64,000 nt of DNA from Bacteroidota bacterium (GTDB taxonomy: Bacteria > Bacteroidota > Bacteroidia > B-17B0 > Aurantibacillaceae), in the NCBI GenBank assembly GCA_021156365.1, contig JAJNDK010000009.1, positions 1 through 64,000 of the forward strand, read 5' to 3'. Positions 1 to 64,000 of the stretch are shown piece after piece. The notes below the pieces were generated by a model. The model saw only the letters and a list, made by a program, of their open reading frames with translations. It ran no database searches and was not told the origin of the DNA. The translations under genes were made by a program, and so were the position numbers. Each line of letters starts with the position of its first letter. Positions within the stretch are counted from its first letter, which is position 1.

Positions 1-106
1 ACCTATTGGGGGATGGAAATTAATATCATCTCAACTTATGATTATCTTTGAAGACAGAATGACTCAACATTAAACTGACACAGTTTAGTGAATAGACCCA
101 AGTGTT

Positions 107-828
107 GAGTTCGATTGACTGAAACCTGAGTTCGATTAACTGAAACTCGAGTTCGATTGATTGAAACTCAAGTTCGATTAACTGAAACTTGAGTTCGATT
201 GATTGAAACTCAAGTTCGATTGACTGGAACTCGAGTTCGATTAACTGAAACTCGAGTTCGATTGATTGAAACTCAAGTTCGATTGACTGGAACTTGAGTT
301 CGATTAACTGAAACTCGAGTTCGGTTGATTGAAACTCAAGTTCGATTGACTGAAACTCGAGTTCGATTAACTGAAACTTGAGTTCGATTGACTGAAACTC
401 AAGTTCGATTGACTGGAACTTGAGTTCGATTAACTGAAACTCGAGTTCGATTGACTGAAACTCAAGTTCGATTGATTGAAACTCAAGTTCGATTGACTGG
501 AACTTGAGTTTGATTGATTGAAACTTGAGTTCGATTGCATGAAACCTGAGTTTGATTGATTGAAACTCGAGTTCGATTGCATGAAACCTGAGTTTGATTG
601 ATTGAAACTCGAGTTCGATTGACTGGAACTCGAGTTCGATTGACTGGAACTTGAGTTTGATTGATTGAAACTCGAGTTCGATTACATGAAACTTGAGTTT
701 GATTGATTGAAACTCGAGTTCGATTGCATGAAACCTGAGCTCGATTGACTGGAACTGAAGTTAAAGTGCCTGGAACTAAGGGTCGAATGCATGGATCTGA
801 AATTGAATGAATAGAACCTGAGTTTGAT
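107..828. repeat. 21-bp tandem array, 34 units plus a partial one
   Basis: Thirty-four head-to-tail units of exactly 21 bp start at 107, and a 35th partial unit starts at 821. No insertion or deletion occurs between units; they differ only by substitutions. The unit begins GAGTTCGATT and ends GAAACTC, so its ends (GAGTT/AACTC) are inverted repeats. Copies 2-19 tend to repeat in groups of three, copies 20-30 in groups of two, and copies 31-34 are eroded. The plus strand has stops in every frame across the array. No canonical gene covers positions 1-989. The function is unknown; this is a minisatellite, not CRISPR, because no unique spacers occur. Confidence 0.95.
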
Positions 829-989
829 CAGTAATTAACCCTCTTCCATTTACCCGGATTCCTGATAAAACAAAATTGGCAGCCGCCCGGATTTGTAAAA
901 TAAGTTTAAAATTTCCCTGCTTAACAAATCCGCCCGCCGAAATTTCCTACCTTCATGGTACCAAACTATTGCTTCCAAAATTTCATACT

Positions 990-1502
990 ATGAAAACAAT
1001 CCGTCTCTTCTGCCTGCTTATGATCTTCTCACCTGGCGTTTTTTTTGCCCAAAACAATGACACGAAAAAAGAGGCAGGCCTGGAATGGCATACTGATCTG
1101 ATGAAAGCCCACGAGCTCTCCAAGTCTACAGGCAAGCCTATTTTTGCTTTCTTCACAGGGAGCGACTGGTGCGGCTGGTGCAAGAAGCTGCAGGCAAATG
1201 TATTTGCGAAGGCGGCTTTTGTGGAATGGGCCAAAAAGAATGTGGTGCTGCTGGAGCTGGATTTCCCAAGGATGAAACAGCTGACTCCCGAGCTTACACA
1301 ACAGAACCAGAATCTTCAGCAATCGTTCGGGGTGCGTGGTTATCCTACCGTGTGGCTGTTTTTTATGGAAAAGGACGCGGTCAGCATGAAATTTAACATC
1401 GATGCGCTTGGCTCACTGGGCTATCCGCAAGGTGCGGAAGCCGGAAAGGAAGAGATAAAATTCCTGCAGGACGGAGAGGCTGTTCTGAAGAATAAAAAGT
1501 AA
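990..1502 (+). CDS. Secreted thioredoxin-like protein
   Basis: The predicted 170-residue protein opens with a signal peptide (MKTIRLFCLLMIF...FFAQ), so the ATG at 990 is chosen over an upstream ATG at 876 that would add a non-signal leader. A thioredoxin-fold domain follows with the active-site motif WCGWCKK, the Cys-x-x-Cys pair used for disulfide exchange, and a later cis-proline segment RGYPTVW. Family knowledge places such proteins in the periplasm, where they reduce or repair thiols of exported proteins. It stands alone and is followed by a good terminator. The substrate cannot be read from the sequence. Confidence 0.85.
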   Translation: MKTIRLFCLLMIFSPGVFFAQNNDTKKEAGLEWHTDLMKAHELSKSTGKPIFAFFTGSDWCGWCKKLQANVFAKAAFVEWAKKNVVLLELDFPRMKQLTPELTQQNQNLQQSFGVRGYPTVWLFFMEKDAVSMKFNIDALGSLGYPQGAEAGKEEIKFLQDGEAVLKNKK

Positions 1503-1503
1503 G

Positions 1504-1527
1504 AGCGGGACCATTCATCCCCGCTCT
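1504..1527 (+). terminator. Hairpin terminator after the thioredoxin gene
   Basis: A GAGCGGG / CCCGCTC stem of 7 bp with a 10-nt loop starts one base after the stop codon and is followed by TCATTCTT. It also faces the end of the minus-strand gene at 1594. Confidence 0.75.
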
Positions 1528-1593
1528 CATTCTTCACCCCACTTTCACTCTCTATAATTAAGAATTTCTTCCATCATTCAACATCGAAGCGCA

Positions 1594-1995
1594 TTATGCC
1601 ACACGTTTAGCCTGGTTCTGACCCAATGCCAGCAGCCACTCTTTCCCTTCACTTACCGAGAGAAAGGCCTTTGTTAAAATATTAGGCTCATCAAAGACGG
1701 TATACAGTTTTGCCCGTATATGGTCCCTGCCTCCCCGCGTGATCACAGCAATTGCCATAACATTTCCCGGGTCCGGGTTTTCGGCTGCATACGCAAGCGC
1801 ACATTCGGTAATGTCGGCCGCCAGACTCATATCCAGCAGCATAAAAACAGGTTGATTGCCGGTTAAACGTCGTCTGCACCTGGCTCCGTTTGATAAAACC
1901 TCTTCAGTAAGCAGTACACCTTTGCGATACTGTATGTGCAGGATGTCATCATTATAATGAACGATCCCTTCAGGAAATTGATTTGTGCTAATCAT
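1594..1995 (-). CDS. STAS-like small protein (DUF7793-type)
   Basis: A 133-residue cytosolic protein with no signal peptide or membrane segment. The layout (short beta-rich start, ILHIQYRKG, then a helix and the strand PVFMLLDMS) resembles the SpoIIAA/STAS-like fold described for Bacteroidota DUF7793 proteins, which often sit near stress or regulatory genes. The family assignment is from memory of the motif pattern, so it is moderate. It is a single-gene unit, divergent from the lipoprotein gene at 2263 across a 267-bp spacer. No catalytic residues can be named. Confidence 0.6.
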   Translation of the reverse strand: MISTNQFPEGIVHYNDDILHIQYRKGVLLTEEVLSNGARCRRRLTGNQPVFMLLDMSLAADITECALAYAAENPDPGNVMAIAVITRGGRDHIRAKLYTVFDEPNILTKAFLSVSEGKEWLLALGQNQAKRVA

Positions 1996-2237
1996 GGTAT
2001 TGGTTTTTATAATTCTTTAGCTAAATTATGTACAGCGCTGCGGGAAAAGAAAGCGACAATAGCTGCTTATTGTCATGTGTAAGAATTTATTTGTTTTCGT
2101 GGACGGCTATAGCAGTCGGTTTCTGCCTGTAGCCCAAGAGCACTAATAAGATCAGGTCTTTAAGGGGGATTTTGGAATTTTGCAGACAAGCTGATTAATT
2201 CCGGATTTTCTTACAACAGGAAGAATCCAAAAACCAG

Positions 2238-2245
2238 TATATTTG
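2238..2245 (+). promoter_or_regulatory. Putative -7 box (TATATTTG)
   Basis: TATATTTG matches the Bacteroidota -7 consensus TAnnTTTG and lies 17 bp upstream of the ATG at 2263. A clear TTG -33 element is not obvious at the usual spacing. Confidence 0.45.
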
Positions 2246-2262
2246 ATCAAACAAAAAACAGC

Positions 2263-2943
2263 ATGAAAAAATTACTCATACTCATTTCGGGCATTTTATT
2301 CCTGGCTTCCTGTGCCTCACGCGAAAGATCAGCGGCGTATGGTTACAGCGGTGGCAATAGTGGCGGCAACAGCAGTCACGGAAAGCTCCTTGATTACAAC
2401 CAGCAGAAAGAAAAGGAAGACAGGCGTATGATGATCTATAATGCATCGCTGTCGATCGAAGGTAAAAATGCAGACACCATCGGATCACGCGTGGTAGGTG
2501 TTGCAAAACGGCTTAAAGGATTCGTTGTATCCTCGGGCAATAACTCAACCACTATCCGGGTACCTGCCGACTCACTGAAGTTTGCGATCAGCCTCATCGA
2601 AACATTCGGCAAAGTGAAGAGCAGGAATATCTCGGGCAACGATGTTACCGACGAATACAGCGATTTTAACACGCGCCTCGAAAACGCCGAAAAAAGCCGC
2701 AAACGTTACCTGGAATTACTGGCCAAAGCAAATACCGTGGATGAGATCCTGAAAGTGGAAAAAGAGCTGGAGCGCTTAAACACCGACATCGATCTGCTGA
2801 AAGGTAAAATGAACCGCATCGACCACCTGGTACAATACTCTACCGTTACTGTCTATCATTCGGAAAAAGTAAAACCCGGAATTGTAGGCTATGTATTTGT
2901 AGGGGCTTACAAGGCAGTGAAATGGTTATTCGTTCGGAATTAA
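2263..2943 (+). CDS. DUF4349 lipoprotein
   Basis: This 226-residue protein has a lipoprotein signal with lipobox LASC (Cys17), a Ser/Gly/Asn-rich linker at residues 18-40, and a DUF4349 domain. The domain contains a central coiled-coil region (roughly residues 130-185, rich in E, K, L and R) and a hydrophobic C-terminal segment near residues 205-225 that could insert in a membrane. Family members are envelope proteins of unknown role. The linker contains repeated SGGNS motifs. It is the first gene of a plus-strand run: the YdeI-like gene starts 18 bp downstream. Confidence 0.8.
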   Translation: MKKLLILISGILFLASCASRERSAAYGYSGGNSGGNSSHGKLLDYNQQKEKEDRRMMIYNASLSIEGKNADTIGSRVVGVAKRLKGFVVSSGNNSTTIRVPADSLKFAISLIETFGKVKSRNISGNDVTDEYSDFNTRLENAEKSRKRYLELLAKANTVDEILKVEKELERLNTDIDLLKGKMNRIDHLVQYSTVTVYHSEKVKPGIVGYVFVGAYKAVKWLFVRN

Positions 2944-2961
2944 GAAAAGAAAAAATACTCC

Positions 2962-3447
2962 ATGTCAAAACCCATCGTCAATAAAAAAATCCGGTTGGAA
3001 AAATACCCGGGCAAGGGTGGCTGGACCTATGTGGTCATTGATGAGATCGCCCCCGATAAACGGGAGAAGTTCGGCTGGGTGCAGGTTAAAGGCAGCATCG
3101 ATGGCTTTGAGCTGAAACAATACAAGCTAATGCCGATGGGCAATGGCTGTCTTTTCCTTCCTGTGCGGGCGGAGATCCGGAAGAAGATCAAAAAGCAGGC
3201 AGGAGACATAGTACATGTAATTTTGGATATAGATCATTCCACGCTGGAAGTACCGGAAGAATTCATGGCCTGCCTCGAAGATGATCCCAAAGCAAAAAAA
3301 TTCTTTCTCACATTGACCGACAGTGAAAAACGTTTGTACATACTCTGGATCTATTCCGCTAAACGGGAAGAAACACGTGTCTCACGCATAGCAAACAGCA
3401 TCAACCGCCTGGGTAAGGGCCAAAAACTATATGAGCCGGCGAAATGA
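2962..3447 (+). CDS. DUF1905 / YdeI-type protein
   Basis: A 161-residue cytosolic protein. The N-terminal half (about residues 8-90) resembles the DUF1905 beta-barrel, with the characteristic GGWTYVVI and later GDIVHVILD motifs. The C-terminal part (about 95-155) resembles the YdeI / OmpD-associated helical domain, with LTDSEKRLYILWI and a basic region. YdeI proteins have been linked to resistance to membrane-acting peptides, but the biochemistry is unknown. Its stop overlaps the start of the AlkB-like gene by 4 bp (ATGA), implying cotranslation. Confidence 0.8.
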   Translation: MSKPIVNKKIRLEKYPGKGGWTYVVIDEIAPDKREKFGWVQVKGSIDGFELKQYKLMPMGNGCLFLPVRAEIRKKIKKQAGDIVHVILDIDHSTLEVPEEFMACLEDDPKAKKFFLTLTDSEKRLYILWIYSAKREETRVSRIANSINRLGKGQKLYEPAK

Positions 3448-4058
3448 GCGATCTCTTTTCACATACTGCGGATCCTTCAGAAAACCTGCTGCCGGAAGAC
3501 GGCGTGCTCAACTATTTCGGCCCGGTGATGGAGAAGGAACAGTCGGAACATTATTTCCGCCTGCTGATGGATAGCATCGACTGGAAAAACGATGAAGCGA
3601 TCGTATTCGGCAAACGTATTGTCACCAAACGAAAAACCGGGTGGTATGGTAACAAAGCCTACGATTATACGTACTCCGGTATTTTACGAAAAGCATTGCC
3701 CTGGACTGCCGAATTGCTGGAGCTAAAACGATTAGCGGAAAAGCTTTCAGGAGACACCTTTAATTCCTGCCTGCTGAACCTGTATCACTCGGGCGAAGAA
3801 GGCGTTTCCTGGCACAGCGACGATGAAAAAATGCTGAAACCACATGGAACCGTGGCATCCCTGAGCTTCGGAGCCGAACGGATGTTCCAGCTCAAACACA
3901 AGCAAAAAGATCTGAAAGCGGCTGTTCTCCTGGAACCGGGTAGTCTTTTGCTGATGAAGGGAGCTATACAACTCAACTGGCTGCATTCCCTTCCTAAAAC
4001 CAAAAAAATGAAGCTTCCGCGAATCAACCTGACTTTCAGAACTATACTTGAAACATAG
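3444..4058 (+). CDS. AlkB-like 2-oxoglutarate/Fe(II) dioxygenase
   Basis: A 204-residue protein of the AlkB family. Iron-binding residues are visible as H124 and D126 in WHSDDE and H181 in NWLHSLPK, and R193 in PRINLTFR is in place to bind 2-oxoglutarate. Length and motif order fit compact single-domain AlkB homologues (ALKBH2/3-like), which oxidatively remove alkyl groups such as 1-methyladenine from DNA or RNA. The nucleotide-recognition lid lies at roughly residues 55-80 (TKRKTGWYGN). It overlaps the upstream YdeI-like gene by 4 bp. Confidence 0.9.
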   Translation: MSDLFSHTADPSENLLPEDGVLNYFGPVMEKEQSEHYFRLLMDSIDWKNDEAIVFGKRIVTKRKTGWYGNKAYDYTYSGILRKALPWTAELLELKRLAEKLSGDTFNSCLLNLYHSGEEGVSWHSDDEKMLKPHGTVASLSFGAERMFQLKHKQKDLKAAVLLEPGSLLLMKGAIQLNWLHSLPKTKKMKLPRINLTFRTILET

Positions 4059-4181
4059 ACGATCACAACAAATACATTTGTATACGTATCCGTTAAAAAA
4101 ACATGAATTTTTAGTTACCGGTACTTGTCGGTTCTCCACGAAATACTATTTTAGTGCTCTTAATTTTTAACCCCTGACATC

Positions 4182-5042
4182 ATGATAAAAACTACAAAAC
4201 GTACCGCTCTTGCTCTTTTTGCAGCAGCAAGCATTTTTACAACTAACATCAACGCACAATTAAAAGTGCCGGCGCCAAGCCCTTCTCAAACGATCAAACA
4301 GGCTTTTGCCTTATCGGATATCACTATCGATTATTCACGCCCGGGAGCTAAAGGACGCGTTGTATTCGGCGATGTGGTACCTTTCGGAAAAGTATGGCGT
4401 ACGGGAGCTAACGCAGCAACCAAGATCACTTTCGGTGAAGATGTGAAAGTGGAAGGCAATGACCTGAAAGCCGGAACTTATGCACTGTACACCGTTCCGA
4501 ACAAAGATGCATGGGAGATCATGTTCTACAAAGATCTCACTTTAGCAGGAAATGTGGCAGACTACAAACCGGAAAACGAAGTACTGCGTGTAAAAGTAAA
4601 ACCAACCGTTCTTACTGCTAAAGTGGAAACCTTCACGATCAATGTAGCAGATGTTACTTCTACTTCAGCAAACGTTGAGCTGATATGGGAAAAAACAAAA
4701 GTTGCTTTCGGTGTGAAAGCCGATATCGACAGTAAGATCATGAAGAACATCGAATCAACGGTGATCAATGATACCAAACCGTATTTCCAGGCAGCGAACT
4801 ATTATTATGAAAATGACAAGGACCTGAAACAAGCGCTGGAATGGACCGATAAAGCGATCGCTCAAAACCCGAAAGCATTCTGGATCGTAACCCTGAAAGC
4901 GAAAATCCAGGTGAAAATGAAAGACGGAAAAGGTGCCATCGATACAGCTAACTCAGCTATTGCACTGGCAAAAGAAGATAAGAACGATGATTACGTTCGT
5001 ACCAATGAGAAGATCATTGCCGAAGCGAAAAAGATCAAATAA
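4182..5042 (+). CDS. DUF2911 secreted protein with TPR tail
   Basis: A 286-residue exported protein. A signal peptide ends near NINAQ, and the DUF2911 domain follows (about residues 30-170; hallmarks include ITIDYSRPGAKGR, VWRTGANAAT and AGTYALYT). The C-terminal 100 residues form a TPR-like helical region (QALEWTDKAIAQNPKAFW). DUF2911 proteins are abundant periplasmic proteins in Bacteroidota with no established activity. Codon use is A/T-ending and regular, which may indicate good expression. A strong terminator follows 21 bp after the stop. Confidence 0.85.
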   Translation: MIKTTKRTALALFAAASIFTTNINAQLKVPAPSPSQTIKQAFALSDITIDYSRPGAKGRVVFGDVVPFGKVWRTGANAATKITFGEDVKVEGNDLKAGTYALYTVPNKDAWEIMFYKDLTLAGNVADYKPENEVLRVKVKPTVLTAKVETFTINVADVTSTSANVELIWEKTKVAFGVKADIDSKIMKNIESTVINDTKPYFQAANYYYENDKDLKQALEWTDKAIAQNPKAFWIVTLKAKIQVKMKDGKGAIDTANSAIALAKEDKNDDYVRTNEKIIAEAKKIK

Positions 5043-5063
5043 ATAAAAACACTACGTATCAGA

Positions 5064-5097
5064 GCCCGTTCTTCTACCAGGAGAGCGGGCTTTTTTG
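5064..5097 (+). terminator. Rho-independent terminator
   Basis: A 9-bp stem GCCCGTTCT / AGAGCGGGC (one G-T wobble) with a 9-nt loop is followed by TTTTTTG. It sits just after the DUF2911 gene. Confidence 0.9.
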
Positions 5098-5176
5098 TTT
5101 TAACTACATCGGAAGACAGGGTTTCTTAAGGAATTTCTTTTCTGCGAAGCAGAACCCGGAAATCCGTGTCCTGGTT

Positions 5177-5199
5177 TCCCTCTCCCATAGGGAGAGGGA
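5177..5199. repeat. Perfect palindromic hairpin in a spacer
   Basis: TCCCTCTCCC, ATA, GGGAGAGGGA forms a 10-bp perfect stem with a 3-nt loop. The 307-bp spacer 5043-5349 otherwise holds only the upstream terminator. A 77-codon minus-strand frame crossing the hairpin is not credible as a gene. The element may be one copy of a dispersed repeat; no second copy occurs in this window. Confidence 0.7.
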
Positions 5200-5349
5200 G
5201 TGCGGCGGGATGTGTGCTGGCCCAAGGGAATATGATTTCGTTGGTAACAAAAGAATGACGAAAACAATCCAACCTTTTCCTACAAAAAGGATTCTATTAA
5301 TGTGTTGGTTAAAAAAGTAATGGGGAAACAAAAGCAATACAATAAACCA

Positions 5350-7056
5350 CTACGGCTCAATAGTCTTTATCATTCGATCTGACAGGAGTTGTTTTATCAA
5401 CAGGGAGAAGATCACCACGAGCAAACAGCCGATCACATTCAGCCACAGGAATGCCGAAAGATCGAAATACCAGGCAATCACAACAAAAGCTTCCGCTAAT
5501 AAGGCCGCATAAAATACCGCCGTTCCATCCACTCGTTTCAGGTAGAAAGCCACTACAAATATGCCGAGTATGGTTCCGTAAAACAAAGAGCCTAATATAT
5601 TCACCGCTTCGATCAGGTTGCCTAATTTGCCCGCATAAAGCGCTACAATAAGGCAGAACAAACCCCATAGTACGGTGGTGAAGCGCGAAATATTCAGGTC
5701 CCTCTTTTCGTTGCTTTCCTTTTTCGAAAAGCGCCGGTAGAAATCGATGAAAGTTGTAGAGGCAAGTGAATTGAGCCCGCTGGCTGTGGAGCCCATCGAA
5801 GCAAGGAAAATAATAGCGATCAGTAAACCCACCATGCCTGTTGGCAGGTATTGTACAACAAAAGAAAGAAAAACATAATTCGTATCGTTCACATCCGCTT
5901 TCGGGTTGTTCTTTTTCATCAGGTCGATAGCCTCCTTCCGGATCTGTAAGGCTTTCGCTTCTGTCACATTCAGATTTTTCCGGGCAAAGAAAATTGCCTC
6001 TTCGTCTTTTGTCTCTATCGTCTTCAGTAATTGCGTTGCCTGCTCGCTCTTATGTGACTGCACCTGCTTGTATTCCTTTTCCAGCTTTTTATACGCATCC
6101 CCGTAATTGCTGTTCTCGATAGCGCTCACCTCTACTTTATTGAAGAACATAGGCGGTGTATGGTATTGATAAAAAGTGAATACCAATACACCGATCAGCA
6201 GGATCAGGAATTGCATCGGGATCTTCACAAGGCCGTTCATTACCAGTCCGAGGCGGCTTTGGGTAATGGATTTGCCTGTCAGATAACGCCCCACCTGCGA
6301 CTGATCGGTACCGAAATAAGACAATTGCAGGAAAAATCCGCCGATGATCCCCGACCAGATGTTATACCGGTTATTGAGGTCAAACTCCGTGTCGATCGCA
6401 TTCAGCTTTCCCATTTTCCCGGCTACCTGCAGGGAATCCATAAAGCTGACATCGGCAGGCATCAGGTGAACGACCATATACGCCGCCATAAAAAGGCCGG
6501 TGAAAATAATGCCCATCTGCAGCATTTGTGTATAGGAAACGGCTTTGGTGCCTCCATACACGGTATACAGGATCACAATGCCACCCATCAGGAAAGTGGT
6601 GTAGGTAATGTTGATATTGAGCAAAGTAGAAAGTACGATCGCGGGTGCATAAATAGTGATGCCGGTAGAAATGCCGCGCTGCAACAGGAACAGGAATGCC
6701 GTAAGTGAACGTGTTTTAATATCGAATCGCTTCTCGAGATATTCGTAGGCTGTATATACATTCAGCCGGTGGAAGATGGGGATAAAGGTGATGCACAACA
6801 CGATCATCGCAAGCGGCAAACCAAAATAGAACTGCACGAAACGTAATCCGTCGGTATAGCCCTGCCCCGGTGCAGATAAAAACGTGATCGCACTCGCCTG
6901 CGTAGCCATTACCGAAAGTCCTACGTGATACCAGGGAAGCTTGCGATCTGCTAACAAATAAGACTGAATGTTTTTGGTATTGCGGCTCTTCCACACACCG
7001 TAGAAAACGATGGAAACAAGCGTAGTACACAATACAAGCCAATCGATCCGGTTCAT
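5350..7056 (-). CDS. Sodium:solute symporter (SSF family)
   Basis: A 568-residue polytopic membrane protein of the sodium/solute symporter family, with about 12-13 hydrophobic segments and conserved SSF stretches (ATQASAITFLSAPGQGY near residues 51-67, FGTDQSQVGRYL near 248-259, SMGSTASGLNS near 420-430). An insertion at about residues 300-393 is strongly hydrophilic and helical, rich in K, E and Q, and is not part of the usual SSF core. The substrate cannot be told. Its start codon directly abuts the stop of the 38-residue peptide gene, itself overlapping the PIG-L deacetylase gene, which points to uptake or export of a sugar-like product linked to deacetylation. Confidence 0.9.
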   Translation of the reverse strand: MNRIDWLVLCTTLVSIVFYGVWKSRNTKNIQSYLLADRKLPWYHVGLSVMATQASAITFLSAPGQGYTDGLRFVQFYFGLPLAMIVLCITFIPIFHRLNVYTAYEYLEKRFDIKTRSLTAFLFLLQRGISTGITIYAPAIVLSTLLNINITYTTFLMGGIVILYTVYGGTKAVSYTQMLQMGIIFTGLFMAAYMVVHLMPADVSFMDSLQVAGKMGKLNAIDTEFDLNNRYNIWSGIIGGFFLQLSYFGTDQSQVGRYLTGKSITQSRLGLVMNGLVKIPMQFLILLIGVLVFTFYQYHTPPMFFNKVEVSAIENSNYGDAYKKLEKEYKQVQSHKSEQATQLLKTIETKDEEAIFFARKNLNVTEAKALQIRKEAIDLMKKNNPKADVNDTNYVFLSFVVQYLPTGMVGLLIAIIFLASMGSTASGLNSLASTTFIDFYRRFSKKESNEKRDLNISRFTTVLWGLFCLIVALYAGKLGNLIEAVNILGSLFYGTILGIFVVAFYLKRVDGTAVFYAALLAEAFVVIAWYFDLSAFLWLNVIGCLLVVIFSLLIKQLLSDRMIKTIEP

Positions 7057-7173
7057 TTAATTAAAATATTCGGTAAAAAAATACAGGCCCGTGATCACCA
7101 ATACAAGCACGCCCGCCACAAGCAGGTATACATTCCTCCAGCTTCCCAATAGGGGTGATCTTTCTTCTTCCAT
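7057..7173 (-). CDS. 38-residue single-pass membrane peptide
   Basis: This short frame begins MEEERSPLLGSW, continues with one hydrophobic segment of about 20 residues (YLLVAGVLVLVITGLYFF) and ends TEYFN. Its ATG shares one base with the stop of the PIG-L gene (TAATG), and its stop abuts the ATG of the symporter with no gap. This placement and the acidic-then-hydrophobic layout support a real gene. I infer a small symporter partner, by analogy with the small subunits found beside some other SSF transporters; I do not recognise a named family. Confidence 0.75.
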   Translation of the reverse strand: MEEERSPLLGSWRNVYLLVAGVLVLVITGLYFFTEYFN

Positions 7174-9665
7174 TATTTTGTTTCCTTATTCTTTGGAATG
7201 CTCAGCAGGTTCACAAACAAACGATACGCTCCCGGAACACCTGCAGGCAGCTCGCGGAAGAACACCAGACCACTGTACACAAAATTCCCTTTACCGTGCT
7301 TCGCCACGATCAGGCTTCCATCCTGTGATTTCTCACCGGGATCATTCATGTTGAAAACCGTCTCGTAGTTCTTATCTAATTCCGTCGCAAAATAAATTCC
7401 GCGTTCCTGGATCCAGCCATCAAAATCTGCTTTTGAGATCTTATTCGGGAAGTTCAAAACAGGGTGGTTTTCGTTGATGAAACTTACTTCGGCTTTTTCA
7501 TCGGTCACACGATTCCTTGAAACAGTGAACGGATACGGTCCGATCTTCGCAACTACCGGCCCTACCCTGCTGTTGGTATTGTATTGTACCACCAGGTTAC
7601 CGCCATTCTTTACGTACTCCATCAGCTTGTTGTAATGTACCTGCAAACGCTCATTCGTATTGTAGGCACGCACGCCTGTAACAATTGCATCGTATTTGGA
7701 AAGATCTGCAGTCGCCAGCATATCGTCATTCAGCTCTGTAACTGTATACCCGATCTGTTTCAGGCAAGCTTCCACATCATCACCCGCACCCGGAATATAG
7801 GCGATATTGGTTCCGGTCTTCTTAAGATCCAATGGCACTAATTCTGCTTTTGCGTCTGACAGGATGAACTGGTAAGGAATATGATCGTATTCGATCCGTT
7901 GAATGCTTTTCGAAAATAGTTCTTCACCGATCTTAATGCTTGCTTTTAATTGCCCTTTCTGTGCATTCGGTGAAGGGATCACCTGTGCAGGAATACTGAT
8001 CTCATCTCCTTTATTCGCGAGATTGAATTGCGGATCTTTGATCGTTATCACCCACCCGGCAGGTGCATTCAACTGTACCGTACCGCTTACATTAGCCGTA
8101 TTCGCTTTCACCAGCAGGTAAACATCTTTGGCTTTCGTATCCGAAAACACAAATACCTTTTCGGAAACAGAAACCGTGGCCGGAGGCAATACTTCAAAAG
8201 GCCGGTAGATCTCTCCTTTCACGGGGTCCGTGTATTTGTAGGTCAATGGTCGTTCGATCTTTAGGTTCAGATCACCGATCGTTATAGTGTATACAACTTT
8301 TGCCTTCGGCTGATTATCCGGAGTGCCCCTGAGCAATTGATCCGTCACTGTGTACAATGCAGGAGAGTGCGCATCTTTCAACCAGTAGGGATCGGAATAA
8401 GAAAGCGCTGCCGGCAAATTTGTTTTGTGTTTAAAGGTATACAGCTCATTCATTTTCATGGTCAGCGCTGTGGTAGAATCATCCTGCAAAAAGGAAACCG
8501 AATTCAGTTTGATCACTGTATTGTTTTTTACAACGGCCTGTGCAGTAATATTCACGGGCTTCCCGGGAATACCCATGTAATCACTGGCATATGCTTCTGC
8601 CCATAAGCCTCCACAGGCCAGCAAGAGGTTTTCTGTTTCTATGAGCTTCTGCTGTTTCCAGTATTGAACATCCGTGTTGGCAGAATTCAGCTTTTGTAAT
8701 TCTTTATAAATAACCAGTAAGTCTTTTACACTGTTTTCAGGCAGTAACGGGTTGTACTTGTTCAGGCAGGCCTCCACGAGTGCACCGATCTTTTCCGTTT
8801 CTTTGAAGCGTTTCCAGCTTTGATCGATCCCTTCGAATACATCTTTTTTTGCCGAATCACCCTTCAGGAATTTAAAATATTCCAGGGAAGTGCCTCTTCC
8901 CTTTGCTGATCCGAAGCCCTGGCTCTTGTGCATAGAACGACTGTCTGCAGCGATCTCCCCGTAATATTTTCCGAGCAATGGATTAAAAACACCCACATCG
9001 ATCTTCAACTGGTCTTCGGCAGTGGTATTGGTAGTGCCAAAATTAAAGGTGTTCCAGAACAGTCGTTTTGTTTTCCACACCTGTACATATTTTAACTGCT
9101 CCGGGAATTTTGCAGGGTCGGCCGCTGCATCAAATGCTTCCTGTGCAAGAATGGCAGAAGCTGTGTGATGGCCATGCCCGCCTTCACCCGTAGTAGGGAA
9201 ACGGCAAATGATCACATCCGGTTTGAATTTACGAATGGCCCAAACCACATCCGCCAGCACCGAATCTTTGTTCCAGATCCCAAAGGTCTCTTCCGGGTTT
9301 TTGGAAAAACCGAAATCATTGGCACGTGTAAAGAACTGTTCTGCACCATCCGTACGCCGGGCAGCTAACAATTCATTCGTGCGGATCAGGCCCAGTAGTT
9401 CGCCCTGCTCCTTTCCGATCAGGTTTTGCCCGCCATCACCTCGCGTAAGTGAAAGGTAGCCGGTACGCAGTTTTTTTTCATTTGCCAGGTAGCCCAGCAA
9501 GCGGGTATTCTCATCATCCGGGTGAGCCGCCACATAGAGAACGGATCCGACTGTGTTAAGCTTTTTGAGCGACTGTAATAGTTCAGCTGAATTGTATTGT
9601 TTTTGTGTTTGTGCAGAACAGATACCTGTGAGTGCAAACAGCGTAATAAGTAGTCTCATTTTCAT
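7173..9665 (-). CDS. Secreted PIG-L (LmbE-type) deacetylase
   Basis: About 830 residues from the ATG at 9665, chosen because a signal peptide follows directly (MKMRLLITLFALTG...SAQ); an upstream ATG at 9713 only adds an unlikely leader. The N-terminal PIG-L domain (about residues 35-230) has the zinc motif AHPDDE (H48, D50, D51) and a later GHGHH. PIG-L enzymes remove N-acetyl groups from sugars. The remaining 600 residues include beta-sandwich-like stretches and a C-terminal GATase-like fold (YDAIVTGVRAYN...). Export and coupling to a transporter suggest a role in scavenging amino sugars. Stop and next start overlap by one base. Confidence 0.85.
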   Translation of the reverse strand: MKMRLLITLFALTGICSAQTQKQYNSAELLQSLKKLNTVGSVLYVAAHPDDENTRLLGYLANEKKLRTGYLSLTRGDGGQNLIGKEQGELLGLIRTNELLAARRTDGAEQFFTRANDFGFSKNPEETFGIWNKDSVLADVVWAIRKFKPDVIICRFPTTGEGGHGHHTASAILAQEAFDAAADPAKFPEQLKYVQVWKTKRLFWNTFNFGTTNTTAEDQLKIDVGVFNPLLGKYYGEIAADSRSMHKSQGFGSAKGRGTSLEYFKFLKGDSAKKDVFEGIDQSWKRFKETEKIGALVEACLNKYNPLLPENSVKDLLVIYKELQKLNSANTDVQYWKQQKLIETENLLLACGGLWAEAYASDYMGIPGKPVNITAQAVVKNNTVIKLNSVSFLQDDSTTALTMKMNELYTFKHKTNLPAALSYSDPYWLKDAHSPALYTVTDQLLRGTPDNQPKAKVVYTITIGDLNLKIERPLTYKYTDPVKGEIYRPFEVLPPATVSVSEKVFVFSDTKAKDVYLLVKANTANVSGTVQLNAPAGWVITIKDPQFNLANKGDEISIPAQVIPSPNAQKGQLKASIKIGEELFSKSIQRIEYDHIPYQFILSDAKAELVPLDLKKTGTNIAYIPGAGDDVEACLKQIGYTVTELNDDMLATADLSKYDAIVTGVRAYNTNERLQVHYNKLMEYVKNGGNLVVQYNTNSRVGPVVAKIGPYPFTVSRNRVTDEKAEVSFINENHPVLNFPNKISKADFDGWIQERGIYFATELDKNYETVFNMNDPGEKSQDGSLIVAKHGKGNFVYSGLVFFRELPAGVPGAYRLFVNLLSIPKNKETK

Positions 9666-9810
9666 AAGCACGAAAGATACTAAATAGTGAGAAAATGGCA
9701 GGTTCATTAACATCTTTTTCAGGCCGTTCGTACCAATAAAATTATATACCTGCGTATTTATTTTGCGGGCCTTCAGATTCCCTTAAGAATTATAGCCATA
9801 TCTTTAAGTT

Positions 9811-10497
9811 ATGAAAATCCTGCTGGTAGAAGACGAACCTGAATTACGCAAAAGCATCAAACAGTTTTTGTACCAGGAAGGTTATGTAGTGGAATCGGTC
9901 GCGGATTTTATTTCCGCCTCCGAAAAAGCAGCAGGGTATGATTACGATTGTGTGCTCCTGGACATTACACTCCCTAAAGGGAATGGTCTGGAGATCATAG
10001 ATCAGCTTAAAAAAAACAAGTCCAAAGCCGGTATTATCATTATTTCTGCTAAAAATTCTACGGATGATAAAGTAAAAGGACTGGATCTGGGCGCAGATGA
10101 TTATTTACCAAAACCTTTCGACCTGGCCGAGCTGAATTCGAGGATAAAAGCATTGATCCGCCGGAAAAATTTCGGGGGATCCAAAAAGATCACTGTAAAT
10201 GAAATAAGCATTGTTCCCGAAGAAAGACTGGTTAAGGTAAACGAAGAAGTGGTTCCTTTAACTGCCAAAGAGTATGAGCTGCTGCTTTTTTTTATCAGTA
10301 ATAAGAACCGGGTAGTATCCAAAAACACCATCGCAGAACATCTGTTGGGAGACAATTCGGACCAGATGGACAACTACGATTTTATTTATGTGCATTTGCG
10401 TAATCTCCGGAAAAAGCTGACAGATAAAGGCTGCCGGGATTATGTCCAAACCATATACGGGATAGGTTATAAATTCGATAACACCATAAACGAATGA
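9811..10497 (+). CDS. OmpR-family response regulator
   Basis: A 228-residue regulator. The receiver domain (1-118) carries acidic pocket residues in VEDEPE, phospho-acceptor D51 (LLDITLP) and the switch lysine K101 (YLPKPF). The C-terminal winged-helix DNA-binding domain (about 128-224) ends in VQTIYGIGYKF, typical of OmpR/PhoB proteins. Its ATG follows a TATCTTTA box by about 10 bp. The stop overlaps the start of the histidine kinase by 4 bp (ATGA), so the two form a two-component pair. Confidence 0.95.
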   Translation: MKILLVEDEPELRKSIKQFLYQEGYVVESVADFISASEKAAGYDYDCVLLDITLPKGNGLEIIDQLKKNKSKAGIIIISAKNSTDDKVKGLDLGADDYLPKPFDLAELNSRIKALIRRKNFGGSKKITVNEISIVPEERLVKVNEEVVPLTAKEYELLLFFISNKNRVVSKNTIAEHLLGDNSDQMDNYDFIYVHLRNLRKKLTDKGCRDYVQTIYGIGYKFDNTINE

Positions 10498-11765
10498 AAC
10501 TGCTTAACAAGACCCTGCTGTATTATGTATTGATAAGTATTCCCCTGCTTATCGCAGCTTGTTTTTTTTCGTACTACACCGTTCGGGGAGAATTGATGGA
10601 AGCAACAGATGAGGCCCTGCAAAGGGAGCAGGTGATCGCTGAGAACAGGATCACAAAAGGACTTTCAGCAGACATCGTTTATTTCGACATCGACAGTTTG
10701 TCCACGATCCGGCTTTGCCCCGATCCTGTTGTGACAAACAACTACAAAGACACCAGCATCTACGATCCTTTCGAAGAAGAAATGGTGAAGTACCGGGTCC
10801 TTCGCAGCAGCCATTCATCCTCCGGGAAAATTTATCTGATCACCATCATGAAGCCGATGGCAGAAGATGATGACCTCCTGGAAAGTCTGAGTACTTCATT
10901 TGTTATTATCCTTATACTGCTTATACTGGTATTCTTTACCGTAAGCTGGTTCCTGTCAAGATCCATCTGGAAACCATTTTATAAGATCCTGGAGCAGCTG
11001 AATGCTTTTGACACCCGAAAAAACATGAATGTTCCATTTGAAAACAGCTCTACAAAAGAATTTGCACAACTAAGTGAAGCGCTGGAACGCATGAGTCAAC
11101 GGATCTATGCCGATTACCTGCACCAAAAAGAGTTTACGGAAAATGCATCACATGAAATGCAGACACCACTGGCAGTTCTCAAAGCAAATCTTTCTCTCCT
11201 TATGCAATCACAGAATTTGAAACAGGAAGAGATGGACCAGTTGCAGGTGATGGAAAACACCATTAAAAAACTGGGATCCTTGAATAAATCGCTGGTACTG
11301 CTTTCTAAGATCGAGAACAAACACTTTGCAGAAAGTACGACTGTAAACATGAACGAACGGATAACTGCAGCACTCGGGATTTTTAAAGAAACAGCAGAAG
11401 CAAAGAAAATAGCGATTACAACGGAACTTCAGGACTCGCTGAAAGTGCAGATGGATTCCGTGCTTGCAGATATCCTGATCACCAACCTGCTGCAAAATTC
11501 GATCAGGCATAATGTGACAGGAGGAAGCATCAATATCCGGACAGACAAAAACTCGCTGATGTTTTCAAACACGGGGGACCGGCTTAGCATTTCGGAAGAA
11601 GAATTATTCATTCGTTTTAAAAAGAACGATGCATCAAAAGATTCATTAGGGCTTGGGCTTTCCATTCTAAAAAGCATTACCGACATTTATAAAATGAAGA
11701 TCGGCTATTCCTATTCAAACAATCGACACGAATTCCGTATTCAGTTCCCTAAAGATTTACTTTAG
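10494..11765 (+). CDS. Sensor histidine kinase
   Basis: A 423-residue HisKA-type kinase. A first membrane segment lies at about residues 8-28, a periplasmic sensor region at 30-133, and a second membrane segment at 134-156. The H box is ASHEMQTPLAVLKA with H220. The N box is NLLQNSIRHN, and the G boxes include SNTGD and LGLGLSILKS. It phosphorylates the OmpR-type regulator encoded just upstream. The signal is unknown; the short periplasmic region has no recognisable fold. The next gene, a PepSY-like exported protein 37 bp on, may be a target or part of sensing. Confidence 0.93.
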   Translation: MKLLNKTLLYYVLISIPLLIAACFFSYYTVRGELMEATDEALQREQVIAENRITKGLSADIVYFDIDSLSTIRLCPDPVVTNNYKDTSIYDPFEEEMVKYRVLRSSHSSSGKIYLITIMKPMAEDDDLLESLSTSFVIILILLILVFFTVSWFLSRSIWKPFYKILEQLNAFDTRKNMNVPFENSSTKEFAQLSEALERMSQRIYADYLHQKEFTENASHEMQTPLAVLKANLSLLMQSQNLKQEEMDQLQVMENTIKKLGSLNKSLVLLSKIENKHFAESTTVNMNERITAALGIFKETAEAKKIAITTELQDSLKVQMDSVLADILITNLLQNSIRHNVTGGSINIRTDKNSLMFSNTGDRLSISEEELFIRFKKNDASKDSLGLGLSILKSITDIYKMKIGYSYSNNRHEFRIQFPKDLL

Positions 11766-11802
11766 ATTTACGCAGTACATTTGAATACTAAATATAAACA
11801 CT

Positions 11803-12264
11803 ATGAAAACAATCTTTATCACCCTGGCTGGTTTATTCAGTATTATATCAGCCAATGCCCAGAAATTAAAAGAAGCAGAAATTCCTGCCCCGGTAAAAGA
11901 ATCCTTTGCGAAAGAATTTTCGGGAGTCAAAGCCAACGAATGGCAAAAAGAAGGCAATACCTACGAAGCAGAATTCGATCTTAAAAAAACAGAAACTTCC
12001 GCTACTTTTTCAGCAGATGGCAAGCTGTTGGAAACCGAGCAGGAAATTGCAGTGACAACTCTTCCAAAAGCGGCATCGGACTATGTCACTAAAAACTACC
12101 CGGGACACAAACTATCCGAAGCTTCCAGGATAACCGAATCCGGCACTAATAAAGTCTTCTACGAGGCAGAAGTGAAGAAAGGAAAAGAAGGAACGGATCT
12201 CATTTTTGACGATACAGGAAATTTCATCCGGAAAGAGGAAGCCAAACAAGAAGATAAAGACTAA
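11803..12264 (+). CDS. PepSY-like exported protein
   Basis: A 153-residue protein with a signal peptide ending near SANAQ, followed by two PepSY-like (DUF2874-type) repeats: roughly 20-75 (PAPVKESFAKEF...WQKEGNTYEAEF) and 85-150 (LPKAASDYVTKNYPG...KVFYEAEV). Such proteins are common beside two-component systems in Bacteroidota and may be periplasmic inhibitors or ligands, but no function is proven. It lies 37 bp after the histidine kinase and is probably its regulon member. The start is the ATG at 11803, directly before the signal peptide. Confidence 0.8.
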   Translation: MKTIFITLAGLFSIISANAQKLKEAEIPAPVKESFAKEFSGVKANEWQKEGNTYEAEFDLKKTETSATFSADGKLLETEQEIAVTTLPKAASDYVTKNYPGHKLSEASRITESGTNKVFYEAEVKKGKEGTDLIFDDTGNFIRKEEAKQEDKD

Positions 12265-12294
12265 CATTTCCTCAAATACCCTATCTTTAGTCCT

Positions 12295-13611
12295 GTGAAT
12301 TTTTACAGGCTCTATAAGGAATCAGGTGTGATCGAAAAGGTCACACTTTTTTTATTTACAGCTTTTCTTATTCTTATCGCTTTTTGCAACCGGCTGAGTA
12401 TTGACGATCTTTTTTTCAAATACAGGATAGATACCGTAGGGCTTTCCGGGATCATCGATACACAGTACAGCCGCGTGATGGCCTATTTCCTGAATGGTTG
12501 TATTATTGCGATGGACAGCCGGTTTGTGTATATACTTTACAACCTCCTTAGTATTGCCGCATTTGCTTATTACCTTATAAAATTCGTTATTTTATTGCTT
12601 CCCGCTGATTATCTTGCCCGCAAACGGTTTGCCCTCCTGTTTTTCCTCTTCGTTTTCTTCTGTTGCTCGGGACCCGACGAATTGTTTTTCTGGTACACAC
12701 AGGTAAGCACTTATCTGTGGTGTACTACCTGCATACTGCTCGTTGCCTGTTTTATACTGGATGGATTCAAACACAAATGGCGGATCCCTTTGTTTTTTAT
12801 TGCCTGTTTGTTTATCGGGAGCAGCAGCGAATTCCTGGCATTGCAATTCCTGTTCTTATTGCTGATCGCAGTCATCTGCAAAAAGATTACGTTTTTTACT
12901 TCCAAACATCGTATTATATACAGCATTGGTATTTTATTGCTGCTCACTTCCCTGATCGTTACACTTACTTCTCCGGGAACTGCCACAAGAAGCGAGATCC
13001 TTGAAGAGGCGGGAATACCAGGCACGATACTGATCACCCTGGCTTCCATGTTCAGCTACTTTCTCCGCCCGATGCTCTGGCCGGGACTGCTGTATGTGAT
13101 CCTGTTTGTTTTGCTGTTCATTGGCATGGGAACGCAGCAAAAAAAATCACCAAAAATCCGCTTCGGTGAATTTGCGCTTTATCTCCTTTTCGTCTTTTGT
13201 AGCATGCTTCTTACGAGCTATCAGCTGAACGATATTACGCCAAAGCGTGCTCTTCTGATCTGTGACCTGATCGGCTTGTTCCTGCTGGCAAAAACCGCTA
13301 TGCTTGTGGGTCGTTACATAAAGCTGTCTTCATGGTTCACCGGGTGGCTGAGATCCGTCTTACTCCTGTTGTTGTTAGTATTCATGACCTTTGAAGTAGT
13401 GCTGGCGGATCAGTATGCGAATGCCTATGATGCGCGGGAAGAAGTGCTACAGGAATCGAAGCGTGACCCCATTCCGGTGAGCCGCCTGCCCACACCCTAT
13501 TTCATCCAGGCATGTAATATCAGTACTGACAGCCTTGATTTCAGGAATCAGCACCTGAAGCTGTCCCATCATTTGAAAGCCAATATCATTGAATTGCATA
13601 TCGACAGATGA
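12295..13611 (+). CDS. Polytopic membrane protein (glycosyltransferase-like, DUF6056-type)
   Basis: A 438-residue integral membrane protein with about 9-11 hydrophobic helices, starting at a GTG. An aromatic-rich loop between early helices (GPDELFFWYTQVSTYLW) recalls DUF6056 / membrane glycosyltransferase-like proteins, in which such loops hold the lipid-sugar site; this is a loose match. The last 70 residues are soluble and charged. A TATCTTTA box lies just upstream of the start. No catalytic residues can be assigned with certainty. Confidence 0.6.
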   Translation: MNFYRLYKESGVIEKVTLFLFTAFLILIAFCNRLSIDDLFFKYRIDTVGLSGIIDTQYSRVMAYFLNGCIIAMDSRFVYILYNLLSIAAFAYYLIKFVILLLPADYLARKRFALLFFLFVFFCCSGPDELFFWYTQVSTYLWCTTCILLVACFILDGFKHKWRIPLFFIACLFIGSSSEFLALQFLFLLLIAVICKKITFFTSKHRIIYSIGILLLLTSLIVTLTSPGTATRSEILEEAGIPGTILITLASMFSYFLRPMLWPGLLYVILFVLLFIGMGTQQKKSPKIRFGEFALYLLFVFCSMLLTSYQLNDITPKRALLICDLIGLFLLAKTAMLVGRYIKLSSWFTGWLRSVLLLLLLVFMTFEVVLADQYANAYDAREEVLQESKRDPIPVSRLPTPYFIQACNISTDSLDFRNQHLKLSHHLKANIIELHIDR

Positions 13612-13665
13612 ATGGGGTGCTGAATTTCTTAATCTAGTTCAATGGATCGGACAGGGATCCCGACA

Positions 13666-13673
13666 TACCTTTG
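13666..13673 (+). promoter_or_regulatory. -7 box (TACCTTTG) for the pirin gene
   Basis: TACCTTTG matches the TAnnTTTG consensus. It lies 46 bp upstream of the ATG at 13720, in the only spacer before the pirin-nitroreductase pair. Confidence 0.55.
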
Positions 13674-13719
13674 TAGTGTTAAGTTTATGCATAAACACTA
13701 AAGACAAGAAATAAATAAC

Positions 13720-14595
13720 ATGGATCGTAAAGATTTTATAAAAAAAGGACTGATGGGCACAGGAATGTTTGTTGCAACGGCAAGCCTGGGCAATGTCCTC
13801 AAAAACGATATCGATGAGCTGGCAGAGCTCGAACAGATCGGATTCAATCATTTACCCAACCCCAAAACAAAGATCATGGCAAATTCAGTATTACATAAAG
13901 CGGAGACCCGCGGACACGCTAACCACGGCTGGTTAGACAGTCATCACACCTTTAGCTTTGCTAATTATTACAATCCCGAAAGAATGCACTTTGGTGTATT
14001 GCGTGTACTCAACGACGACCGCGTGGATCCGGGAATGGGTTTTGGCACGCATCCACATGATAATATGGAGATCATTTCCATTCCACTGGAAGGCGACCTG
14101 GAGCACAAAGACAGTATGAATAACGTTGCCACCATCAAACATGGCGACATACAGGTAATGAGCGCCGGAACAGGTATTCAGCACAGTGAGTACAACAAGA
14201 ACAAAGATAAGCTCACCAAATTCCTGCAGATCTGGGTGTTCCCTAACAAGAAAGATGTAACACCGCGGTATGACCAGATAACGCTGAATGCAGCAGACCG
14301 GCACAACAAATTCCAGCAGATCCTTTCGCCGAATGCAGACGATGAAGGTGTATGGATCCACCAGGATGCCTGGTTCCACCTCGGTAAATTCGATAAGGAT
14401 AAAAAAGCTGAATACAATATCAAACGCAAAGGCAACGGAGTGTATATATTTGTATTAAAAGGCGATGTGGCGGTAGATGGACAGCAATTGAATCAAAGAG
14501 ACGGATACGGTGTATGGGACATGGAGAAAATACAATTAACAGCCAATTCCCAGGATGCAGAAGTACTGCTGATGGATGTACCGATGACGATGTAA
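13720..14595 (+). CDS. Pirin family protein with N-terminal leader
   Basis: A 291-residue protein. From Met53 onward it is a normal-length pirin (bicupin): metal-site residues appear in GTHPHDNMEI and in GTGIQHSEYN, with the second cupin at about 200-290. Pirins may act as quercetinases or redox-linked regulators and are usually cytosolic. The first 52 residues form a Tat-like leader (DRKDFIKKG followed by a Gly/Ala/Met-rich stretch), but the second arginine of the twin-arginine pair is a lysine. The internal ATG at 13876 could give a cytosolic form. A nitroreductase gene follows after 12 bp. Confidence 0.88.
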   Translation: MDRKDFIKKGLMGTGMFVATASLGNVLKNDIDELAELEQIGFNHLPNPKTKIMANSVLHKAETRGHANHGWLDSHHTFSFANYYNPERMHFGVLRVLNDDRVDPGMGFGTHPHDNMEIISIPLEGDLEHKDSMNNVATIKHGDIQVMSAGTGIQHSEYNKNKDKLTKFLQIWVFPNKKDVTPRYDQITLNAADRHNKFQQILSPNADDEGVWIHQDAWFHLGKFDKDKKAEYNIKRKGNGVYIFVLKGDVAVDGQQLNQRDGYGVWDMEKIQLTANSQDAEVLLMDVPMTM

Positions 14596-14607
14596 ACTAA
14601 AAAATGT

Positions 14608-15183
14608 ATGAGCGAAATAAAAGAAGCAAAAACACAGTACGAAGTTATTGACCTGATCAGAAAACGCTGGAGCGCCCGGAGCTTTTTAGGAAAAGAAATC
14701 ACGGAGAAAGACCTGATGGCCATCCTGGAAGCCGGGAGCTGGGCCTTCAGCGGAAACAACGAACAACCCTGGAGAGTGATCCCCGCACACCGCGGTTCGG
14801 AGAATTTCGAAAAGATAGTGGCTGCCCTCGCACCTGGTAATACGCCCTGGGCAAAGAATGCAGCTGTATTAATGGTAAGTGTTGCAAAGACCACTGCAGA
14901 CAAGGAAGGGAATCCGTTTAATGCCTACGCTGAGCACGATCTGGGAACATTTAATGCAACACTGGCATTGCAGGCATTTTCGATGGGGATCTTTTCGCAT
15001 CCGATGGCCGGCTTCGATAAAAGCAAGATCAGTGCTTCTTTTTCGCTGGCAGAAAACCTGAAACCCATGGTCGTAATTGCGCTCGGGTACCTGGACGAAG
15101 CCGACAAGCTGGAAGAGCCTTATAAAACCAGGGAACTGACTGCCCGCACACGCAAAGCCGTAAGCGAGCTGATCTTAAAATAA
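14608..15183 (+). CDS. Nitroreductase family protein
   Basis: A 191-residue flavin-dependent nitroreductase-like protein. The N-terminal phosphate-binding pattern KRWSARSF is present, as are GSWAFSGNNEQPWRVIPAHR and the mid-protein LGTFNATLALQAFSMGI dimer helix. Proteins of this group use FMN and NAD(P)H to reduce nitro compounds, quinones or unknown physiological substrates. It follows the pirin gene by 12 bp and is followed by an iron-sulfur protein gene, making a small redox-themed cluster. Confidence 0.9.
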   Translation: MSEIKEAKTQYEVIDLIRKRWSARSFLGKEITEKDLMAILEAGSWAFSGNNEQPWRVIPAHRGSENFEKIVAALAPGNTPWAKNAAVLMVSVAKTTADKEGNPFNAYAEHDLGTFNATLALQAFSMGIFSHPMAGFDKSKISASFSLAENLKPMVVIALGYLDEADKLEEPYKTRELTARTRKAVSELILK

Positions 15184-15200
15184 GGGCTGACCCGGACTTT

Positions 15201-15231
15201 TTGCAAAGCAGCCGGGTATCGCTTATCTTTG
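15201..15231 (+). promoter_or_regulatory. Promoter: TTG, 20-bp spacer, TATCTTTG
   Basis: TTG at 15201-15203 is separated by 20 bp from TATCTTTG at 15224-15231, a good fit to the Bacteroidota -33/-7 pattern. It precedes the ATG at 15250 by 18 bp and favours that start over the TTG at 15229. Confidence 0.65.
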
Positions 15232-15249
15232 AAAAAGCAAGAAGATCGT

Positions 15250-15684
15250 ATGAAAGAGCTCACAAAAAAATACAGCAACGGTGAAGTGACCATCGTATGG
15301 AAACCACATGTGTGTATTCACTCCACCCTCTGCTGGAAAGGAAGCAATGGCCTTCTCAGTGTCTTTAATCCGGCCGAAAAGCCCTGGATCAAACCGGAAG
15401 GCGCTTCTACCGAACGGATCGTGGAGCAGGTCAAAAAATGCCCTTCCGGGGCATTGAGCTACTATATGAACAGCGAGGCAGAAGAGCCTGTAAGCGTGGC
15501 TGCAGAAAATATTGTAGAAGTACTAAGGGACGGGCCCCTCCTCGTATACGGAAATATCACGGTGAAAAAACAGGATGGGGACGAGACGCATACGAACAAA
15601 GTAACTGCTTTCTGCCGCTGCGGGCAATCATCCAACAAGCCCTATTGCGACGGAACACATACCAAAATTGAATTCAAAGGATAA
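15250..15684 (+). CDS. Iron-sulfur protein: Fer4-mono-cluster plus CDGSH domain
   Basis: About 144 residues from the ATG at 15250. The N-terminal part has a 4Fe-4S mono-cluster type motif (HVCIHSTLCWKG followed by a KKCPSGALSY Cys-Pro), and the C-terminal part has a CDGSH zinc-finger-like 2Fe-2S motif (FCRCGQSSNKPYCDGTH). Such two-domain proteins are small electron carriers or stress-linked redox proteins. The neighbouring nitroreductase is a plausible but unproven partner. It has its own promoter. Confidence 0.9.
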   Translation: MKELTKKYSNGEVTIVWKPHVCIHSTLCWKGSNGLLSVFNPAEKPWIKPEGASTERIVEQVKKCPSGALSYYMNSEAEEPVSVAAENIVEVLRDGPLLVYGNITVKKQDGDETHTNKVTAFCRCGQSSNKPYCDGTHTKIEFKG

Positions 15685-15707
15685 GCTTATTTTGGACTGG
15701 TGAAACA

Positions 15708-15835
15708 TGCCGCACCTACGGCGCTTCTATTTTACAGGTTGGATTTTCTCTATTAATATGTCGTCCCTATAGGACTAATCTTTAGCTCCGTAAGAGCGAC
15801 ATAGGCCGATCCCACTGCTTCATAGATGTGACTTA
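15708..15835. repeat. Structured spacer repeat with nested hairpins
   Basis: A GCCG/CGGC hairpin at 15709-15722 is followed by an outer stem TATGTCG (15757-15763) / CGACATA (15797-15803). The outer stem encloses two small hairpins, GTCC/GGAC and GCTC/GAGC, giving a three-way-junction or cloverleaf-like fold. This resembles the short dispersed palindromic elements of Bacteroidota spacers. Only one copy lies in this window, and no reading frame covers it. Confidence 0.6.
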
Positions 15836-15842
15836 AATTCCG

Positions 15843-16250
15843 TCAGTATTCCGAATACCGGAATCCAAGCTCCTTCAGGCAGATAATCGCTTTTTGCAAA
15901 TTTTCTTCCTGCACCAGCAAAAGATCGTATTCAAAAGTAGAAGCGATCGTTATATCAATGCCTGCTTCGGCAAGGGCATGTGTGATGCCCGCGATAAAAC
16001 CCACGCAATAAAATGGTTTTCCACAGCGGACCCTGAGCAATCTCCATTTCTCCGGATTTGCCTCCAGAACTTCTAATAAGTGTTCATTCTCTTCAGAGGT
16101 AACAACGGTAATTTCCGAGCGGTTATGAATGATCTTCAAATGCGCTGCTGCCTGCATATAGGATCGAACCAGGTAATAGCGGTATATGGCAGGCTCCGAT
16201 ACAAATTCACTTGCTGCAATTACTTCCTTTATTGATTTCTGATACGCCAT
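15843..16250 (-). CDS. ACT-domain protein
   Basis: A 135-residue protein with an ACT-like fold of the CASTOR/ACT_7 type. The C-terminal half has the typical GFIAGITHALAEAGIDITIASTFEYDLLLV pattern, in which a small-molecule site lies between strand and helix. Such proteins bind amino acids and regulate metabolism; the ligand is unknown here. It is the downstream gene of a minus-strand run with the PH-like and secreted-protein genes, though gaps of 42 bp make the link uncertain. Confidence 0.8.
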   Translation of the reverse strand: MAYQKSIKEVIAASEFVSEPAIYRYYLVRSYMQAAAHLKIIHNRSEITVVTSEENEHLLEVLEANPEKWRLLRVRCGKPFYCVGFIAGITHALAEAGIDITIASTFEYDLLLVQEENLQKAIICLKELGFRYSEY

Positions 16251-16292
16251 TCTACAGGAACTAAAATAAGAAAGAAATCCGTGTCCGTGAAA

Positions 16293-16643
16293 TTATCTGC
16301 GATCACGCATGATGGCATTGGCTACAGGATCCACATTCAGCATCCCGTAATTAAAAACATGTCGTGAACCATTGTCCAGTGTAAGGATCACTTTTTTCGC
16401 GAAGAATTTTTTCGAGATCTCCACTTCTTTTATCCGCTCTTTGGGAATTACAATAAAATCTTCCGAGCCCCATTTCACAAACAGCGCCTCTTCGGCCAAA
16501 CCTTTTGCCGACACATCAAATTTAGCATCGTACAGCAGGCGCTTATTGGTAACCGTCAATTTGCCGTTATATTCATTACCATTGGGTGTCCGGTACAGTA
16601 TTGTCCAGATATCGATCACCTTTTCGTTTTGCAGGAGGTCCAT
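16293..16643 (-). CDS. PH-like (GRAM-type) small protein
   Basis: A 116-residue soluble protein. The beta-rich order with GKLTVTNKRLLYDAKF, IVIPKERIKEVEISKKFFAKKVILTLDNG and a final helix resembles the bacterial PH / GRAM-like domain. The biochemical role is unknown. It starts three bases after the end of the 610-residue secreted-protein gene, so the two are likely cotranscribed. Confidence 0.75.
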   Translation of the reverse strand: MDLLQNEKVIDIWTILYRTPNGNEYNGKLTVTNKRLLYDAKFDVSAKGLAEEALFVKWGSEDFIVIPKERIKEVEISKKFFAKKVILTLDNGSRHVFNYGMLNVDPVANAIMRDRR

Positions 16644-16646
16644 TTT

Positions 16647-18479
16647 TTATTTCTTTATTTTTGTTCCGTCCAGGAAAAACACACTTTCATATCCCAGAGC
16701 GTAACGGGACTCGTCGAAGGGAAACTTCGGATCTTCGTTCATAAGCGGAGAGTACGGGAAAATAACCGGATCGCTGTATTTGCCATTTCCTTCGTACAGC
16801 ATGCGGAGCCGGCCTCCCGCAAATTTGTAGCAACCATCCGTATCATCCTTAAAAGCAAAGTAAAAAATATGGTTCCCGATCTTTTCCGATGGGTAGTCAT
16901 TCAGATCCTTTAAAGCCGTGAAATCCCCACTGCCTTCCGGTACATCGAAGGTAAGCATGTAAACCTCCGACACCTTGAATCTTGCTTTGATCATGGAAAT
17001 GAGCACAGCATTGCTATAACCCGTGTATCCTGCTTTGCTCGCTTTGGTAAACACAACAGGCAACGGTAGTTTCTTTACAAACTCCGCATGTTCTTTGGCC
17101 ATCAGCTTGCCGGCATTTTTTTCTGCCTCTTCTGCTATTTTACGTCCCTGCGTATACAGGTCAGCTATCTGCGATCTTGTTATTTTGGAATAATCGATCT
17201 CCACTTCACCTGCTGCTTCCATTTTTTTAAAGCCATTGTAATTCATGTTATACTCGGAAGAAAGTTTGAACTCGAACTTCAACACTTTCTTCGGATCCAT
17301 GCCATTCCCATACAGACTATAAAAAAATCCAAAGTTATTGCTGTATACATCCTTTGCATTTTGCAGGGAAGGATAGATATCAAAATCAATATAGGCATTG
17401 TCCAATTCACCCGGGCGCAGCGTTTTTGTATAATCGAAGTAATTGATGTTCTCATTCAGACAGCTAAGATCGATCCGGATCTTATTTGCCTTGTCATTAT
17501 TCAGATACTCGCGCAATGGTTTGGCAAGTTTGATCCTGCCATAGATCTCTTCCCCTGCCTGGAAAATGGTTGTCGGTTCCTTCTTTGCATTCGTGAATGT
17601 GATCCCTGGCAATGCACCGGAGTGTTTCTGTTCCAGTTTTTTCCTGTTCTCCACTACCTGGTTCCCATCGGCAGCCTGGTTGATCTTCTGATTCCAGTCG
17701 CTGATCTTCGTAGTGCCCTGATCACCATCCGGCAGACCGGAATAATCGATCGTAAGGTTCCCGGTGTTGTTTTGCCCCTCTATGCGATCCTGGCGGCCAT
17801 TTAAAAAGAAAACAGCCATCGTGAATTTTCCCTTTTCCCTGTTCTTAAAATACGAAGAGCCATAAGAAGCCACACCATTCCCAAAATTCACGATCCATGC
17901 ATCACGCGAATTATTGATGGAAGGGGCTATATCAAAGTCGATGTAACTTTTATCCAGCTCATCATTTTTTAAACGCTTCTGAACAGTGGTCGTGCTTTCA
18001 CCGTCATCCTGTTTCAATTCGAATTCTACCAGGACGGTTCCTGTATAGGAACCAATATTCGATATGGCTTCCGAAAAATTACCGGTCAGTAATTGTTTCA
18101 ATGGTTTCTCAAAAACAGCCCTGCCGTACATTTCGTCCCAGACCTTAAAATCCTTTGTGGTTGCATTGGCCGGAGCATCTCCCAAAAACGGCTGGCCCGA
18201 GAAAATAATGGTACCTGATAGCGTGTTGTTCATACTTTTTGTGTTTATAGTGGCTGGTTGAACTGAATTGGCTGTTTGATCATTTGAAGAGGTAGTGTTT
18301 GTCTCCCGATAGCTATCGGGATCTTTTTTAGTGGCATCTTCCTTGGCATTGTGCTTTATCTTTTGCCGGCCATTGTTCTCCACCTTGTTTTTAAGTCCGC
18401 TTACATTGAATTGCGACATGCCCGGATAAAACAGGCCTGACCATAACATAGCATTTACTAAAAGAATGTACTTTTTCAT
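16647..18479 (-). CDS. Large secreted protein with two copies of one domain
   Basis: From the ATG at 18479 the product is about 610 residues; the earlier ATG at 18512 gives a poorer signal. A signal peptide is followed by a charged low-complexity linker, then two related domains (about 65-240 and 280-440) that share YGR, ELDxxYIDFDIxPS and IDYS stretches. A third C-terminal region (about 470-610) differs. The family and function are not recognised. A dispersed palindrome (18304-18321) encodes part of the linker as PDSYRE. It is cotranscribed with the PH-like gene downstream. Confidence 0.8.
   Translation of the reverse strand: MKKYILLVNAMLWSGLFYPGMSQFNVSGLKNKVENNGRQKIKHNAKEDATKKDPDSYRETNTTSSNDQTANSVQPATINTKSMNNTLSGTIIFSGQPFLGDAPANATTKDFKVWDEMYGRAVFEKPLKQLLTGNFSEAISNIGSYTGTVLVEFELKQDDGESTTTVQKRLKNDELDKSYIDFDIAPSINNSRDAWIVNFGNGVASYGSSYFKNREKGKFTMAVFFLNGRQDRIEGQNNTGNLTIDYSGLPDGDQGTTKISDWNQKINQAADGNQVVENRKKLEQKHSGALPGITFTNAKKEPTTIFQAGEEIYGRIKLAKPLREYLNNDKANKIRIDLSCLNENINYFDYTKTLRPGELDNAYIDFDIYPSLQNAKDVYSNNFGFFYSLYGNGMDPKKVLKFEFKLSSEYNMNYNGFKKMEAAGEVEIDYSKITRSQIADLYTQGRKIAEEAEKNAGKLMAKEHAEFVKKLPLPVVFTKASKAGYTGYSNAVLISMIKARFKVSEVYMLTFDVPEGSGDFTALKDLNDYPSEKIGNHIFYFAFKDDTDGCYKFAGGRLRMLYEGNGKYSDPVIFPYSPLMNEDPKFPFDESRYALGYESVFFLDGTKIKK
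18304..18321. repeat. Palindrome TCCCGATAGCTATCGGGA inside a gene
   Basis: A perfect 18-bp copy of the element also found at 30810 and 44902, with variants at 35276, 38776, 44871 and 48588. Here it lies in frame in the linker of the secreted-protein gene. Confidence 0.9.
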
Positions 18480-18660
18480 AGCTTCGGTTTTAATGTTGGT
18501 AAAAGGAGTCACCGGTCAAACCGGAGATCCGTACCGGTATGGTTAAAAGCATTGTTATTTTTCCCATGGTGTGATTATTTCAACCAAAGTTGCGGTTTTC
18601 AAAACCTGCTTTCGGAAAAACTTAAGGAACGCCTGCTTTTGAGGAATGAACGCAGACCCA

Positions 18661-19338
18661 TTACTTTGTTCCCGGGAACAAAGTGGGATAACGTTTCATC
18701 TCAGTAAGCGGATCTTTCAAAGAAATAACCAGGATGGAGCTATCCGGCATCAGGGATCCCGGATAATAATTAAAGCGGACAAACAAACCATGCTCCGGGT
18801 AGGTATAGCTCAGCTTCACGGTTGTGCTCCCGCTGTCGAAAAAAGAATTGTGTTTGCCCAGCAGCTGTTCCACTTCATAGGGGCCTGAATTTTTTGTGAG
18901 CTTAAAGGGCAGGGTATTCTTATATAATTTCGGTTCCAGGATGATCTCATCGAGGTAAAAACTGTTCGGGTAGCTTTCCAATACCGATTGCAGCTCTTTT
19001 CGCTGTGTCATTCCTGCCCCTTTGCCGGTGTATTTCAATGTCAGTCCAGGATATTCGTAATAAAGGATCACATCCGGGTTATAGCGGTTATCATAACTAT
19101 TTACCGGATCTACAGACGTTGAAAATGTATAGCTGCCCAGCTGGGCGATCAGGTTCCTGCTGGTGTCGCTCAGAAGCTTCGTATGAATATAGGATACTAA
19201 CTGGTCGCCTGAAAGATCCAGTTGGATCTTTTGCACAGGAATACCAATATTCAGCCCTTTCTCTTCTGTTTTGGTACTGCAGGAAATGGCCAATAGCATA
19301 CTAAAGGCTATACATGTATAGAACAGGTTTCTTTTCAT
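18661..19338 (-). CDS. Lipoprotein of unknown function
   Basis: About 225 residues from the ATG at 19338. The lipoprotein signal has lipobox ending in ISC at Cys20 (LLAISC). The mature part is mixed alpha/beta with no recognised domain; it alternates hydrophobic strands with charged turns (e.g. PDVILYYEYPGLTLKY). It stands alone between two spacers, divergent from the sensor kinase at 19549 across about 210 bp. I do not recognise a family. Confidence 0.7.
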   Translation of the reverse strand: MKRNLFYTCIAFSMLLAISCSTKTEEKGLNIGIPVQKIQLDLSGDQLVSYIHTKLLSDTSRNLIAQLGSYTFSTSVDPVNSYDNRYNPDVILYYEYPGLTLKYTGKGAGMTQRKELQSVLESYPNSFYLDEIILEPKLYKNTLPFKLTKNSGPYEVEQLLGKHNSFFDSGSTTVKLSYTYPEHGLFVRFNYYPGSLMPDSSILVISLKDPLTEMKRYPTLFPGTK

Positions 19339-19548
19339 ACTGCACAAAATACTGCATTATTTATTTTCTGCTCATCTGTTTAATGTTCGCATACCAGGAG
19401 AGAAAGAACGTAACCAAAAAGGGAAGGAACGTACTATAAACCTTTCGTAAAAACGCTTCCGGACCCATTACATCGTTCCTGCCAACAAAAACACTTTATT
19501 TAATCTGTTTAAAGGCTTATATTTATCTGATCAAAAAAAGACGATCGG

Positions 19549-21432
19549 TTGAAGACTGCTTATACCTATATCCTGCTCTTGCTGCTTTTTCCTTTGTTTA
19601 CCAAAGCACAGGAGCTTACAAGTCCTGACTCGCTTAGCCGGGTGCTGAATGCCAGTAAAACAGATTCCCTGACACTGCTCGACTTTCTTCACAAATTGGA
19701 CAAAATGAGTACGGACAGGGATGAAGATCGCATCCGCATAGCAAACTGGATCATAAAGGAAAGCAGCCGTTCAAAAAATCAGCATGTACTGGCCAAGACC
19801 TATAATTCCCTCGGTATTATTTACCTCGAGAACAAGGACGAAGCACAGGCCGCCGATTACTTCAACAAAGCCCTGGTGATAGCAGAGAACAATGGCTACC
19901 CCGATATTTCCCTGCGTATATTGAATTCCACAGGGGCCATGTATATTCAGTTCAAACAGCCTGAAAAAGCTATTGCCTGTTATGAGAAGGCCCTGGAGGT
20001 CGGAAAAAAAAGCCGCGACTCTTTACGCATTGGCCTTATCTATTGTAACCTCGCTACTGCCTATATGGAAAACGGGCATGCCGACAAAGCCATACAGCAA
20101 AAAAGCAGGAACCTGATACTGAAAGGTCTGGAGATCGCGCGTCGTGGAAAAGATACGGCCGGCATGATCACCATCAACAACAATTTAAGTTATGTCTACA
20201 TTGATCTGAAACAGCCCGACTCTGCACTGCTTGTATTAAAGAACAACGAAGCGCTTATTATCCGTTTCAGGATCAAAGACCGCTTGGTAACACATTACCT
20301 GCGAATAGGACAGGCATACGAAGCAAAAAAACAATACCGGGAGGCTATCAAAAATTATGTGGTGGGGCTGGAATATGCCAAACAATTCGGACAGCCGCGC
20401 TGGGAATATAATTACTACCTGGCGATGTCGGACAGCTATGAGGAATTGGGCGACTTTAAGAACGCAAACAAGTATAACAAGCTATATATCCAGGTACACG
20501 ATTCCATTGTGAAAGTAGAAAATTTCGAAGCGGCAGAAGAGATCCAGAATAAATACCAGCAGGCGAAAAAGGAAAAAGAGATCCTGCGACTGAATTTGGA
20601 TAATGAGATCAAACAATTGCAATTAGAAAAGGAAGGCGAAACAAAGAACAGGCTGGTCATCATTATCATTGCCATTGCAGTAGGATTATTGCTCCTCGGG
20701 ACACTGATCATTTTCCTGGTACGGACAAACAACGAACGAAAAAAGGCTTATCTGAAACTACAGGAGAAAAATATCGAGATCGAGGCACAGTCGGAAAGAC
20801 TAAGCGAACAATCGAAGCTGATCTCCCGCTTCCAGAGCCAGATGAACCCGCATTTCGTTTTCAATGCACTGAACAGTATCCAGGGCTTTGTGATAAACGA
20901 TCAAAAAGAAAAAACCATCCTGCAGCTGCAGCGTATGTCGTTCCTGATGCGGGAAACAATCAGCAATTCCGAAAAAGAAAGTATCGGGCTGAGGAACGAA
21001 ATAAAATACCTGGAAGCATACATGGATTTTGAGCAGGAAAAATTTGCAAAGCCTGTCCGCTTTGTTATCAGTATACCGGGAGATGCAGAAGGCATTCTTG
21101 TTCCACCCATGCTCATTCAGCCCTTTATCGAGAATGCGATCAAACATGCGGGTTTCCATCTTATTGCAGATCCGTTTGTAAAACTTAGTATATCTGTAAC
21201 AGGCGACCTACTGGAGATCCGGGTGACCGATAACGGAAAAGGCATCGATCCGGAAAAAGAAAACGTTATCCAAAATTCACATGCCATTGCAATGATACGT
21301 TCACGGCTACAGGTTCTTTTTCAGGCAGCAGGCCGGACTGCAGTGAAAGATTATTTTGAGATCATTTCGAAGCCGGTTCTTGCAACAGGAACCGAAATCA
21401 AATTTTACGTACCTTTATTATACCGATACTAA
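19549..21432 (+). CDS. TPR sensor histidine kinase, LytS-type
   Basis: A 627-residue protein starting at a TTG; a signal peptide or first membrane segment follows directly, and no better ATG is in frame. TPR repeats occupy about residues 40-330, a coiled coil lies beside a transmembrane segment at about 365-390, and a His_kinase domain follows with QMNPHFVFNALNS (H435) and a final ATPase domain (IQPFIENAIKH, DNGKGID). These kinases sense an envelope or peptide signal through the TPR part. The next gene starts two bases later and encodes its LytTR regulator. Confidence 0.9.
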   Translation: MKTAYTYILLLLLFPLFTKAQELTSPDSLSRVLNASKTDSLTLLDFLHKLDKMSTDRDEDRIRIANWIIKESSRSKNQHVLAKTYNSLGIIYLENKDEAQAADYFNKALVIAENNGYPDISLRILNSTGAMYIQFKQPEKAIACYEKALEVGKKSRDSLRIGLIYCNLATAYMENGHADKAIQQKSRNLILKGLEIARRGKDTAGMITINNNLSYVYIDLKQPDSALLVLKNNEALIIRFRIKDRLVTHYLRIGQAYEAKKQYREAIKNYVVGLEYAKQFGQPRWEYNYYLAMSDSYEELGDFKNANKYNKLYIQVHDSIVKVENFEAAEEIQNKYQQAKKEKEILRLNLDNEIKQLQLEKEGETKNRLVIIIIAIAVGLLLLGTLIIFLVRTNNERKKAYLKLQEKNIEIEAQSERLSEQSKLISRFQSQMNPHFVFNALNSIQGFVINDQKEKTILQLQRMSFLMRETISNSEKESIGLRNEIKYLEAYMDFEQEKFAKPVRFVISIPGDAEGILVPPMLIQPFIENAIKHAGFHLIADPFVKLSISVTGDLLEIRVTDNGKGIDPEKENVIQNSHAIAMIRSRLQVLFQAAGRTAVKDYFEIISKPVLATGTEIKFYVPLLYRY

Positions 21433-21433
21433 C

Positions 21434-22174
21434 ATGAACTGCATTATAGTAGATGATGATTTCAGCTGTGTGAATGCCCTTGCCGGCATCATCCAGAATT
21501 ACTGTCCGCAATTGCAGATAACAGGAACTGCCAATACGATCGCAGATGCAGTGAAACTGATCCATGCAAAAAATCCCGAACTGGTTTTCCTGGATGTGGA
21601 GATCAACGATGAAACGGGCTTTGATCTGTTCCGGTATTTTCCTTCACCCACATTTGAAGTGGTGTTCACTACGGCTCACGAAAAATACGCACTGAAAGCA
21701 ATTAAAAGCTCCTGCTATGATTTTTTATTAAAACCGGTGGTCATCCAGGAAATGATAACTGTGGTGGATAAGCTCGAAAAAGAAAAGCAGTTCAGCTCCG
21801 GGAAGAACATCGGTGTGCTGTTGGATAATTTGCGCACAAAGGAGAGTGGGCTTCAGAAGATCGCAATTCCCTCTGCCGAAGGATACTCATTTGTGGACAC
21901 AAGCGCCATCATCAGCCTCGAAGCAGATGGGAAATACACGAAGATCATTACCGATTCGGGCCTCCGGTCTTTGTCAACAAAAAATATCGGTGAGTTTGAA
22001 GAGCTGTTGGGCAACGATCTTTTCTTCCGCACACACAAATCCTGGATCGTGAACCTGAACCATGTGAAAAAATTCCTGAAGAATGAAAGCCAGGTCCTGC
22101 TATCGAATGATACACTGGCTGATGTCTCTTCCCGGAAAAAAGATGAATTCCTGCGACTGTTCGATAAAGCCTGA
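21434..22174 (+). CDS. LytTR-family response regulator
   Basis: About 246 residues. The receiver domain (about 1-120) has acidic pocket residues in VDDDFS and phospho-acceptor D54 (LVFLDVEIN). A C-terminal LytTR DNA-binding domain spans about 140-245 (IAIPSAEGYSFVDTSAI..., HKSWIVNLNHVKKF). The ATG at 21434 is one base after the kinase stop; a longer frame from 21356 overlaps the kinase and is rejected. It is the output of the upstream LytS-type kinase. Its end faces the membrane-protein gene at 22176 with a single base between stops. Confidence 0.92.
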   Translation: MNCIIVDDDFSCVNALAGIIQNYCPQLQITGTANTIADAVKLIHAKNPELVFLDVEINDETGFDLFRYFPSPTFEVVFTTAHEKYALKAIKSSCYDFLLKPVVIQEMITVVDKLEKEKQFSSGKNIGVLLDNLRTKESGLQKIAIPSAEGYSFVDTSAIISLEADGKYTKIITDSGLRSLSTKNIGEFEELLGNDLFFRTHKSWIVNLNHVKKFLKNESQVLLSNDTLADVSSRKKDEFLRLFDKA

Positions 22175-22175
22175 G

Positions 22176-22493
22176 CTATAGCCAGGCCATGAACATACAG
22201 AAGGCATACAATTGCAGGCAGGCCATAAACACTGCAGGCACTACGACCACCGCATCTATCACTTGTTTTTTTAATACCGGATCTGTGAGAATTTTTTTGT
22301 AGAGATATAGGGCAGAAAAAAACAAACCACTCAAGCCCATTAAAGCCATCAGGTAAGGGATAACAGCTATCATGCCCGTCCCGCTCTCTGCTACCAAGCC
22401 GTAACTATTGAATGCAAGCGTGCATAAAACATACAACAGTGTTATAAAACTACCGGCATAGGCAAAGATCAGGGATGTTCCGGCTTTTCTCAT
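22176..22493 (-). CDS. Small integral membrane protein
   Basis: A 105-residue protein with three hydrophobic segments (about residues 8-30, 42-64 and 80-102). No family is recognised. Its start overlaps the end of the caspase-like gene by 4 bp (ATGA), so it belongs to the coupled operon 24840-22176. It ends one base from the convergent LytTR gene, leaving no room for a terminator. Confidence 0.75.
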   Translation of the reverse strand: MRKAGTSLIFAYAGSFITLLYVLCTLAFNSYGLVAESGTGMIAVIPYLMALMGLSGLFFSALYLYKKILTDPVLKKQVIDAVVVVPAVFMACLQLYAFCMFMAWL

Positions 22494-23164
22494 TTATAGC
22501 TGCACAAGGTTCCTTCAGATCCATTTTCCACTTGTTCAGGTATATCAAGTGAATGGAGACTTAGTTTTTTGATGCGCGCGAGCTTTTCGTGCATAGCGGT
22601 ATTCGACTGTTCGACAGCAAACGGCAGAGAGCCATCACTGAGATAACGGCGCAAAAAAAAGAAATAGAATACAGGCGAAATACTGATCCTGCTTTCATGC
22701 CCTACATACTGACTAACGCCCAGCTCTTTCCAGATCTCCTTTTGCTGAAGTCCCGAACAACCGGTGTTGTATACAAGATGGATCTTTTTGCGAAGCGCAG
22801 GATCAACCGATCGTATCCATTCGCAGTAATAGTTGGTATGAGCGAGGAGAAAAACATCCACGCTGTCATTTTCCTGTAATAGTTGGGTGAGCTTTGCTAT
22901 AAAATCTTCCCGGTGTTCTTCATAGCTGTTTTGTGTATAATAATACGAATTGTCGTAGTAGCGTTGCAGGTAAGCCCGGGTGAAAAGACAGGTCCCCATT
23001 TTCTGGAAGTCATTCACATTGTCGCGGATAGCAATAGCCCCATAGGATCCTTTTCTTTTTGAACCTGTAACAGGATTATCTGTTAAAAAAACAATACAAC
23101 TAAAAGAAAGAAAGCATAATGCAAAGATCACGGCTAACACCTTTATCTTTTGACGATTCATCAT
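22490..23164 (-). CDS. Membrane-anchored caspase/CHAT-like protein
   Basis: A 224-residue protein with a hydrophobic N-terminal segment (8-27) and a soluble body. The layout FLLAHT (H109) ... LVYNTGC (C136) ... ELGVSQYVGHE resembles the His-Cys dyad and following strand of clan CD (caspase/CHAT) peptidases, but spacing is shorter than usual and no substrate is known. It overlaps the stop of the T9SS propeller gene by 4 bp and the next gene by 4 bp. This is an inferred similarity by eye. Confidence 0.6.
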   Translation of the reverse strand: MMNRQKIKVLAVIFALCFLSFSCIVFLTDNPVTGSKRKGSYGAIAIRDNVNDFQKMGTCLFTRAYLQRYYDNSYYYTQNSYEEHREDFIAKLTQLLQENDSVDVFLLAHTNYYCEWIRSVDPALRKKIHLVYNTGCSGLQQKEIWKELGVSQYVGHESRISISPVFYFFFLRRYLSDGSLPFAVEQSNTAMHEKLARIKKLSLHSLDIPEQVENGSEGTLCSYK

Positions 23165-24840
23165 TTGCCGGCTTTGATGATCTTCCCGACACTCATCTCC
23201 GCATCCGCTTTAAATTTATATACATACACTCCGTCTGCCCAGTCGTTCATTTCCACATGTATGGTGCCTCCCTTCGGATCAGCAGTAAAATCAGTTGTTT
23301 CAAACACTTTTCGCCCGCGCACGTCGTAGATCGAGAGTTGAACATCGAGTGATGCCGGAAGTTTAAATTTAAAATCCACTTCTCCGCTGCCCGGATTCGG
23401 ATATACTTTCATCTCCGTTATTTTTTCAAGGTTATTGAGACTCGAATAGTTAGGCATTGTTATTCTCCAGATCTCTCCTGCATTGGCATTCTCGATCACA
23501 TACAGTACATTTCCAACCAGTGTAGCATCTGTAGGCAGGTAAAAACCTTCCACGATCCTGTATACGTTCATCGTATAATTGTCGATCGAGGAATTATACG
23601 TCAATTTTACATGCAGAAGATCGCGGACAGGATCCACATAACAAACAGGACCTCCCCAGGGTGAAAGAGATGAAAAGCCCGAGCTGTCGCCCCCGGGCAT
23701 AAAGCTGGTGAGAAAGGCATCGCCGCGGTACGGAGTATCGAGGAGACTGTCTTTATCTATTACCAGACCAAGTGGTGAACGGTGCGGTGTAAAAGAAGAA
23801 ATATAAGAACCAAGGTCACTTGCATTTTTAATAGTGCCTGTAACAGAGTCTTTGAAAAAATCTGCATCCGGTCCGTAATTCCGGATCGGCTCAGTGAACG
23901 TGGTACCCGGCGGAACAGCAGCAAAACCCGGGTTATCGGCAAACCAGCCATTTATATATCCACTGCTGTTGTGGTTCACCAACAGGTCCTGGCTCACATC
24001 ATAGGGCGAATGTGCCAGGGGATTGGTGTTCCCTCCCATTCTCCAGGGATATCCATAATGCCTGTTGGGACGCAGCCAGTTCAGCTCTTCCGGATCATCA
24101 CGCTCACCTGCATTATCGATCGCGAACAAATTACTGTTTGCATCCCATGCCATCGAATAGGCATTCCGGTTGCCCCATAAATACACATAACCGGAAGCAT
24201 CAAGGGCAACCGAATCATTCGGCAGTATAATATTCGTTGCATTGATCGGAAAGCGAAACATGCGGCAGGTCATAGGCACTTCCCGCTTATTGGGCCAGGC
24301 GCCACTGTTGGTCCTGATCTCACCTAAGTGTGTGCGCGCACCGCTGGAAACAAAAATATAAGTACCGGCAGGATCTATTGTTACGCCTGCAAAACCATGA
24401 TCTCCCCACGGTTCCGAGCTTGGATACGGCTGACTGGTTGCAATCGCTGTCCACACCCTGCTTCCGTTTGGCTGTAATTTCCCTTTTACGACTTTACCTA
24501 TGCCTGTTGTTGCCAGCCATTGGTTTCCGCAAAGGTACATCACGCTATCACGTATGATCATTCCCTGTACCATAGTGATACCATGATCGGTGCTGGTATA
24601 CCGCAGGGTATCACTAGCATTTCCGCTTCCCGGTATATACACTTCGTAGATGTCGCCATTGGAAATGGAATAATACAAATGCCCGCGCACCTGGTCATAC
24701 GCTATTTTGGATGCACCGTTCTTTGCCTGGAGCAGTGAGTCTACCTGTATGTTAGGCACAAGGGCATGAACACGTTGAGCGGACAGATCTGTATACGCAC
24801 AACACGTAATAACGATCAGCAGGTTTATTAAATATTTCAT
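23161..24840 (-). CDS. T9SS-exported beta-propeller protein (PQQ-sugar-dehydrogenase-like)
   Basis: About 559 residues from the ATG at 24840, where a signal peptide begins; a longer frame from 24966 would use palindromic spacer DNA. Repeats with short GxxxW/YxWGN blades (e.g. GYVYLWGNRNAY, RHYGYPWRMGG) fit a glucose/sorbosone dehydrogenase-type propeller, and calcium or PQQ sites may lie in the GYPWR region. The C-terminal 80 residues are a type A T9SS sorting domain (KVYPNPGSGEVDF ... YDVRGRKVFE). It is the first gene of the coupled operon with the caspase-like protein. Confidence 0.85.
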   Translation of the reverse strand: MKYLINLLIVITCCAYTDLSAQRVHALVPNIQVDSLLQAKNGASKIAYDQVRGHLYYSISNGDIYEVYIPGSGNASDTLRYTSTDHGITMVQGMIIRDSVMYLCGNQWLATTGIGKVVKGKLQPNGSRVWTAIATSQPYPSSEPWGDHGFAGVTIDPAGTYIFVSSGARTHLGEIRTNSGAWPNKREVPMTCRMFRFPINATNIILPNDSVALDASGYVYLWGNRNAYSMAWDANSNLFAIDNAGERDDPEELNWLRPNRHYGYPWRMGGNTNPLAHSPYDVSQDLLVNHNSSGYINGWFADNPGFAAVPPGTTFTEPIRNYGPDADFFKDSVTGTIKNASDLGSYISSFTPHRSPLGLVIDKDSLLDTPYRGDAFLTSFMPGGDSSGFSSLSPWGGPVCYVDPVRDLLHVKLTYNSSIDNYTMNVYRIVEGFYLPTDATLVGNVLYVIENANAGEIWRITMPNYSSLNNLEKITEMKVYPNPGSGEVDFKFKLPASLDVQLSIYDVRGRKVFETTDFTADPKGGTIHVEMNDWADGVYVYKFKADAEMSVGKIIKAGK

Positions 24841-24858
24841 TTTATAGGTATTTAATGC

Positions 24859-24884
24859 CCTTGTTGGTGTTGTCACCAACAAGG
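24859..24884. repeat. Spacer palindrome CCTTGTTGGTG-TTGT-CACCAACAAGG
   Basis: An 11-bp stem with 4-nt loop. A near copy with perfect stem stands at 27555-27580 and a shorter one at 27616-27631. It lies upstream of the T9SS propeller gene. Confidence 0.85.
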
Positions 24885-24904
24885 CTGGTTTCGTACTATC
24901 TATT

Positions 24905-24939
24905 ACCGTTAGTGATCGCGAAGCCTCGCGACCAACGGT
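24905..24939. repeat. Nested palindrome with TCGCGA arms
   Basis: TCGCGA, AGCC, TCGCGA (24916-24931) sits within an outer stem ACCGTT / AACGGT (24905-24910 / 24934-24939). The same inner 16 bp occurs reversed at 38704-38719. Confidence 0.8.
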
Positions 24940-24952
24940 GACCAAATAAATA

Positions 24953-24988
24953 AAAATCCCCCGCACTAACGAGTAGTCGGGGGATTTT
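24953..24988 (-). terminator. Bidirectional terminator
   Basis: AAAATCCCCCG / CGGGGGATTTT with a 14-nt loop. It follows the TPR lipoprotein gene (minus strand, stop at 25009) by about 20 bp and can also end transcription from the left. Confidence 0.85.
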
Positions 24989-25008
24989 AAATATCGTGGG
25001 AATTTTTC

Positions 25009-26745
25009 TTAGTTGGTCATTCCTTTGAAATCAGCATTTTCTCTCCATTTCAGGAATTCGCAATCATCTTTTGCCATAGCTTTCAATGATCCGTCTTTTT
25101 CAATTGCTGTTTTCAGGTTAGATAAACCGGAAGCATCACCTTTTCTTGCAGAAGCAACTGCTTTCAGGTAATAGCTCATTGCCATATCTTTTTCTTTGCT
25201 TGCATCGATTGTACCAGCAACTGCATCCGGAGTTCCGTTCAGTAACTGAGCCAATGCCAGGTTGAATCCTTTGTAGCTACCGAAAGCAGAAACTGCATCC
25301 GCGTATTTACCATCACGTACAAGTACGATACCTTTGTTGTAGTTCACTTCAGGACCTGCACCGTTCGCTTTGTTATAGTATTCCATAGCAGCACGACGAT
25401 CACCTGATTTAGCCACACAAGCACCGATGTTGTTCTGTACAACCGGGTTGTTTGCAGATGCTTTGTCAGCACGCTCGAAAGCAGCTTTTGCATCGTCAAT
25501 TTTGTTTGTCAACAGGTAAGTAACACCTAAGTTGTTGGATGTTCTCCAGTCAGTAGCATATTGTTTTTCAGCTGACTTGTAGATGTTCATTTTTCTGTTT
25601 ACATCTTCAGTTAAAGTAGCAGCATACATCAGCTCTTCTACTGATAATGAATCAGGGTTTGTGTCTGCCAAACGGTTGATCATATCATCTGTACGTGATT
25701 TTTTGTCAACGATCACAGTTAATACCGAACGACGCAGTTTTGGTAAGATTTTATCAGCAACTTCTTTGTAAGTTTTAGAAAGATTTTTGATCTCTTTCTC
25801 ACGTTGCTCACCATCTGTGTACATAGTTAAAACACGCAGGATAAGGTCTTTATCAGCGATAGAAGATTGCTCCATCAATGTTTTGAAACCTTCCCAGTCT
25901 TCAGCAGTAGTAACAGTTTTGTACTGAGCTGCATCTTTACCAAACGTGTTGTCTTTGTTTTTGTCTTTCTGGAATTCTTTTGATAAAGCAGCTGAACCTG
26001 ATTTAGCACGGTCTGTTGCCAGGTCCGCGTTACGGCTCAACTCACCATCCGGAGATGCGTAAGCAGAAACTTCGATCCCTTTGAATTCATACCAGGTCGT
26101 GTTTTTTGCGTTCTGGCCGATGAAGGTGGTTAAGTTTTTAACCTCTTCGCTTTTCAGCTCACCAGGACGAACAACTGACTGATTGATAACGTAATAAATA
26201 TTAGCGCTTTGGTTGTTGGATACTGATTTTACAAAAGCATCTTTTGCCATGATACCTTTTTCATCATTACGCACCAAAAGTGGAGTAATGATAGTACCAT
26301 CAGCGATCTCAACTGCTTTGAAATCTTTGGTTTTCTTTTTCACTTTACCTTGTGCCTGAATCTCCAGTTTTGCAACTTTCATACCCGACTCATAAGGAAC
26401 TTTATCGCTATACGAGAAAGTACCACCTTTTTCATAAGCAATTTTTTGTCCTGCTTCCGTAGCTTTTTCACCTACCAGCGTAACCGGCTTCAGTTTTTTC
26501 TCTCCGCCGTTGTATTTAATAACAGGAGTAACGGTTACAACCGCTTTCTTAGCGAACAATTTTGCAGGATATTTACCCGAAACCGACACGGCAACGCTGT
26601 CCCCGTGCATTTCTAATGGTTTTGGCGTCACCTCAAAAGTAATGAGGTTTTGCTTTTTGATCATTTTACCTAAGCCGTCACATGCAGTAAATAATACTGA
26701 TGTTCCTAAGGCAAGCGATAATACTTTTAACGTATTGGTTTGCAT
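25009..26745 (-). CDS. TPR lipoprotein with OmpA-like motif
   Basis: A 578-residue lipoprotein: the signal ends in LFTAC (Cys22). After a beta-rich region (about 35-150) and a soluble middle, a stretch SAYASPDGELSRNADLATDRAKS (about 230-250) resembles an OmpA-like peptidoglycan-binding motif. The C-terminal half (about 400-560) holds several TPR repeats (NNLGVTYLLTNKIDDA, NNIGACVAKSGD). This combination recalls outer-membrane anchored scaffolds of the T9SS or gliding type, but I cannot assign a name. The regular codon use and large size hint at high expression. It stands alone with its own terminator. Confidence 0.8.
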   Translation of the reverse strand: MQTNTLKVLSLALGTSVLFTACDGLGKMIKKQNLITFEVTPKPLEMHGDSVAVSVSGKYPAKLFAKKAVVTVTPVIKYNGGEKKLKPVTLVGEKATEAGQKIAYEKGGTFSYSDKVPYESGMKVAKLEIQAQGKVKKKTKDFKAVEIADGTIITPLLVRNDEKGIMAKDAFVKSVSNNQSANIYYVINQSVVRPGELKSEEVKNLTTFIGQNAKNTTWYEFKGIEVSAYASPDGELSRNADLATDRAKSGSAALSKEFQKDKNKDNTFGKDAAQYKTVTTAEDWEGFKTLMEQSSIADKDLILRVLTMYTDGEQREKEIKNLSKTYKEVADKILPKLRRSVLTVIVDKKSRTDDMINRLADTNPDSLSVEELMYAATLTEDVNRKMNIYKSAEKQYATDWRTSNNLGVTYLLTNKIDDAKAAFERADKASANNPVVQNNIGACVAKSGDRRAAMEYYNKANGAGPEVNYNKGIVLVRDGKYADAVSAFGSYKGFNLALAQLLNGTPDAVAGTIDASKEKDMAMSYYLKAVASARKGDASGLSNLKTAIEKDGSLKAMAKDDCEFLKWRENADFKGMTN

Positions 26746-26864
26746 GGTCTTATAATTGTTTAAATTCTTTTATTAATGCGTTGCAATATTAAACATAGTT
26801 TTCAAATAAAAAAAATTAATGTGTTAAAATGCGACATTCGTCTAAGCTACTCATTTTTAGTTTT

Positions 26865-27488
26865 TTACAAAAAAATTTCGATCGCGTTTGCAGCAGGAGG
26901 CTGGTGTATGTAGCTCTTCAACTCGTGAAACAAACGGTCATATTTTTCCTGTTCATTGGTTTGCAGACAGAATGTGATCACCCGGAAAGGCCTCATTTCA
27001 CTGGCTGCCTGCTCATACCGTTCATTCAGTTTCGACAGATAGCTGTCTTCTAACTGCTGCTCATATACCCTTCCTCTTTTTTTAATGTTATGTTTTAGTT
27101 CATTTACTCCTGTTTTTATAAACACCAGCAATTGAGGCTGCACGATCTGCGATTGGAGGGCCAAGAATTTGTCGCGAAAAACGCTATAGTCCGGCGCATT
27201 CAGGTTGAGCTCGGCAAAATACAGGCATTTTTCAAAATAATAATCGCTTACAACGGTTGTGTTCACTAAACGTTCTTCCCAATTCTTTTGCTGGCGAAAA
27301 CGATCCAGCAGAAAAGAGAATTCCAGCGGAAAGGCAAACTGGACCGGATCTTTATAAAATAAGGGCAATAATGGGTTCTCCTCGAATTCCTCCGGCAAAA
27401 AGTGCCCCTGCAAGTCAGCAGCAAGCCTTTGGGCAATACTGCTCTTCCCTGCACCTATATTTCCCTCTATACATATATAGTTGATCAT
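26865..27488 (-). CDS. Deoxynucleoside kinase
   Basis: A 207-residue kinase. Walker A is GNIGAGKSS (residues 9-17), and a DRF-like region (LLDRFRQQ) and later RGRVYEQQ lid match the dNK / dGK-dCK family. It phosphorylates deoxynucleosides for salvage of DNA precursors; substrate preference cannot be told. It has no signal and is separated from folK on the same strand by a 169-bp spacer holding palindromes (27489-27657). Confidence 0.9.
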   Translation of the reverse strand: MINYICIEGNIGAGKSSIAQRLAADLQGHFLPEEFEENPLLPLFYKDPVQFAFPLEFSFLLDRFRQQKNWEERLVNTTVVSDYYFEKCLYFAELNLNAPDYSVFRDKFLALQSQIVQPQLLVFIKTGVNELKHNIKKRGRVYEQQLEDSYLSKLNERYEQAASEMRPFRVITFCLQTNEQEKYDRLFHELKSYIHQPPAANAIEIFL

Positions 27489-27554
27489 TCTCTTTTCTCC
27501 TTATTCTATTCGTTTAACAGTTATCCGCCTGGTTTACAAAACTCAATTTGACTA

Positions 27555-27631
27555 CTTTGTTGGTGACAACACCAACAAAGGCTTTATTCCTTTCCTAATT
27601 CTTTTCCTGCCGCTGTTGGTGTTGTCACCAA
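27555..27631. repeat. Two palindromes of the TTGGTG/CACCAA family
   Basis: CTTTGTTGGTG, ACAA, CACCAACAAAG (27555-27580) is a perfect 11-bp stem in inverted orientation to the copy at 24859. A second, shorter copy TTGGTG-TTGT-CACCAA stands at 27616-27631. Both lie between dNK and folK. Confidence 0.8.
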
Positions 27632-27657
27632 AGGCTTCCCTGATCCTTATGCTCTTT

Positions 27658-28143
27658 TTATCCGATCCGTCTGATAACCTTTAGCTTATCCTGGCATTCA
27701 GTCAGCAGAGCCGCAATGGTCTTTTTAAAGACCGGGTGCACAAATTCTGCAGCGATCTCATGCAGCGGCTCCAATACAAACAAACGTTCCTGCATAAAAG
27801 GATGCGGGATCTTCAATTCCTGCAGCTCCACTATTTGGCTCCCGTAGAACAGGATATCAATATCCAACAGACGGCTCTCCCATTTTACATCTCTTGTTCT
27901 CCCCAGCTCCTGTTCAATACGCATACACTGCCCGAGCAATTGCAGGGGATCCAGGTCGGTAGACACTTCCAGCGCCTGGTTCAGGTAATCAGGCTGATCT
28001 TCTTTGCCCCAGGATGCCGTTTCATACAGGGAAGAATGCTGCGTAAGCTTCCCGATCCTTTTCTCAATTTCCACACAGGCCTTTGCAAGATTCGCTTCCC
28101 TGTTCCCAAGGTTCCCGCCCAGACACAAATACACTCTGTTCAT
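27658..28143 (-). CDS. folK: HPPK, dihydropterin pyrophosphokinase
   Basis: About 161 residues from the ATG at 28143. It contains the HPPK signature (RDVKWESRLLDIDILFYG, the D-x-D magnesium site) and the helix PHPFMQERLFVLEPL. It transfers pyrophosphate from ATP to 6-hydroxymethyl-dihydropterin in folate synthesis. A longer frame from 28191 has no clear start and would overlap the divergent sppA promoter. sppA is divergent, 68 bp away. Confidence 0.95.
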   Translation of the reverse strand: MNRVYLCLGGNLGNREANLAKACVEIEKRIGKLTQHSSLYETASWGKEDQPDYLNQALEVSTDLDPLQLLGQCMRIEQELGRTRDVKWESRLLDIDILFYGSQIVELQELKIPHPFMQERLFVLEPLHEIAAEFVHPVFKKTIAALLTECQDKLKVIRRIG

Positions 28144-28211
28144 CTTAACATTTCTTTTATGACAAATTACGGTTATAAATTGTAATTTCAAGTCCTCAAA
28201 TTTATAAATAC

Positions 28212-29987
28212 ATGAAGAACTTTTTCACATCCTTTTTCGGCGCCATTGTTGGCGTTATAATAGCCCTGGTCCTTTGCACACTGATCTTTGTGGCATCCAT
28301 TGTAAATGGCGTTAAAGAAGTCTTTAAGAACGATTCAAAGGCGGAAACAAAGCTGAAGCCAAAATCCGTTCTCTATATGGACTTTAAAGCACCGATCGCC
28401 GACAGGACCAGCGACAATCCTTTTGCCAATTTTAATTTCTCTTCTTTAGGTGAAGAAGCCCTGGGGCTGGACAAGATCGTGGAGAGAATAAATCTTGCAA
28501 AAGAAGACACCGCTATCAAAGGCATCTACATGAACCTTACCGAGCTGAATGCAGGTGTAGCAACGGTGGAAGAGATCCGCAATACTTTACTGGACTTTAA
28601 AGGATCGAAAAAATTCATTTATGCGTATAGTGAAATGTATTCGCAAAAATCCTATTACCTTGCTTCGGTTGCCGACAAGCTGTACATGAATCCGCAGGGA
28701 ATGATGGAGTTCAAAGGACTGAGCGCACAGATCATGTTCTACAAAAAAGCGCTGGAGAATCTGAATGTAGATGTACAGATCTTCCGTCACGGTAAATTCA
28801 AAAGCGCTATCGAGCCTTTTATGCTGGATAAAATGAGCGAGGCCAATCGCCTGCAGACAGAGGTGTTCATGGGCTCCATCTGGAATTCTATGCTGGACGG
28901 TGTTTCCAAACAACGGGGCATAAGTAAAGATGAGTTAAATAGTATTGCAGATGAATTGAAATTAAAAACCCAGCAGGATGCGGTAACACTGAAATTAGTA
29001 GATGCATTGTTGTACAGGGATGAAGTGATGACCGAGATACGAAAAAAGATCGGGATCGAAGAATCCAAAACGATCAATTTTGTGAAGCTGGTGGATTATA
29101 AAGACAAAGACGACAAGGAAGATACCAAAGCAAAAAATAAAATAGCGGTGATCTATGCAGTAGGTTCGATCGAAAGCGGTGAAGGAGATGATAATACCAT
29201 TGGTTCCGACAGGATCGCAAAAGCTATCCGTCAGGCGCGTGAGGATTCAACAGTGAAAGCGATCGTATTGCGTGTGAACTCACCGGGCGGAAGTGCTTTG
29301 GCAAGCGATGTGATGTGGAGAGAAGTAACGCTGGCAAAAAAAGCCAAGCCTTTCATTGTTTCAATGGGCGATGTGGCTGCATCAGGTGGTTATTATATTT
29401 CCTGCGCTGCAGATAAGATCTATGCACAACCCAACACGATCACCGGCTCTATCGGTGTATTCGGGATGATGCCGAATGCCCAGAAATTATTGTCACAAAA
29501 ATTAGGGATCAATGTAGATACCGTGAACACGAATAAACATTCGGATATCGGAACCATCTACCGCCCGGTTACGGAAACAGAAAGAGTCTATATTCAAAAA
29601 GGAGTGGAAGATGTATATGATGTGTTTACCAAACGCGTGGCTGAAGGAAGGAAAATGACACAGGCAGAAGTGGACAGTATCGGCCAGGGACGTGTATGGG
29701 CCGGATCGGATGCGTTGAAGATCAAATTAGTGGATGAGCTGGGCGGATTGGATCAGGCTATTGCCTATGCGGTAAAAGTAGCTAAGCTCGATAAGTATTC
29801 CAAAGTTACCTATCCGAAACGCAAAAATGCATTGGACGAGATCCTTGGAAAAGCGGAAGACAAAGCAGAGGAAAAAATAATGACAAAGAATTTAGGAGAG
29901 ACTTACAAATATTTAAAATACCTGCAAAACCTGTTACGTATGAAAGGCGTTCAGGCACGTTTGCCCTTTGAGTATGTAATTTATTAA
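28212..29987 (+). CDS. sppA: Signal peptide peptidase SppA
   Basis: A 591-residue protein of the long (67K) SppA type. An N-terminal membrane anchor lies at residues 7-33, followed by two peptidase S49 halves. The catalytic lysine is K197 in the N half (GKFKSAIEPF), and the catalytic serine is S391 (GDVAASGGYY) in the C half. It cleaves signal-peptide remnants in the membrane. Its last base is shared with the start of dapF, which is unusual pairing of a membrane protease and a cell-wall precursor enzyme. Confidence 0.93.
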   Translation: MKNFFTSFFGAIVGVIIALVLCTLIFVASIVNGVKEVFKNDSKAETKLKPKSVLYMDFKAPIADRTSDNPFANFNFSSLGEEALGLDKIVERINLAKEDTAIKGIYMNLTELNAGVATVEEIRNTLLDFKGSKKFIYAYSEMYSQKSYYLASVADKLYMNPQGMMEFKGLSAQIMFYKKALENLNVDVQIFRHGKFKSAIEPFMLDKMSEANRLQTEVFMGSIWNSMLDGVSKQRGISKDELNSIADELKLKTQQDAVTLKLVDALLYRDEVMTEIRKKIGIEESKTINFVKLVDYKDKDDKEDTKAKNKIAVIYAVGSIESGEGDDNTIGSDRIAKAIRQAREDSTVKAIVLRVNSPGGSALASDVMWREVTLAKKAKPFIVSMGDVAASGGYYISCAADKIYAQPNTITGSIGVFGMMPNAQKLLSQKLGINVDTVNTNKHSDIGTIYRPVTETERVYIQKGVEDVYDVFTKRVAEGRKMTQAEVDSIGQGRVWAGSDALKIKLVDELGGLDQAIAYAVKVAKLDKYSKVTYPKRKNALDEILGKAEDKAEEKIMTKNLGETYKYLKYLQNLLRMKGVQARLPFEYVIY

Positions 29988-30769
29988 TGACACTTCATTT
30001 CAGTAAATACCAGGGCACAGGGAATGATTTTATCCTGATCGATAACCGGGATAAAATTATTTCGCTTACACGTGAGCAGGTAAAATTCCTGTGCGACCGT
30101 CGTTTCGGCATCGGTGCAGACGGATTGATGTTGCTGGAGCTTACGGAAGGCAGCGATTTCAAAATGGTGTATTACAACAGCGACGGGAATGAAAGCAGCA
30201 TGTGCGGCAATGGCGGCAGATGCATTTCCGCCTTTGCAAAAAAGCTGGGACTCATACAAAACGAAACTACGTTTATTGCCGTTGACGGGGAACACAAAAG
30301 TATATTGAGTGATACTGTTGTTCGCCTGCAGATGAATGATGTGAAAGGCATTGAACGCATCAGTGAGGATTTTTACCTCAACACCGGATCGCCCCATTAT
30401 GTAAGACTTGTTTCGGGGCTTAAAGACTTCGATGTATATGAAGAAGGCAGGAAGATCCGCTACAACGATCGTTTTGCAGCAGAGGGCACCAATGTGAATT
30501 TCATTGAGAAGACCGGTGATGCTTTGCATGTGCGCACCTATGAGCGCGGTGTGGAAGATGAAACTTTTTCCTGTGGAACCGGTGTAACAGCTGCTGCTTT
30601 GATCGCTGCTCACCTTCAGCTCTTCGCGGAAAAAGATCAGTGCAGGATCCAAACGCCCGGTGGGCAACTTACCGTAAAGTATCAGCAGGATCCACCGGAA
30701 AGCTTCAGCAATATCTGGCTGGAAGGACCTGCTATATTTGTGTTCGAAGGGAACATAGAATTGAAGTAA
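29987..30769 (+). CDS. dapF: Diaminopimelate epimerase
   Basis: A 260-residue enzyme that converts LL- to meso-diaminopimelate for lysine and peptidoglycan synthesis. The two catalytic cysteines appear as C73 (MCGNGGRC) and C196 (FSCGTGV). The two-domain length is standard. The start overlaps sppA by one base (TAATG), so it is translated with it. A 262-codon frame on the opposite strand is only a shadow. Confidence 0.96.
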   Translation: MTLHFSKYQGTGNDFILIDNRDKIISLTREQVKFLCDRRFGIGADGLMLLELTEGSDFKMVYYNSDGNESSMCGNGGRCISAFAKKLGLIQNETTFIAVDGEHKSILSDTVVRLQMNDVKGIERISEDFYLNTGSPHYVRLVSGLKDFDVYEEGRKIRYNDRFAAEGTNVNFIEKTGDALHVRTYERGVEDETFSCGTGVTAAALIAAHLQLFAEKDQCRIQTPGGQLTVKYQQDPPESFSNIWLEGPAIFVFEGNIELK

Positions 30770-30809
30770 CAAACAATCATCGTTCTTTATACCTTTGCGA
30801 AAACTTAGT

Positions 30810-30827
30810 TCCCGATAGCTATCGGGA
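30810..30827. repeat. Palindrome TCCCGATAGCTATCGGGA
   Basis: A perfect 18-bp copy lies between a TACCTTTG box (30790-30797) and uvrA. See also 18304 and 44902. Confidence 0.9.
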
Positions 30828-30900
30828 TTGCGGTTAAAACAACACGTAAATTTAACTGAGTATACGTATTTCAGAATATTAAACCATTTTCATTTTCCAC

Positions 30901-33714
30901 ATGCCTCCAGTAAACCAGGATATCAGCAAGCTTAATCCCAAACAACACATCATCATCAAAGGTGCGCGTATGCACAACCTGAAGAATATGGATGTGGCTA
31001 TTCCCCGCAATAAAATGGTGGTGATCACCGGGCTTTCCGGTTCCGGCAAATCATCCCTCGCATTCGACACACTGTATGCCGAAGGGCAAAGACGTTATGT
31101 GGAAAGTCTGTCTGCATACGCACGTCAGTTCTTAGGACGCCTGGAGAAACCGGCAGTCGATTATATCAAAGGTATTTCACCGGCGATTGCCATCGAGCAA
31201 AAAGTGATCTCGCGTAATCCGCGTTCGACGGTAGGCACAGTGACAGAGATCTACGATTACCTGAAATTATTGTTCGCGCGCGCGGGAAGGACTTATTCAC
31301 CCATTTCGGGGAAAGAAGTGAGACGGCACAACGTAAGCGACGTGGTTGATTTCGTTTCTGTCCTGAAAGAAGAGACCGTAGTATTGATCCTTGCAAAGCT
31401 GATCGTTCCCAAAGACCGGAAAACAGAAAAACACTTAGAGATCCTTTCCCAGCAGGGATTCACACGGGTCTTCATCGACAATGCTGTTGTAAAAATTGCC
31501 GAGTATAAACCTTCGAAAAAAAAAGAAGAGATCTTCTTACTGATCGACCGCATCATTGTCGACAAGGAAAGTGATGACCTTGCCAACCGTGTGGCCGATT
31601 CGGTACAAACTGCTTTTTACGAAGGCAAGGGAGAATGTTATGTATTGAACCAAACAACAGGTAAGCAGGAACAGTTTTCCAATTTATTCGAGCTGGACGG
31701 AATGTCCTTCGAAGAACCGAATACGAATTTCTTCACCTTCAACAATCCTGTGGGAGCCTGCAAAACCTGCGAAGGATTCGGAAGTATCATCGGCATCGAT
31801 CCCGACCTCGTGATCCCCAACAAAAGTGTTTCGGTGTATGAGAATGCCATAGCCTGCTGGAACGGGGAAACCATGAGCTGGTATAAAACTCAATTATTGA
31901 AGAACGCACACAAGTTCAATTTTCCTGTGCATAAACCCATTGCCGAGCTGAGCAAAAAAGATTACGACCTGTTGTGGGAAGGTAATTCGCATTTTGAAGG
32001 GATCAATGATTTTTTCAAAATGCTGCAAAAGGAAAGCTATAAGATCCAATACCGTGTGATGCTGGCCCGCTACCGTGGCAAGACTTCCTGCCCGGATTGT
32101 CTCGGCACCCGTTTGCGCAAAGATGCGGGTTATGTAAAGATCGAAGGCAAAAATATTACGGAGATCGTACTGATGCCGGTAAGCGAATCATTGGCATTCT
32201 TCAAAAGCATCAAGCTGAATGCACACGATGCCAAAGTAGCCAAGCGTTTACTGACGGAGATCGTGAACCGCCTGCAATACCTGAGCGAAGTGGGATTAAA
32301 TTACCTCACACTTAACCGTGTAGCGAATACGTTAAGCGGCGGAGAGTCGCAACGCATCAACCTGGCTACATCGCTTGGAAGCAGCCTTGTCGGGAGTATG
32401 TATATCCTCGATGAACCAAGCATCGGTTTGCATCCGCGCGATACGGAACGATTGATAAAAGTGTTGCGTTCACTCCAGCAACAGGGCAACACGGTAATTA
32501 TTGTAGAACACGATGAAGAGATCATGCGTGAAGCGGATGAGCTCATCGATATCGGACCTGAAGCAGGCAGCCAGGGTGGAAAATTAGTGTACCAGGGAAC
32601 ACTGAAGGACTTAGTGAAGAACGGGAAAAGCCTTACTGCGCAATACCTCAACAAAGATCTGGAGATCACGGTTCCCTTCAATCGCAGGAAATGGAACCAT
32701 TCGATCGAAGTAAAAAACGCAACGGATCACAACCTGAAAAATGTGACGGTGAAGTTCCCGCTGAATGTATTATGTGCGGTGACAGGTGTAAGCGGTTCGG
32801 GAAAATCGACGCTGATCAAAAAAGTATTGCTGCCCAACCTGCAAAAATACCTGGACGGGTATTTCGAAAAAACATCTTCCGCTCATCTCATCTCCGGCGA
32901 TCTGAAAAAGATAGGCCATGTGGAATATGTGGATCAGAACCCGATCGGGAAATCCTCGCGTTCCAATCCGGTTACGTATATCAAAGCCTACGATGAAATT
33001 CGTAATCTGTATGCGGAACAAACACTTGCCAAACAGCGCGGATATAAACCTTCCCATTTTTCCTTCAATGTGGACGGTGGCCGCTGTGAGGTGTGTGAGG
33101 GAGAAGGAAAGATCACCGTAGAAATGCAGTTCATGGCGGATGTGCAGCTGACCTGCGAAGCCTGCAACGGAAAACGTTTCAAAGCAGAGACACTGGAAAT
33201 AAATTTCAAAAGCAAAAACATCTCCGAAGTGCTCGATATGACCATCGACGATGCCATTGTTTTTTTCACGGCCAGCGACAGTAATAAAACGGCTAAAAAA
33301 ATAGCGGATAAACTGAACTCCTTGCAGGAAGTTGGTTTGGGATATGTGCAGCTGGGACAATCGTCGAGTACGCTCAGCGGCGGGGAAGCTCAACGTATCA
33401 AGCTCGCTACTTTCCTCAATGCAGGTTCGGCTGCGAACACTCCTACCCTATTCATTTTTGATGAGCCAACCACCGGCCTGCATTTCCATGACATCAAAAA
33501 ACTGTTGAAGTCATTTACAGCGCTGTTGGATAAAGGCCATTCCATTATAGTGATCGAACACAATATGGAAGTGGTGAAATGTGCCGACTGGGTGATCGAT
33601 CTGGGGCCGGAAGGGGGAGATATGGGAGGACATGTTATGTTTGAAGGAACACCGGAAGAACTGGCACAGAATAAAAAATCCTTTACCGGAAAATATGTGA
33701 AGGAGAAATTGTAA
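30901..33714 (+). CDS. uvrA: Excinuclease ABC subunit A
   Basis: A 937-residue UvrA. Two ATPase modules are visible: Walker A motifs GLSGSGKSS (about residue 43) and GVSGSGKST (about 637), each with an LSGGE signature later ([18 protein letters not shown]). Zinc-binding cysteine groups include [16 protein letters not shown] and CEVCEGEGK with a further CEAC. It recognises bulky DNA damage in nucleotide excision repair. A TACCTTTG box lies 104 bp upstream. A small DUF5071 gene follows after 8 bp. Confidence 0.97.
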
Positions 33715-33722
33715 TTACCTGC

Positions 33723-34103
33723 ATGAACATTCATGATCTTATTCCCAAACACAAGCATGATATAGAAACAGCGGAGAAGCTGCGAAACTATTCATACGAA
33801 GAGATCGAACCGATCGTTCCTGAATTATTGACCTGGCTGCAGGATCTGAACTGGCCGGTAGCAGGCCCTGTTATACGTTCACTCGAAGTCCATGCAGACA
33901 AACTTGCTCCCGAACTGATCAAAATACTCCGCACAGACGACGGCATGTGGAAATACTGGGTATTGCATGCACTCTGCCGCAACACCAAAGATCCCGGGTT
34001 GATAAAGGAGATCGAACGGATCGCCAATTCTCCTGCAAAAGATGAAAAGGAAGAAGAAGCAGACGAAATAGCCAGGGAAATTATTGCCGGGCACAACAAA
34101 TAA
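33723..34103 (+). CDS. DUF5071 protein
   Basis: A 126-residue helical protein with the DUF5071 hallmarks PKHKHDIETAEKL and PELLTWLQDLNWPVAGPV; it has a HEAT-like character. It starts 8 bp after uvrA and is probably cotranscribed, though no functional link is known. It is followed at once by a bidirectional terminator shared with the lipoprotein gene at 34158. Confidence 0.8.
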   Translation: MNIHDLIPKHKHDIETAEKLRNYSYEEIEPIVPELLTWLQDLNWPVAGPVIRSLEVHADKLAPELIKILRTDDGMWKYWVLHALCRNTKDPGLIKEIERIANSPAKDEKEEEADEIAREIIAGHNK

Positions 34104-34135
34104 AAAAAGGCTCCGTTTTTCAACGGAGCCTTTTT
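34104..34135. terminator. Bidirectional terminator
   Basis: GGCTCCGTT / AACGGAGCC stem (9 bp) with a TTTC loop, flanked by an A run and a T run, lies between two convergent genes. Confidence 0.95.
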
Positions 34136-34157
34136 AGTAACTACACTTTTAAGCTAT

Positions 34158-34997
34158 TTAGTTGAGAACAATACTTCCCATCTGTTTGATCTGTCCGTTT
34201 GTTACGACCACATTTTCGATCGTTTTTTGCTGAGGCGCACCATTCGCGATCTGGTATACAGTCGGGTAAATGGTCATGGTATAGGTTCCCGGATTCACAC
34301 CGTAGAAAATAAAATTACCGTTCGCATCCGCAAAGGTGCTGCTGTGAAACAAACCGTTGTTCAATACGACCGCAGTATGCGCACCCGATTGGATACTTCC
34401 TCTCACGCCTGTTTTTGCATCGTTTATTTCTTTCACCACAGGATTGATAATAAACTGGTTAGCCACATAACTGATGGAATTCACTACATTGAAATCCAGC
34501 AACACTTCTCCTTTTGTGCCCACATTGATCTGTTTGTTGATCGGGATCTCCACTTCATGTGGTCCCGGTGTTGCCCACTGCATAGTGAAAGTTCCCGAGC
34601 CGGAGCCCATTCCGCCGGAAGCATATGCGTTGATGGTAACAGAGCTCTCTTCAGCGAATACCAGTTTCAGTTTGGTATAAGTACCTGCAGTCACATTGGT
34701 ATTGTAGCTCAATTCGGTTGTTGTACCATTGGTAAGGCTTACTACGTTCATCTGGTGTACATCGTTGTTCAGCGTGATCCAGCCCGAATCCTGCAGGTAG
34801 GCCTGCACCGATACCACTGACATATTCACTGCCCCGTATTCGCCCGGACTATCCGTCATTTTCACTCTCATGGATGATGTGCCCGGCCCCGAGCCTCCCG
34901 GTTGCGCCGGATTGACGTTATTATCATCCTTGTTACAGGATGCAAAAAGCAGTGTCATTGCTATGACTCCTGCTGCTATAATTTTATTTGTTTTCAT
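34158..34997 (-). CDS. DUF4382 lipoprotein
   Basis: A 279-residue lipoprotein: lipobox LFASC (Cys21), a Gly/Pro linker, then the DUF4382 beta-sandwich (about 43-190; SMRVKMTDSPGEY, YGAVNMSVVSV) and a C-terminal carboxypeptidase-regulatory-like beta domain (GNFIFYGVNPGTYTMTI). Such proteins are exposed on the outer membrane; the ligand is unknown. The following 347-bp spacer has no gene. Confidence 0.85.
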   Translation of the reverse strand: MKTNKIIAAGVIAMTLLFASCNKDDNNVNPAQPGGSGPGTSSMRVKMTDSPGEYGAVNMSVVSVQAYLQDSGWITLNNDVHQMNVVSLTNGTTTELSYNTNVTAGTYTKLKLVFAEESSVTINAYASGGMGSGSGTFTMQWATPGPHEVEIPINKQINVGTKGEVLLDFNVVNSISYVANQFIINPVVKEINDAKTGVRGSIQSGAHTAVVLNNGLFHSSTFADANGNFIFYGVNPGTYTMTIYPTVYQIANGAPQQKTIENVVVTNGQIKQMGSIVLN

Positions 34998-35275
34998 GAT
35001 TTGGTTCCTCCATTTTCTTTTTTGTTATCCATTGCGGATATATATATTAGTTATTAATTATCTTTTTTAAGGACAATAAAATACCATGGAACGTCTTAAA
35101 AAGACAGGAATACAACTAATTGATTTTTAGATAATTAAAAACGAGTATGAAAAAATATGTGGAGAGATAATTACTCAAAATGGTCAGTAATTTGTTCTGT
35201 TAAAAAAACTTATTCCACGACTATTCAGCTCCGGACGAGCTATGTGCTTTAGCTGGCCAGACGCAGATGACGCAG

Positions 35276-35293
35276 TCCCGATAGCAATCGGGA
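35276..35293. repeat. Variant palindrome TCCCGATAGCAATCGGGA
   Basis: An 18-bp copy with one mismatch relative to the perfect form. It lies in the 347-bp spacer 34998-35344, which otherwise shows no gene, and is followed by TTAAATTAACACGGATG, partly similar to the sequence after the copy at 44902. Confidence 0.75.
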
Positions 35294-35344
35294 GGTTGAT
35301 TGAATTAAATTAACACGGATGATTGGCTCCGGCAAAGCGGGCTG

Positions 35345-36502
35345 TCACTTCTTTCTTCTCTTTTTTTCCTTGATGATCAGGGAAAGCTCGCGGCCGGTTT
35401 GTCCTTTTACACTGGTATTCTCCCGTGCGCGGCGGATCAGGTACGGAAGCACATCTTTCACCGGGCCGTAGGGAACATATTTGGCCACATTGTAGCCACT
35501 GAGCGAAAGATTATAGCTGATGTGGTCGCTCATTCCAAGGAGCTGCGAAAAATAGATGCGTTTATCCGCTTTGTCGATCCCTTTGTGAGACATCAGTGAA
35601 AGCAGGTGCAGACTGCTCTTTTCATTATGCGTTCCTGCACACAAAGCCATGTGATCGATGTGCTCGACACAATATTCAAGCGCTTTATTATAATCCCTGT
35701 CCGAATCTTCTTTGGAGTTTTGGATAGGAGACGCATATCCTTTTTCAGCAGCGCGTTTCCGCTCTTTTTCCATATACGCGCCACGCACGAGCTTGGCACC
35801 AACTTTATAATTTTTCGCAATAGCATGTTCCACCGTCGTTCTCAGGAAATCCAGGCGGTCTTTCCTGTAAAGTTGATAGGTATTGTAAACAATAACCATT
35901 TGTTTATTGAAACGTTCCATGTTATCGTCCGCCAGCTGATCGATCGCTGCCTGTATCCAGCTTTCCTCGGCATCGATAAAAACCGGTTTACCTGCTGCCC
36001 AGGCTGCTTCACAAATACGCTCTACCCGCTGCTGCACCCTGTTCCATTCCTTTGTTTCGTCTTCTGTCAGGGATGCGTTCGCACTCACTTTTTCCAGCAG
36101 GGCGAAACGTGCTAATCCTGTAACTTTAAATACACAAAAAGGGATATTCTTGTCGTCCTTCGCTTTCTTTATGGTTTGCAGGGTTTCTTCGAGGCAGTGA
36201 TCAAAATCCGTTTCACTTTCTTTTCCTTCCACGCTGTAATCGAGAATAGTGCCGATATTGTATTTGCCCAGCTCTGCAATGGTTTTGCTGCAGTCATGAA
36301 TATCTTCGCCGCCAACAAATTGTTTGAAGATCGTATTTTTGATCAGGCCCTTGAAACCGATGTTCAGTGCAATGGGTGTAAAAAAGGCCCCGAAATTCAC
36401 GAGGGTAGGATTCCCGATCAGCTTGAATAACTGGTAAGATCTTTTCAGATCCTTATCGCTTTTTGCCTTAAAAGCATTTTCGGTATTGTCGAATGAAACC
36501 AT
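35345..36502 (-). CDS. Proline dehydrogenase
   Basis: A 385-residue enzyme of the stand-alone proline dehydrogenase (PRODH) group. Typical stretches include GAKLVRGAYMEKERKRAA and the flavin-site-like GTHNEKSSLHLL and YNLSLSGYNVAKYVPYGPV. It oxidises proline to pyrroline-5-carboxylate and passes electrons to a quinone. The size fits the shorter bacterial/eukaryotic-like type rather than PutA. It is a single-gene unit. Confidence 0.93.
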   Translation of the reverse strand: MVSFDNTENAFKAKSDKDLKRSYQLFKLIGNPTLVNFGAFFTPIALNIGFKGLIKNTIFKQFVGGEDIHDCSKTIAELGKYNIGTILDYSVEGKESETDFDHCLEETLQTIKKAKDDKNIPFCVFKVTGLARFALLEKVSANASLTEDETKEWNRVQQRVERICEAAWAAGKPVFIDAEESWIQAAIDQLADDNMERFNKQMVIVYNTYQLYRKDRLDFLRTTVEHAIAKNYKVGAKLVRGAYMEKERKRAAEKGYASPIQNSKEDSDRDYNKALEYCVEHIDHMALCAGTHNEKSSLHLLSLMSHKGIDKADKRIYFSQLLGMSDHISYNLSLSGYNVAKYVPYGPVKDVLPYLIRRARENTSVKGQTGRELSLIIKEKKRRKK

Positions 36503-36644
36503 AGATAAATAAGAGGGACAAATATACTGCTCAAAACCGAAGAAACCGCATAGGACGGAAAGGTTTTATTGAACCATATAAGTCCTATAAGAATTGCCAC
36601 TTAAAGCCTCTTCCATATAAACCTCTGTGGCCTTTGCGTAAAAC

Positions 36645-36677
36645 TTTGCGGTCTTTGCGGTTAAATCCTTACTTTTG
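36645..36677 (+). promoter_or_regulatory. aroB promoter within CTTTGCG repeats
   Basis: TTTG (36645-36648), 21-bp spacer and TACTTTTG (36670-36677) fit the Bacteroidota consensus. The ATG of aroB follows only 5 bp after the -7 box, which implies a leaderless message. The -33 part lies in a stretch with three CTTTGCG copies. Confidence 0.65.
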
Positions 36678-36682
36678 ATACA

Positions 36683-37744
36683 ATGGCAAAAAACGCAATC
36701 ATAGCAGGCGACTACAGCATTTTTTTCGAGGATCGTCCCTTTGCGGCGCTGAAGGCCTTTTTGAAAAAGAACCCTTTCTCTCAACGATTCATTCTTACAG
36801 ATACCAATGTAAAAAAACACTGCCTTCCGCTGCTTCTGGCAAGTGTGCCGGAACTGAAGAGTGCTGATGTTATAGTTGTAAAAGCTGGCGAGATGCACAA
36901 AGACCTCGGAAGCTGCGGCCTCGTGTGGGATGCACTTACCAAAAGCAATGCCGACCGCAATGCTTTACTTATCAACCTGGGTGGCGGTGTGGTAAGCGAC
37001 TTAGGTGGTTTCTGCGCTTCGGTCTACAAACGCGGCATTGCTTTCATCAACCTGCCTACTACCCTGCTGGCTATGGCAGATGCATCGGTGGGCGGAAAAA
37101 CAGGCATCGATTATCATTCTTTCAAAAATCATATCGGCAGCTTTTGTGATCCGCAGGCCGTTTTTATTTACGATGGCTTTTGTGAAACACAAAGCAGCCG
37201 TGAATTTACCAATGGGCTGGCAGAAGTAGTAAAGGCGGGCTTCATTGCAGATAAAGAGTTGGTAGAAAAACTGACACAGCCGGAAACGGAGCTCCGGGAG
37301 CTGATCCGGAACGCGGTTGTGATCAAAAACACGATCGTGCAGAAAGATCCGAAAGAAAAGAACATCCGGAAGATCCTCAATTTCGGGCATACCATCGGCC
37401 ATGCACTCGAAAGCTTTTACCTGGATAAAAAAGGAAAACAGCTCCTGCACGGAGAAGCGATCGCTATCGGTATGATCTGTGAGTCCTGGATCGCATGGCA
37501 ATTGGGCCTGATGAAAGAAAAAGAATTTGAATTTGTGAAAGCATCCATCCGCCTTTTATTCAAAAAGGTGCGGATCGATAAAAAAGAGCTGCCTGCCATT
37601 GCCCGGCTTGCACAACAGGATAAGAAAAACAGGAACGGAAGCATTCGTCTGGCCCTGATCGGAAAACCCGGAAAACCATTGGTGGATGTGGAATGCAACG
37701 AAGCACTCCTCAAGAGATCCTTACAGTATTATACAACTACCTGA
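36683..37744 (+). CDS. aroB: 3-dehydroquinate synthase
   Basis: A 353-residue enzyme of the shikimate pathway that turns DAHP into 3-dehydroquinate. Conserved stretches include LGGGVVSDLGGFCASVYKRGI (NAD site), LLAMADASVGGKTGID and the metal-site histidines in FGHTIGHALE and LLHGEAIAIGM. No other aro genes are nearby. It faces the small secreted-protein genes on the other strand. Confidence 0.96.
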   Translation: MAKNAIIAGDYSIFFEDRPFAALKAFLKKNPFSQRFILTDTNVKKHCLPLLLASVPELKSADVIVVKAGEMHKDLGSCGLVWDALTKSNADRNALLINLGGGVVSDLGGFCASVYKRGIAFINLPTTLLAMADASVGGKTGIDYHSFKNHIGSFCDPQAVFIYDGFCETQSSREFTNGLAEVVKAGFIADKELVEKLTQPETELRELIRNAVVIKNTIVQKDPKEKNIRKILNFGHTIGHALESFYLDKKGKQLLHGEAIAIGMICESWIAWQLGLMKEKEFEFVKASIRLLFKKVRIDKKELPAIARLAQQDKKNRNGSIRLALIGKPGKPLVDVECNEALLKRSLQYYTTT

Positions 37745-37749
37745 ACCGG

Positions 37750-38094
37750 TCAGAATTTCCCCTGCGCTTTGCTTTTGGCTTTGTAGGTCCTGATATCCGT
37801 AAGATTCACTTCCTTCTGTACATCGCAGGGCGAATCGGTGATCTCCTTTGCACCATCGTACATCACTAATACTTTGGTATCATAATGTTGGAATTTTTTC
37901 GGCAGGTTGGTAGGTCGGATCAGCTGTCCGTCGCTCAAACGGAGCAGGTAGCCGCAGTTGTTGTTGCCGATCGTTACCATTGCTTCCACATACGATCCAC
38001 CCGGATCAGTTTTGTGTGTTTTGCCTTTATCTCTATCAAGGGCCAAAACAGCGAGGGAAGCGAAGAAGAAAGAAAAGAGAAATAAACGACGCAT
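37750..38094 (-). CDS. Small secreted protein, paralogue A
   Basis: A 114-residue exported protein: N-terminal hydrophobic signal, then a charged linker and a conserved 75-residue core (CGYLLRLSDGQLIRPTNLPKKF, SPCDVQKEV). It is about half identical in the core to the adjacent gene at 38252, so the two arose by tandem duplication. The two core cysteines are shared. The family is not named; structure is likely a small beta barrel. Confidence 0.75.
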   Translation of the reverse strand: MRRLFLFSFFFASLAVLALDRDKGKTHKTDPGGSYVEAMVTIGNNNCGYLLRLSDGQLIRPTNLPKKFQHYDTKVLVMYDGAKEITDSPCDVQKEVNLTDIRTYKAKSKAQGKF

Positions 38095-38251
38095 AGTCTT
38101 TAATTTTCGGCAAAAGTAGATATAGTTTCGACTAACTATAAAACTCTTATTCTTAAAATAACTTAATTTTTACAAACTGCATTGTTGACAGCGATCGGAG
38201 AAACGCCTGTATCACCAGTAAAAAAGCCTGTTTCGGGGAAATCAGAATTTA

Positions 38252-38614
38252 TCAGTATTTCCCATGCGATCCCGGTTTCAGCCTGTAGGGCTTTATCGAC
38301 GCAATGTGTACTTCTTTTCGCACATCGCAGGGAGAATTCCGTACATCCGTTACTTCATCGAGTACAAGGACGACTTTTTCGCCGGGGGTGCAGAATTTTT
38401 TCGGGAGGTTGACCGGATGGATCAGCTGCCCGTCGTTGAGGCGCAGCAGGAATCCGCATCCGTAATTACCTGTGGTGACAATCGCTTCCACAGCAGCTGT
38501 TTGGGGTCCGGGAGCCGGATTGCCGCGAAGCTTCGCGATCGGTTCTTTGCCTTTTGCGATCGGAAATGCAGAAAGGGATACTATGAGAAAGGAAAAAAGA
38601 AATGATCGGTACAT
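38252..38614 (-). CDS. Small secreted protein, paralogue B
   Basis: A 120-residue exported protein with a signal peptide, a linker and a core matching its neighbour (CGFLLRLNDGQLIHPVNLPKKF, SPCDVRKEV). Part of the linker (PIAKLRG) is encoded by a TCGCGA-type palindrome at 38524-38537 that is absent from the paralogue. The 157-bp spacer between the pair has no terminator hairpin that I can see. Confidence 0.75.
   Translation of the reverse strand: MYRSFLFSFLIVSLSAFPIAKGKEPIAKLRGNPAPGPQTAAVEAIVTTGNYGCGFLLRLNDGQLIHPVNLPKKFCTPGEKVVLVLDEVTDVRNSPCDVRKEVHIASIKPYRLKPGSHGKY
38524..38537. repeat. Palindrome CGCGAAGCTTCGCG inside a gene
   Basis: A perfect 14-bp palindrome that encodes part of the linker of paralogue B. 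It belongs to the family seen at 24916 and 38704. Confidence 0.8.
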
Positions 38615-38703
38615 GATTTCAAAGTATTAATAGTAAGTAGGAATTGTGAAATTTTCACAGGCCTTTGTACACTACTACTTCAATACGCATGCCAGCATAC
38701 CTA

Positions 38704-38793
38704 TCGCGAGGCTTCGCGACGGGTTGTTTTTTACTCACTTGTAAATACGCATCCCAAACTTATATGGTTTATGCATCCCGATAACTATCGGGG
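38704..38793. repeat. Two spacer palindromes upstream of cdsA
   Basis: TCGCGAGGCTTCGCGA (38704-38719) is the exact reverse complement of the copy at 24916. TCCCGATAACTATCGGGG (38776-38793) is a variant of the 18-bp element at 18304. Both lie in the 259-bp spacer 38615-38873. Confidence 0.8.
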
Positions 38794-38836
38794 TTTAGCT
38801 ATTTAACGAGATGTTCTTACATCTTGCGTCTCTGTC

Positions 38837-38866
38837 TTGGCGCTTATCTCTTAATTTGTATCTTTG
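38837..38866 (+). promoter_or_regulatory. cdsA promoter: TTG, 19-bp spacer, TATCTTTG
   Basis: TTG at 38837-38839 and TATCTTTG at 38859-38866 fit the consensus exactly. The ATG of cdsA starts 7 bp after the -7 box, so transcription would begin at or beside the start codon. Confidence 0.7.
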
Positions 38867-38873
38867 ATCCCCT

Positions 38874-39776
38874 ATGGCGTTCGATTCTAAAAAATTCTTA
38901 ATTCGTACAGGTAGTGCTGCTGTTTTTGTTGTTGTATTACTCGGTTGCATATTTTGGAATTACTACTCGTTCAGTTTGCTGTTTTTTGTTGTTTCCATGT
39001 GGGGATTACATGAGTTTTATAAGCTGATGGAAATAAACGGGAACAAGCCACAACGCTTTGTAGGATTTGCCGTAGGTGGGCTCGGTTACCTGTTCACATT
39101 TATTACAACTACACATTCACAGATCGTATATCAGTATTTCGAGAATCCACATAATACCTTTTATGCCCTGCTTCATCATCTTCCGGAGTTGATGATCGCA
39201 GCAATGATCCTCCTCTGCTTTCTATCTCCATTGATCGAACTCTTCCGGAATAAAGAAAAACCCTTTGAAAATCTTTCCATCACGTTTTTTGGAATAGCCT
39301 ACGTCGTTTTGCCAATGGTGCTGTTAAACATGATTTCTACTACATCGCATTCAAATATCACTTTTTCTGTTACCTATTACAAACCTACTTTTATCCTTTC
39401 CATCTTTTTGCTGATCTGGAGCAACGATACCTTCGCTTATCTCTGTGGCAGCTTCATAGGCAAAAACAAAATGTTCGAACGCATATCTCCCGGCAAAACC
39501 TGGGAAGGAACGATTGGTGGAGGAATTCTCACCATTGCTGTATCCTTCCTTATCTGGAAGCTCTTCGGATTATTGCAGCTCCAGGACTGGATCATCATCT
39601 CCGTTATCGTTGTTATTTTCGGCACTTTGGGAGACTTAGTGGAGTCGATGCTGAAGCGAAGTGTGGATGTAAAAGACTCCGGAAAGATCATGCCCGGGCA
39701 TGGCGGAATTCTTGACCGTTTCGACAGTTTGATCATGGTTGCTCCTTTCGTGTTTTTATACCTCATTTTGAAGTAA
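38874..39776 (+). CDS. cdsA: Phosphatidate cytidylyltransferase
   Basis: A 300-residue membrane enzyme with about seven to eight hydrophobic segments. The CDS signature is visible at the C-terminal end (GDLVESMLKRSVDVKDSGKIMPGHGGILDRFDSL region), with an earlier SPGKTWEGTIGG. It makes CDP-diacylglycerol from phosphatidate and CTP for phospholipid synthesis. It has its own promoter and is followed by a separate dehydrogenase gene. Confidence 0.95.
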   Translation: MAFDSKKFLIRTGSAAVFVVVLLGCIFWNYYSFSLLFFVVSMWGLHEFYKLMEINGNKPQRFVGFAVGGLGYLFTFITTTHSQIVYQYFENPHNTFYALLHHLPELMIAAMILLCFLSPLIELFRNKEKPFENLSITFFGIAYVVLPMVLLNMISTTSHSNITFSVTYYKPTFILSIFLLIWSNDTFAYLCGSFIGKNKMFERISPGKTWEGTIGGGILTIAVSFLIWKLFGLLQLQDWIIISVIVVIFGTLGDLVESMLKRSVDVKDSGKIMPGHGGILDRFDSLIMVAPFVFLYLILK

Positions 39777-39902
39777 ATAAAACACGTATCTGACTATCGT
39801 TTCCCGCTGTTTATCTATAAATTTCCGCTTGTTTTAATAAATTGTTACCTTTGTCGGCTGAATTCTGTAACTAGCTTAATACAAACTAAATACATAAATT
39901 AT

Positions 39903-41177
39903 ATGAGTGCACAAATTGCAAATTCTCCTGCTGAACACGATAGTATGTTTGAATCGGTATTGGCGCGTCTGGATGTAGCGGCAAAAACGATGAATTTGGA
40001 TGAGAACGTTAACAAGATATTGAGAAACCCTTCCCGCCTTGTAAAAGTTAGCCTTCCGGTGATGATGGATAATGGTAAAGTAGAAGTTTTTGAAGGATAC
40101 CGTTGCATTCATTCCACTATACTCGGCCCTTCGAAAGGTGGTATCCGTTATGCAATGGATGTGAACCAGGATGAAGTAATGGCACTCTCTGCATGGATGA
40201 GCTTTAAATGTGCGGTAGCTAACCTTCCTTACGGTGGTGGCAAAGGCGGTATCAAATGTGATCCGCGTAAAATGAGCGTTGGTGAGCTGGAGCGTTTAAC
40301 ACGTGCCTACACACGCGCAATGAAAGATGTTTTTGGTGTGGATAAAGATATTCCCGCTCCCGATATGGGAACCAGCGGAAGAGAAATGGCATGGATCCTC
40401 GATGAGTTCAACAAGATCCAGGGAGAAAGCTGCCCGGGTGTTATCACCGGAAAACCGATCGTTATCGGCGGTTCGTTGGGACGTGATGCTGCAACAGGCC
40501 GTGGTGTAATGATCAACACACTCTGCGCGCTGAAAAAACTGAACAAAGATCCTAAAAAAACCACTGCTTCTGTTCAGGGCTTTGGTAACGTAGGCTCACA
40601 TGCAGCACGTCTGTTGGCTGAGCAGGGCATTACCATCGTTGCGATCGGTGACCATACCGGATCGTTCTTCAACGAAAAGGGAATTGACATCAAAGCTGCT
40701 TTGGAATATGTAAAAAACAATAACAACACACTCAAAGGTTTCAAAGGTGCGGTAGAAATTACCAGCGCTGAACTGCTGACCGCTAAATGTGATGTACTCG
40801 TTCCGGCTGCATTGCAGAATGTGATCACGGAAGAGATCGCAGCAGGCATCCAGGCTACGCTGATCGTGGAAGGCGCTAACGGCCCTACCACTCCTGAAGC
40901 GGATCCGATCCTGAAAGAAAAAAATATTTTAGTGGTTCCGGATATCCTTGCCAACTCAGGTGGTGTAACGGTTTCTTATTTCGAGTGGGTACAGAACAAA
41001 ATGGGTTACTACTGGAGCGAGAAAGAAGTGAATGAAAAACACGATGCCAACATGGAGATCGCATTTGAAGAAGTGTGGAACAATACACAAGCCTACAAAT
41101 CCACGATGCGTATCGGTGCATACATCACTGCACTGAAAAAGATCGAGCAGGGTGTGAAGCTGAAAGGAAACTATTGA
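39903..41177 (+). CDS. Glu/Leu/Phe/Val dehydrogenase
   Basis: A 424-residue enzyme of the amino acid dehydrogenase family. The catalytic lysine region is PYGGGKGGIKCDPRKMS, a catalytic aspartate lies in PAPDMGTSGREMAW, and the NAD(P) fold shows VQGFGNVGSHAA. Length and motifs fit bacterial glutamate dehydrogenases (hexameric short type), but leucine or phenylalanine use cannot be excluded. A TACCTTTG box (39846-39853) precedes it. A strong terminator follows. Confidence 0.93.
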   Translation: MSAQIANSPAEHDSMFESVLARLDVAAKTMNLDENVNKILRNPSRLVKVSLPVMMDNGKVEVFEGYRCIHSTILGPSKGGIRYAMDVNQDEVMALSAWMSFKCAVANLPYGGGKGGIKCDPRKMSVGELERLTRAYTRAMKDVFGVDKDIPAPDMGTSGREMAWILDEFNKIQGESCPGVITGKPIVIGGSLGRDAATGRGVMINTLCALKKLNKDPKKTTASVQGFGNVGSHAARLLAEQGITIVAIGDHTGSFFNEKGIDIKAALEYVKNNNNTLKGFKGAVEITSAELLTAKCDVLVPAALQNVITEEIAAGIQATLIVEGANGPTTPEADPILKEKNILVVPDILANSGGVTVSYFEWVQNKMGYYWSEKEVNEKHDANMEIAFEEVWNNTQAYKSTMRIGAYITALKKIEQGVKLKGNY

Positions 41178-41195
41178 TCCCTTATCATACTAATT

Positions 41196-41235
41196 AAAAA
41201 AGCCTCGTTCTTCAAAGAGATCGGGGCTTTTTTTT
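41196..41235 (+). terminator. Rho-independent terminator
   Basis: AAAAAAGCCTCG pairs with CGGGGCTTTTTT around a loop that can itself pair (TTCTT/AAGA). It follows the dehydrogenase by about 20 bp. Confidence 0.85.
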
Positions 41236-41280
41236 AACTGCAAAATCCGTACATTTACTTAGCATTTAAAACCAAACACT

Positions 41281-41448
41281 ATGTTCAGACTTTATATCCC
41301 AATCGCGTTTGTACTTGTATTCGCCGCATGGATCCTCTACAGGTTCCTGATCAAAAAAGATCTGAAACAGCAGTTGAATTCTTTATCTGTCGGTTTATTT
41401 TTCACCGGCGTCTGGGCGGTGATCTACATAGCTCTTTTAAGAGACTAA
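41281..41448 (+). CDS. 55-residue two-helix membrane protein
   Basis: A short gene starting at an ATG 46 bp after the preceding terminator. The product begins MFRLYIPIAFVLVF, has one hydrophobic helix, a charged turn (RFLIKKDLKQQ) and a second helix (VGLFFTGVWAVIYIALL), then ends in RD. The pattern and in-frame context support a real small membrane protein; no family is recognised. TACATTTA lies upstream in place of a -7 box. Confidence 0.6.
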   Translation: MFRLYIPIAFVLVFAAWILYRFLIKKDLKQQLNSLSVGLFFTGVWAVIYIALLRD

Positions 41449-41471
41449 GAAAATAGCCTCGTATTCCATAT

Positions 41472-41855
41472 TCAATGATCAGGATGGCAGGTATCCCTGG
41501 TAGAGACGGTCTTTCCATTCTTCACATTCAGATCAACGTACTCCCTATCGTTTATATGTACACGCAGAACCTGTTTCTTTTCTATTATGCGGAGCTCCAT
41601 GCAGGTAACCCACACATTCCTGTCACCAAACATAAGAATAGAACGCGTCCATCTTTTCTTTCCTGCTCTCCAGGCGGTGATCTGCGTTTTAGCTTCAGTA
41701 AGAATAAAAAAACTGTTTTTATCCGAGGGATGCCTTATGGTATCCGAACAGCAGGAACAACCAAATATTCTCCTGAACTTTGGAACCACCGAATCCTGCT
41801 GGGCAAAGCAGATCGCAGTGATAGTTAAAAAAAGGACAAGAAGAAAACCCCGCAT
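41472..41855 (-). CDS. Small secreted protein
   Basis: A 127-residue protein with a signal peptide ending near CFAQQ and a mature part with four cysteines (GCSCC, TCMEL, DTCHP). No family is recognised. The paired cysteines suggest disulfides or metal binding. It starts 4 bp after the outer-membrane protein gene at 41860 and is likely cotranscribed with it. Confidence 0.65.
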   Translation of the reverse strand: MRGFLLVLFLTITAICFAQQDSVVPKFRRIFGCSCCSDTIRHPSDKNSFFILTEAKTQITAWRAGKKRWTRSILMFGDRNVWVTCMELRIIEKKQVLRVHINDREYVDLNVKNGKTVSTRDTCHPDH

Positions 41856-41859
41856 CGGA

Positions 41860-42609
41860 TCAATTTATATAAAACTCCTTTGTACGCCTGTATAAAGGCA
41901 GGATCCAGCCGGCACGGAAACCCACCTGCATATCGAGGCGCTGTGCTTTATCGCTGGCCATGGTGTCGTATTGGTAGCCGCGGAGACCTTTGGTAAGTCC
42001 CTCGTTGCATTCGAAACCGGCATAGAAATTCGCCAGCCTGTTCTCACTCAAAAATAAGTAGCCGACAAACTGCGTGAAGGCAAGACCGCCCGAAAGCCGG
42101 TCATACCCCTTTTTCAGGTCGCCACGTAGTTGCGGTATGTTTTTTCCCACATCATAAATATTCACTTTGTGCTGCATATAACCTACACCAACCATCACAA
42201 GTGGTCCGCAGTTCTTGTTCGGGTTCCAGAACGGAAGTATTTTTCCGAAGGTAGCGTAGAAGTTCAGTCCGCGCTCATTGATCCGCAAGCGGCCCGGTGC
42301 ACCGTCGTTGGCCGTGATCGTTCCTTCCGGTGTTTCGAGGTTAGATACCGTATTTTCCTTCACTTTTTTGCCGAAAAAATAGCTTCCTTCGAGGCCAAAG
42401 ATCCAGTTCTTCCGGGTTTTGAACATTACCGGGATACCGGCGCTCATCGTATTTCCATAGCGCTGCTGCAGATCGCCCATCGCCAGCTGAGCGGAGAGGT
42501 GAAGTCCCGTAAGCGGGATCGCATAACAGGAATCTTTCAGGTTCTGGCTTTTCCCTGTCAAACAAACGATTACACAGCACCAGAGTGCCGTTACTTTTAT
42601 CCACTTCAT
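41860..42609 (-). CDS. Outer-membrane beta-barrel protein
   Basis: A 249-residue protein with a signal peptide (KWIKVTALWCC...GKSQ) and alternating hydrophobic strands ending in a terminal strand rich in aromatic residues (FYIN). Repeated GxNFYATFGK, GVGYMQHK and YLFLSENRLANFYAGF strands suit a small beta barrel of porin-like type. The ligand is unknown. It is transcribed with the small secreted protein downstream; the E1 gene is divergent. Confidence 0.75.
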   Translation of the reverse strand: MKWIKVTALWCCVIVCLTGKSQNLKDSCYAIPLTGLHLSAQLAMGDLQQRYGNTMSAGIPVMFKTRKNWIFGLEGSYFFGKKVKENTVSNLETPEGTITANDGAPGRLRINERGLNFYATFGKILPFWNPNKNCGPLVMVGVGYMQHKVNIYDVGKNIPQLRGDLKKGYDRLSGGLAFTQFVGYLFLSENRLANFYAGFECNEGLTKGLRGYQYDTMASDKAQRLDMQVGFRAGWILPLYRRTKEFYIN

Positions 42610-42765
42610 GCTGCTAAGATAGTGTTTTTGTCAATTAATTTTTTTAGGTTTGTGAGTCCCGTCGCATCGTTGTTTTTCGCGATCCGTACCGGGATGATAT
42701 TTCAACGAATACAAGCGTTTTATATTGTATACAGGTTCTTAATTTTACCGGAATATTCTCAAAAA

Positions 42766-44862
42766 ATGGCAGAAGCAATCATTAAAAGCGAAGGAAAAGT
42801 GGCAAACGAAATTTCTACCGATTTATTAAAAAAAGCATTCGGATTATTGTGTACCGCCAAGAGCATGACAGAGCTGTACGAGGCGAACAAGGAAGTAACG
42901 GCCAAATATGTGCATGCTACTTCCCGTGGGCATGAGGCGATACAGATAGCACTGGGACTGCAGCTTCTGCCGCAGGATTTCCTGAGCGCCTATTACCGCG
43001 ACGACAGCATTCTTCTTTCCATTGGCATGCAGCCTTACGAGCTGATGCTGCAATTGCTCGCCAAGCGCGATGATCCCTTTTCCGGCGGAAGAACGTATTA
43101 CGCACATCCTTCCCTGCGCAGGGACAATATGCCGAAGATCCCGCACCAGAGCAGTGCTACAGGCATGCAGGCGATCCCGACCACCGGGATAGCAATGGGA
43201 TTACAATACCTGGAAGCTACAGGACTGGCAGCAGATCACGGCGATCAAAAGCCGGTGGCTGTTTGCTCATTAGGCGATGCCTGCATTACCGAAGGGGAAG
43301 TGGCAGAAGCCTTCCAGATGGCGGTGCTGAAAAAACTACCGATCTTATACCTGGTGCAGGACAATGAATGGGACATCTCGGCCCATGCCAAAGAGATCCG
43401 CGCCATGGATGCCACCGAATATGCACGAGGCTTCAAAGGCCTGGAAACACGCACCATCGACGGAACCGATTTCATCAAATCTTATAACACCATACAGGAT
43501 GTGCTCAACATCATCCGCAAGGAACGCAGGCCTTTCCTGATCCATGCAAAAGTTCCATTGCTCAATCACCATACATCCGGTGTGCGCAAGGAATGGTACC
43601 GCGACGACCTCGAAGAAGCTGCAAAAAAAGATCCCTACCCGCGCCTGAAAAATCAAATGATCATTGCAGGTGTGGATGCACTGACCTTAAAAAATATAGA
43701 AGAAGATGCCAAGGCACTGGTGCAGGCAGATTACGATAAAGCCGTGGCGGCCGAAGATCCGAAGCCGGAAGATGTATTGCTGCACGACTTCGCTCCTACT
43801 CCCGTTACTGAAGAAAAAGGAATAAGAAGTCCGGAAGGCAAGCAGGCAACCGTGATGGTGGATTCGGCGCTGTTCGCGATCCGCGAGCTGATGCAGAAAC
43901 ACCCGGAAGCATTGTTGTACGGGCAGGATGTGGGTGCGCGTTTGGGCGGGGTGTTCCGCGAGGCAGCTACATTGGCACAACAGTTCGGAAATCACCGCGT
44001 ATTCAATACACCGATCCAGGAAGCCTTCATCATCGGTTCTACCGTTGGGATGAGTGCTGTAGGATTAAAACCAATTGTAGAAGTTCAGTTTGCCGATTAT
44101 ATCTGGCCGGGCCTCAATCAGCTGTTTACAGAAGTTGCCCGCTCCTGTTATTTATCCAATGGGAAATGGCCGGTGAGCTGTATCCTGCGTGTACCAATTG
44201 GTGCATACGGAAGCGGCGGACCGTATCACAGCAGCTCGGTGGAGAGTGTGGTTACAAATATCCGTGGTATCAAAGTATGTTACCCTTCCACCGGCGCCGA
44301 TCTGAAAGGATTGATGAAAGCCGCTTTCTACGATCCGAACCCTGTGCTGATGCTGGAACACAAAGGACTGTACTGGAGCAAGATCAAAGGAACGGAAGAT
44401 GCAAAAACCATAGAGCCCGATGAAGATTATATCATCCCGATCGGGAAAGCACGACTGGTGCAGGAAGCAAGCGAAGAACATATCAAAGCCGGAAAATCCA
44501 TGACCGTGATCACTTACGGAATGGGTGTATACTGGGCGAAAAATGCAAGCAAAGCATTCCCCGGACAAGTGGAGATCGTAGACTTACGTACGCTCTCCCC
44601 TATCGATGAAGAAGCGATCTATGCTTCCGCAAATAAACACGGAAAAGTATTGGTACTCACCGAAGAGCCGCGTATTGCAGGTTTTGCGAACACCATTGCT
44701 TCATTGGTACAGATGAACTGCTTCGAACAATTAGACGGACCTGTGCGTGTATTAGGCGCAGAGAACATGCCTGCTATTGCATTGAACTCTACTCTGGAAA
44801 AAGCAATGCTGCCGAATGCAGAGAAGGTGGAAAAAGTGCTGGGGGAAGTGCTGGGGTATTGA
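42766..44862 (+). CDS. 2-oxoisovalerate dehydrogenase E1, alpha-beta fusion
   Basis: A 698-residue fusion of E1 alpha (about 1-330) and E1 beta (about 350-698). The TPP-binding stretch GDACITEGEVAEAF ... DNEWDIS lies in the alpha half, and GQDVGARLGGVFREA in the beta half. It decarboxylates branched-chain 2-oxo acids together with E2 and E3. The ATG at 42766 is preferred to a far upstream frame from 42130, which lies antisense to the outer-membrane gene. A palindrome pair and terminator follow. Confidence 0.93.
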   Translation: MAEAIIKSEGKVANEISTDLLKKAFGLLCTAKSMTELYEANKEVTAKYVHATSRGHEAIQIALGLQLLPQDFLSAYYRDDSILLSIGMQPYELMLQLLAKRDDPFSGGRTYYAHPSLRRDNMPKIPHQSSATGMQAIPTTGIAMGLQYLEATGLAADHGDQKPVAVCSLGDACITEGEVAEAFQMAVLKKLPILYLVQDNEWDISAHAKEIRAMDATEYARGFKGLETRTIDGTDFIKSYNTIQDVLNIIRKERRPFLIHAKVPLLNHHTSGVRKEWYRDDLEEAAKKDPYPRLKNQMIIAGVDALTLKNIEEDAKALVQADYDKAVAAEDPKPEDVLLHDFAPTPVTEEKGIRSPEGKQATVMVDSALFAIRELMQKHPEALLYGQDVGARLGGVFREAATLAQQFGNHRVFNTPIQEAFIIGSTVGMSAVGLKPIVEVQFADYIWPGLNQLFTEVARSCYLSNGKWPVSCILRVPIGAYGSGGPYHSSSVESVVTNIRGIKVCYPSTGADLKGLMKAAFYDPNPVLMLEHKGLYWSKIKGTEDAKTIEPDEDYIIPIGKARLVQEASEEHIKAGKSMTVITYGMGVYWAKNASKAFPGQVEIVDLRTLSPIDEEAIYASANKHGKVLVLTEEPRIAGFANTIASLVQMNCFEQLDGPVRVLGAENMPAIALNSTLEKAMLPNAEKVEKVLGEVLGY

Positions 44863-44870
44863 GCTTACCA

Positions 44871-44919
44871 TCCCGATAGCTACCGGGAGCGGATTGCACA
44901 GTCCCGATAGCTATCGGGA
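44871..44919. repeat. Pair of 18-bp palindromes
   Basis: TCCCGATAGCTACCGGGA (44871-44888, one mismatch) and TCCCGATAGCTATCGGGA (44902-44919, perfect) lie 13 bp apart, directly after the E1 gene. Confidence 0.9.
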
Positions 44920-44972
44920 GCGCGGATACTGATTCGGGTTAAAATTAACGTGGATGTTGACAGGATAAAAAC

Positions 44973-44996
44973 AAAGGGCGGGTATACTGCCCTTTT
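44973..44996 (+). terminator. Terminator AAAGGGC / GCCCTTT
   Basis: A 7-bp stem with a 9-nt loop followed by a T run, 110 bp after the E1 gene and just before the T9SS gene. Confidence 0.8.
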
Positions 44997-45031
44997 TTGT
45001 GAGAGGGATATATTATACTAAACAAACAACA

Positions 45032-46462
45032 ATGAGACAACTTTTACTCAGCCTGACGATCTTTCTCACTGTGACTGCTGTACACGGACAAAAATATGGC
45101 AATGTCTGGCAATTCGGTAATAGCGTAGGCATTGACTTTAATACCTGCAATCCGACTGTAGTTAGTGGAAGTAATTCAGGGACCGAAGGTTGTTCTGCCA
45201 TATGTGACAGCACTGGACAACTCCTGTTTTATACCAATTCCGACAATGTATGGGACAGATCACACAATGCAATGTCAAATGGAACTTTAATTTCCAGTAA
45301 CGGAACGTTAAGTCAGGTACTGATAATTCCTAAACCTCTTTCTGTAAATCTTTATTACATCATAACTACAAAAGTTCAGGCGGCCGGTAGTTTAACATTG
45401 CAATACCATGTGGTGGATATGGCGCTTAACGGCGGATCAGGAGATGTAACCATTAAAAACAATGTCCTTTCCACTTTAAATGTTACAGAACAGATCTCCG
45501 CCACTTTTCATAGTAACGGAACAGATATCTGGCTGATGACGCATGAATACGGTTCAGGTAATTTTTTAGCATTTCTTGTTTCATCAACAGGGATATCTTC
45601 AACACCCGTCATTTCAAATGCCGGGCCTGCACATGTTGCCTGCATTTCTAACATCAATGCGCGGGGAGAAATAAAATTTTCTCCCGACGGAAGTAAATTA
45701 GCATTTAACGCTAATGGTGTTGGTGGAAATGACCCTTCTAATCTTTTAACTTTATGCGATTTTGATAAAAACACCGGAGTCGTTTCAAATCCGCTTAATC
45801 TTCCATTCAGCCGGGGCGAATTCGGATTGTCATTTTCTCCCGACAATTCAAAACTATACGGAACAACCTGGAAGGCTTTTAATTTTACATCGGGCGACTA
45901 CAATTATCTGTATCAGTTTGATCTTTCCGGTGGTGTTCCTTCCACTATTATCAGTTCAAAACAAATAATAGATTCCATGCAGGTTCCGGTAAGCTATGGC
46001 TCATTAAAAATCGGGCCTGATGGCAAAATATATGTTCGGTATACCGGCTCAGGCTATCTTGGTGTAATACATTCTCCTAACCAACCCGGCGCTGCCTGCA
46101 ATTTTGTTAGAAATGGGTTCCTCATCGGGAGCCAAAGCGGGCAATACGGTTTAAATAATTACATTGAATATGCGGCATACTGCAACACTACAGCCATTTC
46201 AACATGGGCTGGCTCTAAAAATCAAATAAACATTGCCCCTAATCCATTTTCCACTCAGACGGTTTTGCGTACTGACAATTATTTCCGGAATGCAACGCTT
46301 ACTGTTTACAATTCTTTCGGACAAATCGTAAAAGAAATAAAAAATATTTCGGGAGAGACGATCCTTCTCTCCCGCGACGATCTTCCGGGCGGACTGTATT
46401 TCATTCGGCTGACACAGGATACTAAAGTGATTTCGACAGGTACATTAGTAATAACGGACTAA
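45032..46462 (+). CDS. T9SS-exported WD40-like protein
   Basis: About 476 residues from the ATG at 45032. A signal peptide ends near VHGQ. Repeats with KFSPDGSKLAF, SFSPDNSKLYG and IGPDGKIYVRY fit a WD40-like propeller. The C-terminal 80 residues form a type A T9SS sorting domain (INIAPNPFSTQTVL...YNSFGQIVKEI). Role unknown; such proteins are exported to the cell surface. It is the first gene of the block bracketed by the E1-gene end and its remnant. Confidence 0.8.
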   Translation: MRQLLLSLTIFLTVTAVHGQKYGNVWQFGNSVGIDFNTCNPTVVSGSNSGTEGCSAICDSTGQLLFYTNSDNVWDRSHNAMSNGTLISSNGTLSQVLIIPKPLSVNLYYIITTKVQAAGSLTLQYHVVDMALNGGSGDVTIKNNVLSTLNVTEQISATFHSNGTDIWLMTHEYGSGNFLAFLVSSTGISSTPVISNAGPAHVACISNINARGEIKFSPDGSKLAFNANGVGGNDPSNLLTLCDFDKNTGVVSNPLNLPFSRGEFGLSFSPDNSKLYGTTWKAFNFTSGDYNYLYQFDLSGGVPSTIISSKQIIDSMQVPVSYGSLKIGPDGKIYVRYTGSGYLGVIHSPNQPGAACNFVRNGFLIGSQSGQYGLNNYIEYAAYCNTTAISTWAGSKNQINIAPNPFSTQTVLRTDNYFRNATLTVYNSFGQIVKEIKNISGETILLSRDDLPGGLYFIRLTQDTKVISTGTLVITD

Positions 46463-46502
46463 CAAAAGAGCTGGCCAGATGCGGACAGATACAATACACA
46501 AC

Positions 46503-47027
46503 ATGAAAAAAGGATTAATCATTCTACTAATCGCGACCTCCTTCTGTTTCGGTTTCGCATTTAAAACAATACTTACAAAGCAACCGGAGGACGCGGCAAA
46601 ATTGAAAAAAGTAACCGGCATCGGTGGCATCTTTTTTAAGTGCAGGGACCCGAAGGCTATGAGAGAGTGGTATAAAACCAATCTCGGGCTGAGCACCAAT
46701 CAATACGGAAGCGTTTTCGAATGGTACCAGGGAGCAGATTCTACCAAAAAAGGATTTACGCAATGGAGCCCCTTCAATGAAAAAACAAAATACTTTGAAC
46801 CTTCGACGAAAGACTTTATGATCAATTACAGGGTGGAGAACATGGAAGCGCTTGTTGCGGAATTGAAAAAGAACAAGGTAACCATTGTAGACACCATAGC
46901 CACATACGACTATGGGAAGTTCGTACATATTCTCGACGCGGAAGGGAACAAGCTGGAGCTTTGGGAGCCCAATGACATCGTGTATGAGAAATTAGGTAAA
47001 GATATGGGCAGTAAGACTACTAAATAA
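46503..47027 (+). CDS. VOC-family exported protein
   Basis: About 174 residues from the ATG at 46503. A hydrophobic N-terminal helix (signal or anchor) is followed by a VOC (glyoxalase/bleomycin resistance-like) fold with GIGGIFFKCRDPKAMREWYKTNLGLS and DYGKFVHILDAEGNKLELWEP. VOC proteins bind a divalent metal in a paired beta-alpha-beta fold; the substrate is unknown. Export is unusual for this family. Confidence 0.85.
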   Translation: MKKGLIILLIATSFCFGFAFKTILTKQPEDAAKLKKVTGIGGIFFKCRDPKAMREWYKTNLGLSTNQYGSVFEWYQGADSTKKGFTQWSPFNEKTKYFEPSTKDFMINYRVENMEALVAELKKNKVTIVDTIATYDYGKFVHILDAEGNKLELWEPNDIVYEKLGKDMGSKTTK

Positions 47028-47036
47028 GCAAAAACA

Positions 47037-47200
47037 GAACATCTGACGATAAGAGATGGGAAAGTGTATGCTGAGTATTTACCGGCACATAGAAGTTCTG
47101 ACCGGAGATTGCCGAGCTTCAATCATTGAATTTTGTATCCGGGATAAAGCCAACACTTGATGTTGAATCTATGCGTTTGGTTGCAGGAGGAATCGGCTAA
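47037..47200 (+). pseudogene. Gene fragment in two frames
   Basis: Two adjacent stop-free pieces read like protein: LTIRDGKVYAEYLPAHRSS ... in one frame, ending TGA at 47127-47129, then FVSGIKPTLDVESMRLVAGG in another, ending at TAA 47198-47200. A frameshift at about 47129 and a missing start suggest a decayed gene end. The family is not recognised. The spacer 47028-47304 holds nothing else that I can identify. Confidence 0.35.
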
Positions 47201-47304
47201 AACGACCACTTATAAAACCAAAACAGCAGTATGCTAAATCATACACTGGCATTTCACCGGAAAACCCTTTATTTGGGGCCTCAAAACCAAACTACGCTTA
47301 TATT

Positions 47305-47892
47305 ATGAAACAAGCCTTTTTGCTGACCTTTGTTCTCCTGAACATTGTCCTGTTCTCTCAAACCAATACGCCTGCTTATGCAGCAAAGCTGGATAGTATT
47401 ACAAAAAACAAGTTCATTTTCTCGACCGTTTCCGAAACATACAGCAGCTCCCATAGCACGAACGGTGGTTTGACCGGTGGAACAGCCCGTGGAATAAGTG
47501 TTTATTTCCATGTGGGCAGGGATGGCTATTTGCAGAACATCGGCCGCAAATCAAAGAACCTGTTGAAAGCGATCAAAGACGATCCAGAGGCTGTAGCAGA
47601 GCTGAACAATGCGAAAAAGCATCTGCGAAAAAAACGATTGTACAATACATTGGAATATGTTTCGTATGCCGTTACCCTCGGTGGAGCAATAACTCTATTT
47701 GTGGGGCTCGACAAACGTGAAGACACAGGAGAGAGCGGTTTGGCTGCAGGAGGCGGTGTGTTAACCGCAGCTGGATTCGGTGGGATCATAGGTTTTCACC
47801 GGCTCACCGACAAAGAAATGGATTCCTGGAGAGACAGTATCAAAAAAGCCGTTGAAATATACAACCAGAATTTACTTGCAAAGATCCAATAA
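47305..47892 (+). CDS. Exported membrane protein
   Basis: A 195-residue protein with a signal peptide (MKQAFLLTFVLLNIV...SQ). A basic coiled-coil-like section (NAKKHLRKKRLYNTLEY, about 100-118) is followed by two glycine-rich hydrophobic segments (about 120-165, VTLGGAITLFVGL and GGGVLTAAGFGGIIGF). It ends in a charged helix. No family is recognised. The next gene starts two bases after its stop. Confidence 0.65.
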   Translation: MKQAFLLTFVLLNIVLFSQTNTPAYAAKLDSITKNKFIFSTVSETYSSSHSTNGGLTGGTARGISVYFHVGRDGYLQNIGRKSKNLLKAIKDDPEAVAELNNAKKHLRKKRLYNTLEYVSYAVTLGGAITLFVGLDKREDTGESGLAAGGGVLTAAGFGGIIGFHRLTDKEMDSWRDSIKKAVEIYNQNLLAKIQ

Positions 47893-47893
47893 C

Positions 47894-48517
47894 ATGAAAA
47901 CGATTTTATTTGTACTGGCATTGCTTTACACCGGCTTGATCCTTGGACAGGAAAATGATACCTGGCCTTTTTACGTTTACAAAACGGAAGCCGATTTTTT
48001 TGCCGGTAAAAGAACGGTGCTCTGCATGCACACAGGATCCTCGACTTCATCGGGCCACGTCTTTAAATTTAAGGATGAGAAAAAGAAGAGATTTAAAGTT
48101 TCCCTCCCGGATTCCGCCTTCTTCGGATACGACAATGCAGGATTAAAAAAAATGCGCATACCTTCCATAGATAAAATATTTAAAATGAGCTACTATTCAT
48201 TCCTGGGCGGGAATAAAGATTATTTTATTATAAGCAAAGGCCAGGAAGGCAGCTACAGTTTTGACGAAGAAGGATATGTAACGGCATGGATTCCTTTCAT
48301 GTATAACGGCTGGGCTATATCATTCACCTATTTCGATAAAAAAAGGAACCTGGAAAATGTGACCATTGAAGAAATACTTGCGTTCGATCCTGAGCTGAAA
48401 GCAAAGTACGATACAGAGACCGCGGGCACCGACAAAAAAGCATTCAAGGCCGCCAAGCACCTAATCGACGTGAAGTACTTCAAAGAATATATGAAAAGGC
48501 AAATGAAGACACAATAG
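47894..48517 (+). CDS. Exported protein of unknown function
   Basis: About 207 residues from the ATG at 47894, where a signal peptide begins (MKTILFVLALLYTGLILGQ). The mature part is soluble, Lys- and aromatic-rich (PFYVYKTEADFFAGKRTV, YFIISKGQEGSYSF) without a known domain. It starts one base after the upstream gene stop, so the two exported proteins are cotranslated. A remnant of the E1 gene lies directly after its stop. Confidence 0.65.
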   Translation: MKTILFVLALLYTGLILGQENDTWPFYVYKTEADFFAGKRTVLCMHTGSSTSSGHVFKFKDEKKKRFKVSLPDSAFFGYDNAGLKKMRIPSIDKIFKMSYYSFLGGNKDYFIISKGQEGSYSFDEEGYVTAWIPFMYNGWAISFTYFDKKRNLENVTIEEILAFDPELKAKYDTETAGTDKKAFKAAKHLIDVKYFKEYMKRQMKTQ

Positions 48518-48518
48518 C

Positions 48519-48605
48519 ACTGAATGCCGAACCCCGGGAAAGCCATGCTGTCGAAGGTGGAGAAAGTGCTTGGGTATTGAGAGCGACTCCCCATAGCTAT
48601 CAGGA
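48519..48605 (+). pseudogene. Remnant of the E1 gene 3' end and palindrome
   Basis: This piece matches 44782-44888: the codons around AMLSKVEKVLGY stop resemble the true C-terminus of the E1 protein (AMLPNAEKVEKVLGEVLGY stop), and a degenerate copy of the palindrome follows. About 20 bp are missing inside. It indicates a duplication, or a block insertion between direct repeats. Confidence 0.75.
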
Positions 48606-48674
48606 TCGCAAAAAAGTGGCGCTTATCCTGCTAAATTGGGAGTATAAGCGAAGCTTTATGGCGAGTATACAATA

Positions 48675-48683
48675 GTTAGCGGT
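48675..48683 (+). repeat. Cassette boundary 1 (GTTAGCGGT)
   Basis: The left end of the first putative cassette. Its reverse complement, ACCGCTAAC, stands at the cassette's right end (49349-49357). Upstream imperfect pairing (CGCTTAT / ATAAGCG) may be the rest of an attC-like site. Confidence 0.5.
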
Positions 48684-48744
48684 CAGGTTATGACAACAGC
48701 GAACTCAAAATAGCCTTTTGACAAATAACGTAAAGACAAAAAAA

Positions 48745-49356
48745 ATGAGAAAATTTCTAACGCTAAAACATTGGCAACTATTCGGACTTTTAATGGGACT
48801 TCCAATGGTATTTCAATTCATCACAATTGGTTCAGTTATTTCAAGTAACGACCCGACAACTATGTTTTACTTTTTTCCAATTATGATGATATTTTTCATT
48901 GGACTTTTCTTTGGTTGGTTCTATGCACTTGGGACAAACCTTCATAAAAAACTTCCACCGACAGCGACAATGAATTTGACACGTTTCAAAATATTTCTTC
49001 TTATTCCAGTAGTGTATATGCTACTTATTTCTGTTTTTATGGCAGGTACGTTTGCCAACATTTCAACAGGCGAACAACCTAACCCAGCAATTTTCGGAAT
49101 AATAGTTCCACTACATTTATTTTCAATGTTCTGTATTTTTTATTGTTTATACTTTAACGCAAAAGCATTAAAGACAGTAGAATGGCAAAAACCGGTGACA
49201 TTTAGTGACTTTGCAGGTGAGTTTTTCTTGATTTGGTTTTTCCCAATAGGAATTTGGATTATACAGCCAAGAATAAATAAACTCTTTGACACAACGACTA
49301 CAACTTACTTGACAGCAATATTCAATAGCTTGACGAAAAAAAGCCCGAACCGCTAA
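48745..49356 (+). CDS. Polytopic membrane protein (cassette 1)
   Basis: About 203 residues from the ATG at 48745. Five hydrophobic segments are visible (about 15-35, 45-67, 85-107, 120-142 and 158-178). AT-rich composition differs from the neighbouring GC-balanced genes. The TAA stop (49354-49356) lies inside ACCGCTAAC, the right inverted repeat of the cassette. No family is recognised. It has no visible terminator of its own and is followed by an imperfect palindrome. Confidence 0.7.
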   Translation: MRKFLTLKHWQLFGLLMGLPMVFQFITIGSVISSNDPTTMFYFFPIMMIFFIGLFFGWFYALGTNLHKKLPPTATMNLTRFKIFLLIPVVYMLLISVFMAGTFANISTGEQPNPAIFGIIVPLHLFSMFCIFYCLYFNAKALKTVEWQKPVTFSDFAGEFFLIWFFPIGIWIIQPRINKLFDTTTTTYLTAIFNSLTKKSPNR

Positions 49357-49485
49357 CATCGGTTTGGCAATATGGCGGCTGATGTGCAAAATTCAAGTTC
49401 AGTTCTTCTATTGAACTTTTGTACAAAACTCAACTTTTGTGCTTCGATTTCCGCCACAGCGCAAGCCCGTAAAACGACGTTATAA
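49351..49485 (+). repeat. attC-like imperfect palindrome 1
   Basis: It begins CGCTAAC and ends GTTATAA. The arms pair imperfectly (GGTTTGGC ... TGGCGG on the left with CCGCCA ... GCAAGCC on the right), with bulged bases and a variable middle. The layout matches a cassette-recombination site. Confidence 0.55.
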
Positions 49486-49503
49486 GACATTTAAAACAAT
49501 AAC

Positions 49504-50403
49504 ATGTATTTAAGAAAATTATTTACTCTCCTAATCTCAAGTTGTGTGCTGATATCATGTCAATTTAACCAATCTGTAAATAAAGACCTCGTGACAGGAG
49601 CATATACAAGAGGTGATGGAGTTGGCTCTGACGACGTTGTAATAAAAATTAATGGGAAAGTCGATACCCGAACTAAATTTGTTTATGGTGAAAAGGTAGA
49701 GTTTCAATTTCCTAACATTGCTGGTCTCACGAAAGAAAACGGTAAGTTTTTCCCTGCAATGTCAATGTCTATTATTAAAAATGGAAAAGATACTGTGTAC
49801 AATCAACAAGAATTATTGACAGAAATTGAAAATGGCACAGATCTATCTCCATTGACAGTGCAGTCGGAGTTTTTTGCTACTTTGCCATTTGAAAATAATG
49901 AGACATATAAAGCTTTAATTAAAATTAAAGATAAAAAGGGAAAAGGGACGTTTGAATATGAATTACCATTTACTGTTCAAAAAAACAACTTGATCAGCGT
50001 AAAACCTACAAACCTTACATACTCAAAAATCTATCTTTGGGACGAGACCGACAAAATAATCATGGCCAACAAAAATATAAATACAGATCACCTCTACGTT
50101 CTAATATTTGAAGGAGTTGATGGATTTGTAAAAACAAACACTATTTGTTATCCTGCTCTTTCAACAGATATTATTGATAGCAAAGGCAATCCAATATTAT
50201 CGAAAGCTAATGTTTTTGAATCTTATAAAGACAGCGGGGTATCATACGAAAAAATTAAAGACCAAAAGATAACTGTCGAGTTAAAATTTGGATCTGGAGT
50301 TATAAATAATCCGTGTAAATTTAAAGCCTCACTTACTGATTTAAAATCAAATAATAGGATTGACGTGGAAGCTGATTTAGAATTCCTTTCTTACGCTCAT
50401 TAG
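49504..50403 (+). CDS. AT-rich lipoprotein (cassette 2)
   Basis: A 299-residue lipoprotein (lipobox LISC, Cys19). The body is rich in beta strands and lysine with no named domain (e.g. VVIKINGKVDTRTKFVYGEKVEFQF). Its composition is visibly AT-rich against the flanking genome. Its borders are GTTATAAGAC at 49479 and GTCTTATAAC at 50415, a 10-bp perfect inverted repeat. The stop codon lies 11 bp before the right repeat. Confidence 0.7.
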   Translation: MYLRKLFTLLISSCVLISCQFNQSVNKDLVTGAYTRGDGVGSDDVVIKINGKVDTRTKFVYGEKVEFQFPNIAGLTKENGKFFPAMSMSIIKNGKDTVYNQQELLTEIENGTDLSPLTVQSEFFATLPFENNETYKALIKIKDKKGKGTFEYELPFTVQKNNLISVKPTNLTYSKIYLWDETDKIIMANKNINTDHLYVLIFEGVDGFVKTNTICYPALSTDIIDSKGNPILSKANVFESYKDSGVSYEKIKDQKITVELKFGSGVINNPCKFKASLTDLKSNNRIDVEADLEFLSYAH

Positions 50404-50414
50404 GACAGCAAAAC

Positions 50415-50510
50415 GTCTTATAACAGAAGCTTAGCGCTCAGGTGCCAAAAATACGTTATCTTTTAGACAGCGGTAAAGGCGCCCGAACGCCAAGCTGCAA
50501 GCCGTTAGAT
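50415..50510 (+). repeat. attC-like imperfect palindrome 2
   Basis: It runs from GTCTTATAAC to GTTAGAT. The arms AGCTTAGCG ... GGTGCC and GGCGCC ... CGCCAAGCT pair over most positions with bulges, around a variable central loop, again like an attC site. Confidence 0.6.
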
Positions 50511-50559
50511 GTAAAACGAATCACCTTTAAGAAACAAACCGACTAAATAAAAACATATT

Positions 50560-51204
50560 ATGACAAGATTTACGTTACTTCTAATTTTGATTGGGCTATA
50601 CTCATGTGGTCATAAAGTACTTACGCCGGACAACAAAATCCAAAGGTTTGATAACGAATGGACAAAAGGAGCAAAGATTCGAAATGATTTTGATTCTACT
50701 ATGCAAGAGTTTCTAAAATCAATAAAGGACTCAGCTATCAGGGAGGCTTGGAAAACCGACATTAACGATTATACTTATCAGTCAACCGTTTTATTTGAAC
50801 ACTTAAGTGACATTGGGACAATACTCAAGGTTCAAGCTGATACAGTTTCATGGCACACAGCTGATACATTGCGTCCTCTTTTCATGAAACATCGTGACGA
50901 AACAGATAATACGACCGCACTTTTATCTCATGGACTAAATACAGTTATTCATGAGCATCTAACATGGTTTGACGGTGTCTTTGGAGATTCCCTGTATTTT
51001 TATAACACAAAAAAACAAATTCCCCTGCAACATAACAATAAACTTTTAGAATATTGGATTGAGGAACGGTCAAATATAAAGACACCTATTGATTTTGAGG
51101 TCTTTCAACTAAATATCCGTCAAAAATCATTCATTGTTTTAGACAGTATGCTAATGAGCTGCAAGCGGACATATAACAATGATCAATCCAAACAAACTAA
51201 ATAG
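50560..51204 (+). CDS. AT-rich lipoprotein (cassette 3)
   Basis: A 214-residue lipoprotein: lipobox YSC at Cys16. The body is helical and charged (e.g. NEWTKGAKIRNDFDSTMQEF) with no known domain. The start of the cassette is GTTAGATGT (50504); a near match to its complement, ACATATAAC, stands at 51169-51177, inside the last codons. The reading frame continues a little further into foreign sequence, so the original C-terminus may have been altered. A broken chrA gene follows. Confidence 0.7.
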   Translation: MTRFTLLLILIGLYSCGHKVLTPDNKIQRFDNEWTKGAKIRNDFDSTMQEFLKSIKDSAIREAWKTDINDYTYQSTVLFEHLSDIGTILKVQADTVSWHTADTLRPLFMKHRDETDNTTALLSHGLNTVIHEHLTWFDGVFGDSLYFYNTKKQIPLQHNNKLLEYWIEERSNIKTPIDFEVFQLNIRQKSFIVLDSMLMSCKRTYNNDQSKQTK

Positions 51205-51206
51205 AC

Positions 51207-51534
51207 ACTCTGGCAATCCTGCAAGGAACCGGCATATTAACAGCGACAAATACAAAATTGTTTCTGACCTTCTTAAAAATCGGTTCCGTTCTTTACGGCA
51301 GCGGTTCGTTTTGTTCGCATTCCTCGACAGCGAATTGGTTTCACAAGGTCTTTTAACCCGGGTAAAGACATCATTGCTGACTGGCGGACAATTGTAATTG
51401 CGTTGACGAGCATCATCGTGACATTTGCATTTAAAAAGGTTAACAGCGTTTTTATTGTAATTGGCGGTTCGATCCTGAGCTACCTGGAGCAACCAATTTC
51501 TTTCATCGACCGTATTTCGATGCATAATTGTTAA
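51207..51534 (+). pseudogene. chrA: Broken chromate transporter gene
   Basis: Three frames in a row encode ChrA-like pieces: TLAILQGTGILTA ... FLKIGSVLYGSG (from 51207), then FVLFAFLDSELVSQGLLTR after a one-base loss near 51305, then ADWRTIVIALTSII ... NSVFIVIGGSILSYL in the third frame to a TAA at 51532-51534. About 90 residues are missing between the second and third pieces. No start is present. It is a decayed CHR-domain gene, not functional. Confidence 0.75.
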
Positions 51535-51605
51535 ATAAAGGCATATATTTATTGTTTATCAATAAATATGTTTATGTTTGCAGCATAATCATAATAGCAA
51601 TTATC

Positions 51606-52154
51606 ATGTCAACAAAAACAAACTACGTCCTGAAAGTGCTGCATGTGATCTCATGGATCATTTTCATCGGTGTCTGCCTGGAAGCAGGAATATTTATTGT
51701 CAGCACCGTACTTCCACTCATTCTGAGCCCCGAGGATGCGGCTAAAACATGGAGGGAAGTGGACCTATTGGAATTGTACAACATCAATCAAAGCCATTTT
51801 GTTACGGTGAGCTCCTTAATGAGCATAGTAGCCGTATTGAAAGCGATCATGTTTTACATCATCGTAAAAGCTTTCCACAGCAAAAAATTCAGCCTGTCAC
51901 AACCCTTCAATGAGCCGGTAAAACGGTTTATTCTAATTCTTGCTTACCTTGCATTCGGGATCGGCTTTTTTTCCTCCTGGGGAACCGGATACGTGGATGG
52001 CCTTGTGGCGCAGGGAATAAAAATGCCCGGCATCCAACATTTAAAGCTGGCCGGCGCAGATGTCTGGCTGTTTATGGGTGTTACACTATTGGTTATTGCC
52101 CAGGTCTTCAAAAAAGGAATTGAATTACAACACGAGAACGACCTAACCGTATAA
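51606..52154 (+). CDS. DUF2975 membrane protein
   Basis: About 182 residues from the ATG at 51606. Four hydrophobic segments (about 10-32, 60-85, 115-138 and 155-175) with the DUF2975 layout. In many bacteria DUF2975 genes sit just before a small YozG-like regulator, as here. The role is unknown; a membrane sensor or regulator partner is inferred from the pairing. The HTH gene starts 3 bp downstream. Confidence 0.85.
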   Translation: MSTKTNYVLKVLHVISWIIFIGVCLEAGIFIVSTVLPLILSPEDAAKTWREVDLLELYNINQSHFVTVSSLMSIVAVLKAIMFYIIVKAFHSKKFSLSQPFNEPVKRFILILAYLAFGIGFFSSWGTGYVDGLVAQGIKMPGIQHLKLAGADVWLFMGVTLLVIAQVFKKGIELQHENDLTV

Positions 52155-52157
52155 GCC

Positions 52158-52382
52158 ATGCCGATAATTGTGAACTTAGATGTAATGATGGCAAAACGGA
52201 AAATGTCGCTGAACGAGCTTTCTGAAAAAGTGGATCTGACGCTTTCGAATCTTTCCATTCTGAAAACAGGAAAAGCAAAGGCGATCCGTTTCACAACGCT
52301 CGAAGCCATTTGCTATGTGCTGGACTGCCAGCCCGGGGATATCCTGGAATTCAGGGAGGAAAGAAAAATAACGAAGCGTTAA
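52158..52382 (+). CDS. YozG-like HTH regulator
   Basis: A 74-residue XRE-family helix-turn-helix protein (KRKMSLNELSEKVDLTLSNLSILKTGKAKAIRFTTLEAICYVL, HTH at about residues 14-60). It closely follows the DUF2975 gene and the two probably form one regulatory unit. Target genes are unknown. Confidence 0.85.
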   Translation: MPIIVNLDVMMAKRKMSLNELSEKVDLTLSNLSILKTGKAKAIRFTTLEAICYVLDCQPGDILEFREERKITKR

Positions 52383-52483
52383 ACTATTCTGTCAAATAAT
52401 GGCTTTCTTTTAGAATTCACTCCTTCGTGAATCGGGACAATAATTTTACACTTATCTTTGTCAGGCATCAAAGTACAAACGCA

Positions 52484-53386
52484 ATGAATATATACATCGA
52501 CTCCACCGTAGAAGAATTAGAAGCCAAAGTAACAGCGCTGCAAAACGTCCTGAATGAAAACAGCATAGATAAGCTGTATTGGCTGGAAGCGCTGTTGCCT
52601 CCCGCAAACGGGAATAAAGATCCCTACAAAAATCTTCCCGCTAAGGAGAAGAGCGAAAAGCATGAGCAGTGGCACAGCCTTCGCAGCAATAAATTCAGGG
52701 GTCTGAGGAATAATCTGCTTAAAAAGATCCTGGATTCGTTCCTGAACGAGGACATAGATGAGGCCATGTATACAGCCATAAAGCCTTTATTGACGGTTTA
52801 TCTGAAAGAAGACACGGGACCCGTTCAGTACAAATCAGCTTTGACCCTGGAGAAATACAGTCTGGAAGAACAGGTCGTATCATTTCTTCCTTCGCTTGAG
52901 AAAACGGATGAAAAGGCAGTGTATGATGCGTTCGTTTCATTGAACGGATTTAGTTACCAAAAAGAAATTTCCGTTCCTGTTGCGGAACAACTGGTGTCTG
53001 CCATGCAAAAAGCATTGACGCGGACCTTCAGGGATCACGAGCTCTACTTTTCCGTATTCGGTTTACTGGAAAAGCTTTCCCCGCAGCATCCACAGCTTTT
53101 AGCAAAATTGCAGGAAGAAATAACGGCCGTCCTTGACCTCAAACATATGGATTACCGGGATTATGGCTCGGCGCTGCATCTGCTGGAGAAAGCCTGGGAA
53201 CATATCCAGCCATACTGGAGGCCTGAAAACATCCGTACCCTGCAGGATAAGATCATTGCCGTGGCGAAAAAAGAAAGCCGTTCGTTTGTGGAGGACAATG
53301 TTCTTTCCGGACTGAAGACAATAGGAAAAGACAACCCGGAAGCGCAGGAGTTCCTCGAAAACTGGAATAAGAAGAAAAAGAAGTAG
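52484..53386 (+). CDS. Helical-repeat protein of unknown function
   Basis: About 300 residues from the ATG at 52484, preceded by TATCTTTG at 52453-52460. The predicted fold is all-helical with repeated leucine-rich pairs (e.g. KSALTLEKYSLEEQVVSF, HLLEKAWEHIQPYW), similar in style to HEAT-like repeats. No family is assigned. It ends in a lysine-rich tail (KKKKK). It is a single gene with its own promoter. Confidence 0.65.
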   Translation: MNIYIDSTVEELEAKVTALQNVLNENSIDKLYWLEALLPPANGNKDPYKNLPAKEKSEKHEQWHSLRSNKFRGLRNNLLKKILDSFLNEDIDEAMYTAIKPLLTVYLKEDTGPVQYKSALTLEKYSLEEQVVSFLPSLEKTDEKAVYDAFVSLNGFSYQKEISVPVAEQLVSAMQKALTRTFRDHELYFSVFGLLEKLSPQHPQLLAKLQEEITAVLDLKHMDYRDYGSALHLLEKAWEHIQPYWRPENIRTLQDKIIAVAKKESRSFVEDNVLSGLKTIGKDNPEAQEFLENWNKKKKK

Positions 53387-53568
53387 TAGCCGGATCAAAT
53401 GATGCCGGTATAGGTGTTGAGAGAGCCTTAATTTTTAAGACTACGAAACAATCTTTATTGATCCTCTTGTTTTCATTCACCCATACCGTGCCGATCTGAG
53501 ATCCGGCCACGGAGATTCATTTTGCAAGCGGTTCAGAAATGGTTATCTTCGTTTATATAAAATCTTCC

Positions 53569-54708
53569 ATGCTGAACAAGTACTTATTCTCCATACTGTT
53601 TGTCCTTTCTGTTTTTTGTACGCAGGCGCAAACAACCATCAACGGCTCCTTCGTTCATGGCGGGATCACCCGCACCTATTCTTTTTACGTACCGGCAAGC
53701 TATACCCCGGGAACAGCAGTGCCTATGGTGATCGGGCTGCACGGGACCAGCTCGGACGGTGCCAGCTTTGCACAGTACCGCGATTTCCGGCCCATTGCCG
53801 ATACGGCTAATTTCATTATGGTGCACCCCGACGGATCCACTATGATCGGGATACGCTTCTGGAATTACGGGAATGTGTTCGGATCCACGGTGGATGATGT
53901 AGGATTTTTGGAAGCGCTGATAGATACCATATCCGCCTCTTATACCATCAACCCGCAACGCATCTACGCGGCAGGCATGTCGAATGGATCATTCATGAGC
54001 TATTGCCTGGCCTGTGAAAGCGATCGTTTTGCCGCCATCGGAGGTGTTACCGGCTCTATGTCGGTGAGCATGTACAATTCCTGCAACCCGGTGCGCCCCA
54101 CTCCTACCATACATGTGCATGGAACCGACGATCCCACGAATCCTTATGCAGGCACTTCCACCATGGTGGGCATTGATCAGATGAGCCGCTTCTGGGTAGA
54201 CCAGAACAGCTGCGACACCACCCCCGCCGTCATAAACTTACCGGACATCAACACGACAGACGGCGCAACGGCCACCCGCTATTTATACACAGGAGGAACG
54301 AACGGAAATACCGTTGAGCTCTTCAAGGTAACAGGCGGTGAGCATACCTGGCCCGGCTGGCCCATGCCTTCCTCCAACGATATCACCTGCATGGATTTTG
54401 ATGCCTGTATCGAGCTCTGGCGTTTTTTCTGCCAGTACGAGATCCCCGCTGCTACTTCCATTAAAAAGTATCCGGATGTGGAGCTGAACGTATGGCCGAA
54501 TCCCAGTGAGGGTCTTGTGAACTTTCAAACAGCAGAGCATACGATCTATGAAGTTGCTGTCTTTGATCTGCAGGGCCGCGAGGTGGAACGTGTTACAAAA
54601 GAAGATATACGCTCCATAGACCTCGGTCACCTCAAAGAAGGAATGTATATAGCAAAAATCTCGGGGCAGGGATTTTATGCCGTGAAGAAGCTGAATATCT
54701 CCCGATAA
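53569..54708 (+). CDS. T9SS-exported esterase (PHB-depolymerase / CE1-like)
   Basis: About 379 residues from the ATG at 53569, beginning a signal peptide that ends in CTQAQ. The alpha/beta-hydrolase core (about 25-280) has the nucleophile GMSNGSF, an oxyanion motif GLHGTSSDG, the acid residue in HVHGTDDPTNPY and the histidine in GGEHTWPGW. Family members cut short polyesters or feruloyl esters. The last 80 residues are a T9SS sorting domain (ELNVWPNPSEGLVNF). A small exported protein gene follows after 12 bp. Confidence 0.88.
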   Translation: MLNKYLFSILFVLSVFCTQAQTTINGSFVHGGITRTYSFYVPASYTPGTAVPMVIGLHGTSSDGASFAQYRDFRPIADTANFIMVHPDGSTMIGIRFWNYGNVFGSTVDDVGFLEALIDTISASYTINPQRIYAAGMSNGSFMSYCLACESDRFAAIGGVTGSMSVSMYNSCNPVRPTPTIHVHGTDDPTNPYAGTSTMVGIDQMSRFWVDQNSCDTTPAVINLPDINTTDGATATRYLYTGGTNGNTVELFKVTGGEHTWPGWPMPSSNDITCMDFDACIELWRFFCQYEIPAATSIKKYPDVELNVWPNPSEGLVNFQTAEHTIYEVAVFDLQGREVERVTKEDIRSIDLGHLKEGMYIAKISGQGFYAVKKLNISR

Positions 54709-54720
54709 ATTACCATTACT

Positions 54721-55101
54721 ATGAAAAGAATTTTCCTGATCCTTGTGTTTTCTTTCACCTGCCTTGCGGGCTTTTCACAGCCGCCGGCCATTCTGATCGG
54801 GCGATCTGCTCCCCTGAGCGGACTACAGAAAGACACCACTTATTATGAAAGCGGCTTGCTCCGTACGGTTACAAGGTATGCCCCTCATTACTTTCAGCCC
54901 TTCGCCTCTTCTATGGAAAAAGAAATAAAAACCATTTACCAGTTTGACGAATGTGGCAACCTCCGGAACAAAACCGTTTTTTATTCCGGCGGGAACCCTG
55001 CTATGTATGGCATTTTAGGGCCTACGCTCCGCCTCGAAGATCATATTGTAAGAGATGTAGCCTGCGACAAGGAATGGGGAAAGCCTGTGATTGTTTATTG
55101 A
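54721..55101 (+). CDS. Small exported protein
   Basis: A 126-residue protein with a signal peptide (MKRIFLILVFSFTCLAGFSQ) and a short mature part containing two cysteines (DECGN, VACDK). No family is recognised. It is spaced 12 bp after the esterase gene. A partly similar stretch recurs near 56360-56400 (the PF..PIW/SSMEKEIK region), possibly a decayed copy. Confidence 0.6.
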   Translation: MKRIFLILVFSFTCLAGFSQPPAILIGRSAPLSGLQKDTTYYESGLLRTVTRYAPHYFQPFASSMEKEIKTIYQFDECGNLRNKTVFYSGGNPAMYGILGPTLRLEDHIVRDVACDKEWGKPVIVY

Positions 55102-55198
55102 AGGGACTTATAGAAAGCAGATAGGATATGGCGGGTACATAGTAGCAGCAACAGTAGTTCGTATTAATTACTACATTTATCCGATTAAATTAAAAACA

Positions 55199-55771
55199 AT
55201 GATTCCACTAAGCGAGTTTTTGGAAATGAATCCCTTCAAGAAAAGAGTCGGTTCTTTTGACGAACAGGAATTGTCCGGCCTTGAAGGCAAAATTCCAGCA
55301 GAATTACTTGAATTTTTAAGACAGGAACAACGGTCGGTATACGGAGATGATTTTTTCCGGACAGAATTGCCGGCAGATTTTCATGACATACTCAACCAAT
55401 GGGGTTTGGATGGAAAAAATGCTTATGTTTTCCTTCGTTCGTCATTCGGATGCCTTGCCTATTTTTACAACAACGACTTTTATGTATTGAATCCGCAGGA
55501 AGGCATCAATACCATTTTAGGAGACAATTCTGTAGATCTCCTTTTTAATTTATCGCTTGCGTACTCCGGTAATTTGGAAGAAGGTTTTTTTTATGACGTA
55601 CATTCGCGCCACAAAGCCAATTTACCCGACCTCCAACCGGATGAAATGTATACGCTTGTGCCGCCGGTAACGGCATACGGCGACCGGGAAACCTCAAAAG
55701 TCGAATTGGTAAACATGAAGACGGAACTCCTGCGTCTCGCGCGGTCATTCGGAAAAAAAACAACAGACTGA
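55199..55771 (+). CDS. DUF1851 / T6SS-immunity (Tdi1-like) protein
   Basis: About 190 residues from the ATG at 55199. It has a GAD-like and DUF1851 layout: an N-terminal helical part with PADFHDILNQWGLDGKN and a C-terminal YNNDFYVLNPQEGINTI ... LLFNLSLAYSGN region. DUF1851 proteins include immunity partners of type VI-delivered toxins (Tdi1). No toxin gene is beside it. The DUF6892-like gene follows by 2 bp. Confidence 0.7.
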   Translation: MIPLSEFLEMNPFKKRVGSFDEQELSGLEGKIPAELLEFLRQEQRSVYGDDFFRTELPADFHDILNQWGLDGKNAYVFLRSSFGCLAYFYNNDFYVLNPQEGINTILGDNSVDLLFNLSLAYSGNLEEGFFYDVHSRHKANLPDLQPDEMYTLVPPVTAYGDRETSKVELVNMKTELLRLARSFGKKTTD

Positions 55772-55773
55772 TA

Positions 55774-56265
55774 ATGTTCAGGGATATAAACTTCAAGTTT
55801 GCCGTTATTTCGTGTCTTAACGAAAAGGGCTTATATATTGACGAGCCCACGCAAATCAAGCTGGCATTGTATGGTAAAAGAAATTTTGCACAACTGGATT
55901 ATGATGACATCGTTCCCGAAATCCATGATTATTACAAACAGCTGCCCCTCGCAAAATCAAACCTGGACCTCATTACAGAATTCAATCCTTCAGCCAGCAA
56001 CGCTTGTTACAACCTGTTGGTAAAAGAATGGAGCGGCGAAGATAACATCTTTGATATTCGTTCGCTCGACGGGATAGAAAACCTGGAAAACCTGTCGGTA
56101 TTTAATCCTTTGGGATTGATGGAACCCAATATCGACATCAGCGCATTATTAAAGTGTAAAAAACTTAAGACAGTATATTCGGATTATTTACCGGATAGCC
56201 ACTCTGCACAAGCTACTATCGAAAAACTAAAGATGAGCGGAATACTTGTTTGCAATTCGCAATAA
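55774..56265 (+). CDS. DUF6892-type protein (probable immunity)
   Basis: A 163-residue soluble protein. The opening RDINFKFAVISCLNEKGL and the later NIDISALLKCKKLKTVY resemble DUF6892 proteins, which occur near polymorphic-toxin and immunity clusters. The gene starts two bases after the DUF1851 gene. The identity of the toxin, if any, is unknown. This is a recognition by pattern only. Confidence 0.6.
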   Translation: MFRDINFKFAVISCLNEKGLYIDEPTQIKLALYGKRNFAQLDYDDIVPEIHDYYKQLPLAKSNLDLITEFNPSASNACYNLLVKEWSGEDNIFDIRSLDGIENLENLSVFNPLGLMEPNIDISALLKCKKLKTVYSDYLPDSHSAQATIEKLKMSGILVCNSQ

Positions 56266-56472
56266 GAGATAATTGTTGCTGCTAACCGCGGCTATCTGTC
56301 ATTGGCGGATTTTGAACTGCACGCTGAGCCAATCGCAGCAGAGCATTCCGGAAATTATTATTTTTATCCTTTCCGGCCTATATGGAAAAAGAGATCAAAA
56401 GTGGAAGTAGTGACGGACAAATGAGCGATACGGAACAGTAAGACGTTTAAAAAAACAGATACGATACACCCC

Positions 56473-57195
56473 ATGAGAAAAATATTGTTTGGCATTACGG
56501 TTTGCTCCCTGCTCTTTGCCTCCTGCAAAAAAAGCGAACCTGAACCCGAAAAAACACCGGATGATCCGGACTATGAAGGAGGCCCCTATGTCGGTAAGCT
56601 CAAAGTTTTCGATGGACTACCGGTATTGTATAACAGCGACGGCCAGCTGACGAAATACAACTACCACGAATGGCAGAGTGCCAATGCCCTGTGCACGGTG
56701 AAAATGAAATGGGAGATGGATAAAATGACATACGACATGAGCGGAAGCCCCTTTGGCGTGAGCCACGCTGTGTATCCACGAAATAGCTCCGGCAATTGCC
56801 TCCCCAGCCCGCAGAATCCGACCAATACCTGGACCTATGATTCCCTCAACCGCCTGAGCACACTGAACAGCATCAGCTACTACTGGTCACCGGACGGGAA
56901 TATCGATTCCATCCAATACCTCGGAATGGTGGAGATCTATACCTATTCTTCCGCACTGGAAACAAGGGATTACGGGAACAAATTCATGCCCATCATCACG
57001 CAGCTCCCTAAATACCTCAACAAAAACCTGCGTACCAAAACGGTCCGTCTCGACGCTTCCCGCGATACCTTGAATGTGAATGAGTACACCCATCAGTTCA
57101 ATACGGTGGGGTGGGTGATACAGGAAACGGAAATCATTAAAGTAAACGGGACTGTGCAATCGTCGGGGGTTTATCAGTTTGAGTATTATGAGTGA
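56473..57195 (+). CDS. Lipoprotein with YD-like segments
   Basis: A 240-residue lipoprotein (lipobox LFASC, Cys18) with a charged Glu/Pro linker and a body rich in Tyr, Asn and Ser. Segments such as TYDSLNRLSTLNSISYYWSPDGNIDSIQY resemble a single YD/RHS-like repeat. The function is unknown. It has no close neighbour and is followed by a terminator at 57251. Confidence 0.65.
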   Translation: MRKILFGITVCSLLFASCKKSEPEPEKTPDDPDYEGGPYVGKLKVFDGLPVLYNSDGQLTKYNYHEWQSANALCTVKMKWEMDKMTYDMSGSPFGVSHAVYPRNSSGNCLPSPQNPTNTWTYDSLNRLSTLNSISYYWSPDGNIDSIQYLGMVEIYTYSSALETRDYGNKFMPIITQLPKYLNKNLRTKTVRLDASRDTLNVNEYTHQFNTVGWVIQETEIIKVNGTVQSSGVYQFEYYE

Positions 57196-57250
57196 GATAG
57201 TTTCGGAGAAGGTATAGAACTATAGATAAAAGAGACAGATTTATTGAGAC

Positions 57251-57279
57251 AAAAAAGGGCTGGATACCGCCCTTTTTTT
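57251..57279 (+). terminator. Terminator AAAAGGGC / GCCCTTTT
   Basis: A stem with an A run and a T run (inner GG-ATA-CC), 56 bp after the lipoprotein gene. It resembles the terminator at 44973. Confidence 0.85.
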
Positions 57280-57393
57280 GTTGGGGAATTGGGGTATATT
57301 TGCCCATTTATTTATCCCGCTGAATTTGGGCAGATAAACAAAGTTTTACGGGCATAAACAATTTATGTTCAAGACTAACTATACACTACAACA

Positions 57394-58350
57394 ATGAAAA
57401 ACGACAATGACGAAATACTTGGGTACATAAAATATGAAGGACAGCTCGTGAGTGATGGTTATTTGGATGCTCGTAAATCAGCAGACACTTTATTAGGTAT
57501 TGATGAAGTCATTCGATATTTTATCTATCAAGAGAATCCTCAAATACAAGGATTTGAATTTGAAATTCCAGTGCGTATCCGCAAAGGTAGTTGGGAAACC
57601 ATTTTTCCTGAAAATCCTGAAAAGTGGGCCGCAGGTGCTTTTGCTTTATGGATGGCTGGAAAATATACAGGAAGTGCACTCGAAGAAATAGCTAAAAATG
57701 ATTTCAAAGATGTTAGCTTAAAAGAAATATTTAAGAAAGCATTTAAAGGAGCTATTAATGTTATTAAATTAGCAAAACATCTAGGTACAATCTCGAAAAA
57801 AAAATTCGAAAATGTTGAGTTTGGAAAAAACAATGAACTAATTAAAATTACGAATGAAAATGGAGAAGAATTATGGATTCCTCCAGAAATGTTGGAATTG
57901 TATTCCAACTGCCCTCAATCTATCTTTAATAAAATGACAAAAATAATTGAAGAAGAACGTGAGCTTGTTGTAGGGATGAAAGATGAAAATATAATAATAG
58001 AGGAAAAAATAACTTTAAGACACAAATACATATTCACAAAACCTGATGAAGAGGAGGAAATTATACTTCCTGAATTAAAACACGGCGAGTACATTGAGAT
58101 ACAAGGACACGTAACTAGAGGCAATGAAAAGTCAAACACTATAGGTTTCTTGTATTCAGGTCATATTATAACTTGTTTTCCGGAAACAGGAAATGTAAAA
58201 GAATACAAAAACAATCTCTTTAATAATTGTCTTTTAAAAGGGTATGTTGACAGGGTAGATAAAAGTGGAAAACTCCTAGAAAAAAGACCCAGAATTAAAT
58301 TTATCGATATAATTAATCTGGACAGATCTAGTAAGAATTTATTCGATTAA
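57394..58350 (+). CDS. AT-rich soluble protein of unknown function
   Basis: A 318-residue protein with many Lys, Glu, Ile and Asn residues. Its codon use is strikingly A/T-ending compared with the surrounding genes, a sign of recent transfer. A Gly/Ala segment (WAAGAFALWMAGKYTGSALEE, about 75-95) may be a membrane-interacting helix. The final third is beta-rich with IIEEKITLRHKYIFTKPDEEEEI. TATATTTG stands at 57295-57302. No domain is recognised. Confidence 0.6.
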   Translation: MKNDNDEILGYIKYEGQLVSDGYLDARKSADTLLGIDEVIRYFIYQENPQIQGFEFEIPVRIRKGSWETIFPENPEKWAAGAFALWMAGKYTGSALEEIAKNDFKDVSLKEIFKKAFKGAINVIKLAKHLGTISKKKFENVEFGKNNELIKITNENGEELWIPPEMLELYSNCPQSIFNKMTKIIEEERELVVGMKDENIIIEEKITLRHKYIFTKPDEEEEIILPELKHGEYIEIQGHVTRGNEKSNTIGFLYSGHIITCFPETGNVKEYKNNLFNNCLLKGYVDRVDKSGKLLEKRPRIKFIDIINLDRSSKNLFD

Positions 58351-58554
58351 ATCAACACATAACAGTCAGCATTATCTTTAACTTCTTTAGCCGTATAGAT
58401 ATAATAAGTCTCGAATGTGCACTTAAATATGCTTATAACATGCTCTGTAGTATGTCCCAAAAGGCAATGCTGCGGAATATGCAAGATCACCGAACCTCTG
58501 ATCCGGCTTTATAAATGAACAATGTGTGCATAAGTGTATGAAACAACAATTTTA

Positions 58555-59334
58555 ATGAAAAAGGAAAAATTAGAAGAAGAAAGACTAAAACTTGAAATTC
58601 AAGACTTAAAAAGGCATTGGCTTAAAAAACCACAATACTTACAAGTTTTACTTCCTACAACACTAGCTATTTTCTCATTATTATATGCAATAACATCAGG
58701 TTTGTTTAGTGCAAAACAAGAATTACTAGAATTAAACAAAAAGCTATTGGAAGCTGATATTTTGGCCTTTCAAAAGGAAAAAAAACAATTAATAATAACA
58801 AATGACAGCTTAAAATCTCAAATTGGAAAATACAATGATAGTTTACAAAATAGAAACTTGATCCTAAAAAAGTATGAAAAAACTTTTGTAAAAGAGCAAG
58901 AAAAAATACAGACGTTAAACTATGAATTAGTTATTCTAAAAAACACTAAGGACGATTATAATAGTAAGATTGCTACTTTAGAAGCAGAATATAACTCAAA
59001 AAAACAAATCTATTTAAAAGAGATTGAATCGAAATATTACAAAGAGATTGACAATGAGAAAAGAGATAAAGAATTACAGGAATCCGTTAAAAATTTAAAA
59101 GAACAAATTCTTGATTTAAATCATAAAATTAATTTATTAGAAACAAATCCCTATATAAAACAAGATAAAAAATTTGAATTTAATAATTGGATCAGCACAA
59201 AAATGATTGAATATTATGAATCAAAATCTGTAAAAAACCAAAAAGAGATTGAACAGTTAGAAAAGAGTCTATACAAACATAAAAAGACATTGGATACAAT
59301 AAAAGTAAAAGGTAAAATTAAAAGAATAAAATAG
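58555..59334 (+). CDS. AT-rich coiled-coil membrane protein
   Basis: About 259 residues from the ATG at 58555 (a GTG at 58534 is possible). A single hydrophobic segment (about 35-55, LLPTTLAIFSLLYAITSGLF) follows a basic N-terminal region, and long coiled coils rich in K, E, I and L occupy about 60-250. It stands in the same AT-rich block as the gene at 57394. No known family. It could be a membrane-tethered coiled-coil scaffold. Confidence 0.6.
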   Translation: MKKEKLEEERLKLEIQDLKRHWLKKPQYLQVLLPTTLAIFSLLYAITSGLFSAKQELLELNKKLLEADILAFQKEKKQLIITNDSLKSQIGKYNDSLQNRNLILKKYEKTFVKEQEKIQTLNYELVILKNTKDDYNSKIATLEAEYNSKKQIYLKEIESKYYKEIDNEKRDKELQESVKNLKEQILDLNHKINLLETNPYIKQDKKFEFNNWISTKMIEYYESKSVKNQKEIEQLEKSLYKHKKTLDTIKVKGKIKRIK

Positions 59335-59550
59335 AATATCCCAGCTCCGCAACATCTCCCATCCCAATACTCCAGAACACACAGCTCCCCGCACCTCTCA
59401 TCCAATAGCTCACCCCACTTTCCCGAACAACAAAAATTCATTAATTTAGCAGTGACCTCCCGAATAGCCGGGATGGCGCATGGCCGTCAGCGGTCATTGT
59501 AATGCTACACCGAAACAGATCAGGTTAAAAACACAATCAACAAAACTCTT

Positions 59551-59922
59551 ATGACAACAAAAGAACAAATAGAACAGGCAATAACAAATTTTGTAAAAGG
59601 AGGCGACAACAGCGACACAGCTATGTTAGACAAGGTCTTGCATACTGAGTTCAGAGTAGTGAACAACGGGTTTATGGGAACTTCAGGCGTTACGATAATT
59701 GACAAGGAAAAATACTTATCCAACATCCGGGAAGGAATATTTGGCGGACTACCCAGGAAAATGCAAATTGAAAGTATTGACGACAGTGGAACTATTGCAA
59801 TGGTTAAGCTTCGGTTGGAGAGCTCAGAAAATCATTTCGTTTCGTACAATTCCTTAGTATTGGACATTGACAAGGAATGGAAGATCATTACTAACCTTGC
59901 AGTTGTTGAAGCGAAGAAGTGA
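59551..59922 (+). CDS. NTF2-like (lumazine-binding type) protein
   Basis: A 123-residue protein of the SnoaL/NTF2-like superfamily: N-terminal helix (EQIEQAITNFVKGGDNSD), then strands DKVLHTEFRVVNNG and VKLRLESSENHFVSYNSLVLDIDKEWKIITNLAVV. Such small proteins bind a hydrophobic ligand or act as isomerases; the ligand is unknown. The spacer 59335-59550 before it holds short repeats but no gene. Confidence 0.75.
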   Translation: MTTKEQIEQAITNFVKGGDNSDTAMLDKVLHTEFRVVNNGFMGTSGVTIIDKEKYLSNIREGIFGGLPRKMQIESIDDSGTIAMVKLRLESSENHFVSYNSLVLDIDKEWKIITNLAVVEAKK

Positions 59923-60043
59923 CGGATAAATTCAGGGAAGCATTTTAGAGCAGGGCACACTGCGAAATATCCACCCTCACCCAACCCGATCCAATCCAAT
60001 GACCCCGAAAATCCTTATCTTTATTCCAAGCCCCGGATAATTC

Positions 60044-60580
60044 ATGAACCTTTCTTTCTCCTATACCGAATTCTACAGGCACCTGGAGTTTTCCCTCCCG
60101 GCAAGCACGGTAGAACAAAGAAAAAAGTGGGCGGCTACCATTATCGAAAAGGACATAGCTATAAAGGACCTTTCCGGGTTGATGAAAGGTGAACAGAAAG
60201 TTGCTACCCGGTTTTTATGGCTGCTGACGGAGATCGGGGAATTAAATGCAAACAGGTTATTTACTGAGCTTCCCTTTGTACTGGAGCTGTGTGAGGATCT
60301 CAATCCCGTCTACAAAACTTCCTTTGCCGTGTTTTGGCTGGTGGCAGGCGTTCCACCCGAAAATGAAGGGAAGGCCATCGACCTGTTGTTTCGGTGGTTG
60401 CTGTCGGCCGATACAAATGTTACGATCAAGTCCAGGTCCTTATTGGTGCTGTTTAAGCTCACAGAGAAATATCCTGAGCTCAGAAATGAGCTGAAGCTTT
60501 GTTTAAAGGACCAGATGGACAAACATACAAATGACTTTAAAAAAAGAGCAGATAAACTATTATTAAAAATGGAACAATGA
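60044..60580 (+). CDS. Helical HEAT-like protein
   Basis: A 178-residue all-helical protein with paired leucine-rich helices (GEQKVATRFLWLLTEIGELN, GKAIDLLFRWLLS), similar to HEAT-like repeats. No family is recognised. Its stop overlaps the next gene's start by 4 bp (ATGA), so it is cotranslated with a GNAT acetyltransferase. Confidence 0.65.
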   Translation: MNLSFSYTEFYRHLEFSLPASTVEQRKKWAATIIEKDIAIKDLSGLMKGEQKVATRFLWLLTEIGELNANRLFTELPFVLELCEDLNPVYKTSFAVFWLVAGVPPENEGKAIDLLFRWLLSADTNVTIKSRSLLVLFKLTEKYPELRNELKLCLKDQMDKHTNDFKKRADKLLLKMEQ

Positions 60581-61044
60581 TCGAACTGACAAAAACAACG
60601 AAAGAAGACCTTGAATCCTTATTCGTCTTTCAAACCAATGAGGAAGGCATCTGGATGGCTGCTTTTATGCCCGAAGATCCGCACGATAAGGAAGCCTATA
60701 TGAAAAAATGGACCGCGATCGTGGAAAACCCGGAGATCCGGATGCAGACCATACGATTCGAAGACAGGATCATTGGCAGCGTGGCTCACTTTGAGATGAT
60801 GGGGGAGATCCATGTTGCCTATTGGATCGATCAGCCCTACTGGGGAAGAGGACTGGCAACCGGGAGCTTAAAGGCCTTTCTTGCTGGCTCAGTTACACGG
60901 CCCTTGTTTGCACGGGTTGCATACGATAATTACGGATCGCAGAAAGTACTTGAAAAATGTGGCTTCAAATCCATCGGAAAGGATAAAGGATTTGCAAATG
61001 CGAGGAATATGGAAATTGAAGAATTTATATACAAATTTGAATAA
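60577..61044 (+). CDS. GNAT-family N-acetyltransferase
   Basis: A 155-residue acetyltransferase. The acetyl-CoA-binding loop is recognisable as AYWIDQPYWGRGLATGSLKAF (the RGLATG motif), with the later VAYDNYGSQKVLEKCGFKSIG helix and strand. The substrate is unknown. It overlaps the upstream helical gene by 4 bp. Confidence 0.88.
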   Translation: MIELTKTTKEDLESLFVFQTNEEGIWMAAFMPEDPHDKEAYMKKWTAIVENPEIRMQTIRFEDRIIGSVAHFEMMGEIHVAYWIDQPYWGRGLATGSLKAFLAGSVTRPLFARVAYDNYGSQKVLEKCGFKSIGKDKGFANARNMEIEEFIYKFE

Positions 61045-61067
61045 ACGAACATTTAGTTAGCAGGCAA

Positions 61068-61712
61068 ATGAAACTCTCTTCAAAAGCAAAAGATCTTCTG
61101 GATCGGATCAATAGGAAAACAACAAAGCTGGGCGACCTACGCATACTTGCAAAGGACATCAAGAAAGATCATGAATTAGCGATGGAGCTTTGGTCTGCGG
61201 GTGAATATCTGCCCCGGCAGCTGGCCATCCTGATCATGGATAAGAAATTTCTTTCGCAGGAATTTATTGATAAGCTGGATAAAGACATCCGGACGCACAC
61301 ACCCGAAGAAAGAAATCAGTTAATTGACTGGCTGATGGCGAACCAGCTTTCCAAGGACAAAAAAACGGTTGCTCTGATGGCAGCATGGGAAAACAGCCCT
61401 TCTGTACTTCAAAGGCGGATCTTTTGGTATTACCAGGGTCGTTTGCGCTGGGTGGGACAAACACCTCCTTCCAATACGGAGTACCTGCTTTCAGCGATTG
61501 AAAGATCAATAGAACAGGAGAAGCCGGAAGTGCAATGGGCCATGAATTTTACTGCGGCCCAGATCGGGATCTTTCAACCTGAATTTCGCTCCAGGTGTAT
61601 TGCTCTCGGAGAACGGACCGGTTTATACAGGGATGAAGTCGTACATAAAGGATGTACACCTAATTATTTACCGGAATTAATAGCCATACAGGTTGCAAAG
61701 CTGAAGAAATAA
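61068..61712 (+). CDS. AlkD-like DNA alkylation repair protein
   Basis: A 214-residue all-helical protein. The layout (ARxLAKDIKKDHELAMELWSAG, FWYYQGRLRWVGQTPP, VQWAMNFTAAQIG) matches the DNA alkylation-repair (AlkD) HEAT-repeat family, which excises positively charged alkylated bases. It follows the acetyltransferase by 23 bp, and together with the AlkB homologue at 3444 gives two alkylation-related functions in this window. Confidence 0.85.
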   Translation: MKLSSKAKDLLDRINRKTTKLGDLRILAKDIKKDHELAMELWSAGEYLPRQLAILIMDKKFLSQEFIDKLDKDIRTHTPEERNQLIDWLMANQLSKDKKTVALMAAWENSPSVLQRRIFWYYQGRLRWVGQTPPSNTEYLLSAIERSIEQEKPEVQWAMNFTAAQIGIFQPEFRSRCIALGERTGLYRDEVVHKGCTPNYLPELIAIQVAKLKK

Positions 61713-61790
61713 GCCAAACACAACAGCGCATAAGAAATCGCCGGTTTGGTTAATTGAAACACGTTCAACCATTAAGCACAAACACACAAC

Positions 61791-62381
61791 ATGCTGAAAA
61801 AAGATTTTGATGTATTCAAACAAAAATACCTTGCTGATTGTAAAACGCAAAGCAGTAATTCCTGTGTGTTAGAGCTCTACCGCCTGATGCTGGAAAAAGA
61901 GCGCGTGGACAGTGATTACTGGAGCGAAGAGCACGGAGCGGCTGATATTATCCGCATCTTTGAAAACTGCTTTACTGATCATGACTGGAAAGAGCTGGAA
62001 ACGGATCTGCCCAACTGGACCCTCGCCCAACTGGAACTGTTTACAGAAGCCATCATGGGCGGTTATCATAGCTATACGGAAAACGGGGTCTATTACGAAC
62101 ACTATGATGTAGAGAGCCTGACAAAAACAATTCCGAACCGGCTGAGCTTATTGATCCCGATCCTCCGCATCGAAAAAGAAAGAGGTCCCGGGTACCCTGA
62201 GCTATCGATCATCATCCGGCAGAACATTCATTTTATAAATGACCATTTTGATATAGTGCTCCGTAAAAACCCGGAGAACCTGCAAACAATACAACAGATC
62301 GTTGAGCTGTCAGGCATTGCCGCATCACAGGATCAGGGGGCCATCGATCTGAAAAATAAAATTAAAAAGGCCGGGAACTAA
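61791..62381 (+). CDS. Helical protein of unknown function
   Basis: A 196-residue soluble protein with Glu- and Leu-rich helices (VLELYRLMLEKERVDSDYW, LPNWTLAQLELFTEAI). No domain is recognised. Its position after DNA-alkylation repair may be incidental. The 228-bp spacer following it carries a repeat at about 62405-62455 and the RibD-like promoter. Confidence 0.6.
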   Translation: MLKKDFDVFKQKYLADCKTQSSNSCVLELYRLMLEKERVDSDYWSEEHGAADIIRIFENCFTDHDWKELETDLPNWTLAQLELFTEAIMGGYHSYTENGVYYEHYDVESLTKTIPNRLSLLIPILRIEKERGPGYPELSIIIRQNIHFINDHFDIVLRKNPENLQTIQQIVELSGIAASQDQGAIDLKNKIKKAGN

Positions 62382-62464
62382 GCGTTATTCCCCCCGCTCC
62401 GAGCATGTCCCATCCCGAGGTTTCGGGAGGCAATGCTGCGGAATATCCGGGATCGCTACCCTTT

Positions 62465-62497
62465 TTTATCGCAAAAAATTGGTATATATTTACATAA
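62465..62497 (+). promoter_or_regulatory. Conserved promoter block of the first RibD-like gene
   Basis: TTTTATCGCAAAAAATTGG followed by TATATATTTACATAA. The same block recurs with small changes at 63536-63571 before the second RibD-like gene. TATATTTA stands in the place of a -7 box. Confidence 0.55.
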
Positions 62498-62609
62498 GTC
62501 AATTTCGTTTATCCGGCCAATGGAGTGTATAAGCGATTTTTATTGCGGATATACAGTATTAGCGTCATTAAAAGATGTTCGCAGGTAACCAACAATGAAC
62601 AGATAAGAT

Positions 62610-63170
62610 ATGAGAAAGATAATTGCAGCAATCAATATAACAATTGATGGATTTTGCGATCACACGGCAGGATTGCCGGACGAAGAAATACATCAACACT
62701 ATACAGATCTGATAAGTAATGCAGATACGATCCTCTACGGCAGAACAACCTATCAGCTTATGCAATACTGGCAAACGCTGATAAAAAATCCTTCAGGCGA
62801 AAAAACAATGAACGACTTCGCTGTGGCTATAGACAAGATCCCGAAAATTGTCTTCTCGCATACACTGAAAAATACCGGATGGGACAGCGCGAAGCTGGCA
62901 GGTCAGTCTCTTGAAGAAACGGTTGCAGCATTAAAGCGGTCCGGCAATAGCGGGAGCAGAGACATTTTGATCGGCAGCCCGAGTCTGATCGTACAACTGG
63001 CAAACCTTCATTTAATTGATGAATACCAGCTTTGTATTCATCCTGTCATCATAGGAAAAGGTTTGTCATTATTTGAAAACATAAACGACAGGACTGTTTT
63101 TAAGCTCCTAAAGACTAAAACCTTTAGTAATGGTGCAGTGCTCCATTACTATGAACCGAAAAAAGAATAA
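62610..63170 (+). CDS. RibD C-terminal-like reductase (DHFR family)
   Basis: A 186-residue protein of the RibD_C / dihydrofolate-reductase-like family. The N-terminal strand IIAAINITIDGFCD, the cofactor region NADTILYGRTTYQLMQYW and the later GSRDILIGSPSLIVQLANLHLIDEY with HPVIIGKGLSLFENI are typical. It likely uses NADPH; the substrate is unknown. A paralogue with a similar upstream region begins at 63586, so the pair arose by duplication. Confidence 0.88.
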   Translation: MRKIIAAINITIDGFCDHTAGLPDEEIHQHYTDLISNADTILYGRTTYQLMQYWQTLIKNPSGEKTMNDFAVAIDKIPKIVFSHTLKNTGWDSAKLAGQSLEETVAALKRSGNSGSRDILIGSPSLIVQLANLHLIDEYQLCIHPVIIGKGLSLFENINDRTVFKLLKTKTFSNGAVLHYYEPKKE

Positions 63171-63247
63171 GAATCACTAACTCTCTGATCCAATAGCACA
63201 CTCCTGCTCTGCACCCCAACTCCTTCCAATCCCGAAACCCTAACCCA

Positions 63248-63460
63248 TTAGGTATTCTTCCTGGCGATCACCACGCATGCGATCCCGGCAACCAGGGCAA
63301 GTCCCCCGGCATACAGTGGCCAGCTTACCGTCTTTGTTTCTTCTTTATTGATCTCCAGCCGGCCCAGGTCCACAACTTTTTCCTTTTGGGTATAATTCAC
63401 CCCACGGATGATCAGCATGACCAGCCCTATAACGATTAAAATAATTCCGAACGTTCTCAT
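63248..63460 (-). CDS. DUF3185-type small membrane protein
   Basis: A 70-residue protein with two hydrophobic helices (about 3-22 and 47-66) around a charged middle (DLGRLEINKEETKTVSWP), in the style of DUF3185. The function is unknown. It is the only minus-strand gene in the last 15 kb and lies between the two RibD-like genes. Confidence 0.7.
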   Translation of the reverse strand: MRTFGIILIVIGLVMLIIRGVNYTQKEKVVDLGRLEINKEETKTVSWPLYAGGLALVAGIACVVIARKNT

Positions 63461-63535
63461 AGTATTTGTATTTAGCTCAGGTACATTTAAAAATCATACC
63501 AGCTCATTCCCTGCCCGGTCCGCGCATCGCTCTCT

Positions 63536-63571
63536 CTTTTTATCGTAGAATAATTGGCATATATTTACATA
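63536..63571 (+). promoter_or_regulatory. Conserved promoter block of the second RibD-like gene
   Basis: TTTTTTATCGTAGAATAATTGG then CATATATTTACATAA, near-identical to 62465-62497 and 15 bp before the ATG at 63586. Confidence 0.5.
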
Positions 63572-63585
63572 AAAAACAGAACCCT

Positions 63586-64000
63586 ATGAGAAAAATAATT
63601 TCATTTATGCACCTATCGCTCGACGGTTTTGTAGCAGGACCGAAGGGAGAAATGGACTGGATCAAAGTTGACCAGGAAATTTTTGATCATGTCGGCAAGC
63701 GGATAAGCGAAGGCGACACTGCATTGTATGGACGGGTAACTTACGGGATGATGGAAAATTACTGGCCTACCGCAGGAGACAAGCCGGAAGCTACCCGGCA
63801 CGACATTGAACATTCAAAGTGGTATAACAAGGTTCACAAAGTTGTTTTATCAAAAACAATGAAAGACGAGGGTTTGACTAACACCACAATTATCAGCGAC
63901 AAGCTTTCGGACAGCATAAATGAACTAAAACGCTCCGGGAGTAAAGACATCCTGCTTTTTGGCAGCCCCACAGCAACACATTCACTTATGCAGCTGAGTT
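63586..64000 (+). CDS. RibD C-terminal-like reductase, partial
   Basis: This gene begins at 63586 and is cut by the window end, with about 138 codons visible. The start (IISFMHLSLDGFVAGPKGEMDWI) and the stretch GDTALYGRVTYGMMENYW plus KDILLFGSPTATHSL match the RibD_C family and the gene at 62610. The missing part would contain the last strands. It is a paralogue with a shared upstream region. Confidence 0.85.
   Translation, partial: MRKIISFMHLSLDGFVAGPKGEMDWIKVDQEIFDHVGKRISEGDTALYGRVTYGMMENYWPTAGDKPEATRHDIEHSKWYNKVHKVVLSKTMKDEGLTNTTIISDKLSDSINELKRSGSKDILLFGSPTATHSLMQLS

Follow-up and report, generated by a model that had tools for sequence, protein, structure and literature searches.

The integron integrase IntI is defined by a unique additional domain, the I2 region (PMC9668308, PMC7790495), and both I2 and single-strand recombination are held to occur in IntI only (PMC7790495). 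Integrons have been reported as rare in Bacteroidota; the work on IntegronFinder 2.0 gives Salinibacter ruber as a species with a complete integron (PMC9024848). We analysed a 64-kb stretch of DNA from a Bacteroidota bacterium (hereafter the window) in which an initial annotation had proposed integron-like gene cassettes. Very probably, positions 48615-51204 are what is left, without the integrase, of an integron-like system of Bacteroidota that is run by an integrase other than IntI; they comprise an attI-like site, two complete cassettes and a third without attC. We found no published description of this array system in the literature; preprints and subscription journals may hold one.

The plus-strand ORF region at 48675-51204 has a G+C content of 33-38%, against about 42-48% in the DNA around it, and 48675-50514 comprises two complete cassettes with two attC-like sites. 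Cassette 1 opens with the core GTTAGCGGT (48675-48683, plus strand), the exact reverse complement over 9 bp of ACCGCTAAC at 49349-49357. This pair frames ORF1 (48748..49356, plus), a hydrophobic protein of 202 aa from its ATG whose stop codon lies within the right core ACCGCTAAC, as had been noted before. Cassette 2 is bounded by a different inverted repeat, exact over 10 bp, GTTATAAGAC (49479-49488, plus) and GTCTTATAAC (50416-50425), which frames ORF2 (49504..50403, plus), a putative lipoprotein of 299 aa. The initial annotation had described three genes framed in this way; the first two pairs stand and the third does not. ORF3, the third cassette gene (50560..51204, plus), encodes a putative lipoprotein of 214 aa and lacks a right attC. 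Its candidate right repeat, ACATATAAC (51169..51177, plus), was rejected as the cassette end because it is an 8/9 match inside ORF3, of a quality that occurs in 12% of shuffles, and has no attC behind it: the best score for an attC-like site after ORF3 is 4.6 bits. The match is probably due to chance, or else decayed.

None of the three ORFs has a Pfam match. Homologues of ORF1 are scattered over 14 other genomes among the 247 in the class (best 57%), ORF2 has a single clear homologue (44%, in G020) in 87 genomes of the order, and ORF3 has none in 246 other genomes of the class. The ORF1 homologue in G274 perhaps lies within a cassette, and the other homologues of the three genes are in no clear cassette. 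Orthologous loci that always keep the three genes together in the same order had been named beforehand as evidence against cassettes; the three were not found together elsewhere. An empty-site comparison at the window could demonstrate no cassette gain or loss, as no homologue of the flanking gene turned up among 40 relatives. At the left end of the window (165-700) lies a series of similar palindromic repeats, apparently unrelated to the cassettes.

Are the spacers attC-like, as first suggested? Site 1 runs from R'' ACCGCTAAC to R' GTTATAAGAC (49347..49489, plus) and site 2 from R'' GTCTTATAAC to R' GTTAGATGT (50414..50514, plus). In a scan of the 64-kb window with covariance model R1, trained solely on other sites with these two left out, they scored 84.3 bits (E 1.8e-16) and 35.9 bits (E 5.4e-6), respectively. 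The window qualifies as a CALIN (at least two attC and no integrase nearby) if its attC-like sites are taken as attC. Once circularised, cassettes 1 and 2 form hairpins with z-scores of -3.2 to -3.6 against shuffles, except for the top strand of site 2 (-1.9), and the bottom strand of circularised site 2 folds better than the top. The linear spacers folded alone do no better than shuffles, the bottom strand of site 2 giving a weak z of -1.6. An Rfam search of 48400-51600 gave no match, nor did an exact 24-base pattern from site 1 in the genome contigs. BLAST of spacer 1 against 60 relatives returned matches down to 5e-25, many of them clustered and some on another contig of the window's genome, in which further arrays or sites occur on contigs C23 (about a dozen), C9 and C20. 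Near its start, contig C20 also carries a pair of neighbouring tyrosine recombinase genes together with a third gene (L059, G000:C20, 1100-2800), perhaps a multi-recombinase mobile element.

Directly before cassette 1, and without an integrase gene beside it, lies an attI-like site ending in AGTATAAGCGAAGCTTTATGGCGAGTATACAATA|GTT (48615..48677, plus), which the initial annotation had overlooked. A PSSM built from 19 attI-like sequences adjoining integrase genes ranked its GTT (48675) first of 2192 GTT positions, with a score of 17.7 against 5.1 for the next best. In relatives, the sequence between the integrase stop codon and the first cassette is conserved and ends TATA-rich before the GTT; the closest relative of the window's attI, by eye, is that of G002, from the same genus. 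No integrase match was found in the 64-kb window. Elsewhere in the genome, where a search for one had been advised, a 3' remnant turned up: contig C4 encodes the C-terminal 58 residues of an array-type integrase, with 88% identity to L105, and behind this fragment come an attI-like site and a cassette. A complete integrase of the array-linked family was not found in the genome (assembly 98.67% complete), and an IntI search there returned XerD-like proteins only.

Relatives carry long one-way arrays of window-type sites. The consensus has a start core GTT(A/G)-NNN-G(C/T) and an end core (A/G)C-NNN-(T/C)AAC, with a stem of about 20 bp and a variable centre between them; a core departing from the classic GTTRRRY had been recognised at the outset and takes the form GTTR-NNN-GY. 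Over 263 kb, the array strand bears 122 sites and the other strand 2, compared with 0.75 in dinucleotide shuffles. In 67 of 77 successive cassettes (shuffled mean 7.3), the NNN of the start core is complementary to that at the cassette's own end, while the two ends within a site match in 4 of 77; a second, independent set, from around named genomes, gave 49 and 3 of 65. Pairing of a cassette start with its own end and not with its neighbour, first read from the window, recurs in these arrays, as one would expect if the functional site arises once the cassette has been excised as a circle. The sites are imperfect palindromes, and the variable part of their R''/R' boxes is specific to the cassette. 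A search of other Bacteroidota for the core with different genes had also been advised; sites at E <= 0.001 are present in 195 of 395 Bacteroidota genomes, with only 8 candidates scored per genome.

Folds without a stem had been named as a second sign against attC sites; what we found was covarying stems. Over 74 sites, 82.8% of cells are paired, compared with 51.5% after shuffling. The covariation score in the same sites is 0.689, against 0.168 when shuffled and near 0.1 in slid controls. Since the training sites were chosen by palindrome score, part of this pairing and covariation is selected for. The BLAST-found sites and the strand bias are free of that selection. At one position pair of the stem, a mismatch of A with C is conserved in 59 of the 74 sites; on the bottom strand it would become a wobble pair. 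Together with a second position pair that is T.G in 29 of 74, it makes the two strands differ.

The view of an attC cluster lacking an integrase fits the window, with its two sites, and does not extend to relatives, which do have an integrase, though not IntI. Searches with IntI profiles led to this family of tyrosine recombinases beside the arrays. Of the sites around 64 integrase loci, 89 are downstream on the integrase strand and 5 upstream in divergent orientation, with 0 downstream on the opposite strand and 0 upstream on the same strand; sites are present in 28 of the 64 loci, and in many of the others the contig ends just past the integrase. The usual arrangement has the array downstream on the integrase strand, with attI about 100 bp after the gene. 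In the divergent subtype (G028:C2, G006, G003, G012, G014, Kaistella and Parapedobacter), attI lies upstream of the gene. Site-bearing integrase loci occur in named genomes of Flavobacterium, Algoriphagus, Brumimicrobium, Pedobacter, Lutibacter and Fusibacter, and site-bearing genomes include Flavobacterium psychrophilum, F. difficile, Algoriphagus ornithinivorans and Brumimicrobium aurantiacum. Fusibacter sp. 3D3, which is not a member of Bacteroidota, also possesses this type of integrase, and about ten sites lie downstream of it (L186, 11372-18600).

The array-linked integrases are about 360-420 aa long, and the catalytic R, K, HxxR, H and Y are invariant. In an alignment with IntI1 and two other IntI, all of them lack the IntI-specific insert (the I2 region around patch III); they are extended at the N-terminus by a domain of about 75 residues that bears the motif WSxTxKxWY, and they end in an IntI-like SPLD/SPFD motif. 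The best PDB fold match of a predicted structure (pLDDT 85) is the Vibrio integron integrase 2A3V. Against TIGR02249, whose curated integron-integrase cut-off is 265 bits, they score 187-202 bits, and an IntI over the cut-off occurs in 1 of 61 family genomes (G024, 443 bits; L065, G024:C26). In the tree, IntI forms its own clade (100/100) outside the array-linked family, which is also separate from the genome's own XerD; at the base, alternative placements of the array-linked group, IntI and Xer have AU p values of 0.30-0.43. Lacking the IntI insert and falling under the curated cut-off, the system is not counted as an IntI-family integron, although it is integron-like in its working.

Two natural cases bear on how the arrays change. 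G006 and G028 share, at 99.6% identity, a platform of 6195 bp that consists of small unknown genes and the integrase (L062 from 3283; L051 12403-18595). As these genomes belong to different genera, the platform itself has moved recently. The identity stops exactly at ...GCGTATAATAAAGA-GTTA, the attI core, where two different first cassettes start, each pairing with its own end. The conserved site and this break at the core mark the attI beside the integrase as the entry point for cassettes. In the other case, a multi-gene unit of 2.9 kb with an NhaA-like gene, whose limits are precisely GTT and AAC, is common to G012 and G028 at 99.5% identity (L049 12737-15635 and L040 8245-11143, minus strand in both), and the flanking hairpins differ on both sides. 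Movement of a unit without its hairpins is not expected from canonical cassette movement and counts against the integron-like reading.

How might such a system work? In related genomes, its parts are a tyrosine recombinase with an extra N-terminal domain, an attI, and an array in which each cassette has an attC-like site at its end. On the cassette circle the hairpin would re-form, with the R''/R' box pairing perfectly, and the integrase would join the circle to attI or to another attC at the G|TT core. Cassettes could in this way be captured, lost and reshuffled. We infer that recombination proceeds through a folded single strand and that the array-linked integrase is the catalyst. The cassettes of the window presumably entered via an integrase of the same type, since lost from the neighbourhood.

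Several other explanations deserve consideration. That the array-linked recombinase acts on double-stranded cores in the manner of Xer/pdif, with the hairpin serving another role (terminator, synapsis or cruciform), strikes us as unlikely. Like Xer proteins, the integrase has no I2 insert, the insert that is said to be needed for single-strand recombination; this and the shared unit that moved without its hairpins speak for the Xer-like reading and against the integron-like one. Yet the variable NNN matches the opposite end of its own cassette, a pairing of consequence only where the circularised site folds, and the stem has been kept through compensatory change. Less probable still is a classical CALIN, whose ordinary attC cassettes would owe their movement to a canonical IntI that acted in trans or has since disappeared. 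The cassette logic would be the same, G024 has a real IntI, and a few Bacteroidota, Salinibacter ruber among them, do have genuine integrons (PMC9024848). Against this stand the scarcity of IntI over the cut-off among the family genomes, the dozens of loci in which arrays adjoin a recombinase other than IntI, and the integrase remnant in the window's own genome, which belongs to the non-IntI family.

We give almost no weight to the idea that dispersed repeats or terminators stand by chance between horizontally acquired genes. The genes are indeed AT-rich and foreign-looking, and the linear spacers fold no better than shuffles, but the strand bias of 122:2, the own-end pairing, the attI, the linkage to the integrase and the identity break at the core already contradict it. 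Within the preferred reading of an integron-like remnant, we regard it as moderately probable that Bacteroidota harbour a separate integron lineage in which an I2-less integrase, possibly aided by its N-terminal domain, recombines folded attC-like hairpins. If so, single-strand cassette recombination is older than I2 or has arisen twice. A natural I2-less integrase beside hairpin arrays makes the account that reserves I2 and single-strand recombination for IntI directly testable. Moreover, about half of the sampled Bacteroidota species have attC-like sites, in contrast to the rarity of integrons in surveys.

The array system also hints at the origin of the "xerD-tet(X3)" resistance module. Outside Bacteroidota, the most numerous plasmid relatives of the array-linked integrase are TnpF/XerD proteins directly upstream of tet(X3), and the TnpF of Acinetobacter plasmids is 50% identical to it. 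Papers on xerD-tet(X3) call the recombinase XerD and name no integron (PMC7494873, PMC11194056). On these plasmids (L123, FJ012881, 6052-8175; L127), an integrase fragment and the resistance gene precede a stretch that corresponds to the left part of an attC-like site; over 69 bp it shares 84% identity with a site in a Bacteroidota array (E 7e-16). Since the start core ahead of tet(X3) fails to pair with the one behind the gene, the module is not a single intact cassette. The tpnF/xerD-tet(X3) module looks like a truncated Bacteroidota integron.

How does the system compare with those already described? In a pdif/Xer module, a gene lies between short 28-bp XerC/XerD sites; here the flanks are hairpin sites of 100-190 bp with a cassette-specific core. 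The array-linked enzyme resembles XerC/XerD as a tyrosine recombinase without the I2 insert, and plasmid copies are annotated as XerD, but it differs in its tie to arrays of hairpin sites, its SPLD/SPFD end and its length. The best-scoring family model is NCBIfam NF040815 (XerA-type, "site-specific tyrosine recombinase/integron integrase"), whose cut-off L105 passes; two other array integrases fall under it, however, the XerD of the genome comes close in score, and this broad model covers the SAM-like and catalytic parts only and says nothing on attC arrays. The tet(X3) module of Acinetobacter plasmids departs from the arrays in its shortened integrase gene and its partial site. From integrons (IntI/attI/attC, including CALIN), the system differs in the missing insert and added N-terminal domain of its integrase, in a core pairing of 9-10 bp rather than 7, in a distance from R boxes to stem of about 1 nt rather than 5-6 nt, and in an integrase and array mostly on the same strand, although the divergent subtype exists. 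With integrons it shares the integrase gene, the attI-like site, a one-way array of mostly single-gene units, and hairpin sites with R''/R' boxes and a GTT core in which the start of each cassette pairs with its own end.
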